A stretch of DNA of 34,575 nucleotides from Candidatus Eiseniibacteriota bacterium. GTDB lineage: Bacteria > Eisenbacteria > RBG-16-71-46. Below are positions 1-34,575 of the stretch, piece after piece. Made by a program: the position numbers and the translations under genes. The notes under the pieces were generated by a model. It saw nothing but the letters and a program-made list of their open reading frames with translations, ran no database searches and was not told where the DNA came from. Location of the stretch: assembly GCA_016223045.1 (NCBI GenBank), contig JACRPT010000118.1, forward strand, positions 1 through 34,575. Direction: 5' to 3'. Position 1 is the stretch's first letter; the number at the start of each line of letters is the position of its first letter.

Positions 1-41
1 CACCGCTTGCGCTTCCGCACCCGACGAACGAAACTGCCCAT
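1..41 (-). CDS. N-terminus of unidentified basic protein (partial, runs off left edge)
   Basis: Only 13 codons are visible: Met-Gly-Ser-Phe followed by a run rich in Arg and Lys (VRRVRKRKR). The start is supported by a strong Shine-Dalgarno, AAGGAGG, seven to nine bases upstream on the minus strand (around 49-57), and by a plausible promoter at 86-115. Very basic N-termini of this kind occur in small ribosome-associated proteins such as the AURKAIP1/COX24-domain family, but 13 residues cannot decide the family. The start call is more secure than any function. Confidence 0.5.
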   Translation of the reverse strand, partial: MGSFVRRVRKRKR

Positions 42-61
42 CTCGGCTCCTCCTTCCTGAA

Positions 62-286
62 GTGGATGACGTCGTTTCCAACGCCATCACACCACAGGGG
101 TGGGAGCCGCTTCAATTTCCAACTAAGGATCGCACACCTTCCCCCGTCACGGGGTTCGTCACGCTGCTCGGTGGCGACTACACCTACACCATGGCGGCAC
201 GGATGCAGACGGGTGGCCTGATCGTGGCGGTGGTGGGCCTGGCGCTCTCGCTGATCGGCGTCATCCGCGGCCCCAGGAATCCCTGA
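62..286 (+). CDS. Small hypothetical membrane protein (start uncertain)
   Basis: A 74-codon ORF from GTG 62 ends in TGA at 286. Its last 31 codons, from ATG 191, encode one hydrophobic segment (GGLIVAVVGLALSLIGVI) with a short basic tail (RGPRNP), like a single-pass small membrane protein. From about 155 onward the third codon positions are almost all G or C, as in real genes here; the first 30 codons do not show this and overlap the presumed leftward promoter. I therefore think a start near ATG 191 is likelier than GTG 62. No Shine-Dalgarno is visible at either start. It could be spurious. Confidence 0.3.
   Translation: MDDVVSNAITPQGWEPLQFPTKDRTPSPVTGFVTLLGGDYTYTMAARMQTGGLIVAVVGLALSLIGVIRGPRNP
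86..115 (-). promoter_or_regulatory. Candidate promoter for the leftward partial gene
   Basis: On the minus strand TTGAAG (110-115), an 18-bp spacer and TGTGAT (86-91) precede the leftward start at 41 by about 38 bases of leader. Both hexamers are partial matches to sigma-70 consensus. Reading by eye only. Confidence 0.3.
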
Positions 287-295
287 ACGGTTGGC

Positions 296-358
296 GGTGC
301 CGGCTCCCGGGGGAGGCACCAGACTGGCGCCGGCTCCCGGGAGGTGCCCCGGGCCCAG
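296..358 (+). repeat. Two imperfect 30-bp direct repeats with internal hairpin
   Basis: The 13-mer GCCGGCTCCCGGG occurs at 299-311 and 329-341, each followed by related GGAGG.ACC/AGGTGCC sequence. The first copy folds as GGTGC (296-300) with GCACC (316-320) enclosing CTCC/GGAG. It lies just after the small ORF stop and has no T-run. The rest of 359-470 is GC-rich sequence in which I see no gene. Confidence 0.35.
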
Positions 359-472
359 CGGTGCTCCGGGTCCGAGCTTCAGCACCCGCGGCGCCGGCTG
401 CGGTCACGCTCGTGGCCGCGCGCGGCCGGGCGGCGGCGCGCCGGGCGCGCGGGAAGCGGCCCGGAAATCGGC

Positions 473-501
473 TTGCGTTTCGGCCCGCGCTTGCCGATAC
501 T
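473..501 (+). promoter_or_regulatory. Candidate promoter of the cold-shock gene leader
   Basis: TTGCGT (473-478), a 17-bp spacer and GATACT (496-501) would start RNA near 508. That RNA would meet the terminator at 548-580 before reaching the cold-shock gene. No better promoter is visible between the terminator and the gene. Confidence 0.35.
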
Positions 502-547
502 TCCTTCGTCTTCGGTCGCCCGTGGATGTACGAACTCGAGGTTCGAT

Positions 548-580
548 GCCGCCAGGGAACCCTGGCGGCTTTCTCTTTTT
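548..580 (+). terminator. Intrinsic terminator in the csp leader
   Basis: GCCGCCAGGG (548-557) pairs perfectly with CCCTGGCGGC (560-569) around a minimal AA centre, followed by TTTCTCTTTTT. This is a complete rho-independent terminator on the plus strand, about 100 bases before the cold-shock start codon. It either ends a short upstream RNA or acts as an attenuator in the csp leader. Confidence 0.75.
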
Positions 581-650
581 CGGCGTCCCGGAGGTCGGAG
601 CACCGGTTACAGTGACCGGGCGCAGCCGTCGCGTGTTGGCGGCAGAACAG

Positions 651-664
651 GGGTCTTCGGACCC
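651..664 (+). promoter_or_regulatory. UUCG tetraloop hairpin just upstream of csp Shine-Dalgarno
   Basis: GGGTC (651-655), TTCG (656-659) and GACCC (660-664) form a 5-bp stem capped by the very stable UUCG loop. It ends six bases before the AAGGAG ribosome-binding site (671-676), so it could affect ribosome access or mRNA stability. Confidence 0.45.
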
Positions 665-682
665 GGATTCAAGGAGTCTCAA

Positions 683-883
683 GTGGCACGTGGTACGGTG
701 AAGTGGTTCAACGAGGCGAAGGGTTTCGGTTTCATCTCGCAGGAAGGCGGCGAGGACGTGTTCGTGCACTTCTCCGCCATCGCCGGCGAGGGTTTCAAGA
801 CGCTCGCCGAGGGTGATGCGGTGGAGTTCGACGTGAACCGCGGGCCGAAGGGCCTGCAGGCGTCCAACGTCCGCAAGGCATAG
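683..883 (+). CDS. csp: Cold-shock domain protein (CspA family)
   Basis: This 66-residue protein is a single cold-shock domain: an OB-fold nucleic-acid-binding chaperone that melts RNA secondary structure in the cytoplasm. RNP1 (KGFGFI, residues 13-18) and RNP2 (VFVHF, 26-30) are intact, the opening [15 protein letters not shown] is canonical, and the length is standard. The start is GTG 683, with AAGGAG at 671-676 six bases before it; longer in-frame starts upstream would run through the terminator and hairpins and are rejected. The stop is TAG. It stands alone on the plus strand, converging on apt, with a strong hairpin terminator at 910-936. Its leader carries a terminator and a UUCG hairpin, suggesting structure-dependent control. 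Which Csp paralogue it is cannot be told. Confidence 0.96.
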
Positions 884-909
884 TCGCCCGAGGTACCACC
901 TCACGAAGG

Positions 910-936
910 AAGGGCGGCGCGACCAGCGCCGCCCTT
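910..936. terminator. Terminator between convergent csp and apt
   Basis: AAGGGCGGCGC (910-920) and GCGCCGCCCTT (926-936) form a perfect 11-bp stem with a 5-base loop, followed by CTCGTT. It lies between two convergent genes, so it may stop transcription from both sides; the T-tract is weak in both directions. The remaining 937-1057 is GC-rich with no gene seen. Confidence 0.7.
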
Positions 937-1057
937 CTCGTTGACGCCGCGCGGGCCGCCTGCCGCGGCGGGCTCCTCTCCCGCTGTCCGGAGTCCGAGG
1001 CGGTCACACCGAGCGCGCCGCGGCGTGCGCGTGCAGGCGCTCCCCCGACCGCGGACC

Positions 1058-1582
1058 TTACGACTCGGCCACCTCGTACTGGAGCAGCGACTCGACCGGG
1101 TACTGCGCGAGCCGCGTGCGGCCGCCCAGCCCGGTGAGCTCGACCAGGAACAGCATCGCCGCGACCCGGGCGCCCAACTGCTCGGCGAGCCGGGCGGTCG
1201 CCACGGCGGTGCCGCCGGTGGCCAGCAGGTCGTCCACCACCACCACGCGCTGCTCGCGCTTGAGCGAGTCGGCGTGCAGCTCGAGCGTGTCCTCGCCGTA
1301 TTCGAGCGAGTAGACCTCCTTCACGGTCTTGCCGGGCAGCTTGCCGAACTTGCGCGCCGGGACCAACGGCACGTGCCAGTGGAGTGCCAGGCCCGCGCCG
1401 AAGATGAACCCGCGCGATTCGATGGCGACGACGGCTTCGGGCACCTGGACGCGCGCGGCGAGCTGCTCGATCGCGGCCTGGAGCGCGACGGGATCGAGCA
1501 GCAGCGGCGTGATGTCCTTGAACAGGATCCCCTTGCGCGGGAAATCCGGCACGTCTCGGATGAAGCGGCGCAGGTCGGTCAT
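1058..1582 (-). CDS. apt: Adenine phosphoribosyltransferase
   Basis: Apt converts adenine and phosphoribosyl pyrophosphate to AMP in purine salvage (cytoplasm). The 174-residue length is typical. The N-terminus reads RDVPDFPRKGILFKDITPLL (residues 9-28), the family hallmark, and the PRPP-binding loop VVVVDDLLATGGTA lies at 113-126. The adenine-side segment IESRGFIFG is at 54-62. The start ATG is at 1580-1582, only 14 bases after the sigma-factor stop, so it is probably the last gene of the acyP-sigma-apt transcript. It ends in TAA. Nothing looks broken; identification is secure. Confidence 0.96.
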   Translation of the reverse strand: MTDLRRFIRDVPDFPRKGILFKDITPLLLDPVALQAAIEQLAARVQVPEAVVAIESRGFIFGAGLALHWHVPLVPARKFGKLPGKTVKEVYSLEYGEDTLELHADSLKREQRVVVVDDLLATGGTAVATARLAEQLGARVAAMLFLVELTGLGGRTRLAQYPVESLLQYEVAES

Positions 1583-1596
1583 GCAGGCTCCGGGCT

Positions 1597-2667
1597 TCAG
1601 TGGGTGGTGGCGTCGGTGGCGCGATCCATGTCCTGCATCTCGATCGCCCGCCGCAGCTTCTCGAGCGCGCGCGCCTCGATCTGGCGCACGCGCTCGCGTG
1701 AGATCCCGAAATGGTCGCCGGTCTGGGCCAGGGTGCGCGCCACGCCGTCGTAGAAACCGTAGCGGATGCGCAGGATCTGCTCCTCGCGCTGCGCCAGCGA
1801 GCGCAGCAGCCGGTCCAGCTTCTCGTGCTCGAGCTGGAGCTCGACCAGGCGCTCCACCGAGAGCGGCGCTTCCGCCAGATCCTCGGTCGAGAGCTGCTCG
1901 AAGGCCGCGAGGCTCGAGCCCTCGTCGAGCGAGCGCAGCCCGGCGATCAGCCCGGCCAGACGCTCGGCGCGCGGGATCGAGATCTCCAGCTCGCGCGCCA
2001 TCTCCTCGGCGATCGGTTCGCGCCCCAGTCGCGCGCGCAGCAGGCGCTCGACCCGCACGTAGCGGTTCACCTGCTGGAACATCTGGACCGGGATGCGCAC
2101 CGAGCGCGCCTGTTCGGCGATGCCGCGCAGGATGGCCTGGCGGATCCAGATCGCGGCGTAGGTCGAGAACCGCAGACCGCGCTCGGGCTCGAAGCGGTCC
2201 ACCGCGTGGATCAGGCCGAGGTTGCCCTCCTCGATCAGGTCGAGCAGCGGCAGCCCGCGGTTGCGGTAGCCGCGCGCCACGTGCACCACCAGCCGGAGGT
2301 TCGCGAGGATGATGTGCTTGCGTGCGGCCTGGTCGCCGCGCCGCGAGCGCCCGGCCAGCTCGAGCAGCTCGGGGTGCGTGAGCAGCGGCACGCGCCCGAT
2401 CTCGCGCAGGTAGAGGTCGAGCAGGTCGCGCTCGGGCTCGCCGGGGATGAGCTTGAGCTCGACCACGGCGGTCTCGGTGTCCTCCTCGGGGAGGGCGACG
2501 CCCACGCGGGCGGCCTCGGCGCGGAAGCGCTCGAACTCGGCGTCGTCGAAGTCGGGGTCCACGAGCAGCGCCTCGTAGTCGCGCGCGGTGAGCGCGCCGC
2601 GGCGGCGAGCCTCGGCCAGGGCGCCGGCGAGGCGGTCGCGGAAGCGGATGAGGTCGGGCGTGCTCAT
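1597..2667 (-). CDS. RNA polymerase sigma-70 family factor, RpoS/RpoD-like (group 2)
   Basis: This 356-residue protein has the full sigma-70 domain order: region 1.2 ([17 protein letters not shown], about 81-97), region 2 with the core-binding and -10-binding segment ([20 protein letters not shown] and [13 protein letters not shown], about 115-185), region 3 (about 195-265) and region 4 with its helix-turn-helix ([20 protein letters not shown], 320-339). It lacks the long region 1.1 and spacer of primary RpoD, and its length suits a group 2 factor. The ATG at 2665-2667 overlaps the acylphosphatase TGA by four bases. Upstream on the same strand come acyP, tRNA-Pro, pcm and surE, the same order as surE-pcm-nlpD-rpoS of E. 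coli, which favours an RpoS-like role. Whether it is this genome's only RpoD cannot be excluded. Confidence 0.9.
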
Positions 2668-2954
2668 GAATCTCCCCAGGCGGTCGGTCGGATCTCGAAG
2701 CTCCGGTGCCGCGACGGTCCTTCGCTCCAGGTCGCGTCGGCGCCCGTCACGATCGCGGCGCCCGGTCCCTCGCGCAGCGCGTCGAGCCACTGCTCGAGGG
2801 CCTCGCGCGGCCCTTCGGCCTCGGTCTCGACGCCGCCGTCCCGGCGGTTCCAGACCGCGCCGCCGAGCCCGAGCGCCAGCGCCTCCCGCCGCACGAACCA
2901 GCGGTAGCCCACACCCTGCACGCGTCCGCTGATCACGACGTGGAGATGCTGCAT
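2664..2954 (-). CDS. acyP: Acylphosphatase
   Basis: A 96-residue acylphosphatase, a small cytoplasmic enzyme hydrolysing carboxyl-phosphate bonds such as acetyl phosphate. The signature [11 protein letters not shown] (residues 10-20) contains the phosphate-binding loop and catalytic Arg18; the catalytic Asn is Asn36 in [11 protein letters not shown] start it at ATG 2952-2954 (MQHLHVV...), which matches family N-termini; a 12-residue upstream extension looks non-coding. Its stop overlaps the sigma-factor start (ATGA), so the two are translationally coupled. A TTGACA motif at 2992-2997 suggests its own promoter after the tRNA. Confidence 0.92.
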
Positions 2955-2968
2955 GGACCGGTCGGAAG

Positions 2969-2997
2969 GATGTGCCCGCACGGGCCGCACGTGTCAA
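2969..2997 (-). promoter_or_regulatory. Candidate promoter for acyP-sigma-apt
   Basis: A perfect -35 TTGACA on the minus strand (2992-2997) lies 38 bases before the acyP start. At 17-bp spacing the -10 would be CACATC (2969-2974), a poor match, so this may be an activator-dependent promoter or not a promoter at all. Confidence 0.35.
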
Positions 2998-3004
2998 GCG
3001 GGAA

Positions 3005-3031
3005 GCGGCGCGGGGCGGCGCGCCGCGCCGC
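3005..3031 (-). terminator. Hairpin downstream of tRNA-Pro(CGG)
   Basis: GCGGCGCGG (3005-3013) pairs with CCGCGCCGC (3023-3031), a 9-bp GC-only stem with a 9-base loop, 11 bases past the tRNA CCA end in the direction of transcription. There is no U-tract, so termination or 3' processing is only a suggestion. Confidence 0.4.
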
Positions 3032-3042
3032 GGAGGACGGAA

Positions 3043-3119
<77 letters not shown>

Positions 3120-3122
3120 ACA

Positions 3123-3827
3123 TCAATCGTCTCTTCCGGATGGGCCCCGTCCCTCCCGCCAGGCGTCGCGGCCCAGCAGCGGGACGAAGCGACACTCGCC
3201 GTGCCGCCGCCACTCCCACCGCCCCGCGGACGTCCGGCGCCACACCTCGAGGCGCTGGGCCTCGGCGCCGCCGACGGGAATCACGAGAACACCCCGTTCC
3301 CCCAGCTGATCCTTGAGTGCCTCGGGTACGCGGGGTGCCGCCGCAGCGACGAGCACCCTATCATAGGGTGCGAACTCCTGCCAGCCGAGGCTCCCGTCGC
3401 CGAGCCGCAGCCGGACGTTGCGCGCCCCGAGCATGCGGAGCTGCGCGCGCGCGCCTTCGAGCAGCGTGTGGATGCGCTCGATGCTGAAGATCTCGCGCGC
3501 GAGCCGCGCCAGCAACGCGGTCTGGTAGCCGGTCCCGGTGCCGATCTCGAGCACCCGGTGGTCCGGCTCCAGCTCCAGCAGCTCGAGCATGCGCGTCAAG
3601 ATGTAGGGCTGCGAGATGGTCTGCCCCTCGGCGGTGGGCAGCGCCCAGTCGCCGTAGGCCTCGCGGTCCAGCTCGGGCGCGACGAACAGGTGGCGCGGGA
3701 TGCGGCGCATGGCCGCGAGCACGCGGGCGTCGCGCACGCCGCGCGCGCGGATCTGCTCGTCCACCATGCGCTCGCGCTCGGCCGCGAAGGCGAACGACTC
3801 CTCGGGCTCTGCCGGCGGCTCGCTCAC
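3123..3827 (-). CDS. pcm: Protein-L-isoaspartate O-methyltransferase
   Basis: Pcm methylates L-isoaspartyl residues with S-adenosylmethionine, starting repair of aged proteins. The 234-residue protein has the family motif TISQPYI (70-76) and the SAM-binding motif VLEIGTGTGYQTALLA (92-107). It starts at GTG 3825-3827, overlapping the surE stop by four bases (GTGA); a longer in-frame ORF upstream is only the shadow of surE. The C-terminal 15 residues are Arg/Gly-rich and end right against tRNA-Pro. The surE-pcm pair, followed by a sigma factor two genes on, is a conserved stress-survival arrangement. Confidence 0.95.
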   Translation of the reverse strand: MSEPPAEPEESFAFAAERERMVDEQIRARGVRDARVLAAMRRIPRHLFVAPELDREAYGDWALPTAEGQTISQPYILTRMLELLELEPDHRVLEIGTGTGYQTALLARLAREIFSIERIHTLLEGARAQLRMLGARNVRLRLGDGSLGWQEFAPYDRVLVAAAAPRVPEALKDQLGERGVLVIPVGGAEAQRLEVWRRTSAGRWEWRRHGECRFVPLLGRDAWREGRGPSGRDD

Positions 3828-4570
3828 GGGACCAGGTTCCACGCCTCCAGCTCCGCCCGCGCGGGCTCGTCGGTGAGGTCGAGCCGGAGCGGCGTCACCG
3901 AGATCCAGCCCGCGTGCACGGAGTGGAAGTCGGTGCCGTCCAGCTCCTGCCATACCGGGTCCTCCCCGCCGATCCAGTAGTAGTCGCGGCCGCGCGGGTC
4001 CACCTTCTTGACCAGGGTGTCGCGGTAGACCCGGCTGCCGAGCCGGGTGAGGCGCACGCCCCGCACCTCGCCCCACGGCCGGTGCGGCAGGTTGACGTTG
4101 AGCAGCTGGCGGCGCGGCAGCCCGCGCTCGATCACCTGGCGCGCGAGCCGCGCGATGAAGCGCGCGGGCTCGACGAAGTCGGCGGCCTCGCGCGTGGCCA
4201 GCGACGCCGCGATCGCGGGCGCGCCCTGGATGGAGCCCTCGATGGCGGCGGCCACGGTGCCCGAGTAGAACACGTCCTCGCCCATGTTGGGGCCGTGGTT
4301 GATGCCGGAGATCACCAGGTCGGGCGGCCGGTCCAGCAGCCCGTACCACGCGGTGACCACGCAGTCGGTGGGGGTGCCGTCCACGCTGTAGACGTCGGGC
4401 TCGTGGGTGTGGATGCGGAACGGCCGGTGCAGCGTGAGCGAGTGCGAGGTCGCGCTCTGGTCGCGGTCGGGCGCCACGATCACCACCCGCCCGAGCGGCG
4501 CCAGCGCCTCCTTCAGCCGCGCGAGCGCGGGCGCGAAGATGCCGTCGTCGTTGGTGATCAGGATGTTCAT
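3824..4570 (-). CDS. surE: 5'/3'-nucleotidase SurE
   Basis: SurE is a metal-dependent nucleoside monophosphate phosphatase of stationary-phase survival. The 248-residue protein opens MNILITNDDG with the metal-binding NDDG at 7-10, followed by the serine ligand region (DQSATSHSLT) and SGINHGPNMGEDVFYSGTVA, all family hallmarks. The start ATG at 4568-4570 overlaps the preceding glycosyltransferase stop (ATGA), and the end overlaps the pcm start, so all three are translationally coupled. Length and residues look intact. Confidence 0.96.
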   Translation of the reverse strand: MNILITNDDGIFAPALARLKEALAPLGRVVIVAPDRDQSATSHSLTLHRPFRIHTHEPDVYSVDGTPTDCVVTAWYGLLDRPPDLVISGINHGPNMGEDVFYSGTVAAAIEGSIQGAPAIAASLATREAADFVEPARFIARLARQVIERGLPRRQLLNVNLPHRPWGEVRGVRLTRLGSRVYRDTLVKKVDPRGRDYYWIGGEDPVWQELDGTDFHSVHAGWISVTPLRLDLTDEPARAELEAWNLVP

Positions 4571-5280
4571 CGCCCGCCCCCCCCGGCACGGGCGCGCCGC
4601 ATCTCGGGCGGCGGCGCCACGCCTTCGAAGCCGAGCCGGAGCAGCGAGCCGACGATGCGCGGCACGTCGCGGGTCTTGCGCATGTGGCTCTCCTCGTTCG
4701 CGTAGACCGTGGGGATCGGCACCTCGGCGATGCGGAAGCCCAGGCGCGCGGCGCGCACGATGATCTCGGTCTCGAGCTCGTAGCGGCCGGGCGAGATCGG
4801 CGTGCGCGCCAGCAGCGCGCTGCGGTGGAGCCGGTAGCCGCACTGGCTGTCGGAGACCGTCTGGCCCGCCAGCATCGCGGTCCAGCGCGAGGAGAAGTCG
4901 TTGGCGAAGCGGCGCTCCCACGGCATGTTCGGCGTGCGCTCGCGCCGGCCCAGCACCAGGTCGGCGCCGGCCTCGGCCGCGCGCACGAAGTCGGGCAGGC
5001 ACTCGGGCGGATGCTGGCCGTCGGCGTCGAGCGTCACCACCGCGTCGCAGTCGCCGCGCAGCGCCTCGAACCCGGCCAGCAGGGCGTTCCCCTTGCCGCG
5101 GTTCCCCGCGAAGCAGAGCACGCGCGCACCGAGCTGGCGCGCCACCTCGGCGGTGGCGTCGCGCGAGCCGTCGTCCACCACCAGGATGTCGGGCGGCGCC
5201 GGCAGCGCCCGCAGCCGCAGGATCACCTCGCCGAGGTGGGCGGCCGCCTGGTAGGCGGGGATGAGCGCGGCCACGCGCAT
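4567..5280 (-). CDS. Family 2 glycosyltransferase (DPM1/WaaE-like)
   Basis: A 237-residue GT-A glycosyltransferase. It has the nucleotide-sugar motifs IPAYQAA (7-13), VVDDGSRDAT (34-43) and the metal-binding DAD of TLDADGQHPP (83-92), plus a C-terminal segment (DSQCGYRLHR, then YANEESHMRKTRD) seen in dolichol-phosphate-mannose-synthase-like bacterial enzymes. It has no membrane anchor, so it is a cytoplasmic or peripheral enzyme probably acting on a lipid or lipid A-type acceptor. Its ATG (5278-5280) overlaps the stop of the acyltransferase-like gene, and it is followed by surE with the same overlap. Coupling to a lipid A acyltransferase homologue suggests envelope glycolipid synthesis. Donor and acceptor are unknown. 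Confidence 0.88.
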   Translation of the reverse strand: MRVAALIPAYQAAAHLGEVILRLRALPAPPDILVVDDGSRDATAEVARQLGARVLCFAGNRGKGNALLAGFEALRGDCDAVVTLDADGQHPPECLPDFVRAAEAGADLVLGRRERTPNMPWERRFANDFSSRWTAMLAGQTVSDSQCGYRLHRSALLARTPISPGRYELETEIIVRAARLGFRIAEVPIPTVYANEESHMRKTRDVPRIVGSLLRLGFEGVAPPPEMRRARAGGGGR

Positions 5281-6098
5281 CAGGCGATCCCTCCCGCCAG
5301 CGGCTCGAACGCCGACCACTGTCCGGGGTAGCGCCGGAGGAAGCGGCGGATCGCCTCGAGGCCGCCGTCGCCGCGCCCTGGCTCCGGCTGGAACGGTCGC
5401 TCGAAGCACGCGGCGTAGCGCCGGCCGGGGAGCCGCACGATCACCGCCGGCAGCACCAGCGCGCCGGTGCGGCGCGAGAGCGCCCGCGCCCAGGCGCACA
5501 CCGGGCTGCGGGCGGCGTCGCGACCGCAGGGCCCGCGGTCGGCCATCAGCGCCACCCACTCGCGGCGGCGCAGCGCCTCGGCCGCGGCCTTCCACAGCGG
5601 CGGGTCCGGGAGCCGGTGGACGCCCCAGGCCCGCCGCCGGCGCGCGAAGAAGCGCTCGACCCGGCGGCTGGGGTGCGGGCGCGCCACCACGTTCACGCGC
5701 GTGCCCCGTGCGGCCAGCCACGCCGCCCCCAGCTCCCAGTTACCGAGGTGCGCGGAGAGCAGGATGACGCCGCGCCCGGAGCGGCGCGCCGCCTCCAGGT
5801 GCTCGGCGCCCTCAACCTCGACCACGCGCTCCAGCGCCCCGGGGCCGCGGTGGGCCAGGCGCAGGAAGTCGGTGAAGCTCAGGGCGAAGCTGGCGAAGCC
5901 CTCGCGTGCCCGGGCCCGCACGTCCTCCGGCGACGCCGGGTCCAGCAGGCGCGCCAGGTTCTGCTCGAGGGCGCGGCGGGTGGGCAGGCCGGCCGCGAAC
6001 GCCGCCCGGGCCAGCGCCAGCGCCAGCGCGTCGGCGGCGCGCGCCGGCAGCGCCCGCACCAGCAGGTCGGCGATCAGGTAGAGGAGCCAGCTGATCAT
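5280..6098 (-). CDS. Lysophospholipid/lipid A acyltransferase family protein (LpxL/HtrB-like)
   Basis: A 272-residue protein of the LpxL/HtrB acyltransferase family, inner-membrane enzymes adding secondary acyl chains to lipid A or related lipids. The N-terminal hydrophobic helix (MISWLLYLIADLLV) fits a membrane anchor. The catalytic HX4E motif is HLGNWE (His117, Glu122), preceded by GRGVILLSA as usual. MADRGPCGRD is the conserved motif after it, although family members usually keep a D..P.G..G pattern. The start ATG 6096-6098 has GGAG eight bases upstream; the longer in-frame ORF runs into tRNA-Pro and is rejected. Its stop overlaps the next glycosyltransferase start. The exact acceptor is not decided by sequence. 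Confidence 0.88.
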   Translation of the reverse strand: MISWLLYLIADLLVRALPARAADALALALARAAFAAGLPTRRALEQNLARLLDPASPEDVRARAREGFASFALSFTDFLRLAHRGPGALERVVEVEGAEHLEAARRSGRGVILLSAHLGNWELGAAWLAARGTRVNVVARPHPSRRVERFFARRRRAWGVHRLPDPPLWKAAAEALRRREWVALMADRGPCGRDAARSPVCAWARALSRRTGALVLPAVIVRLPGRRYAACFERPFQPEPGRGDGGLEAIRRFLRRYPGQWSAFEPLAGGIA

Positions 6099-6190
6099 GT
6101 CCGGGACTCCGCGCTCACGCTGCGCGCCCGGCGGCTGCTTCCGCCGCGGGCGGGTCGGCGGGCGCCATGGCGTCGGGAGGGAAAGGGGAA

Positions 6191-6267
6191 TGGTCGGGGC
6201 GACTGGATTTGAACCAGCGACCACCTGCCCCCCATGCAGGTGCGCTACCAGGCTGCGCTACGCCCCG
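6191..6267 (-). tRNA. tRNA-Pro (anticodon GGG)
   Basis: On the minus strand acceptor CGGGGCG (6261-6267) pairs with CGCCCCG (6195-6201); discriminator A, encoded CCA (6191-6193). The anticodon arm CCTGC-ATGGGGG-GCAGG gives anticodon GGG, reading proline CCC and CCU. T arm CTGGTTCAAATCCAG is intact; total 77 bases with CCA. It has its own promoter (6299-6327) about 25 bases upstream of the mature 5' end, and sits 92 bases before the acyltransferase start, so its promoter could also drive the envelope-surE-pcm operon. Confidence 0.96.
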
Positions 6268-6298
6268 ACCGAAAGGGGGAAAGCTCTGAGGCGCAGGG

Positions 6299-6327
6299 AA
6301 TCTACGAGAGGCCCGCCCGCCCTGCAA
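6299..6327 (-). promoter_or_regulatory. Promoter of tRNA-Pro(GGG) and probably the downstream operon
   Basis: Minus strand TTGCAG (6322-6327), 17-bp spacer, TAGATT (6299-6304). The predicted RNA start near 6292 is 25 bases before the tRNA. It shares the TAGnnT -10 with four other promoters in the window. Confidence 0.6.
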
Positions 6328-6372
6328 GTGGCCGGGATGCCCGGGAGGCCCGCGCGCGGCGGCCCGCCCGGG

Positions 6373-6777
6373 CTACGAGCGGACGGGCTCGCGCCCGCGC
6401 AGCCGGCCCAGCAGCTGCTTCAGCTCGGTCTTGATCTCGTGGACCAGCAGCTTGCGCTCGGCCGCCTCGGTCACGGCCAGATCGAGCTGCTGCGGCGCGT
6501 CGTCCTTGCGCTCGTCGAGCAGGCGGCGCCGCGCGCCGGCGATGGTGAAGCGGCGGTGGTAGAGCAGCTCCTTGATGCCGAGCAGCATCTTCACCTCGTC
6601 GGGCCGGTACATCCTGTTTCCGGCGCGGTTCTTCTTCGGGCGCAGCATGCCGAACTGGGTCTCCCAGTAGCGCAGCACGTGCGGCTTCACCCCCACCAGC
6701 TCGCTGACCTCGCTGATCGAGCGGTAGAGCTTGGACTCGTCCTTCTCCTCCGTCGTCTTCAGGGGCGACAATTCCAT
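6373..6777 (-). CDS. MerR-family transcriptional regulator
   Basis: A 134-residue protein whose residues about 18-85 form a MerR winged helix-turn-helix: YRSISEVSELVGVKPHVLRY, then WETQFGMLRPKKNRAGNRMY with the typical wing, then a basic helix (YRPDEVKMLLGIKELLYHR). The C-terminal 40 residues are a short helix, probably for dimerisation, with no Cys or other recognisable effector-binding motif. It starts at ATG 6775-6777, closely preceded by GGAGGG, 23 bases after gpsA. It is the last gene of der-plsY-gpsA. Its target is unknown; single-domain MerR proteins of this type often follow housekeeping genes. Confidence 0.88.
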   Translation of the reverse strand: MELSPLKTTEEKDESKLYRSISEVSELVGVKPHVLRYWETQFGMLRPKKNRAGNRMYRPDEVKMLLGIKELLYHRRFTIAGARRRLLDERKDDAPQQLDLAVTEAAERKLLVHEIKTELKQLLGRLRGREPVRS

Positions 6778-6800
6778 TCCCTCCCGCGGCCGCGCCGCCG

Positions 6801-7787
6801 TCAGCTCTCGCTCCTCAGGTCGCGGGCCATCAGCGCCTGCAGCGCCTCGGCCGGCCGGCGGCCCTCGAACAGCATCGCGCACACCTGCTCGGTGATCGGC
6901 AGCTCGACGCCGTGCGCGCGCCCCAGCTCGCGGGCGGCACGCGCGGTGTTGACGCCCTCGGCCACCATCACCATGTTGCCCAGCACCTGCTCGAGCGGCT
7001 CGCCGCGCCCGACGCGCTCGCCGACGTGCCGGTTGCGGCTGTGGCGGCTCATCGCCGTGGCGATCAGGTCGCCCATGCCGGCGAGCCCGAAGAAGGTCTC
7101 GCGCCTCCCGCCCAGCGCCACACCGAGCCGTGCGATCTCGGCGAGCCCGCGGGTGAGGAGCGCGCCCTTGGTGTTGTCCCCGAAGCCCAGCCCGTCGCAC
7201 ACCCCGGCGGCGATCGCGATCACGTTCTTGAGCGCCGCGCCGTACTCGCAGCCCGCGACGTCGGTGTTGGTGTAGACCCGCAGGTTCCGCGTCGAGCACA
7301 GCACCTGCACCGCCTTCGCGCGCTCCTCGTCGGCCGCCGCCGCGACCACCGTGGTCGGGATGCCGCGGCTCACCTCCTCGGCGTGGCTCGGTCCGGTCAG
7401 CACCACCGGCTCCTCGCCCAGGGTCTGGCGCAGCACCACGCTCAGGCGCTCGAGACTGCCGAGCTCGAGCCCCTTCGACGCGCACACCGCCAGCGACCGC
7501 GGGCCCGACGCTGCCACCTTCCCCGCCACCTCGCGCACCGCCTGCGATGGCACTACGAACAGCGTGAAGGCCGCGCCGTCCAGGGTCCGCCCGAGTTCGG
7601 GCTCGACCTTAACGCTCGCGGGGAGTCCGATGCCAGGCAAAAACTTCCGGTTCTCCCGGTCGCGCTCGAGCGCGGCCAGGTCGGCGCGGTGGTTGCCCCA
7701 CAGGCGGGCCTCGTGGCCGGCCCCGGCGAGGTGGACGGCGAGCGTGGTGCCCCACGAGCCGGCGCCCAGCACGGCGATGACGCTCAT
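6801..7787 (-). CDS. gpsA: NAD(P)-dependent glycerol-3-phosphate dehydrogenase
   Basis: GpsA reduces dihydroxyacetone phosphate to sn-glycerol 3-phosphate, the backbone for phospholipids. The 328-residue protein opens MSVIAVLGAGSWGTTLA with the Rossmann GxGxxG-type loop at 8-13, and carries the family motifs GAALKNVIAIAAG and FGDNTKGALLTRGLAEI. Length is standard. ATG 7785-7787 overlaps the plsY stop by four bases, so it is coupled to the acyltransferase that uses its product. No defects seen. Confidence 0.97.
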   Translation of the reverse strand: MSVIAVLGAGSWGTTLAVHLAGAGHEARLWGNHRADLAALERDRENRKFLPGIGLPASVKVEPELGRTLDGAAFTLFVVPSQAVREVAGKVAASGPRSLAVCASKGLELGSLERLSVVLRQTLGEEPVVLTGPSHAEEVSRGIPTTVVAAAADEERAKAVQVLCSTRNLRVYTNTDVAGCEYGAALKNVIAIAAGVCDGLGFGDNTKGALLTRGLAEIARLGVALGGRRETFFGLAGMGDLIATAMSRHSRNRHVGERVGRGEPLEQVLGNMVMVAEGVNTARAARELGRAHGVELPITEQVCAMLFEGRRPAEALQALMARDLRSES

Positions 7788-8419
7788 GGCCTCTTCCCTC
7801 CCCTGAATGAGAAGCGCCGCTCCTCGCCGCGCGCCAGGCGCCGGAAGTTCCCGCGGTGACGCGCGACCACCAGCAGGGCGAGCAGCACGCCCAGCAGGAA
7901 CGTCGGGCTGCGCGTCCCGCCGGGCGCCAGGAAGGCCAGCGCCAGGGCGAAGGCGACCGCCCCCAGCACCGAGCCGAGCGAGATGAAGCGCGTGATCCAC
8001 ACCGTCGCAGCGAACACGGCGACGAACACACCGAAGGCGGTCGGGGCCAGCGCCAGCAGCACGCCCACCGTGGTGGCCACCCCCTTGCCGCCGCGGAAGC
8101 CGGCGAGGAAGGTCCAGACGTGGCCCGCCACCGCGGCCAGGCCCACCGCCAGCCGGCACCACTCCGCGCCGCCCGGGAACTGCGCGGCGAAGGGCGCGTG
8201 CGGGAGGAGCCACACCGGGAGCGCGCCCTTGGCGATGTCGAGCGCCAGCGTCACCATCCCGAGCGCGGGACCGAGCGAGCGGTACACGTTGGTCGCGCCC
8301 AGGTTCCCCGAGCCCATGCTGCGGATGTCCACGCCGCGGAAGAGGCGGCCGAGCCACAGGCCCCAGGGCAGCGAGCCGCTCGCGTAGGCGAGCGCGACGC
8401 AGGCCAGCAGCGAGACCAT
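7784..8419 (-). CDS. plsY: Acyl-phosphate glycerol-3-phosphate acyltransferase PlsY
   Basis: PlsY transfers an acyl group from acyl phosphate to glycerol 3-phosphate in the inner membrane, the first step of phospholipid assembly. The 211-residue protein has five or more hydrophobic segments and the three family motifs: GSGNLGATNVYR, FRGGKGVATT and the C-terminal RHRGNFRRL. I use ATG 8417-8419; GTG at 8420-8422 is an equally possible start, one codon longer. It follows der by a few bases and overlaps gpsA, supplier of its substrate. Confidence 0.95.
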   Translation of the reverse strand: MVSLLACVALAYASGSLPWGLWLGRLFRGVDIRSMGSGNLGATNVYRSLGPALGMVTLALDIAKGALPVWLLPHAPFAAQFPGGAEWCRLAVGLAAVAGHVWTFLAGFRGGKGVATTVGVLLALAPTAFGVFVAVFAATVWITRFISLGSVLGAVAFALALAFLAPGGTRSPTFLLGVLLALLVVARHRGNFRRLARGEERRFSFRGGKRP

Positions 8420-8426
8420 CACCGGC

Positions 8427-9737
8427 TCACTCGCTCTTGCGCACGCGCAGGCGCACCGGGGTGCCGCGGAAGCCGAAGTGCTCGGTGAGCTGGAGCCACA
8501 GGAAGCGCCGGTAGTTCGCGGAGAGCCGCGACGGGTGGTTCACGAACAGCGTGAACTCGGGCGGCGCGGTCGAGGTCTGGGTGACGTAGTAGATCTTCGG
8601 CGTGTGCCCGAGCCGCGTGCTCGGTACCGCGCGGCGGCGCTGCACCTGCTGGAGCCAGTCGTTGAGGTCGCGGGTCGCCAGCTTGCGCTCGTGCTCGGCG
8701 ACGCGCTGGAGGATGAGCTTCGGCAGCCGCCCGAGGTTGATCCTGGCGGTGGCCGAGACCGGCACGGCGGGCACGCCGGCCAGCGTCGCGTAGCGCTCCT
8801 CGCGCTCGTGGGCCATGCGCTTCCACGCCTCCTCGCGGCCCTGGATCAGGTCCCACTTGTTGTAGACCAGCAGCAGCGAGCAGCCGGAGTCGAGCGCGCT
8901 GTGGGCGAGCCGCGCCTCCTGGCGCAGGAAGCCCTGGGTGGCGTCCACCACCAGGCAGGCCACGTCGGCGCGCTCCAGCGCGTGCAGCGCCCGCACCGTG
9001 GCGTAGAACTCGGCCTCGTCGCCGAAGTGGGCCTGGCGGCGGATGCCCGCGGTGTCCACCAGCAGGAACTCGCCGGCCGGCGTCTTCCACAGCGTGTCGA
9101 TGGCGTCCATCGTGGTGCCGGCCTCGGGCTCGACGATGACGCGGTCCTCGCGCAGCAGCATGTTCACGATCGAGGACTTGCCGACGTTGGGACGCCCGAC
9201 GATGGCGACCCGCGTGCGCGGCTCCGCCTCGTGCGCCGGCTGCGCGGGCAGCGCGCCGACGATCAGGTCGAGCAGGTCGCCGATGCCGAGGCCGCCCTCG
9301 GACGAGACCGGCTGGGGCGCGCCCAGGCCGAGGCCGTGGAAGTCGTGGGTCACCGGGTCGCCGGGCTTGTCCACCTTGTTCACCACCAGCAGCGAGCGGC
9401 GCGCCAGTCGTCGCAGGTCGCGCGCGATGGCGCCGTCGAGGTCCGTGACCCCGGTCTTCGCGTCCACCATGAAGACCACCACGTCGGCCAGCCCGATCGC
9501 GATCTCGGCCTGGCGGCGCACGTGCGCGTCGCGCCCCGCGGCCGCCCCGGGCAGGAAGCCGCCGGTGTCCACCAGCAGGAAGGCGCGTCCCGCCCACTCG
9601 GCGCGCGCCGTGTTGCGGTCGCGCGTGATCCCCGGGCGGTCGTGGACCACGGCGCGGCGCTCGCCCAGCACGCGGTTGAAGAACGTGGACTTGCCGACGT
9701 TGGGGCGGCCGATGATGGCGACGACCGGAGCGGCCAT
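8427..9737 (-). CDS. der: Ribosome-assembly GTPase Der (EngA)
   Basis: Der is the double-domain GTPase needed for 50S subunit maturation. The 436-residue protein has two G domains, each with an intact P-loop GRPNVGKS (residues 10-17 and 181-188), DTGG / DTAG G3 motifs and NKVD (120-123) / NKWD G4 motifs. The C-terminal KH-like domain (KIYYVTQTSTAPPEFTLFVN) is complete and ends in a basic tail. Start ATG 9735-9737 (MAAPVVAIIG) matches the family; the in-frame extension reads through tRNA-Gly and is rejected. No Shine-Dalgarno is evident. It follows tRNA-Gly by 83 bases and leads der-plsY-gpsA-merR. Confidence 0.97.
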   Translation of the reverse strand: MAAPVVAIIGRPNVGKSTFFNRVLGERRAVVHDRPGITRDRNTARAEWAGRAFLLVDTGGFLPGAAAGRDAHVRRQAEIAIGLADVVVFMVDAKTGVTDLDGAIARDLRRLARRSLLVVNKVDKPGDPVTHDFHGLGLGAPQPVSSEGGLGIGDLLDLIVGALPAQPAHEAEPRTRVAIVGRPNVGKSSIVNMLLREDRVIVEPEAGTTMDAIDTLWKTPAGEFLLVDTAGIRRQAHFGDEAEFYATVRALHALERADVACLVVDATQGFLRQEARLAHSALDSGCSLLLVYNKWDLIQGREEAWKRMAHEREERYATLAGVPAVPVSATARINLGRLPKLILQRVAEHERKLATRDLNDWLQQVQRRRAVPSTRLGHTPKIYYVTQTSTAPPEFTLFVNHPSRLSANYRRFLWLQLTEHFGFRGTPVRLRVRKSE

Positions 9738-9820
9738 GGGGGAGCCTGGACCCTGGGAACGGCCCGGCGCGCCGTTCGGTGGATCGCCCGCGCCGGCGCG
9801 CCTCGAGCCAGGAAGAGGAA

Positions 9821-9896
9821 TGGAGCGGGCAACGGGGTTCGAACCCGCGACCTCAAGCTTGGGAAGCTCGCGCTCTACCAACTGAGCTATGCCCGC
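9821..9896 (-). tRNA. tRNA-Gly (anticodon CCC)
   Basis: On the minus strand acceptor GCGGGCA (9890-9896) pairs with TGCCCGC (9825-9831); discriminator T and encoded CCA (9821-9823). The D arm is GCTC-AGTTGGTA-GAGC, and the anticodon arm CGAGC-TTCCCAA-GCTTG (one G-T pair) gives CCC, reading GGG. Length is 76 with CCA. A consensus-like promoter lies about 28 bases upstream, and der follows in the same direction, so tRNA and der may share a transcript. Confidence 0.95.
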
Positions 9897-9923
9897 ATCA
9901 GAGGTTCACTTCGGACCGGGTCG

Positions 9924-9952
9924 AAGCTAGTCCGTCCCGCCGCGGGTGTCAA
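9924..9952 (-). promoter_or_regulatory. Promoter of tRNA-Gly (and der operon)
   Basis: Minus strand perfect TTGACA (9947-9952), 17-bp spacer, TAGCTT (9924-9929); predicted start near 9917, 21 bases before the tRNA. The -35 overlaps the stop codon of the small ORF ending at 9949. Confidence 0.65.
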
Positions 9953-10143
9953 CCGTCACGGCGACCGGCGCACCCGCGTCGCGGCCGCGGCTGGCGCGGG
10001 CTTGAGCGCCCTCGGACGCGCGTCCCGGTGACCGGCACGACGCCCCCCGCGCGTCGCGCGCCGAAGCCTGCGGCGGAGCTCCCCACCGGCACGATCAACC
10101 GCACGGTGTCGCCATTCCACTCGACCGCGAGCGGGCGGCTCAC
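9949..10143 (-). CDS. Small hypothetical ORF coupled to miaA
   Basis: A 64-codon ORF starts at GTG 10141-10143, overlapping the miaA TGA by four bases exactly as real coupled genes do in this window. The first 18 codons look coding (VSRPLAVEWNGDTVRLIVPV, G/C-rich third positions); the rest is Arg/Gly-rich and resembles unselected GC-rich sequence. It ends inside the tRNA-Gly promoter. I recognise no family. It may be a short real protein, the remnant of a longer one, or chance. Confidence 0.3.
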   Translation of the reverse strand: MSRPLAVEWNGDTVRLIVPVGSSAAGFGARRAGGVVPVTGTRVRGRSSPRQPRPRRGCAGRRDG

Positions 10144-11069
10144 GCGCGCAGCTCCGCGAGGATCGCGCGGGTCCAGCCCGCGACGTCCACCGCGTCGGCG
10201 GGGATGCGCACCGCCTCGACCTGGTGGCGGAACCAGGTGCGCTGGCGCTTGGCGAGCTGGCGCGTGCGCAGGCTGGTCCGCTCCTCGGCCTCGCGGCGCG
10301 TCATCCGTCCGGCCACCAGCTCCATCGCCTCGTCGTAGCCCACGGCGCGCAGCGCGGCCAGCGCGGCCTGGTGGCCGGCGGCGAGCAACGCGCGCGTCTC
10401 CTCGACCAGTCCCGCGCCGAACATCCAGCGCGTGCGCGTCTCGATGCGCGCGGCCAGCGCCGCGGGCCCGGCGATCAGCTCGAACATCCGCCACTCCCCC
10501 GCCACCGCGGGGCCGCGCGGGCGCGCGTGCCACCACGACAGCGGCCGGCCGCTCGCCTCCAGCACCTCGAGCGCGCGGGTGATGCGCTGAGTGTCGCGCG
10601 GCTTCACGCGCGCGGCGGTCTCGGGATCGGCGAGCGCGAGGCGGCGGTGGAGCTCCCCGGGGCCGTGGGATGCCGCCTGCTCGCGCAGCCGCGCGCGCAG
10701 CGCGGGATCGTGCGGCGGCTCTTCGGCGAGCCCGCGGCGCGCCGCGGCGAGGTAGAGCCCGGAGCCGCCCACCAGCAGCGGCACGCGGCCGCGCGCGTGG
10801 ATCGCGGCGCCGGCCGCGCGCGCGGCGCGGGCGTACCAGCCGGCCGAGGCGCGCTCGCCCAGCGCCAGCGCGTCGAACAGGTGGTGGGGCCGCAGGGCGC
10901 GCAGCGCGGGCGCGGGTTTGCCGGTGCCGATCTCGAGCTGGCGGAAGACCTGGCGCGAGTCGGCGCAGACGATCTCGGCGTCGAGCCGCGCGGCCAGCGC
11001 CTCGGCCAGGTCGGTCTTGCCGGTGGCGGTGGCGCCCACCACCGCCACCACGAGCGGCGCGCGGTTCAC
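10140..11069 (-). CDS. miaA: tRNA dimethylallyltransferase
   Basis: MiaA adds dimethylallyl to A37 of tRNAs that read U-starting codons. The 309-residue protein has the P-loop GATATGKT (12-19), the substrate motif DSRQVF (37-42), LLVGGSGLYL, and the C-terminal RTRQLAKRQRTWFRHQ tRNA-binding segment. It starts at GTG 11067-11069, overlapping the mutL stop (GTGA). The mutL-miaA pair is a familiar bacterial neighbourhood. Residues and length look normal. Confidence 0.96.
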   Translation of the reverse strand: MNRAPLVVAVVGATATGKTDLAEALAARLDAEIVCADSRQVFRQLEIGTGKPAPALRALRPHHLFDALALGERASAGWYARAARAAGAAIHARGRVPLLVGGSGLYLAAARRGLAEEPPHDPALRARLREQAASHGPGELHRRLALADPETAARVKPRDTQRITRALEVLEASGRPLSWWHARPRGPAVAGEWRMFELIAGPAALAARIETRTRWMFGAGLVEETRALLAAGHQAALAALRAVGYDEAMELVAGRMTRREAEERTSLRTRQLAKRQRTWFRHQVEAVRIPADAVDVAGWTRAILAELRA

Positions 11070-12811
11070 GTGCGGCCGAAGCGGCGGTGGAGCTCGTCGA
11101 GCTCGAGCCTCACGAAGGTGGTGCGCCCGTGCGGGTCGCCGTGCGGGCGCGAGGTGGCGAACAGGCGGTCCACGAGTGCGCGCATCTCCTCCTGAGTCAG
11201 CGGATCGCCGGCGCGGGTAGCGGCGTGGCAGGCCCAGGAGCTGGCGAGCCGGTGCGCCAGGTCCTCGGGCGCGGCGCGCCCGGTGCCCTCGTTCATGCCG
11301 TCGAGCACGTCCTGGAGCAGCTGCCCCGGGCGCTCGTGCCTGAACCCCGAGGGGATGCCCTGGATCACGACGGTGGGCGGGCCCAGCAGCGAGAGGTCCC
11401 ACCCGAGCTGTCGCAGGTCCGGCCCCAGCTCGAGCAGCAGCTCGAACTGATCGTTGGTCAGGTCCACCAGCGCCGGGAAGAGCAGCTGCTGCGCGGTGCC
11501 GCGCTCGCCCTCGAGGCGCTGGAGCGCCTCCTCGTAGAGGATGCGCTCGTGCGCGGCGTGCTGGTCCACGATGACCAGCCCGCCGCGCACCGGCGCCAGG
11601 ATGTAGGTGCGGTGGAGCTGCCACAGCTCGGGCTCGGCCGCCGCCGGGGCGGCCGCGGCCGGGGCGCTCCCGGCGGGCGGCGGCGGCAGGTCCAAGCCGA
11701 GGTAGGTCTGGTCGGGCGGCCGCTCGTTCACGCGGTCCGCCCACGCCGGGTAGGCGGTGCGGTCGGCCGCGGCGCCGCCCGGCACCACGGTGAACGGCGG
11801 CTGGAGGCCGGAGAGCGGCTTCGCGCAGGCGGAGGCGACCAGCGAGAACACCCGCTCGTCGTCGGCGAAGCGCACCTCGCGCTTGGTGGGATGCACGTTC
11901 ACGTCGAGCCGCGCGGCCGGCACGGTGAGCCACAGCGTCGCCGACGGGAAGCGCCCGGGCGGGATCAGGTTGCCGTAGGCCTGGCGCAGCGCCGCGCCCA
12001 GCAGCGGGCTCTGCACCCAGCGGCGGTTGACCAGGAACACCTGGCCCTCGCGCGTCGCGCGTGCGTGCTCGGGCAGCCCGAGCAGCGCCTCGACCACCAC
12101 GCCCTCGCGCTCGCCGCGGGCCTCGATCAGCTGCCCGGCGTGGCGCGCCGTCCACAGCGCGGCGGCGCGCTCGCGGCGCGCCGCCATGCCCGCCGCCGCC
12201 GCGGCCGCCGGCCAGTGGAGGCGCTCCTTGCCGTCCACCAGGAGCCGCAGCGTGACCTCGGGGAACGCCAGCGCGTAGGCCTCGAGCAGGCGCAGCGCGG
12301 CCCTGAGCTCGCCGGCCGGCGAGCCCATGAACTTGCGGCGCGCCGGCGTATTGAAGAACAGGTCGCGCACCTCGACCGTGGTGCCCGGGGCGCGCGCCGC
12401 GCTCGCGCGCGCGACGACGGTGCCGCCTTCGGCGCTGATGGTGGCGCCCGCCCGCTCGCCGGCCGGGCGGCTGGCGAGCGCGAGGCGGCTCACCGCGGCG
12501 ATGCTGGGGAGCGCCTCACCGCGGAAGCCGAGCGAGGCCAGGCGGTCGAGGTCGTCGAGGCTCTCGAGCTTGCTGGTGCAGTGGCGCTCCAGCGCCAGCT
12601 CCAGCTCGGCGGCCGCGATGCCGTGGCCGTCGTCGGCGACGCTGAAGGCGTGGTCGAGGGAGCGCTCGACCCGCACCTCGATGGAGCGCGCGCCGGCGTC
12701 GAGCGCGTTCTCCAACAGCTCCTTGAGGGCGGACAGCGGCCGCTCGACCACCTCGCCCGCGGCGATGCGCGAGGCGGTCTCGGGCGCAAGCCGCCGGATC
12801 GAGCGGGTCAC
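11066..12811 (-). CDS. mutL: DNA mismatch repair protein MutL
   Basis: MutL links mismatch recognition by MutS to strand incision. The 581-residue protein has the GHKL ATPase motifs at its N-terminus (ELLENALDAG at 31-40, DDGHGI, GFRGEAL) and a C-terminal domain with the endonuclease motif DQHA-X2-E-X4-E at 416-427. The later family motif usually read as CPHGRP is DPHGRT here (Asp559), losing that Cys. I start it at GTG 12809-12811 because GGAGG (12817-12821) lies five bases upstream; GTG 12826 would give five more residues but has no ribosome-binding site. The protein heads the long leftward block and has a promoter at 12839-12866. It is coupled to miaA by overlap. Confidence 0.95.
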   Translation of the reverse strand: MTRSIRRLAPETASRIAAGEVVERPLSALKELLENALDAGARSIEVRVERSLDHAFSVADDGHGIAAAELELALERHCTSKLESLDDLDRLASLGFRGEALPSIAAVSRLALASRPAGERAGATISAEGGTVVARASAARAPGTTVEVRDLFFNTPARRKFMGSPAGELRAALRLLEAYALAFPEVTLRLLVDGKERLHWPAAAAAAGMAARRERAAALWTARHAGQLIEARGEREGVVVEALLGLPEHARATREGQVFLVNRRWVQSPLLGAALRQAYGNLIPPGRFPSATLWLTVPAARLDVNVHPTKREVRFADDERVFSLVASACAKPLSGLQPPFTVVPGGAAADRTAYPAWADRVNERPPDQTYLGLDLPPPPAGSAPAAAAPAAAEPELWQLHRTYILAPVRGGLVIVDQHAAHERILYEEALQRLEGERGTAQQLLFPALVDLTNDQFELLLELGPDLRQLGWDLSLLGPPTVVIQGIPSGFRHERPGQLLQDVLDGMNEGTGRAAPEDLAHRLASSWACHAATRAGDPLTQEEMRALVDRLFATSRPHGDPHGRTTFVRLELDELHRRFGRT

Positions 12812-12838
12812 GGTCACCTCCGTCACGAAGGACGGAGG

Positions 12839-12866
12839 ATTACACGACCGCTCGAAGCCGGGTCAA
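12839..12866 (-). promoter_or_regulatory. Promoter of mutL
   Basis: Minus strand TTGACC (12861-12866), 16-bp spacer, TGTAAT (12839-12844, five of six to consensus); predicted start near 12832, about 20 bases before the chosen GTG. The wider intergenic stretch 12812-13057 otherwise holds only a doubtful 21-codon ORF on the other strand. Confidence 0.5.
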
Positions 12867-12877
12867 GGACGGGTGCG

Positions 12878-12943
12878 GTGGGGGTCGTGGCCGGGATCCG
12901 GCAGCTCAACCCGGACTTCAAGTTCGAGCTGCCGAAGCGATAG
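12878..12943 (+). CDS. Doubtful 21-residue ORF or gene remnant
   Basis: GTG 12878 opens 21 codons ending in TAG at 12943 (product ends LNPDFKFELPKR). Third positions are almost all G or C and AAGGA (12864-12868) lies about nine bases upstream. It is too short to classify; it could be the surviving tail of a lost gene. It is antisense to the mutL promoter region. Confidence 0.15.
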   Translation: MGVVAGIRQLNPDFKFELPKR

Positions 12944-13057
12944 CCCCGTCGCGGAGCTCGAGCGGGCCCCGGGAGAGAAGCTCCGTGGGCCGGGAGTGTC
13001 CCGGTGCGATGGCCGGGAACGCGGGCGTGCCGGATGTCGGCGAGGAGCGCGGCGACC

Positions 13058-15025
13058 TCATCGGGTCACCGCGGCTCGCGCGGTGAGGGAGCGACCGCCC
13101 CGCCTGAGCCGGAGCCAGTAGAGCCCGACCGGCACCTGCTCCTCCAGGCGCATCAGGTGCTGCCCGGGGCCGAGCGAGCCCACCTCGCGCGCGGCGATCC
13201 GCCGCCCCGCCACGTCCAGCAACTCGAGCATCGCGGGCGAGCCGTCGGGGAGCGAGAACGAAACCTGCAACGGCCCGGTCGCCGGGTTCGGTCGCAGGCC
13301 CGCGAGCGCCAGCCGGTAGCCCGCCGGCACCTCCACCCAGGTCTCGGCGGTGAAGGCCTCGCTGGTACCCGCGCCGATTCCCAGCCGGTAGGCATAGCGG
13401 GTGCCGGCGGCGACCGTGCGGTCCGCGAAGACGAGGTTGCCCGTGCCGTCAGCGCTGACCGTCCCGAGCCGCAGCCAGTCGGTCTGTGAATCACGGCGGT
13501 AGACCGTGGCGGTCAGGCTCGCGCCGGCGCCCGCGAACCAGCGCAGCGTCACCGCGGTCGGCGTCGCTTCGACGCTCGCCAGCGACAGGTTCACCGGCAC
13601 CGGGCCGTCGGGCACGAGTTTCTGCGCGTAGATGTCGTACCAGGTCAAGTCGTCTCGCCCGTCATCCCACGAGACGATCGCCCCGCCCGAGCCGTCCGGG
13701 ACGATCACCGGATGCTGCTGCTCGCTCGGGGTGGAGGCCAGCGGGGTGCCCTCGGCGGTCCAGCCCGGGGCCGGCAGCCCGGAAGCCCCCAGGTGCTGGG
13801 CATAGACCTTGTAGTAGTCCACCAGGTTGGTGAACGACACGTACGCCCCGCCCTGGCCATCGGTGGCCAGCCCCAGGTCGGACTGGAAGCCGTAGGCGGT
13901 GCTCACCCTGAGCCCGTTCTCCGGCCAGCCGGGCAGCCGCTGGCCATCGGGGCCGACGCGGATCGCATAGGCCGCAGCGTAGTAGACCGCCCGGTAGTCC
14001 ACCCAGGCGGCGATCAGCCCGCCCTGCCCGTCGGGGCAGGCCACCGAGGCCCACTGGGTGTTGGAGGCGGTGCAGAGCGGCAGGCCGTCGGCGGGCCAGC
14101 CGGGAGCCAGGACCCCGGAAGCGGTGACGCGCTGGGCGTAGATGTCGAAGTCGGCCTGGGTGGCGCCGCGCCGCCAGTCGTCCCACACCGCGTAGGCCCC
14201 ACCGGCGCCGTCACTCACCAGAGCGGTCAACCCCGGGCCCTGGGGGACGGTGCAGAGCACTACCCCTTCGGCCGGCCAGCCGGCCGCGACCTCGCCGGAG
14301 AACGTCAGATGCTGGAGCACGGCCTGCGCCCAGGTGGCGGTCGCATCCAAGAACCTGGTCCAGCCGACGAACACGCCGCCGCTGCCGTCGGCCAGCACCT
14401 CTGCCGCGTTCGAGTACGGCGAGGTCGGGGCCAGCGGGCGGCCGTCCACCGGCCAGCCGGGAGCAATCACGCCGCTGCCCAGCACGTGCTGCAGATAGGC
14501 AGCCGTGTTGCCTCGGAAGTCGGTCCAGCCGACGAACGCCCCGCCTGCCCCATCGCTGGCCACATTGCTGGCGCCCTGCTGGCCCGACGCCGCGCACGCG
14601 GGCACCCCGCACGCCGGCCAGCCCGGGGCCAGCGCTCCCGATGCGGTCACGCGCTGGATGTAGATGTCACCGGTGTCCTTGCGGTTATCGATCCACGTCA
14701 TCAACACGCCGCCGCTGTCGTCCGGGGTAATGGACTCGGGGAACTGGGCCCGCCGCGCGTCGCAGATCAGCAGGCCGTTGGCAGGCCACCCCGGCGCGAT
14801 CTCCCCCGAGGCCGTCACGTGCTGGAGATAGATGTCGCGGTAGGGATCGGCACGATCGTCCGTCCAGGCCACGTAGGCGCCCCCGCTCCCGTCGGGGGCG
14901 ATCTGTGGATTGGTCTCGTCGTAGAGTGCGCGCGAAAGCGCCACCCCGTTAGGGGTCCAGGCGCGGGCGGGGAACGGCAGGAAGCAGGCGGCGAAGAACA
15001 AGGCGGCACAGGCACGGATGCGCAT
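13058..15025 (-). CDS. Secreted repeat protein with FlgD-Ig/type-IX-like C-terminal domain
   Basis: This 655-residue protein begins with a Sec signal peptide (MRIRACAALFFAACFLPFPA, cleaved near residue 22). About residues 30-475 hold seven units of 45-62 residues, each with a DGSGGxxVxW.D.R strand and ending in ASGxxAPGWPAxGxxLC; an eighth DGSGG strand closes the set, suggesting a beta-propeller. A fibronectin-like domain follows (about 480-570), then a C-terminal domain (RPNPATGPLQVSFSLPDG ... GLYWLRL) of the FlgD-Ig / type IX sorting kind. Start ATG 15023-15025 has GGAGG seven bases upstream. It is divergent from the oxidase-like gene, which ends in the same kind of domain. Likely surface or secreted; no catalytic motif seen. 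Confidence 0.85.
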   Translation of the reverse strand: MRIRACAALFFAACFLPFPARAWTPNGVALSRALYDETNPQIAPDGSGGAYVAWTDDRADPYRDIYLQHVTASGEIAPGWPANGLLICDARRAQFPESITPDDSGGVLMTWIDNRKDTGDIYIQRVTASGALAPGWPACGVPACAASGQQGASNVASDGAGGAFVGWTDFRGNTAAYLQHVLGSGVIAPGWPVDGRPLAPTSPYSNAAEVLADGSGGVFVGWTRFLDATATWAQAVLQHLTFSGEVAAGWPAEGVVLCTVPQGPGLTALVSDGAGGAYAVWDDWRRGATQADFDIYAQRVTASGVLAPGWPADGLPLCTASNTQWASVACPDGQGGLIAAWVDYRAVYYAAAYAIRVGPDGQRLPGWPENGLRVSTAYGFQSDLGLATDGQGGAYVSFTNLVDYYKVYAQHLGASGLPAPGWTAEGTPLASTPSEQQHPVIVPDGSGGAIVSWDDGRDDLTWYDIYAQKLVPDGPVPVNLSLASVEATPTAVTLRWFAGAGASLTATVYRRDSQTDWLRLGTVSADGTGNLVFADRTVAAGTRYAYRLGIGAGTSEAFTAETWVEVPAGYRLALAGLRPNPATGPLQVSFSLPDGSPAMLELLDVAGRRIAAREVGSLGPGQHLMRLEEQVPVGLYWLRLRRGGRSLTARAAVTR

Positions 15026-15135
15026 GACGAGCCTCCAAGACCCCCCGAGGTTATCACCCCGACAATCGCTCCGGAACACGAAACCCGCGCTATGGCCCCG
15101 CTCCCGCTTCCCCCCTGCAATCTGGAAGAACCCTG

Positions 15136-15164
15136 TTGACATATGGAGGGCGGTGGGGCCATGA
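15136..15164 (+). promoter_or_regulatory. Possible promoter of the oxidase-like gene
   Basis: A perfect TTGACA lies at 15136-15141; at 17-18 bp spacing the -10 would be CCATGA/CATGAA, a weak match. The divergent intergenic region (15026-15214) shows no better candidate on either strand. Confidence 0.3.
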
Positions 15165-15214
15165 ATCCCCCGTCCCTCGGACGCACGTTCCTTCCCCCAC
15201 ACCAGGAGGCCGCC

Positions 15215-17044
15215 ATGCGTCCCCACCGCATTGCCTCGTCCCGCCCGAGCTGTTTCCCGCGGCGCTCACTCATGCTCGCGTTCGTTCTGGTGCTGGCGCT
15301 GATGCCGGCGCTCGCCGCCGGGCAGTCTCCACCCCGACCCGCCAACCCTGGCCGCTGGACCGCCACGAAACCCTGGGGCGCCACCGCCGTGCACTTGAGC
15401 CTGCTGCGCGGCGACCTGACGCCACACCGCCGGGTGCACAGCCAGGTGCTGTGGTGGGACGAGCCGACCCCGAGCTTCCAGTGCGGGCTGTGGGCCTGGA
15501 AGCCGACCACCGACGACTGCGCCAGCTCGCTGGAGTCGAACCTGACCGCGTTGAGCGTGCCGGCACCGCCGCGGAACATCTTCTGCGGCGCCCACACTGC
15601 GCTCGCGGACGGCAACCTGTTCGTGGTCGGCGGGCACGAGAACGTCACCATCGGCACCACCCAGGCGCTGATCTTCAATCGGGCGACGCGGACCTGGGCG
15701 GTGGTGGACTCGATGAGCCAGCGACGCTACTACGCGACCGCCACCACGCTGCCGGACGGGCGGGTGCTGGCGAGTTCGGGCACGCAGTACCAGCACCTGG
15801 TGTTCTTCGGCGGCCGCACCGACGGCGACACGTTGCGCAACAGCGTGGACCGCTTCCAGCTCCTGTCGAAGGGCGCATGGGACTTGCCGGTCAATCCGCG
15901 GCAGGGCCAGGTCGGCACCTCCTGGCCGGAGAAGCGCGAGGAGCACAGTCTGGCCAGCGTGCCCCGCGGGCCGGGGTTCGTCTTCGGCGGCATGGATGCT
16001 TCGGGCAGGCCGCTGAACGACGCGTGGAGGCTGGATCGGACGGACTCCGACACCGCGCAGACCTACGCGTGGGCGAAGCTCGTGGTGAGCGGCACGGTGC
16101 CGGCGCGCAGGCTGCACGCCGCGGTGGCGCGGACCGAGATCACCTCGCATCCGGCATTCCCGCAGGTGATGTACGTCTTCGGGGGACGGGGGCAGACAGG
16201 ACCGCTGGGGGATCTTCAGAGGCTTCGATGGGAGTCGCCGTGGGGGTGGACCTGGACCGACTTGACCGACATGACCCAGGGCGCGCCCCCGGCGCCACGC
16301 TACGGCCACGCGGCGGCGTATGTGGATTCGCTGATGGTGCTCTGCGGCGGCAAGGACGCCGGCGGCCAGCTCGCCGACAGCCTGTGGGTGCTCTCGTTCC
16401 GCACCTCGCCGCCGAGCTGGATCCGCCCCACCATCATCTCGGCCACGCGGCCGAGCGCCCGCTACCTGCACGCCCTGGCCAACGATTCCGAACTGCGAAC
16501 ACGCGGCGGCAGCGAATGGGACCGCTTCTTCCTCTTCGGCGGGCGGCAGGCGCAGGAGCCCGACAGCCTGTCGAACGAGCTGTGGAACCTCTACCTCTCG
16601 CGCGACGGTCAGAGCGCTGCGTGGTTCCGCCTGAGCCCGACCGGCACCACGCCGGCGCCGCGCCGCCAGGCCACCATCGCCTACGAGAGGAACCGGGTGC
16701 TGATCTTCGGCGGCGACACCGGCGAGGCGCCGGACCCGGTGGTGTGGTCCGCCTGCCCGGACACCGAGCAGTACGTGCCGCCCTCCTGGGTCCCCCTCGC
16801 CTCCTCCAGTCTGAGCCTGCGGGGCCACACGGCCTTCTACGATGCGCGCGACCTCGTCGCGCGCGTGCCCGAGACCTACAACCCGGTGGCGAACCACTGG
16901 TCGCGGCTGGACGGGGCGCCGAAGCTGCAGGCGCTCTACCCGTTCACATTCGTGGACACGACCGGCCACCGCGTGTTCAACGCCGGACCGACGTCGAACG
17001 GATACCAGACCTACCGGCTGGACCTGGACGCGCCGGGCTGGTAG
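15215..17044 (+). CDS. Glyoxal/galactose-oxidase-like protein, N-terminal part (cut by in-frame TAG)
   Basis: Residues 1-609 of a larger protein. ATG 15215 has AGGAGG at 15204-15209 and is followed by a basic region and signal peptide (LMLAFVLVLALMPALAAG). Residues about 120-190 match the copper radical oxidase propeller: FCGAHTALADGNLFVVGGH carries the cofactor Cys (Cys124) and RRYYATATTLPDGRVL the cofactor Tyr (Tyr173). Residues about 191-545 are a second kelch propeller (repeated FGG motifs with YGHAAAYV-type strands) inserted into the oxidase. Oxidase sequence resumes at VPETYNPVANHWSRL and LYPFTFVDTTGHRVFNAG, then stops at TAG 17042-17044. The same frame continues at once with the rest of the fold, so this is half of one gene, not a natural end. 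Confidence 0.85.
   Translation: MRPHRIASSRPSCFPRRSLMLAFVLVLALMPALAAGQSPPRPANPGRWTATKPWGATAVHLSLLRGDLTPHRRVHSQVLWWDEPTPSFQCGLWAWKPTTDDCASSLESNLTALSVPAPPRNIFCGAHTALADGNLFVVGGHENVTIGTTQALIFNRATRTWAVVDSMSQRRYYATATTLPDGRVLASSGTQYQHLVFFGGRTDGDTLRNSVDRFQLLSKGAWDLPVNPRQGQVGTSWPEKREEHSLASVPRGPGFVFGGMDASGRPLNDAWRLDRTDSDTAQTYAWAKLVVSGTVPARRLHAAVARTEITSHPAFPQVMYVFGGRGQTGPLGDLQRLRWESPWGWTWTDLTDMTQGAPPAPRYGHAAAYVDSLMVLCGGKDAGGQLADSLWVLSFRTSPPSWIRPTIISATRPSARYLHALANDSELRTRGGSEWDRFFLFGGRQAQEPDSLSNELWNLYLSRDGQSAAWFRLSPTGTTPAPRRQATIAYERNRVLIFGGDTGEAPDPVVWSACPDTEQYVPPSWVPLASSSLSLRGHTAFYDARDLVARVPETYNPVANHWSRLDGAPKLQALYPFTFVDTTGHRVFNAGPTSNGYQTYRLDLDAPGW
17042..17044 (+). other. In-frame amber codon interrupting the oxidase-like gene
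   Basis: TAG follows a TGG codon and precedes CCG TAT CCG. The frame before (from 15215) and after (to 19450) is identical, and both sides are one domain. TAG is used as a normal stop elsewhere here (csp, the cyclophilin gene), so reassignment is unlikely. Either a nonsense mutation, a sequence error, or an unproven readthrough site. Confidence 0.9.
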
Positions 17045-17110
17045 CCGTATCCGGCGTCGGGCTTCGACCAGCTCGACGGCGGGGCGGCGGTCCTGTACCG
17101 GCCGGGGCGG

Positions 17111-19450
17111 GTGATGAAGTGCGGCAGCAAGTTCGTCACCCCGGCGCGCGGGCTCACGGCCTCGCTCGACCTCACGAGCGAGGGCTCTCCGTGGGTGGCC
17201 GCGGTGGACACCATGCTGGGACGCACCTTCCACAACCTCACGATGCTGCCGACCGGCGAGGTGATCGCCACCGGCGGGCGGCTCGGCGAGGGCATGACGC
17301 CGGTCAACCGGCCGGAGATCTGGGATCCCGACTACAGCGACGGCAGCGGCGCTCGCGGCTACTGGTACGGCCGCTTCGCCGCCGACACGCTGGCCCCGAG
17401 CCCGGTCGCCCGGGGGGAGCACTCGACCGCGATCGTGCTCCCCGACGGACGCGTGCTCGCGGCCGGCGGCTGCAACGAGGAGGAGCACCCGGACCCCAAC
17501 CGGATGGAGGCCAACCTCTACTGTCCGCCCTACCTGTTCAGCGATGCGGCGGCGACCGTGCCGGCGGTGCGGCCGCGGCTCTCCGGGGTGCAGGAGTTCA
17601 TCGCCTACGGGCAGGAGTTCGACCTGGCGAGCCCCGACTCGATCGCCCGTGCGGTGCTGATCCGGCCCGGCGCCACCACCCACGCCTTCAATCAGGACCA
17701 GCGCTGGGTGCCGCTGGCGCGCACCGGCGGAGCGAGCCCCTGCCTGCGCTTCCGCGCGCCGGCGAGCGCCAGCAACGCGCCGCCCGGGGACTACCTCCTG
17801 TTCGTGCTGAGCCCGCAGAACGTGCCTTCCATCGCCGAGTGGGTGCGGCTCGGCAGCACCCCGAGCAGCGACCAGGTGTGCGACGTGCTGGCGCCGCAGG
17901 TGGTCTCGCTGCAGAAGACCTGCACGCGCGGCGAGTCGGCCGATCTCCGGTGGCTCTCGCCCCACGAGGATGGCACGGCGGGCGGGGCGGTGGTCAGCTA
18001 CGAGCTGCGCTACCGGCCGGGGCAGCCGATGAACACGGTGGACGACTTCCTCGACTACGGCACGCTGGTCACCGACGAGATTACCGGGCCCGCGCCGCCG
18101 GGGCCGGGCGTCTACGACAGCGTGACGGTGACCGGGCTCGTGCCGAACACCCCGTACTACTTCCGGCTGATGTACAAGGACGACGCCGGGAGCTACCGCA
18201 ACTGGACGTTGAGCAACCAGCTCACCTTCATCACCCGCTACCAGGTGTGCGGCGGCTCGGGGCTGACGGCGGGCGGCGGCAGCGGCGGCGGCGGATTCTC
18301 GCTGCGGCAGGCCGGGGCCGAGGGCACCAGCGCCGCCGGCGGGAGCTGGGGCGCCGGCAACTCGCTCTTGACCGGGGTGACCGATCGCACCGGGAGCGAC
18401 ACCTGGCGGCTGCCCACCGGGCCGCTGGCCGTGAACGGCCACCCGGCGACACGCCTCATCGTCTCGGACGCGCACTCGATGTCGCTGGCGCGCACCCGAC
18501 TGCTCGCGGTGGACCACGCGCCGGAGCTGGAGGCGTTCGCCTCGGGCGGCTCGTTCCTGCTCGGCACGACGCAGCCGGCGGCGTCGGTCACCGGCCCGGG
18601 TGGTGCGGAGCTGACCGCTCTGCTCACGGGCGCAGGCGAGACCTATCCGGGTCAGTACGGCGACACGCTGCGGGTGCAGCTTGCCGGCCCGGACACGAGG
18701 CCCGCGCTTCTCATCGAGAGCCGGGGCCCGAACCTGGTCCAGCCACCCGACTCCTCGGGCATCCTGATCCAGATCCCCGACGCCGAGGGCTGGCGCACGC
18801 TCACCCGTCACGTCCCGCGCGAGGGCTTCGACCGCTTCGTGCTCGACTCGACCGCGCAGACGCTCAGGCTCGTGTTCCTGGGCGAGCATGAGCTCGGCTA
18901 CGTCGGGCAGGTGAGCCGCGCCGCGGCCACGCCGACTGTCAGCGCCCTGTCGCTCGCTGGCGCCACCCAGTCGCGGCTCGGCAGCATCAGCCCGCTCACC
19001 GACAGCACGGGCTTCGACCTCCAGCCCGCCGACACGCTGGTGCTGGAGTTCGAGGACCACCCCCTCGAGCCGGGGCGTGCCCGCGACTGGTTCCTGGCGG
19101 TTGAAGGAAGCACGGCGAGCCTGCGGAGCGCGGGCTCCGCCCGGCTCGCGCCGGTGCGCGAGAGCGCGCCGCGCCGCTTCGCCCTCCACCAGAACCAGCC
19201 CAATCCGTTCGCGGGGACCGCCACCATCGGCTTCGACCTGCCGGCGGCGAGCGGCGTGCGGCTCGAGGTGTTCGACCTGCACGGACGCCGGGTGCAGACG
19301 CTGGCCAGAGGGCGCTACCCGGCGGGGCACCATAGGGTGGAGTGGGACGGTCGTGCCGCCGGCGGGGAGAGACTCGAGGCGGGAATCTACTTCTACCGAC
19401 TCATCGCCGGCCCGTTCCGCGGCGAGAGGAAGTTCGTGCTCTTGCCTTGA
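17111..19450 (+). CDS. Glyoxal/galactose-oxidase-like protein, C-terminal part, with FnIII and sorting domain
   Basis: Continuation of the preceding frame; GTG 17111 and ATG 17114 are the first possible restarts, with no good ribosome-binding site. It contains the rest of the oxidase propeller (MLPTGEVIATGG, HSTAIVLPDGRVLAAGG) and the DUF1929-type domain, including the copper-ligand segment TTHAFNQDQRWVPL and GDYLLFVLSPQNVPSIAEWV. Where the family has Tyr-His-Ser it reads Glu-His-Ser (Glu103, codon 17417-17419), losing the axial Tyr. A fibronectin III domain (about 255-375), a Gly-rich linker, a beta-rich region, and a FlgD-Ig / type IX-like C-terminal domain (about 695-779, ending GIYFYRLIAGPFRGERKFVL) follow. 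Undamaged after the TAG, suggesting a recent interruption or expression of the whole. Confidence 0.82.
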   Translation: MMKCGSKFVTPARGLTASLDLTSEGSPWVAAVDTMLGRTFHNLTMLPTGEVIATGGRLGEGMTPVNRPEIWDPDYSDGSGARGYWYGRFAADTLAPSPVARGEHSTAIVLPDGRVLAAGGCNEEEHPDPNRMEANLYCPPYLFSDAAATVPAVRPRLSGVQEFIAYGQEFDLASPDSIARAVLIRPGATTHAFNQDQRWVPLARTGGASPCLRFRAPASASNAPPGDYLLFVLSPQNVPSIAEWVRLGSTPSSDQVCDVLAPQVVSLQKTCTRGESADLRWLSPHEDGTAGGAVVSYELRYRPGQPMNTVDDFLDYGTLVTDEITGPAPPGPGVYDSVTVTGLVPNTPYYFRLMYKDDAGSYRNWTLSNQLTFITRYQVCGGSGLTAGGGSGGGGFSLRQAGAEGTSAAGGSWGAGNSLLTGVTDRTGSDTWRLPTGPLAVNGHPATRLIVSDAHSMSLARTRLLAVDHAPELEAFASGGSFLLGTTQPAASVTGPGGAELTALLTGAGETYPGQYGDTLRVQLAGPDTRPALLIESRGPNLVQPPDSSGILIQIPDAEGWRTLTRHVPREGFDRFVLDSTAQTLRLVFLGEHELGYVGQVSRAAATPTVSALSLAGATQSRLGSISPLTDSTGFDLQPADTLVLEFEDHPLEPGRARDWFLAVEGSTASLRSAGSARLAPVRESAPRRFALHQNQPNPFAGTATIGFDLPAASGVRLEVFDLHGRRVQTLARGRYPAGHHRVEWDGRAAGGERLEAGIYFYRLIAGPFRGERKFVLLP

Positions 19451-19469
19451 CGCCGCGCGGGCCGCGGCG
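19451..19469. terminator. Hairpin between convergent genes
   Basis: CGCCGCG (19451-19457) and CGCGGCG (19463-19469) form a 7-bp stem with a 5-base loop directly after the oxidase stop codon; the opposing gene ends at 19474. No T-run, so terminator function is tentative. Confidence 0.4.
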
Positions 19470-19473
19470 GGGC

Positions 19474-20853
19474 TCAGCCCTGCGCGAGCCAGGCCGAGGT
19501 CGCGAGCAGGAAACGGTCGGCGTCCGAGTGGACCGACATGCCGGCGCGCTTCTCGGCGAATGGGGGGGCCGGGGGCTGGCCGCCGCTCTCCTGCCACACC
19601 GCCTCCCACAGCGTCGCCAGCCGCCGCCGCACCGGCTCGAAGGCCGCGAGCGTGCAGGTGGTGAGCACGAGCACCGTGTCCGGCGCGGGCCGGCACAGCC
19701 GGTCGGTCCCGCGCAACTGGTCCGGGAGCCGGGCGCACAGCAGGTCCAGCGCGCGGGGCCCGCCCGGAAACTCGAAGCGGTGGACGGCGAAGGAGAGGCC
19801 GTCACGCTTGTTGCGCTCGACCGCCAGGTCGAGGTCGCAGCGGAACGCCTCGGGGTCGAGCCAGCCCTGGCGGTCCTCGGGGACCAGCGGGAAGGCGGGC
19901 GCGGCCTGCGCGCGGTCGCGCTCGTCCCACGCGGAGCGCAGCTCCTCGACCGTCTTCTGCCAGGTGGTCCAGCCGGAAGCCGGATCGATGGCCGCGGCGG
20001 CGAGCACGCCGCGGCTGCGCGTGGTGCGGAACGGCCAGGCGCCCCACGCCTTGCCCACCTGGGGTCCGGTGAGGCGGGTCACCACCTGAGGGGCGTTGAG
20101 CTCGAGTGCCAGGCCGATGAGGCCGTGCAGCAGCGGATCCTCGGCGCCCACCCGCGCCACGGTCTCGACCGCGCCGGCGCGGCCGGCGCGCAGCTCGGCG
20201 CCCTGCGCGCCGGTGTCCGCCACCAGGCCGGCCAGCGCGTGCTCGAGCCCACCGCGGTCCTCGAGCGAGGGGAAGGTGTTCAGGTCGGGCGCCGGCGGCC
20301 CCGGTCGTCCGGTGGGGACCAGCGGCTGCGGCGCCGTCGGGGCGTCGGGGGCGACATCCGGCAGCGCGTGCTCGACGATGGCGGCGAGGTCCCCGCCCAG
20401 CGTGGTCTCGAGCGCGGCGGCGTGGAGCGCGAGCGGGGCCTCGACCGCGGGCGTATGCGCGTGCGCCAGGTCCGGGCCATGCGCGAACGCCTCGGGGCTC
20501 ACGCACGGCGTACCGAGCGCGAGCAGCAGGCCCTCGACCTGGGTGCGCCGCGGGCTCCGCTCGCTGACGATGGCGAGGTCGAAGATCTCGCGCGTCAGGT
20601 CGGCGAGGTCGGTGGAGACCGGCAGGTCGCAGAGCTCCGCCATGCGCAGGCCGGGGTCGCGGGCCTGCTCGCCGGACACCAGGCGCACCGAGATCTCGGG
20701 ACGCGCCAGCAGCTCCGGCAGCAGGTCGGCATCCTGCCAGTCGAAGTCGATGAGGACGATGCGGCGCGCGTGGGCGCCGGCGATGGTCTGGGCTGGTTCC
20801 ATGGGCAGAGGTCGGGGTCCGTTCCGCCCGCGCGATTGCAGGGACCATACCAT
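19474..20853 (-). CDS. Uncharacterised protein, possible GAF plus degenerate GGDEF domain
   Basis: A 459-residue protein I do not recognise as a named family. Residues about 30-130 look like an alpha/beta receiver- or NAD-type fold (RRIVLIDFDWQDADLLPELL). A Pro-rich linker (about 165-195) leads to a region (about 200-310) resembling a GAF sensor. The C-terminal part (CDLDLAVERNKRDGLSFAVH, then LPDQLRGTDRLCRPAPDTVLVL) follows the layout of a GGDEF domain but lacks the GGDEF motif, so it cannot be a normal diguanylate cyclase. No membrane segment. ATG 20853 has GGGAG five bases upstream; ATG 20802 is a shorter alternative favoured by codon use. It follows the PpiD-like gene on the same strand after a large hairpin. 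A cytoplasmic regulatory role is only inference. Confidence 0.7.
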   Translation of the reverse strand: MVWSLQSRGRNGPRPLPMEPAQTIAGAHARRIVLIDFDWQDADLLPELLARPEISVRLVSGEQARDPGLRMAELCDLPVSTDLADLTREIFDLAIVSERSPRRTQVEGLLLALGTPCVSPEAFAHGPDLAHAHTPAVEAPLALHAAALETTLGGDLAAIVEHALPDVAPDAPTAPQPLVPTGRPGPPAPDLNTFPSLEDRGGLEHALAGLVADTGAQGAELRAGRAGAVETVARVGAEDPLLHGLIGLALELNAPQVVTRLTGPQVGKAWGAWPFRTTRSRGVLAAAAIDPASGWTTWQKTVEELRSAWDERDRAQAAPAFPLVPEDRQGWLDPEAFRCDLDLAVERNKRDGLSFAVHRFEFPGGPRALDLLCARLPDQLRGTDRLCRPAPDTVLVLTTCTLAAFEPVRRRLATLWEAVWQESGGQPPAPPFAEKRAGMSVHSDADRFLLATSAWLAQG

Positions 20854-20904
20854 CGCTGCTCCCTGCCGCCGCCGCGCGGCGGGCGCACGTTCCCGACCGC
20901 GACA

Positions 20905-20952
20905 CGCAACCCCGCCGTGCCTTCCGCACGAAGCGCTCCCGGCGGGGTTGCG
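20905..20952. repeat. 13-bp perfect inverted repeat (possible terminator)
   Basis: CGCAACCCCGCCG (20905-20917) pairs with CGGCGGGGTTGCG (20940-20952); the 22-base loop itself holds a small CTTC/GAAG stem. It lies just downstream of the PpiD-like stop (20966) in its direction of transcription. No U-tract follows, so Rho-independent termination would be inefficient. Confidence 0.55.
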
Positions 20953-20965
20953 AAATGACAGCCCG

Positions 20966-23941
20966 CTACGGCCTCGCCGGGGCCGGCGTCGGCAGCAGGA
21001 CCTCGCGCAGCCGGGCGTCGAGGATGCGGACCGGGTAGCGCTGCTTGAGGCGCTCGAAGGCGGTCAGCATGCCGCGCTCGATCCCGGCGCGGCGCTCGCT
21101 CTCGATCAGCGCCGCCAGCTGCACCGGATCCGGGCTCCGCCTCTCGACCAGCCGCACCCGGGCCGCCCCGGTCGGGCCGGCGACCCAGCCGCTGGTCTGG
21201 CCCGGCTCGAGCGCCGCGGCGCCCCCGGCACCGAACGCCAGCGAGTCGATTTGCCCGGCGGCCCCGAAGCCGGGCAGGCCCTGGCCCGGCGCGGCGTCGG
21301 CCAGGTGTTCGATCCCGCCCCACAGCCCGCCCAGGCTGTCGAGCGACCAGCCGGCGGCGAGCATGGAGTCGAGCTCCGCGCACTTGGCGTCGAGCACCCG
21401 CTGGCCGGCGCCCGCGCGGTAGCGCGCGATCGCCTGGTCGCGGGCCTGCTCCCAGGTCGGCGCACGGGGAGGCGTGATGCTGTCCACCCAGGTGACGACC
21501 CAGCCCTGACCGCGCAGCTTGAAGGTGCCGGGGTAGAACTGGCCGGGCTTGATGGTCTCGAGCTTGCGGTAGAAGTCCTGCAGCTCGGCCCGTTGCTCCC
21601 GCTGGCCGATCGCGTGGGTGTACGAGAACACCTCGAGGCCGAGCTGCCGCGCCGTCGCGCGCGCCAGGGCGGGGGTCTTGAGCCGGCGGTAGAGGCTGTC
21701 GGCGCGGTGCTTCGCCAGCGTGTCGGCCTTCTCGAAGGCGGCGTCCACCGCGACGTTCGAGTACATCTGGACCAGCGGCTGCGCCACTGCGGGCAGGTAG
21801 TCCGTGACCTTGATGATGTGGTAGCCGACCTCGGTCTTGACCAGGCTGCTGACGTCGCCCGCGCGCATCGCGAAGGCCGCCTTCTCGAACTCCGGCAGCA
21901 TCGAGCCGCGCCCGAAGGGACCGAGGTCGCCGCCCTTGTCGCGAGTGGCCTCGTCGTCGGTGTACCTGCGGGCCAGCTCCGCGAACTCCTCCCCCGCCCG
22001 CACGCGTTCGAGCACGCTGTCGGCCCGGGCGCGGGCCGCGCGGTCGGCGGCCGGACTGGAGTCCTTCGGGCTGATGAGGATGTGGCGCGCCGACACCAGC
22101 TCGGGCGCCGAGTAGCGCTCCATGTGCTCGCGGTGCTGCTTCTCGACCTCGGCGCGGGTGAGCGGCACGCTGAGGAGCTCCTGCGGGGTGATGAAGAAGC
22201 GCGAGAAGTGGATCACGTCGCCGACCGCGAACGCCTCCGGCGAGCGCTCGAAGAGCTGGCGCGCGCCCGCCTCGTCCTCGGTCGCGCGTAGCGCAATGCG
22301 GCGCTCGGCCAGCCGGGCGCGCGCCAGCTCGAACGAGGGCACGAAGTCCTCGACCTTCCGGGTGACGTGGAACACGACGTAGCCGGCGCCCGAGCGGGCG
22401 ATCCCGACGCCGAGCGCGCCCCGGCGCGCGGCGAGCGAGTCGGCCACCAGGCGCGCCACCGCGCCGGTGTCGAGCGGCGCGCCCGGGGGCAGCGGTCCGG
22501 CTTCGCGCACCTGCGCCCTGCGCTCGAGCGCCGGGTCGCGGCGGCCGTGGCTCCAGGCGTCCTGGAGCTGCCCGGCGACGGCGCGCGCGAGGTCGCCGCG
22601 GCGATCGTGCAGCCAGCGCGCCCGCACCTCGTCGCGGACCTCCTCGAACGGACGTGCGACCACGCCCCCCGCGGCGCTGCTGAAGGTCGAGTAGTCGGCG
22701 AGGTGGCCGCGATAGTAGCGGTCGAGGTCGGCGGCCGTCGGCTCTCCGGGCGCCACGGTGCCGGTGTCCAGCGCGGCCCAGCGCAGCTGGTACGCCGTGG
22801 TCTTCAGGCTGTCGCGCAGCGCCGCGTAGAGCGCGCGCAACTCCCGTTCCTCGAAGTGCTGGCGGCGGTCGCCGCGCAGCTTGCCGCGCACTTCGCGGGC
22901 GACCTCCGCGAGCGGCGCGGTGCGTTCGGGCTTCGCCTCCACCACCCGCACCAGCAGCCAGCCCGACTTGGCCGGCAGTGCTTCGGGGAACACGGTGCCG
23001 GGCCGGGTGGCGAACAGCGCCCGGTCCTGCGCCTCGCTGGCGCGCCAGTAGCCCGGGAAGTTGTCGGCCATCACCACCACGGGCGCGCGCGGACCACCGA
23101 ACGGCGCGGCGGCCTGCTCGAAGGAGGCGCCGCCCCGGATCGCGGCGAGCGCGCTGTCGGCGCGCTGCTTCATGCGCTCGCGCCAGGCCTGTGCCGCCGC
23201 GGGGACCGCGGCCTCGGAGTCGGAGAGCGCGGGCTGGTCCACGTACACCACCGAGACCGTGAGGCGCGCCGGGCGGTGGAACTCGTCGGCGTGGGCGCGG
23301 TAGTAGTCGAGCACCTCGCTCTCGCGCGGCTCGGGGTTGGCGCCGTTGAATTCGGGGCGCCGCAGCACCAGGTAGTCGAGCGCGGCGCGGCCGAGCCCCC
23401 GCGCGGCACGGGCGCGCAGCTCGGCGTCCGGCGGGCGGTTCTCGGCCTGGAGTTGGTCGTTGAGCTTCCGCGCGCCCAGGCTCGCGCGCATCTGCTGGAT
23501 GGCGTCGGCGAACACCGCGGGGTTCGCGGCGCGGACGGCGACGAACTTCGCCTGGTCGAACCGGCCGTTCTGCTGGAAGAACGGGTCCTTCTTGAGCTGT
23601 TCCTCGGCTTCCTGCTCGGTGCCCGCGAGACCGCGGCGCTTCGCTTCGAGGATGAGCAGGTCGCGGCGGATCAGGCTCTCCAGCATCTGGCGCTTCACCA
23701 TCGGCTGCAGCTCCGCCGGGACCTCGGAGCCGGACCGCGCCCGGTATTCGGCGAGGCCCTGCTGGACGCGCTGGTCGAACTCCTGGCGCAGGATGCTCAG
23801 CGGCCCCACGGTGGCGATCGCGTCGGGCTTCGCCGCCGCGACCGGCGCCGCCGCCCGCGGCGCCACCTGGGCCCAGGAACCCCAGGCGGCCGTCACCAGC
23901 AGCGACGCCGCCACCCCGCTCCTCAACGTCAGACGTGCCAT
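20966..23941 (-). CDS. Large PpiD/SurA-like peptidyl-prolyl isomerase (parvulin)
   Basis: A 991-residue envelope foldase. It has an N-terminal signal or anchor (MARLTLRSGVAASLLVTAAW, then an Ala/Pro linker), a SurA/PpiD chaperone domain (about 40-200: LSILRQEFDQRV, then VKRQMLESLIRRDLLILEAK), and one clear parvulin domain at about 615-712 (SARHILISPKDSS, then GDLGPFGRGSMLPEFEKAAF and TEVGYHIIKVTDY). The stretch 200-600 looks like a second degenerate parvulin/chaperone unit, and about 280 residues follow the parvulin domain, making it longer than E. coli PpiD (623). It would act on folding of exported proteins in the periplasm. The start ATG 23939-23941 has GGGAG about eight bases upstream. 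It is divergent from pgeF with about 70 bases between. Confidence 0.9.
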   Translation of the reverse strand: MARLTLRSGVAASLLVTAAWGSWAQVAPRAAAPVAAAKPDAIATVGPLSILRQEFDQRVQQGLAEYRARSGSEVPAELQPMVKRQMLESLIRRDLLILEAKRRGLAGTEQEAEEQLKKDPFFQQNGRFDQAKFVAVRAANPAVFADAIQQMRASLGARKLNDQLQAENRPPDAELRARAARGLGRAALDYLVLRRPEFNGANPEPRESEVLDYYRAHADEFHRPARLTVSVVYVDQPALSDSEAAVPAAAQAWRERMKQRADSALAAIRGGASFEQAAAPFGGPRAPVVVMADNFPGYWRASEAQDRALFATRPGTVFPEALPAKSGWLLVRVVEAKPERTAPLAEVAREVRGKLRGDRRQHFEERELRALYAALRDSLKTTAYQLRWAALDTGTVAPGEPTAADLDRYYRGHLADYSTFSSAAGGVVARPFEEVRDEVRARWLHDRRGDLARAVAGQLQDAWSHGRRDPALERRAQVREAGPLPPGAPLDTGAVARLVADSLAARRGALGVGIARSGAGYVVFHVTRKVEDFVPSFELARARLAERRIALRATEDEAGARQLFERSPEAFAVGDVIHFSRFFITPQELLSVPLTRAEVEKQHREHMERYSAPELVSARHILISPKDSSPAADRAARARADSVLERVRAGEEFAELARRYTDDEATRDKGGDLGPFGRGSMLPEFEKAAFAMRAGDVSSLVKTEVGYHIIKVTDYLPAVAQPLVQMYSNVAVDAAFEKADTLAKHRADSLYRRLKTPALARATARQLGLEVFSYTHAIGQREQRAELQDFYRKLETIKPGQFYPGTFKLRGQGWVVTWVDSITPPRAPTWEQARDQAIARYRAGAGQRVLDAKCAELDSMLAAGWSLDSLGGLWGGIEHLADAAPGQGLPGFGAAGQIDSLAFGAGGAAALEPGQTSGWVAGPTGAARVRLVERRSPDPVQLAALIESERRAGIERGMLTAFERLKQRYPVRILDARLREVLLPTPAPARP

Positions 23942-23970
23942 CCCGTGCTCTCCCGTCGCGACGGTCCGGC

Positions 23971-24000
23971 TTGACGCTGCCGCGCGACATTCACTAGCGT
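23971..24000 (+). promoter_or_regulatory. Promoter of pgeF, giving a near-leaderless mRNA
   Basis: TTGACG (23971-23976), 18-bp spacer, TAGCGT (23995-24000). The predicted start near 24007 is about seven bases before ATG 24014, leaving no room for a Shine-Dalgarno. It also argues against GTG 23999 as the start, since that lies in the -10 element. Confidence 0.55.
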
Positions 24001-24013
24001 GCGACCACTCGCC

Positions 24014-24766
24014 ATGTGGACCCTCGATGCCGGGGCGGGCGTGCCCCTGTGGCGGCCCGCCGCTCCCGATCCTGCCTTCGTGCTCGCCTTCTCCGCCCGC
24101 CGCGGCGGAACCAGCGCGCCGCCTTTCGACACCCTCAACCTCGGACGCTCGACGGCCGACGCCGCCGCCGCGGTGGCCGAGAACCGGCGCCGCCTGCTGG
24201 GCGCGCTCGGTCTCGACCCCGCGCGCCTCGCCACGGCGGGCCAGGTGCACGGCGCCGCCGTCGTCGCCGTGCGCGGTCCCGGACACCACCACGCCTGCGA
24301 CGCGCTGGTCACCCGCGCTCCCGGCGTGCCGCTCGCGGTCTCCACCGCCGACTGCATGCCGCTGCTCTACACCGCGCCCGGCGCGGTGGCCGCCGCCCAC
24401 GCTGGCTGGCGCGGCACCGCCTCCGGGATGCCGGTCGCCGCCCTCGCCGCGCTCTGCGACGCCGCCGGCGTGCCGCCCGCCCGCGTGCGCGTCGCGATCG
24501 GCCCCTGCATCCGCCCCTGCTGCTACGAGGTCGGCCCCGAGGTGGCGGGTCGCTTCCCGGCCGCGGCCGTCCGCGATGCGGAAGGATCCCTCCGTCTCGA
24601 TCTCGCCGTCGCCGCCCGGCTCCAGCTGCTGGAGGCGGGGGTCCCCGAGGATGCGATCGAGGACACCGGCGCCTGCACCTCGTGCGAGCCCTTCTGGTAC
24701 TTCTCCCACCGGCGCGATGCCGGCGCCACCGGACGGCACTGGGGCGTGGCCGCGCTGCTCGCCTGA
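24014..24766 (+). CDS. pgeF: Purine nucleoside phosphorylase / laccase-domain protein YfiH (PgeF)
   Basis: A 250-residue YfiH-family zinc enzyme. The family has purine-nucleoside phosphorolysis and deamination activity, and E. coli PgeF edits mis-incorporated L-Ser from peptidoglycan precursors. The three zinc ligands are in place: His79 (GQVHGAAV), Cys114 (STADCMPLL) and His129 (AAHAGWRGT). The C-terminal CEPFWYFSHRRD-type motif is intact. The start is ATG 24014, judged from the promoter placement; GTG 23999 would add five residues. Its stop codon TGA is embedded in the first unit of a 9-bp tandem repeat. It lies between two secreted PPIase genes, divergent from one and upstream of the other. 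Confidence 0.93.
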   Translation: MWTLDAGAGVPLWRPAAPDPAFVLAFSARRGGTSAPPFDTLNLGRSTADAAAAVAENRRRLLGALGLDPARLATAGQVHGAAVVAVRGPGHHHACDALVTRAPGVPLAVSTADCMPLLYTAPGAVAAAHAGWRGTASGMPVAALAALCDAAGVPPARVRVAIGPCIRPCCYEVGPEVAGRFPAAAVRDAEGSLRLDLAVAARLQLLEAGVPEDAIEDTGACTSCEPFWYFSHRRDAGATGRHWGVAALLA

Positions 24767-24800
24767 GATGCCCGAGATGCCCGAGATGCCCGAGATGCCG
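24765..24800 (+). repeat. 9-bp tandem repeat (four units)
   Basis: GAGATGCCC repeats four times head to tail (last unit GAGATGCCG), beginning on the last two bases of the pgeF stop codon. Nothing else is seen in 24801-24862. Confidence 0.9.
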
Positions 24801-24862
24801 CCCCGACCCATCGCGCGTCGCGGCGCGCTCGCAGTCTTGACGCGCGGTTGACCGGACCGGCC

Positions 24863-24892
24863 TTGACCCCCCGGAAAACCCGCCTCTAGACT
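24863..24892 (+). promoter_or_regulatory. Promoter of the secreted cyclophilin gene
   Basis: TTGACC (24863-24868), 18-bp spacer, TAGACT (24887-24892); predicted start near 24899 leaves a 54-base leader ending in AAGGAGG (24940-24946). Confidence 0.65.
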
Positions 24893-24952
24893 CGGCCGCT
24901 CGCGCGGCCCCACCGCGGTCAGCTTCCCCGTTCATCACCAAGGAGGACATGC

Positions 24953-25693
24953 ATGCGACGATTCCTCATCGCGGGCGCTGCACTGCTCGCGCTCTCGGCC
25001 GCCGCCTCGGCGGATTCGACCTCGACCGCGGCTCCCGCCGCGGAAAGTCCCGCCCCGGTCAGGGTCGGGACCGCGGCGAAGCCCGCGGCGCAGCCGGCCG
25101 GCGCGAAGCCGGCGGCCGGCGCCGGGTCCGCGACCACCGCAGGCGAGCAGGTGGCGGTGTTCCAGACCGTCTGCGGCGACATCGTCGTCCGGCTCTTCGA
25201 CCAGGACGCGCCGAAGACCGTGGCCAACTTCCGCAAGCTGGTCCAGACCCACTTCTACGACGGCACGTACTTCTTCCGCGTGGTCCCCGGGTTCGTGATC
25301 CAGGGCGGCGACCCCAACACCCGGAACGCCGACCCCAACGACGATGGGGAGTTCGACATCGGCTACACCATCCCCGCCGAGATCAAGCTTCCGCACGGGC
25401 GCGGCGCCGTGGCCACCGCGCGCATGCCGGACGCGATCAACCCGAAGCGCGCCTCGAGCGGCGACCAGTTCTTCATCGACCTCGCGCCGCAGTCGGCGCT
25501 CGACCGCGGCGGCTACTCGGTGTTCGGACAGGTGATCGCGGGCATCGAGGCGGTGGACGCCATCGCGAAGCTGGCCCACGACCCGAACGTGTTCCAGGGC
25601 CGCCTCGGTCCAAACCCGCAGAGGAAGGCGCTGATCAAGCGCGCCTACCTGGCGCCGCTCGGCCAGTATCAGAAGGCGGGCGCGGCGAAGTAG
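24953..25693 (+). CDS. Secreted cyclophilin-type peptidyl-prolyl isomerase
   Basis: A 246-residue PPIase with a signal peptide (MRRFLIAGAALLALSAAASA) followed by a 35-residue Ala/Pro/Gly-rich linker, then a single cyclophilin domain from about residue 65. Family motifs are FFRVVPGFVIQGGDP, SGDQFFIDLAPQSALD and YSVFGQVIAGIEAVDAIA. The catalytic-site Arg is present in FFRVVPGF. It would act in the periplasm, complementing the parvulin-type foldase two genes away. ATG 24953 is chosen for its six-base spacing from AAGGAGG; an out-of-frame ATG lies at 24949. It ends in TAG and converges on the PPC-domain gene. Confidence 0.94.
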   Translation: MRRFLIAGAALLALSAAASADSTSTAAPAAESPAPVRVGTAAKPAAQPAGAKPAAGAGSATTAGEQVAVFQTVCGDIVVRLFDQDAPKTVANFRKLVQTHFYDGTYFFRVVPGFVIQGGDPNTRNADPNDDGEFDIGYTIPAEIKLPHGRGAVATARMPDAINPKRASSGDQFFIDLAPQSALDRGGYSVFGQVIAGIEAVDAIAKLAHDPNVFQGRLGPNPQRKALIKRAYLAPLGQYQKAGAAK

Positions 25694-25747
25694 CCGGCAG
25701 CGCCCGCGGCGCGCGGACTACCGCCCCCGCCCTGGGGTAGTGGCGCC

Positions 25748-25852
25748 GGCCACGGTGTCCAGCATGGCGTGGAAGAGGCGCTGGCCACGGTGTCCGCCGT
25801 GGCGTGGAGCAGGCGAAGGCCACGGTATCCGCCGTGGCCTTCGCGGTCACGG
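25748..25852 (+). repeat. Three tandem 35-bp repeats, each able to form a hairpin
   Basis: Units at 25748-25782, 25783-25817 and 25818-25852 abut exactly. Units 1 and 2 agree at 28 of 35 bases; unit 3 keeps the first 21 bases of unit 2 with one change, then diverges. Each begins GGCCACGGTGTCC or a close variant; in units 2 and 3 GCCACGG pairs with CCGTGGC. They fill most of the gap between convergent genes. Confidence 0.85.
25813..25844. terminator. Strong hairpin between convergent genes
   Basis: GCGAAGGCCACGG (25813-25825) and CCGTGGCCTTCGC (25832-25844) form a perfect 13-bp stem with a 6-base loop, inside repeat units 2-3. Its place between the cyclophilin and PPC genes suggests a bidirectional terminator, although there is no T-tract. 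Confidence 0.5.
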
Positions 25853-25860
25853 CACCCGGG

Positions 25861-26283
25861 CTATTCGAGCTCGAGCGGGTTGAAGCCGAGGTCGGGCCGC
25901 CGCGCGCGGCGGAACGTCCCCGGGTCCAGCACCACCTGCACCTCGCAGGTCACGCTCACCACGCCGCGGAACAGGTGGCCGGTGTGGCCGACCAGGTCCT
26001 CGCCGGCGATCAGGATGTGGCAGTGCGGGAACGGCTGGCCGTCCAGCTCGCTGAAGTTGCCGGTGAGCGAGCCGATCTCGTGCTCGCCGGTGAAGGTGCG
26101 CCGCACGTACTGCCCGCTCGCGCGCACGAAGAAGCCCAGCTCCACCTCGCCCACCGCGCCGAGCCCGGAGATGAGCCCGGCCCGCACGCCCTCGCGCTTC
26201 GCGAACTCGGTGAGCGATGCGACGATCTCCTCGCCGCTGTCGATCCGCAGCGCGTAGCCGTAGCGCGTGCGCTGGACCTGCAT
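25861..26283 (-). CDS. PPC/DUF296 domain protein (AT-hook-less DNA-binding family)
   Basis: A 140-residue single PPC (DUF296) domain. Family hallmarks are the opening RYGYALRIDSGEEIVASL, GLISGLGAVGEVELGFF, the GEHEIGSLTGNFS strand and the conserved histidine cluster PHCHILIAGEDLVGHTGHLF, which may bind metal. Plant homologues carry AT-hooks and bind DNA; bacterial ones lack them and have no settled function. The ATG (26281-26283) follows the M28-like stop by one base, so it is the last gene of the five-gene leftward operon. No defects seen. Confidence 0.9.
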   Translation of the reverse strand: MQVQRTRYGYALRIDSGEEIVASLTEFAKREGVRAGLISGLGAVGEVELGFFVRASGQYVRRTFTGEHEIGSLTGNFSELDGQPFPHCHILIAGEDLVGHTGHLFRGVVSVTCEVQVVLDPGTFRRARRPDLGFNPLELE

Positions 26284-26284
26284 C

Positions 26285-28234
26285 TCAGTCCTCCGCTTCG
26301 GCCGCCGGGCGCGAGAGCCCGAGGCGCTCGGTCCAGTCGAAGAACTGCTCGAGCGCCTCGGGCGCATGGTGCCCGGTCTCGAGCCACACCAGGCGGGCGA
26401 TCTCGTCGAGCGTGCGCCGCCCGTCGCACGCGTACCATGCGGTCTCGAGCGTGGTGGCGCCGCCCGGCACCGCGGCCTCGAACGCGCGGAAGCGCTCGCG
26501 CTCGGCGCGCGGCAGCGTGCGCCACCCGGGCAGCAGGTGGCGCTGGGAATCGAGTGGCGCGCCGAGCAGGCGCTCCGGCACCGGGTCCCCGGGCCCGGGA
26601 GCGGGGCGCCGCACTTCGTCGTGCCGGGCGAAGCCCTCGCGCAGGCAGAACTCGTCGAGCGCGCGCACCGCGGCGCGCACCGCCCCCTCCTCCGCGCCGA
26701 GCCGCGCCAGGCTCGCCAGCGCGGCGGCACCGCGCACGCGCTCGGCCTCCAGCGCGCGCCCCGGGTCCGGCTCGTTCGCGGCGGCGAGCAGCCGGCGCCG
26801 CGCCCCGCGTCCCACCGCGGCGGCGAGCCAGCTCAGCTCCTCGCCCCCCACGCCGGCCACGAACGCGGCGTAGGTGGCGGCGCAGCGGGCCGCCAGCGCC
26901 AGCGAGGCCGGATCGCTCTTGTCGGGGGTGTCGTGGGAGGAGTGGTAGAAGCGGTCCGGCCACTGGATGAGCATCGGGCACGGCACGCCGATCGCGGGGT
27001 CGATGAACACCGCGTGGTCGCTGCCCCCCGAGTAGGGCACGTCGCCCAGGCGCGCGAGCGAGAAGTGCCCCGGGCCGGAGTACGAGGTCACCCAGTCCTG
27101 CGCGCGCCGGCGGATGCGCAGCATCAGTTCCTCGGCGAACGAGCCCATGAAGCACGGCGGGTGCTCGAGCAGGAAGGTGCTGCCGCACCGCTGCTGGTCC
27201 TCGCCCACCATGTCGAGGTTGACCGCGGCGGCGATCCGGCGCGCGCGGCCGGGCTCGCGCCCGAGCCAGGCGCAGGTGCCGGTGAGCTCGGGCACCCAGA
27301 GGAAGCGCACGCCACGCGGGCCGGCGGCGAGCCCGCCGCGACGCCGCAACGCCGCCAGCGCGCGCGCCGCTTCGAGCGCGGCGGCCACTCCCGATGCGTT
27401 GTCGTTGGCGCTCGGCCGGGGATGGCAGAGGTGCGCCACCACCAGCGCTTCGACGCCCGCGCCGCCCGGCCCGCGCGCGTCGGCGTCGCGCCGGCCGTCG
27501 GCGCCGCGCAGCGCCGCCGAGAGCAGCGGGATGCGGGTCGCGAAGCGGCGCGAGACGATCTCCACCTCGACCTCGGGCCGGCGGCCGTCGCGCAGCGCCT
27601 GACGCAGGCGTTCGCCGGTGGCGGTGCTCAGCACGAAGCCCCAGCCGCGCGGAGCGGCGCCCTCCCACCAGAACGAGGTGTAGTTGACGGCGTCTCTCTC
27701 GTCCTGCGGTCCCCGCACCGGCGGCAGCAGGCGCCGCGTGTCGGAGAGGATGCCGGCGGCGCCGCGCTCCACCACCGCCAGCTGGTGGACCCGCATCACC
27801 GGCCCGCGCGAGAGGACCACGCGGCCGCGCACGTCGAGCCCTTCGTAGTGCGCGTCCTCGGTGCCGTCGTCGAGCGCGACCAGCGGGAAGCAGCCGCTCG
27901 CCGGGTCGCTGCGCTGGATGACGGAGAGCTCGAGCGTCTCCCAGTCGCACAGCGGCTCGCGGCGGCCGTCCTCCACCAGCGTGGCGCGCGCCCGCGCGCA
28001 GTCCCACCCCTCCGGCATCACCGCGCCCAGCAGGCGCGTGCGCCCGTCGCCCGCGACGTGCTCCAGCGAGATGTCGAGTCCGAGCGGCTCGAGCTGGCCC
28101 GCGAGCCAGGCCGCCGCGGCGTCGTAGCCCGGGCTGGCCTGCACGCGGTGGAAGCCGGTCACCGCGATCAGCGACTGGAGCGCGCGCTCGCCCGACACCT
28201 CGCGCCGCACCGCTTCCAGCAGGGGTTCGAACAT
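26285..28234 (-). CDS. M28-like zinc aminopeptidase (DUF4910-type)
   Basis: A 649-residue protein with an M28-type metallopeptidase core. Candidate zinc ligands are His268/His271 and Asp278 in AHLCHPRPSANDNASG, Glu316 in WVPELTGT, Asp341 in NLDMVGED and His431/His434 in YHSSHDTPD. The insert at about 125-200 resembles a PA domain (GRVVLSRGPVMRV, then VERGAAGILSD). The C-terminal 100 residues look like a winged-helix unit (DGRRTLDEIARLVWLETG), the arrangement of DUF4910/aminopeptidase homologues. No signal peptide, so presumably cytoplasmic. ATG 28232-28234 has GAGGAG three bases upstream. It sits seven bases after the membrane glycosyltransferase and one base before the PPC gene. Confidence 0.85.
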   Translation of the reverse strand: MFEPLLEAVRREVSGERALQSLIAVTGFHRVQASPGYDAAAAWLAGQLEPLGLDISLEHVAGDGRTRLLGAVMPEGWDCARARATLVEDGRREPLCDWETLELSVIQRSDPASGCFPLVALDDGTEDAHYEGLDVRGRVVLSRGPVMRVHQLAVVERGAAGILSDTRRLLPPVRGPQDERDAVNYTSFWWEGAAPRGWGFVLSTATGERLRQALRDGRRPEVEVEIVSRRFATRIPLLSAALRGADGRRDADARGPGGAGVEALVVAHLCHPRPSANDNASGVAAALEAARALAALRRRGGLAAGPRGVRFLWVPELTGTCAWLGREPGRARRIAAAVNLDMVGEDQQRCGSTFLLEHPPCFMGSFAEELMLRIRRRAQDWVTSYSGPGHFSLARLGDVPYSGGSDHAVFIDPAIGVPCPMLIQWPDRFYHSSHDTPDKSDPASLALAARCAATYAAFVAGVGGEELSWLAAAVGRGARRRLLAAANEPDPGRALEAERVRGAAALASLARLGAEEGAVRAAVRALDEFCLREGFARHDEVRRPAPGPGDPVPERLLGAPLDSQRHLLPGWRTLPRAERERFRAFEAAVPGGATTLETAWYACDGRRTLDEIARLVWLETGHHAPEALEQFFDWTERLGLSRPAAEAED

Positions 28235-28241
28235 GGGCTCC

Positions 28242-29564
28242 TCAGCGGCGCCGCAGCCGGCGGCCGGCGGCCAGCACGAGCGCGAGCAGCAGTGGCGCGC
28301 CGTACTCCACCCAGCGCCAGGCCAGTGGCAGGTGGTAGCCTCTTCCCTCCGCGGTCGGGGCCAGCACACCGTAATTCAGGACCGCCGTGAGCGAAAGCAG
28401 CAGCCACGGCGCCGACGGGGCGAGCGGCTCGAACAGCAGCGGCCAGCCCAGGTACCAGGGGTGCACCACCGGCGCCACCAGCGTCGCCGCGCGCAGGCCG
28501 AAGCGGGCGGCGGGCGCGGGCTCGCGCCAGCGCCACCACGCCCACCCCAGCGCCGCCGCGGTGAGCGCGAGCGCCAGCGCGCGCGCGGCAGCGAAGCGCC
28601 CGGTCCAGCGCTCGAGGTAGTGGAACACCAGCTCGTTGTTGCGCCAGCTCTCCCAGTAGGCGTGGAGCCCCGAGCTGCCGCCGCGCGTCTCGGCCCAGAA
28701 CCACCCCAGCCCCACGGCGAGCAGCGCCCCGCAGACCAGCCGAGCGCGCCACGGCCAGAGTCGCCACAGGAACGGCAGCGCCAGGAGCGGCGCCAGCTTC
28801 ACCAGCGCGCCCGCCGCCAGCGCCAGCGCCGAGAGCACGGGACGGCGCTCGGCCGCGAGCAGCGCCAGCGCCAGCCAGACCATCGCGGTCGGATCGTTGT
28901 GCCCGCTCCCGGCGTACTCCACCACCGCGAGCGGGTTCCACGCGTAGGCCGCGGCCCACGCCGGGCTCCGCCCCCGCGCGCGCAGGATGGCCATGAGCAG
29001 CGCCACCAGCGCGAGGTCGTGGAGCACCACCCACAGCTTGAACGCGGCGACCGAGCAGCGGAGCCGCGCCACCAGCGCGAAGCCGGCCTCGGCGAGCGGC
29101 GGGTAGATGGTGGCCAGCTCCGGATGGTTGACGCGCGGCCAGATGACGCGGTCGCGCAGCGGGGCCAGCGCGGGATCGAGCGGGGGCTCGCGCCAGGGGT
29201 CGTGGCCCGCCGCCACCACACGCCCCTCCCAGGCGTAGCGGTAGAGGTCGTCGGAGAGCCGGGGCGGGACCGGCAGCAGCGCGAGCCGGGCCGCCAGCGC
29301 CACCCCGAACACCACGAGCCCGGCGTGCGGGAGCGCGACGTAGCGCCGCAGGCGCAGCAGCGCCAGCGCGAAGATCGCGAACGCCAGCGCGTAGAGCGAC
29401 TGGAAGCGGCCGAGGCTCGAGAGCCAGGGCGGCAGCGTCGCCATCAGGCCGAAGGTGAAGGTTAGCGCGGCGCCGAGCGCGGCCAGCTCCAGCGCCGCAC
29501 CCCGCGGCGGCCGCGGCGCGCCGCCGCCCTCGGTCACACGGAGCGGCGGGCGCACCCCCGCCAC
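28242..29564 (-). CDS. Integral membrane GT-C glycosyltransferase (GT87/mannosyltransferase-like)
   Basis: A 440-residue membrane protein with about ten hydrophobic segments. The first extracytoplasmic loop has the GT-C signature: LSDDLYRYAWEGRVVAAGHD, with the acidic pair DD, followed by NHPELATIYPPLAEAG. Such enzymes transfer sugars from polyprenyl-phosphate donors on the outer face of the inner membrane. The later AYAWNPLAVVEYAGSGHNDP is also shared with this superfamily. GTG 29562-29564 lies eight bases after the propeller gene stop. The operon context (secreted propeller, peptidases) suggests glycosylation of an exported protein or glycolipid, but donor and acceptor are unknown. Confidence 0.85.
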   Translation of the reverse strand: MAGVRPPLRVTEGGGAPRPPRGAALELAALGAALTFTFGLMATLPPWLSSLGRFQSLYALAFAIFALALLRLRRYVALPHAGLVVFGVALAARLALLPVPPRLSDDLYRYAWEGRVVAAGHDPWREPPLDPALAPLRDRVIWPRVNHPELATIYPPLAEAGFALVARLRCSVAAFKLWVVLHDLALVALLMAILRARGRSPAWAAAYAWNPLAVVEYAGSGHNDPTAMVWLALALLAAERRPVLSALALAAGALVKLAPLLALPFLWRLWPWRARLVCGALLAVGLGWFWAETRGGSSGLHAYWESWRNNELVFHYLERWTGRFAAARALALALTAAALGWAWWRWREPAPAARFGLRAATLVAPVVHPWYLGWPLLFEPLAPSAPWLLLSLTAVLNYGVLAPTAEGRGYHLPLAWRWVEYGAPLLLALVLAAGRRLRRR

Positions 29565-29572
29565 CGGCTAGC

Positions 29573-31747
29573 TCACCGGGCGCGCGCCACGGTCACCCGC
29601 GCCGCGCGCGTGGCGGTGTTGCCCGCGCCGTCCACCGCGCGGACGCTCACGGTGTGCTCGCCGGCCGCGACGTCCTCGAGCCGCGCGCGGGCGGAGAGCG
29701 CGCGCCCGTCGGCGAGTCCGCCCTCGGGCGTCACCGCGCGCCACGCGCCGTCGTCGAGCGAGACCTCGAAGCGCGCCAGCGTGCTGGTGGCGTCCTCGGC
29801 GCGCGCCGTCACCACGACGGCCGTGCCCTCGGCGCGCGCGTCGAGCGCGGTCACCGCGGGCGCCGTGTTGTCCACCGTGAACGCCGCGCTCAGCGCCTGG
29901 TCCGTGCCCTCCTCGCCCACCGGATTGTCCGTCGCGTCGGAGGCGGTGACGCGCAGGCGGTAGCGCCCGTCGGGCAGCGCGCCGGTGTCCCAGGTGCAGG
30001 CGGGCTGCTCGAGGTCCTCCGCCAGTTTGATCCACGGCCCGCCGCCCTCCGCGCGCACGTCCACGCGGAAGCGCAGCGGGTCGCCGTTGGCGTCGCTGGC
30101 GCGCCACTGCGCGGTGCGCAACCCGCGCGCCCACACCGGCAGGCCGCGGAGCTGCCGGGGACCGCCCCCTGGCGGGAGCGAGTACTCGACCTTCTGCCCT
30201 CCCGGCAGCGTCTGCGTGACCGGCTCCATGCGCGGCTGCAGCTCGCCCTCGCGGAAGGCCGCGCCCTGTGGGGCCACCACTACGTCCTCGACCCGCGGCG
30301 GCAGGTTCTGCTCGCGCCAGGCCGCCTCCACCGACTCGATACGCGGCCGGCCCCCGGCGAGCGTCACCTTCCATTGCAGGTAGCGCGCAGGCGGCGCAGC
30401 GACAGGCAGGCCTTCCTCGCCCGCCGCGCCGCCGCTCCAGCCGGTCCAGGTGGTGTCGGGCGGGTCGGTATTGCCACTGCGCGCGGCGAGTGTCACGCGC
30501 CCGCCGCCGGCGTCGCCGCGCCACAGCAGGCGCCCGAAGCGCGCGGTGCGTCGGGCGTCGAGCACCGGCGAGAGCAGGTCGCCCTGGTCGGCACGCCCGG
30601 GTCCGAGCCGCCACAGCGCCGCGGGGTTCGAGGTGGCGGCGTAGAGCCGGCCCGCGGCGTCGGCCGCCAGCGCGGTCACCTGTCCCTGCGGCGGCGCGAG
30701 CCACTGCGCCGCGCCATTGGCGCGCTCGATGCGGTGGACCCCGGCGCGGTTCCCGGTGGCGGCCAGCATCCCGCCGCCCTGCTCACGCGGCGCGGCCAGC
30801 AGCGCGAACACGAACGGCTGGGGCGCGACCCACCACGGCACGACGCTGCTGTCGGGCACGATGCGATAGACGGTGGAGCGCCCGCCCCCCACCGCGCTCT
30901 GCGCCGGCGCGGGGCCCTCGGCGTCCTTCTCGTCGCCGCTCACCGCGGAGGCGCTGAGCGCCGCGGCGTAGAGTGCGCCGTCGGCTCCGACGGCGAGCGC
31001 GCGCACCTCGTCCTCGGCCGCGTCGTAGAGCGTGCGCACCGAACCATCGGCGCGGGCGTGCATCACCCGGCCCCTGGAATCGCCGCCGAAGTACGCCCCG
31101 CCCCGTCCGTCCGGGACCAGCGAGACCAGGTTGCTCTCGTCGGTGTCGATCAGCAGCCGCGCCGCGCCGCGCGTCACCCGGTAGAGCCGGCCGCGCGTGC
31201 CGGTCGCGGCGTACCACGCCCCGCCGCCGGCGCTCGCCAGCGCCCACACGTAGCGCTCGCCGGTGCGCGCGAACAGCGCGGTGTCGCCACGGGGCGAGAT
31301 CCGGTAGATCGCGCCGTCGGGCCCGGTACCGGCGAGCAGCCCGTCGCCGTCGGCGGCGAGCGCGAGCACCTGCCCCGCGGCCAGCCGCACCCACGGCCGC
31401 ACGCCGCCCGCCTCGGTCCAGCGCGCGATGCGTCCGTGGTCGCCGGCCAGCGCCACCGAGCCGTCCGCGAGCGCCACCACGGCCCACACCACCGAGAGGC
31501 TCTCGGCCGGGGCCACGGCCGCGCGCGGGCCCAGCTCCAGCGTGCCGTCGGCGCCGACCACCACGCCGCGCGATTCCGACTTCGCGTAGTCGGCGGGGGT
31601 GTCGGCGATCCACCACTGGGTCTCGACCGCCCGCGCGGCCGGCGCGGCGAGAGCCAGCAGCGCCGCGGTCAGCATCCCGGCGTTGCGCGTGCGCGCGGCG
31701 GGCCCGCCGCGACTCGAGTCACGTCCCACTCGGCCTCCCCGGCTCAT
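29573..31747 (-). CDS. Secreted beta-propeller protein with C-terminal Ig-like domain
   Basis: A 724-residue exported protein. A basic leader and hydrophobic segment (MLTAALLALAAPAARA, residues about 25-40) form the signal peptide. Residues about 45-440 contain repeated blade motifs such as LADGSVALAGDHGRIARW, ADGDGLLAGTGPDGAIYRI and AADAAGRLYAATSNPAALWRL, fitting a six- to seven-bladed propeller. Then come a jelly-roll-like part, and Ig-like domains to the C-terminus (SAAFTVDNTAPAVTALDAR; GEHTVSVRAVDGAGNTATR). It lacks the FlgD-type sorting domain of the other two secreted proteins. Its ATG (31745-31747) overlaps the S55 peptidase stop, so the two are coupled; it may be a partner or substrate of that peptidase. 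Confidence 0.85.
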   Translation of the reverse strand: MSRGGRVGRDSSRGGPAARTRNAGMLTAALLALAAPAARAVETQWWIADTPADYAKSESRGVVVGADGTLELGPRAAVAPAESLSVVWAVVALADGSVALAGDHGRIARWTEAGGVRPWVRLAAGQVLALAADGDGLLAGTGPDGAIYRISPRGDTALFARTGERYVWALASAGGGAWYAATGTRGRLYRVTRGAARLLIDTDESNLVSLVPDGRGGAYFGGDSRGRVMHARADGSVRTLYDAAEDEVRALAVGADGALYAAALSASAVSGDEKDAEGPAPAQSAVGGGRSTVYRIVPDSSVVPWWVAPQPFVFALLAAPREQGGGMLAATGNRAGVHRIERANGAAQWLAPPQGQVTALAADAAGRLYAATSNPAALWRLGPGRADQGDLLSPVLDARRTARFGRLLWRGDAGGGRVTLAARSGNTDPPDTTWTGWSGGAAGEEGLPVAAPPARYLQWKVTLAGGRPRIESVEAAWREQNLPPRVEDVVVAPQGAAFREGELQPRMEPVTQTLPGGQKVEYSLPPGGGPRQLRGLPVWARGLRTAQWRASDANGDPLRFRVDVRAEGGGPWIKLAEDLEQPACTWDTGALPDGRYRLRVTASDATDNPVGEEGTDQALSAAFTVDNTAPAVTALDARAEGTAVVVTARAEDATSTLARFEVSLDDGAWRAVTPEGGLADGRALSARARLEDVAAGEHTVSVRAVDGAGNTATRAARVTVARAR

Positions 31748-33591
31748 GGAGCCCTGGAATCCACGGTGATGGACAGCAGCAGCTCGCCGCGCGTGAGTCC
31801 GTCGAGCGGCTGTCGTGTCTCCTCGAGCCTCGCGGTGTCGCCGCGCCGCGCCAGGTCGCCGGCCGCCTGGCCGCTCGACAGCAGCGCGAGCGCCGACACC
31901 GGCAGCTCGGGATAGTCGCGCCCGTCGCTCGTCACTTCGGGCGCGCGGGCGAACAGCGCGGCGTACAGCGCGTCGGCGGGCCGGCTGGACGCCAGCCGGC
32001 GCCAGGCGTCGTCGAGCGAGGTGGGCCGGTAGCGCGCCGGCAGCTTGCCCGCCTCGTAGCGCGACAGCTCGGCGCCACCGCCCAGCCACAGGACGTAGCG
32101 GCCGTCGGGCGCCTCCTCCGGCACCGCCACGGTGAACCGGCGGGTCTCGCGGCCGCCCCGCCAGCGCTCCAGCTCGCACTCGACCCGCACCTGGCCCCCC
32201 GGTCGCACCGCGGCGTCCAGCAGGCGCGCGCTGCGCAGCGTCCACAGCTCGCGCCCGGCGCGGACCTCGACCGCCACGGCGACGCTGTCGAGCGGCAGCC
32301 GCGCGAACGGGTTGTTGAAGAGGAAGCGCAGCGGCGCGGCGATCCCGCCCACCACCTCGGCCGGCGGCGAGTCGCCGGCGACCAGGTCGGTCAGCACCAG
32401 CGGCGCCGCGCCCGGGCGGTGGAGCGCCAGGGTCCAGCGCAGGGTCTGATTCCCCCCGCTGCCGCCCGACTCGAGCACGCTGTTCAGCGTGGCGACCCCG
32501 ACCAGTGAGGGCGCCAGCGCGCGATCCTCCACCGTCTCGAAGCGGAAGTCCTGGCGCTGGCGCCCCGCGCCTGCCACCGTGACCCGCACCGGCAGCATGC
32601 GCGCGACGCCGCCGATCGTCCCGGCCACCGCGGTGCGGCGGTCCTGGGTCACCACGCCGGCCTCGCGCCCGCGCACGCCGAGCTTGAACGAGGAGGCCTG
32701 GTTCGACACCACGGTCGCGATCTCGGCGGTCGAGAGCGGCAGCCGCACCTCGCCCGACTGGAAGAACGGGTGGCCGAAGAGCAGCACCCGGTCGCCGGCG
32801 CGGTAGGTGAGCGTGCCGATCGCCGCCATCTCCACGTCGCCGCGCATCACGTCCACCGCCACCGCCGCCCCGGGCCGGAGCGCGTCGGGCGGCGGCCCGC
32901 CCCCGGCGGCCCGTCCGCCCGGCACCACCGCGAGCCCGAGCGGGGCCAGCCAGCGGCGCACCGGCTCGAGCGCCGCGGGCGAGAGCCCCGAGCAGGCGAG
33001 CGGCAGCATGAGCGGGATCGGGCCCGGGACGCCCGGGCCGTCTTCCCGCGCCGGCGCCCGCACGCGCCCGGGCGGCACGGCCGCCTGGTCGTCCGGGCCG
33101 TCGTCCCAGCGCAGCTCGCGGAAGCGCGCCCCGTCCGGGCCGGCGAGCTCCACGCCGCTCGGCCCCGCGCTGCCGGCGGCGCGCGCCGAGGAGGCCAGCT
33201 CGAGGACCGGCAGCATCTCGCCGATCGGGGTGATGCCGAACAGCGGCTCGCGCGCGAAGCTCCAGCCGGAGGAGAGCGCGCCGATCAGCTTCCCGTCCAC
33301 GTAGACCGGCGAGCCGCTCATCCCCTGCGCCACGCCGATCTTCTCCAGCCGCTCGGAGGTGGCGCGCGCCAGGATCATGTCGCCCTCGGCGCGTCCGCCC
33401 TTCAGCACGCCCACGATCTCCGCCGGGACCTCCTCGATCGAGTCGCCCCTGAACACCGTGCGCACGATGGCTTTCTGTCCGGGCTGGAGCCGGTCGGGCG
33501 CGAGGACGGGCACGGCGGGTGCCGCGAGGGCCGCAGCCGAGGCCAGCAGGGCCGCGCACGCGGCAGCGAGGACGGAGGAGCGGGGAGGCAC
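31744..33591 (-). CDS. SpoIVB-type (S55) serine peptidase domain protein
   Basis: A 615-residue exported protein. GTG 33589-33591 opens a signal peptide (VLAAACAALLASAAALAAPA). Residues about 30-130 match the S55 domain of SpoIVB: GQKAIVRTVFRGDSIEEVP, GDMILARATSERLEKIGVAQ and GMSGSPVY (90-97) with the expected catalytic serine, then GKLIGALSSGW. Residues about 240-420 (IGTLTYRAGDRVLLFGHPFF, GVRGREAGVVTQDRR) also occur in long SpoIVB-like proteins. There is no PDZ domain. SpoIVB itself activates sigma-K in Bacillus sporulation; here there is no sporulation context, so the target is unknown. It heads the operon, overlaps the propeller gene, and its promoter (33600-33628) would start RNA about two bases before the GTG. 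Confidence 0.87.
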   Translation of the reverse strand: MPPRSSVLAAACAALLASAAALAAPAVPVLAPDRLQPGQKAIVRTVFRGDSIEEVPAEIVGVLKGGRAEGDMILARATSERLEKIGVAQGMSGSPVYVDGKLIGALSSGWSFAREPLFGITPIGEMLPVLELASSARAAGSAGPSGVELAGPDGARFRELRWDDGPDDQAAVPPGRVRAPAREDGPGVPGPIPLMLPLACSGLSPAALEPVRRWLAPLGLAVVPGGRAAGGGPPPDALRPGAAVAVDVMRGDVEMAAIGTLTYRAGDRVLLFGHPFFQSGEVRLPLSTAEIATVVSNQASSFKLGVRGREAGVVTQDRRTAVAGTIGGVARMLPVRVTVAGAGRQRQDFRFETVEDRALAPSLVGVATLNSVLESGGSGGNQTLRWTLALHRPGAAPLVLTDLVAGDSPPAEVVGGIAAPLRFLFNNPFARLPLDSVAVAVEVRAGRELWTLRSARLLDAAVRPGGQVRVECELERWRGGRETRRFTVAVPEEAPDGRYVLWLGGGAELSRYEAGKLPARYRPTSLDDAWRRLASSRPADALYAALFARAPEVTSDGRDYPELPVSALALLSSGQAAGDLARRGDTARLEETRQPLDGLTRGELLLSITVDSRAP

Positions 33592-33599
33592 GGCGGGCG

Positions 33600-33628
33600 A
33601 CTCTAGCAGAGGCCCGCGCCGCGGCCAA
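33600..33628 (-). promoter_or_regulatory. Promoter of the S55-peptidase operon
   Basis: Minus strand TTGGCC (33623-33628), 17-bp spacer, TAGAGT (33600-33605). The -10 ends eight bases before the GTG, so the message would be leaderless or nearly so. Confidence 0.55.
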
Positions 33629-33631
33629 CGC

Positions 33632-33670
33632 CGTGATGCCCGCCGTGACGCCCCACGACGTGATGCCCGC
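33632..33670. repeat. Three 12-bp direct repeats upstream of the S55 promoter
   Basis: CGTGATGCCCGC at 33632-33643 and 33659-33670, and the near copy CGTGACGCCCCA at 33644-33655. The first begins four bases upstream of the -35 element, the position of an activator or repressor site. Confidence 0.5.
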
Positions 33671-34132
33671 AGGGCGGGGCCGCCGCCGGATGATGCCGGA
33701 CACTGCCAATCTGGTGAGCCTGCGCTCCACCGTCGCGGCTCCGGGCTCCGGTCCCCGGATGACGCAGAGCAGGTCGCGCTCCGCGCGGCTGCCGCGCGCA
33801 TGGTCCGCGTATCGCGGGGCCGGGCGCGACTGCTTTCCTGGCCGGGCAGGCCGAGAGCCGCCGGAGCTGGTTGCCGAGGCGAAGGCACCACGGGCCGCCG
33901 GGATCGGAAGAGCGGCTCTGCGGGGAATCGTGTCGGTGCGTTCTGCATGTCGCCGGTGTCCCGGCTGCGGTGCGCGGGCCGTCGGCTCCAGTGGCATCCA
34001 CACGTCCCGCGGTGAGTGGCGCCCGGAGCGCCGGCACGGTCCGGAGAGAGCACGGTCGGCCTCGTGGGGCATCCAGTCGGTCCTGATCCAGGGCATCGCG
34101 CGACCCTCCGTCGAGCGCCGATGATGCTCAGT
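33671..34132. other. Gene-poor stretch, no gene supported
   Basis: Several long reading frames cross this stretch on both strands but they are Arg/Pro/Gly-rich, overlap one another, lack ribosome-binding sites and show no motif. I see no RNA gene. It may be eroded mobile DNA, given the neighbouring repeat. Confidence 0.5.
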
Positions 34133-34182
34133 AACTGTCACCCATGTCCCCGGTCTGAACTGTCACCAGCGTGCCCGGTCTG
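34133..34182. mobile_element. Tandem 25-bp repeat resembling an insertion-sequence terminus
   Basis: Two abutting units, 34133-34157 and 34158-34182, share AACTGTCACC and CCCGGTCTG and differ at 4 of 25 bases. Multiple TGTCACC...CCGGTCTG units are a familiar look of insertion-sequence ends (IS21-like); no transposase is present, so this would be a solo end or remnant. The family is from memory. Confidence 0.45.
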
Positions 34183-34420
34183 GAGCACCGAATTCTCTTG
34201 ACAAGCTCGCGAGAGTGCTCGCCGAGGTCTCGCCACCGCTCCGCGCAATCGTTCGCCAGCCCGCGCCAGATGCGCGCTGGCCGCCCCGAATCGTCCGCGA
34301 CCAGAGAGATCTCGCGGCGCTCCGTTTCAGCGCGCGCGCGGGGCTCCAGGAGCGCCGGAAACGAGCGTGGTATGAACGAGAGCGTCGCCCCCGGCGTCCC
34401 GCCCCCGCGGAGTCACGCCC

Positions 34421-34575
34421 GTGAGCCGCTACTCCCTGTCTCATCTCCCCGATCCGGTCCTGCTGCGCGAGCTGGTAACCCTGGTCGCCCGGGAGCGCGT
34501 CACCACCGCCGCGCTGCTCGCCCACCTGGCCGAAGTGGATGCGCGGCGGCTCTACGCCCCGGCCGGCCACCCCTC
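34421..34575 (+). CDS. HNH-endonuclease-type protein, N-terminus (cut by window edge)
   Basis: GTG 34421 opens at least 51 codons running off the right edge, with GGAG (34409-34412) eight bases upstream. The product starts MSRYSLSHLPDPVLLRELVT and continues VARERVTTAALLAHLAEVDA then RRLYAPAGHPS. This is the N-terminal helical region typical of a widespread, multi-copy family that ends in an HNH nuclease domain (DUF222-like), but the nuclease part is beyond the window. Position next to an IS-like repeat fits its mobile character. No convincing promoter: TTGACA at 34198-34203 has no matching -10. The intervening 34183-34420 shows no gene. Confidence 0.65.
   Translation, partial: MSRYSLSHLPDPVLLRELVTLVARERVTTAALLAHLAEVDARRLYAPAGHP

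Follow-up and report, generated by a model that had tools for sequence, protein, structure and literature searches.

The window analysed here, a stretch of 34,575 nt, is the whole of contig C62 in an Eisenbacteria genome assembly of 3.88 Mb (164 contigs, 97.6% complete). On its plus strand a single continuous reading frame runs from an ATG at 15215 to a TGA at 19448-19450, with the TAG at 17042-17044 as its sole break. Translation of 15215-19450 gives 609 residues, the TAG directly after Trp609, and then 801 residues up to the TGA; the 1,410-codon gene proposed in the first-pass annotation is upheld as one gene, with the small correction that the TAG comes on top of the 1,410 sense codons. The codon score amounts to 0.23 per codon upstream of the TAG and 0.27 downstream, with GC3 of 0.92 and 0.94, respectively, and the probability that a random frame stays open over 801 codons at 74.5% GC is ~1e-5. 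A profile search of the genome also returned the oxidase gene as one frame with '1 TAG' within it. The features of the gene are the following:

15204-15209, plus strand: Shine-Dalgarno-like AGGAGG, 5 nt before the ATG at 15215, read directly
15215-15322, plus strand: putative N-terminal Sec-type signal peptide (residues 1-36), a basic n-region followed by LMLAFVLVLALMPALAAG, predicted from the translation
15323-15784, plus strand: galactose-oxidase propeller, first part (residues 37-190; Pfam Glyoxal_oxid_N / Kelch_6, NCBIfam GlxA over 147-190, alignment)
15584-15586, plus strand: Cys124, equivalent by motif to galactose oxidase Cys228 (homologue alignment)
15731-15733, plus strand: Tyr173, equivalent by motif to galactose oxidase Tyr272 (alignment)
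15785-16858, plus strand: inserted Kelch propeller, residues ~191-548 with approximate borders (Pfam Kelch over 243-508, gap size, AlphaFold2 model, Foldseek)
16859-17041, plus strand: oxidase propeller resumed (residues 549-609; alignment)
17042-17044, plus strand: in-frame TAG after the conserved Trp609, within the oxidase propeller (translation, alignments, profile search)
17045-17144, plus strand: stable RNA fold directly 3′ of the TAG, z about −2.9, absent from homologues and of doubtful significance
17045-17569, plus strand: oxidase propeller, last part (residues 611-785; phmmer match to galactose oxidase 2wq8/1gof)
17417-17419, plus strand: Glu735 (GAG) at the axial copper-ligand tyrosine, galactose oxidase Tyr495 (alignment, codon)
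17420-17422, plus strand: His736, equivalent to galactose oxidase His496 (phmmer match, alignment)
17570-17848, plus strand: GO-like E-set domain (PF09118, 2.5e-21)
17681-17683, plus strand: His823, equivalent to galactose oxidase His581 (phmmer match, alignment)
17924-18190, plus strand: fibronectin type III domain (PF00041)
19208-19393, plus strand: C-terminal FlgD_ig / type-IX-sorting-like tail (PF13860, 1.1e-9; TIGR04183, 0.0006, below cut-off)
19448-19450, plus strand: TGA, natural stop of the full frame (translation)

Upstream of the TAG, Pfam matches comprise Kelch repeats and a weak Glyoxal_oxid_N, while those downstream are GO-like E-set, fn3 and FlgD_ig. Pfam, PDB sequence matches and fold comparison agree on a galactose/glyoxal-oxidase fold plus accessory domains, as had been read earlier, and the oxidase propeller is followed by a GO-like E-set domain as in AA5/GlxA copper radical oxidases (PF09118, PDB matches, model fold). 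Because the TAG sits within the oxidase propeller, neither piece corresponds to a natural domain set. A scan for promoter and terminator consensus sequences found none. The neighbours of the oxidase gene, at 13058-15226 and 19474-20853 (minus strand), are coding-like and have no Pfam or NCBIfam match. An antisense frame at 15266-19738 (1,490 codons) was considered and rejected: it has no Pfam match, and a GC content of 74.5% commonly leaves long frames open on the antisense strand.

A comparison of relatives at the TAG, as the first-pass annotation had proposed, returned a sense codon in each of the 22 same-class homologues aligned (the alignment also includes the middle fragment of one broken copy) and in about 80 homologues from other phyla. 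This column, directly after the conserved Trp, is variable, being mostly Thr or Ser and also Gln, Ala, Gly and others, and is a stop in none. Homologues from the same family and class span the TAG position with open frames as long as 1,743 codons, and across 47 genomes of the class no full-length copy but that of the window has an internal stop. Thus the earlier joining of the two frames into one gene is borne out both by the single frame and by the homologues that read through with a sense codon. Two other disrupted loci were seen. In another Eisenbacteria genome, the middle of locus L046 (G013:C52, about 13500-17100) lies in a different frame from both ends, and this is another broken or mis-assembled copy; in Actinokineospora auranticolor, a galactose-oxidase homologue (L185) extends over two frames (ORFs at 3888 and 5569), apparently due to a frameshift.

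The copper ligands of galactose oxidase are Tyr272, Tyr495, His496 and His581, with Tyr272 cross-linked to Cys228 (PMC4072685, PMC4513209). In the window copy the positions of the thioether pair are kept as Cys124 and Tyr173 (by position only, from sequence alignment), and the copper-ligand histidines His736 and His823, both 3′ of the TAG, are also kept. The Tyr495 column holds Tyr in 100 homologues and Phe in one, and Glu in the window copy only; the axial tyrosine shared by AA5/GlxA oxidases is therefore missing here and present in the wider family. Both Tyr codons differ from GAG at two bases, so Glu735 cannot be put down to one miscalled base. Tyr495 is important in catalysis by galactose oxidase, so the window copy was probably already impaired or altered through Glu735. 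The same genome carries on C121 an intact paralogue (L049, G000:C121) that has all copper ligands and is 36% identical to the window copy over the core. One further homologue, L057 (G003:C259), carries Phe instead of the axial tyrosine and Ser in place of the thioether Cys, and its sequence suggests that it may be catalytically altered too.

The age of the break can be bounded from the rest of the frame. Under neutral drift, 1 to 1.5 further stops are expected per 1% divergence over 1,410 codons; the lack of a second in-frame stop sets a 95% bound of about 0.02-0.026 substitutions per site, if decay was neutral. Conserved columns were changed at 7 of 85 positions overall and at 2 of 42 after the TAG, similar to intact copies, and in no segment does the mean identity to homologues fall below the median. 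Because there is no second stop and the downstream conserved columns and identity are kept, the break is very recent, if it is real at all, in line with the earlier proposal, and a long-dead pseudogene is ruled out on the same three grounds. The earlier statement that no further damage follows the TAG holds for the reading frame, but not for the active site, where the copper-ligand tyrosine is replaced by Glu735. Inactivating lesions of the kind that mark pseudogenes are present (the TAG in the propeller and the lost axial tyrosine), whereas relaxed constraint was not found elsewhere in the frame.

One alternative to a recent inactivation is a genetic code in which TAG specifies an amino acid; the open frame is all that speaks for this, whereas the genome encodes an intact release factor 1 (508.9 bits versus a cut-off of 423), the neighbouring cyclophilin gene (24953-25693) terminates in TAG, none of the ARAGORN-recognised tRNAs has a CUA anticodon (42 tRNA matches in the genome) and PylS is absent from the genome. 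One weak tRNA match that ARAGORN did not recognise (L102) is, by eye, a tRNA with a CAT anticodon. Both reassignment and pyrrolysine are ruled out by release factor 1, the tRNA set and the absence of PylS, so that we give reassignment practically no credence, and the earlier reading of TAG as an ordinary stop is confirmed. A single ancestral frame is interrupted by a stop codon of normal meaning, at a position where homologues have a sense codon. Two functional genes, the first for a Kelch protein and the second initiated at GTG 17111 or ATG 17114, could be imagined from the start codons that lie shortly 3′ of the TAG behind a G-rich stretch. Yet the cut falls within a single propeller, a signal peptide is missing from the downstream part, and none of the aligned homologues begins or terminates at the TAG position. 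A natural end at this point in relatives, with a separate downstream gene, would have spoken against one gene; the homologue alignments and the profile search of 47 genomes of the class gave the opposite result and rule out two natural genes, an arrangement that we regard as very improbable.

The two remaining alternatives leave the gene intact or partly so. Apart from the lost Tyr735, constraint 3′ of the TAG looks normal, which weighs against inactivation in general and fits a very recent loss, an error or readthrough. The contig comes from a metagenome assembly, and the TAG might reflect an error in assembly or consensus calling, or a base from a minority strain, with the gene intact in most cells: the assembly is fragmented (164 contigs), the rest of the frame looks intact and one base would suffice. 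Such an error would however have replaced a base, rather than inserted or deleted one, in a homopolymer-free context, and miscalled substitutions in a consensus are uncommon at normal coverage; moreover, the independent change at Tyr735, two bases from Tyr, already sets the window copy apart. We therefore consider an error unlikely, while giving it more weight than any other alternative. Readthrough at a useful frequency, perhaps aided by a hairpin 3′ of the TAG, would yield the full-length protein besides the truncated one. A stop tolerated in this way is best supported by the RNA fold at 17045-17144, the strongest in the gene: these 100 nt are more stable than shuffled sequences (z −2.96) and than all 69 other windows of the gene, and among 23 homologues with a sense codon the mean z is 0.1 and none reaches −2.9. 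Constraint downstream of the TAG is also intact. Against this, the fold is a single after-the-fact result of about 1 in 70, stops are absent from homologues at the TAG position, release factor 1 is present, a suppressor tRNA and PylS were not found in the genome, and a full-length product would still be without the copper-ligand tyrosine. As a readthrough signal the fold is suggestive and leaves the main reading unchanged; we judge readthrough improbable.

The window gene is thus likely to be a recently nonsense-inactivated copy of a large secreted copper-radical-oxidase-like protein. If so, the TAG would be a real base in the organism, and ribosomes would stop there within the oxidase propeller and release a secreted fragment made of the signal peptide, part of the oxidase propeller and the Kelch propeller. 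Such a fragment would be without His736, His823, the E-set domain and the C-terminal tail, and presumably without oxidase activity. Loss of function may have been tolerated because the copper-ligand tyrosine may already have been replaced (Glu735) and because an intact paralogue is encoded on C121.

The oxidase fold recognised in the first-pass annotation is correct, but a second complete propeller inside it had been overlooked. The oxidase propeller is interrupted near the active site, after the Tyr173 strand, by a ~350-residue Kelch propeller with its own repeats. An AlphaFold2 model of the core, in which the TAG was set as Gln (an arbitrary placeholder), has pLDDT 87.2 and pTM 0.86, and Foldseek with this model returned GlxA (E 8.7e-27) and galactose oxidases first, followed by separate Kelch propellers. 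No more than 18 residues separate the flanks of the insert in 79 homologues from other phyla, whereas they are 360-382 residues apart, with a Kelch domain between them, in the Eisenbacteria loci JACRIW010000085.1 (G013 C61), JANYBS010000076.1 (G018 C117) and JAHFBW010000013.1 (G017 C98). In a tree of the oxidase parts alone, all 21 insert-bearing copies, which come from Eisenbacteria only, are separated from the rest by a branch with support 100; the insert is absent from the 80 other sequences, and the insert-less L047 and L059 from the wider class group among other phyla. Because the insert-bearing copies form one group with support 100, a single insertion is the simplest history, and the Kelch insertion apparently arose once. 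Kelch segments related to the insert also lie outside any oxidase in the same family of genomes (G000:C163:26970-27761 and G019:C232:11503-12258), and could point to its source.

The insert occupies the loop after the Tyr272 strand, which carries residue 290 in galactose oxidase and whose motif is recognisable in the phmmer alignment, and from this position it would cover the active site. Intact members would be extracellular copper-radical oxidases in which a second propeller, of Kelch type, sits on top of the active-site face or next to it. About a dozen loci of the family occur in genome G018 (contigs C51, C54, C58, C93, C110, C117, C134, C140, C195, C200, C203, C208 and C232), several at contig ends and two of them, L037 and L038, close copies; this number of matching places suggests real use of the family. 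We consider it about evenly balanced that these genes form an Eisenbacteria-only oxidase subfamily in which a Kelch propeller was inserted once and caps or gates the active site, and of which the window member has lost its tyrosine and been broken by a nonsense mutation. A literature search of limited coverage found no description of a Kelch insertion in galactose oxidase or of such oxidases in Eisenbacteria, and to our knowledge the phylum Candidatus Eisenbacteria is represented by metagenome assemblies only. As an instance of gene decay the stop codon is ordinary; the nested-propeller oxidase family of Eisenbacteria is the part worth following. A propeller within a propeller beside a copper-radical site would, if true, be an unusual route to a new substrate-binding or gating surface, and the window copy would be a natural example of active-site loss together with a nonsense mutation.

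Among known systems, the closest point of reference is GlxA, the Streptomyces radical copper oxidase (NCBIfam NF052501; PDB 4unm, 5lqi, 5lxz), which has the same oxidase propeller plus E-set domain; the window copy keeps the corresponding cofactor and ligand positions, as Cys124, Tyr173, His736 and His823. GlxA lacks the ~350-residue Kelch insert, the fn3 domain and the FlgD-like tail, all present in the window gene, which differs further by a Glu for the axial Tyr and by the internal stop and scores far below the 800-bit GlxA cut-off (74.6 and 45.7). With fungal galactose oxidase and glyoxal oxidase (AA5; PDB 1gof, 2wq8, 9n3u), to which its C-terminal half aligns (9e-28), the window protein has the copper-ligand layout in common (ligands from PMC4072685, PMC4513209), yet it carries the Kelch insert after the Tyr272 strand and Glu735 at the Tyr495 position. 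The insert itself matches eukaryotic-type Kelch propellers, namely the KLHDC2/KLHL20 Kelch domains (PF24681, 8.9e-45), and the core model matches KLHL12 (Foldseek, target TM 0.83); unlike KLHDC2, KLHL12 and LZTR1, the Kelch propeller of the window gene is nested in another propeller, in what would be a secreted bacterial protein.
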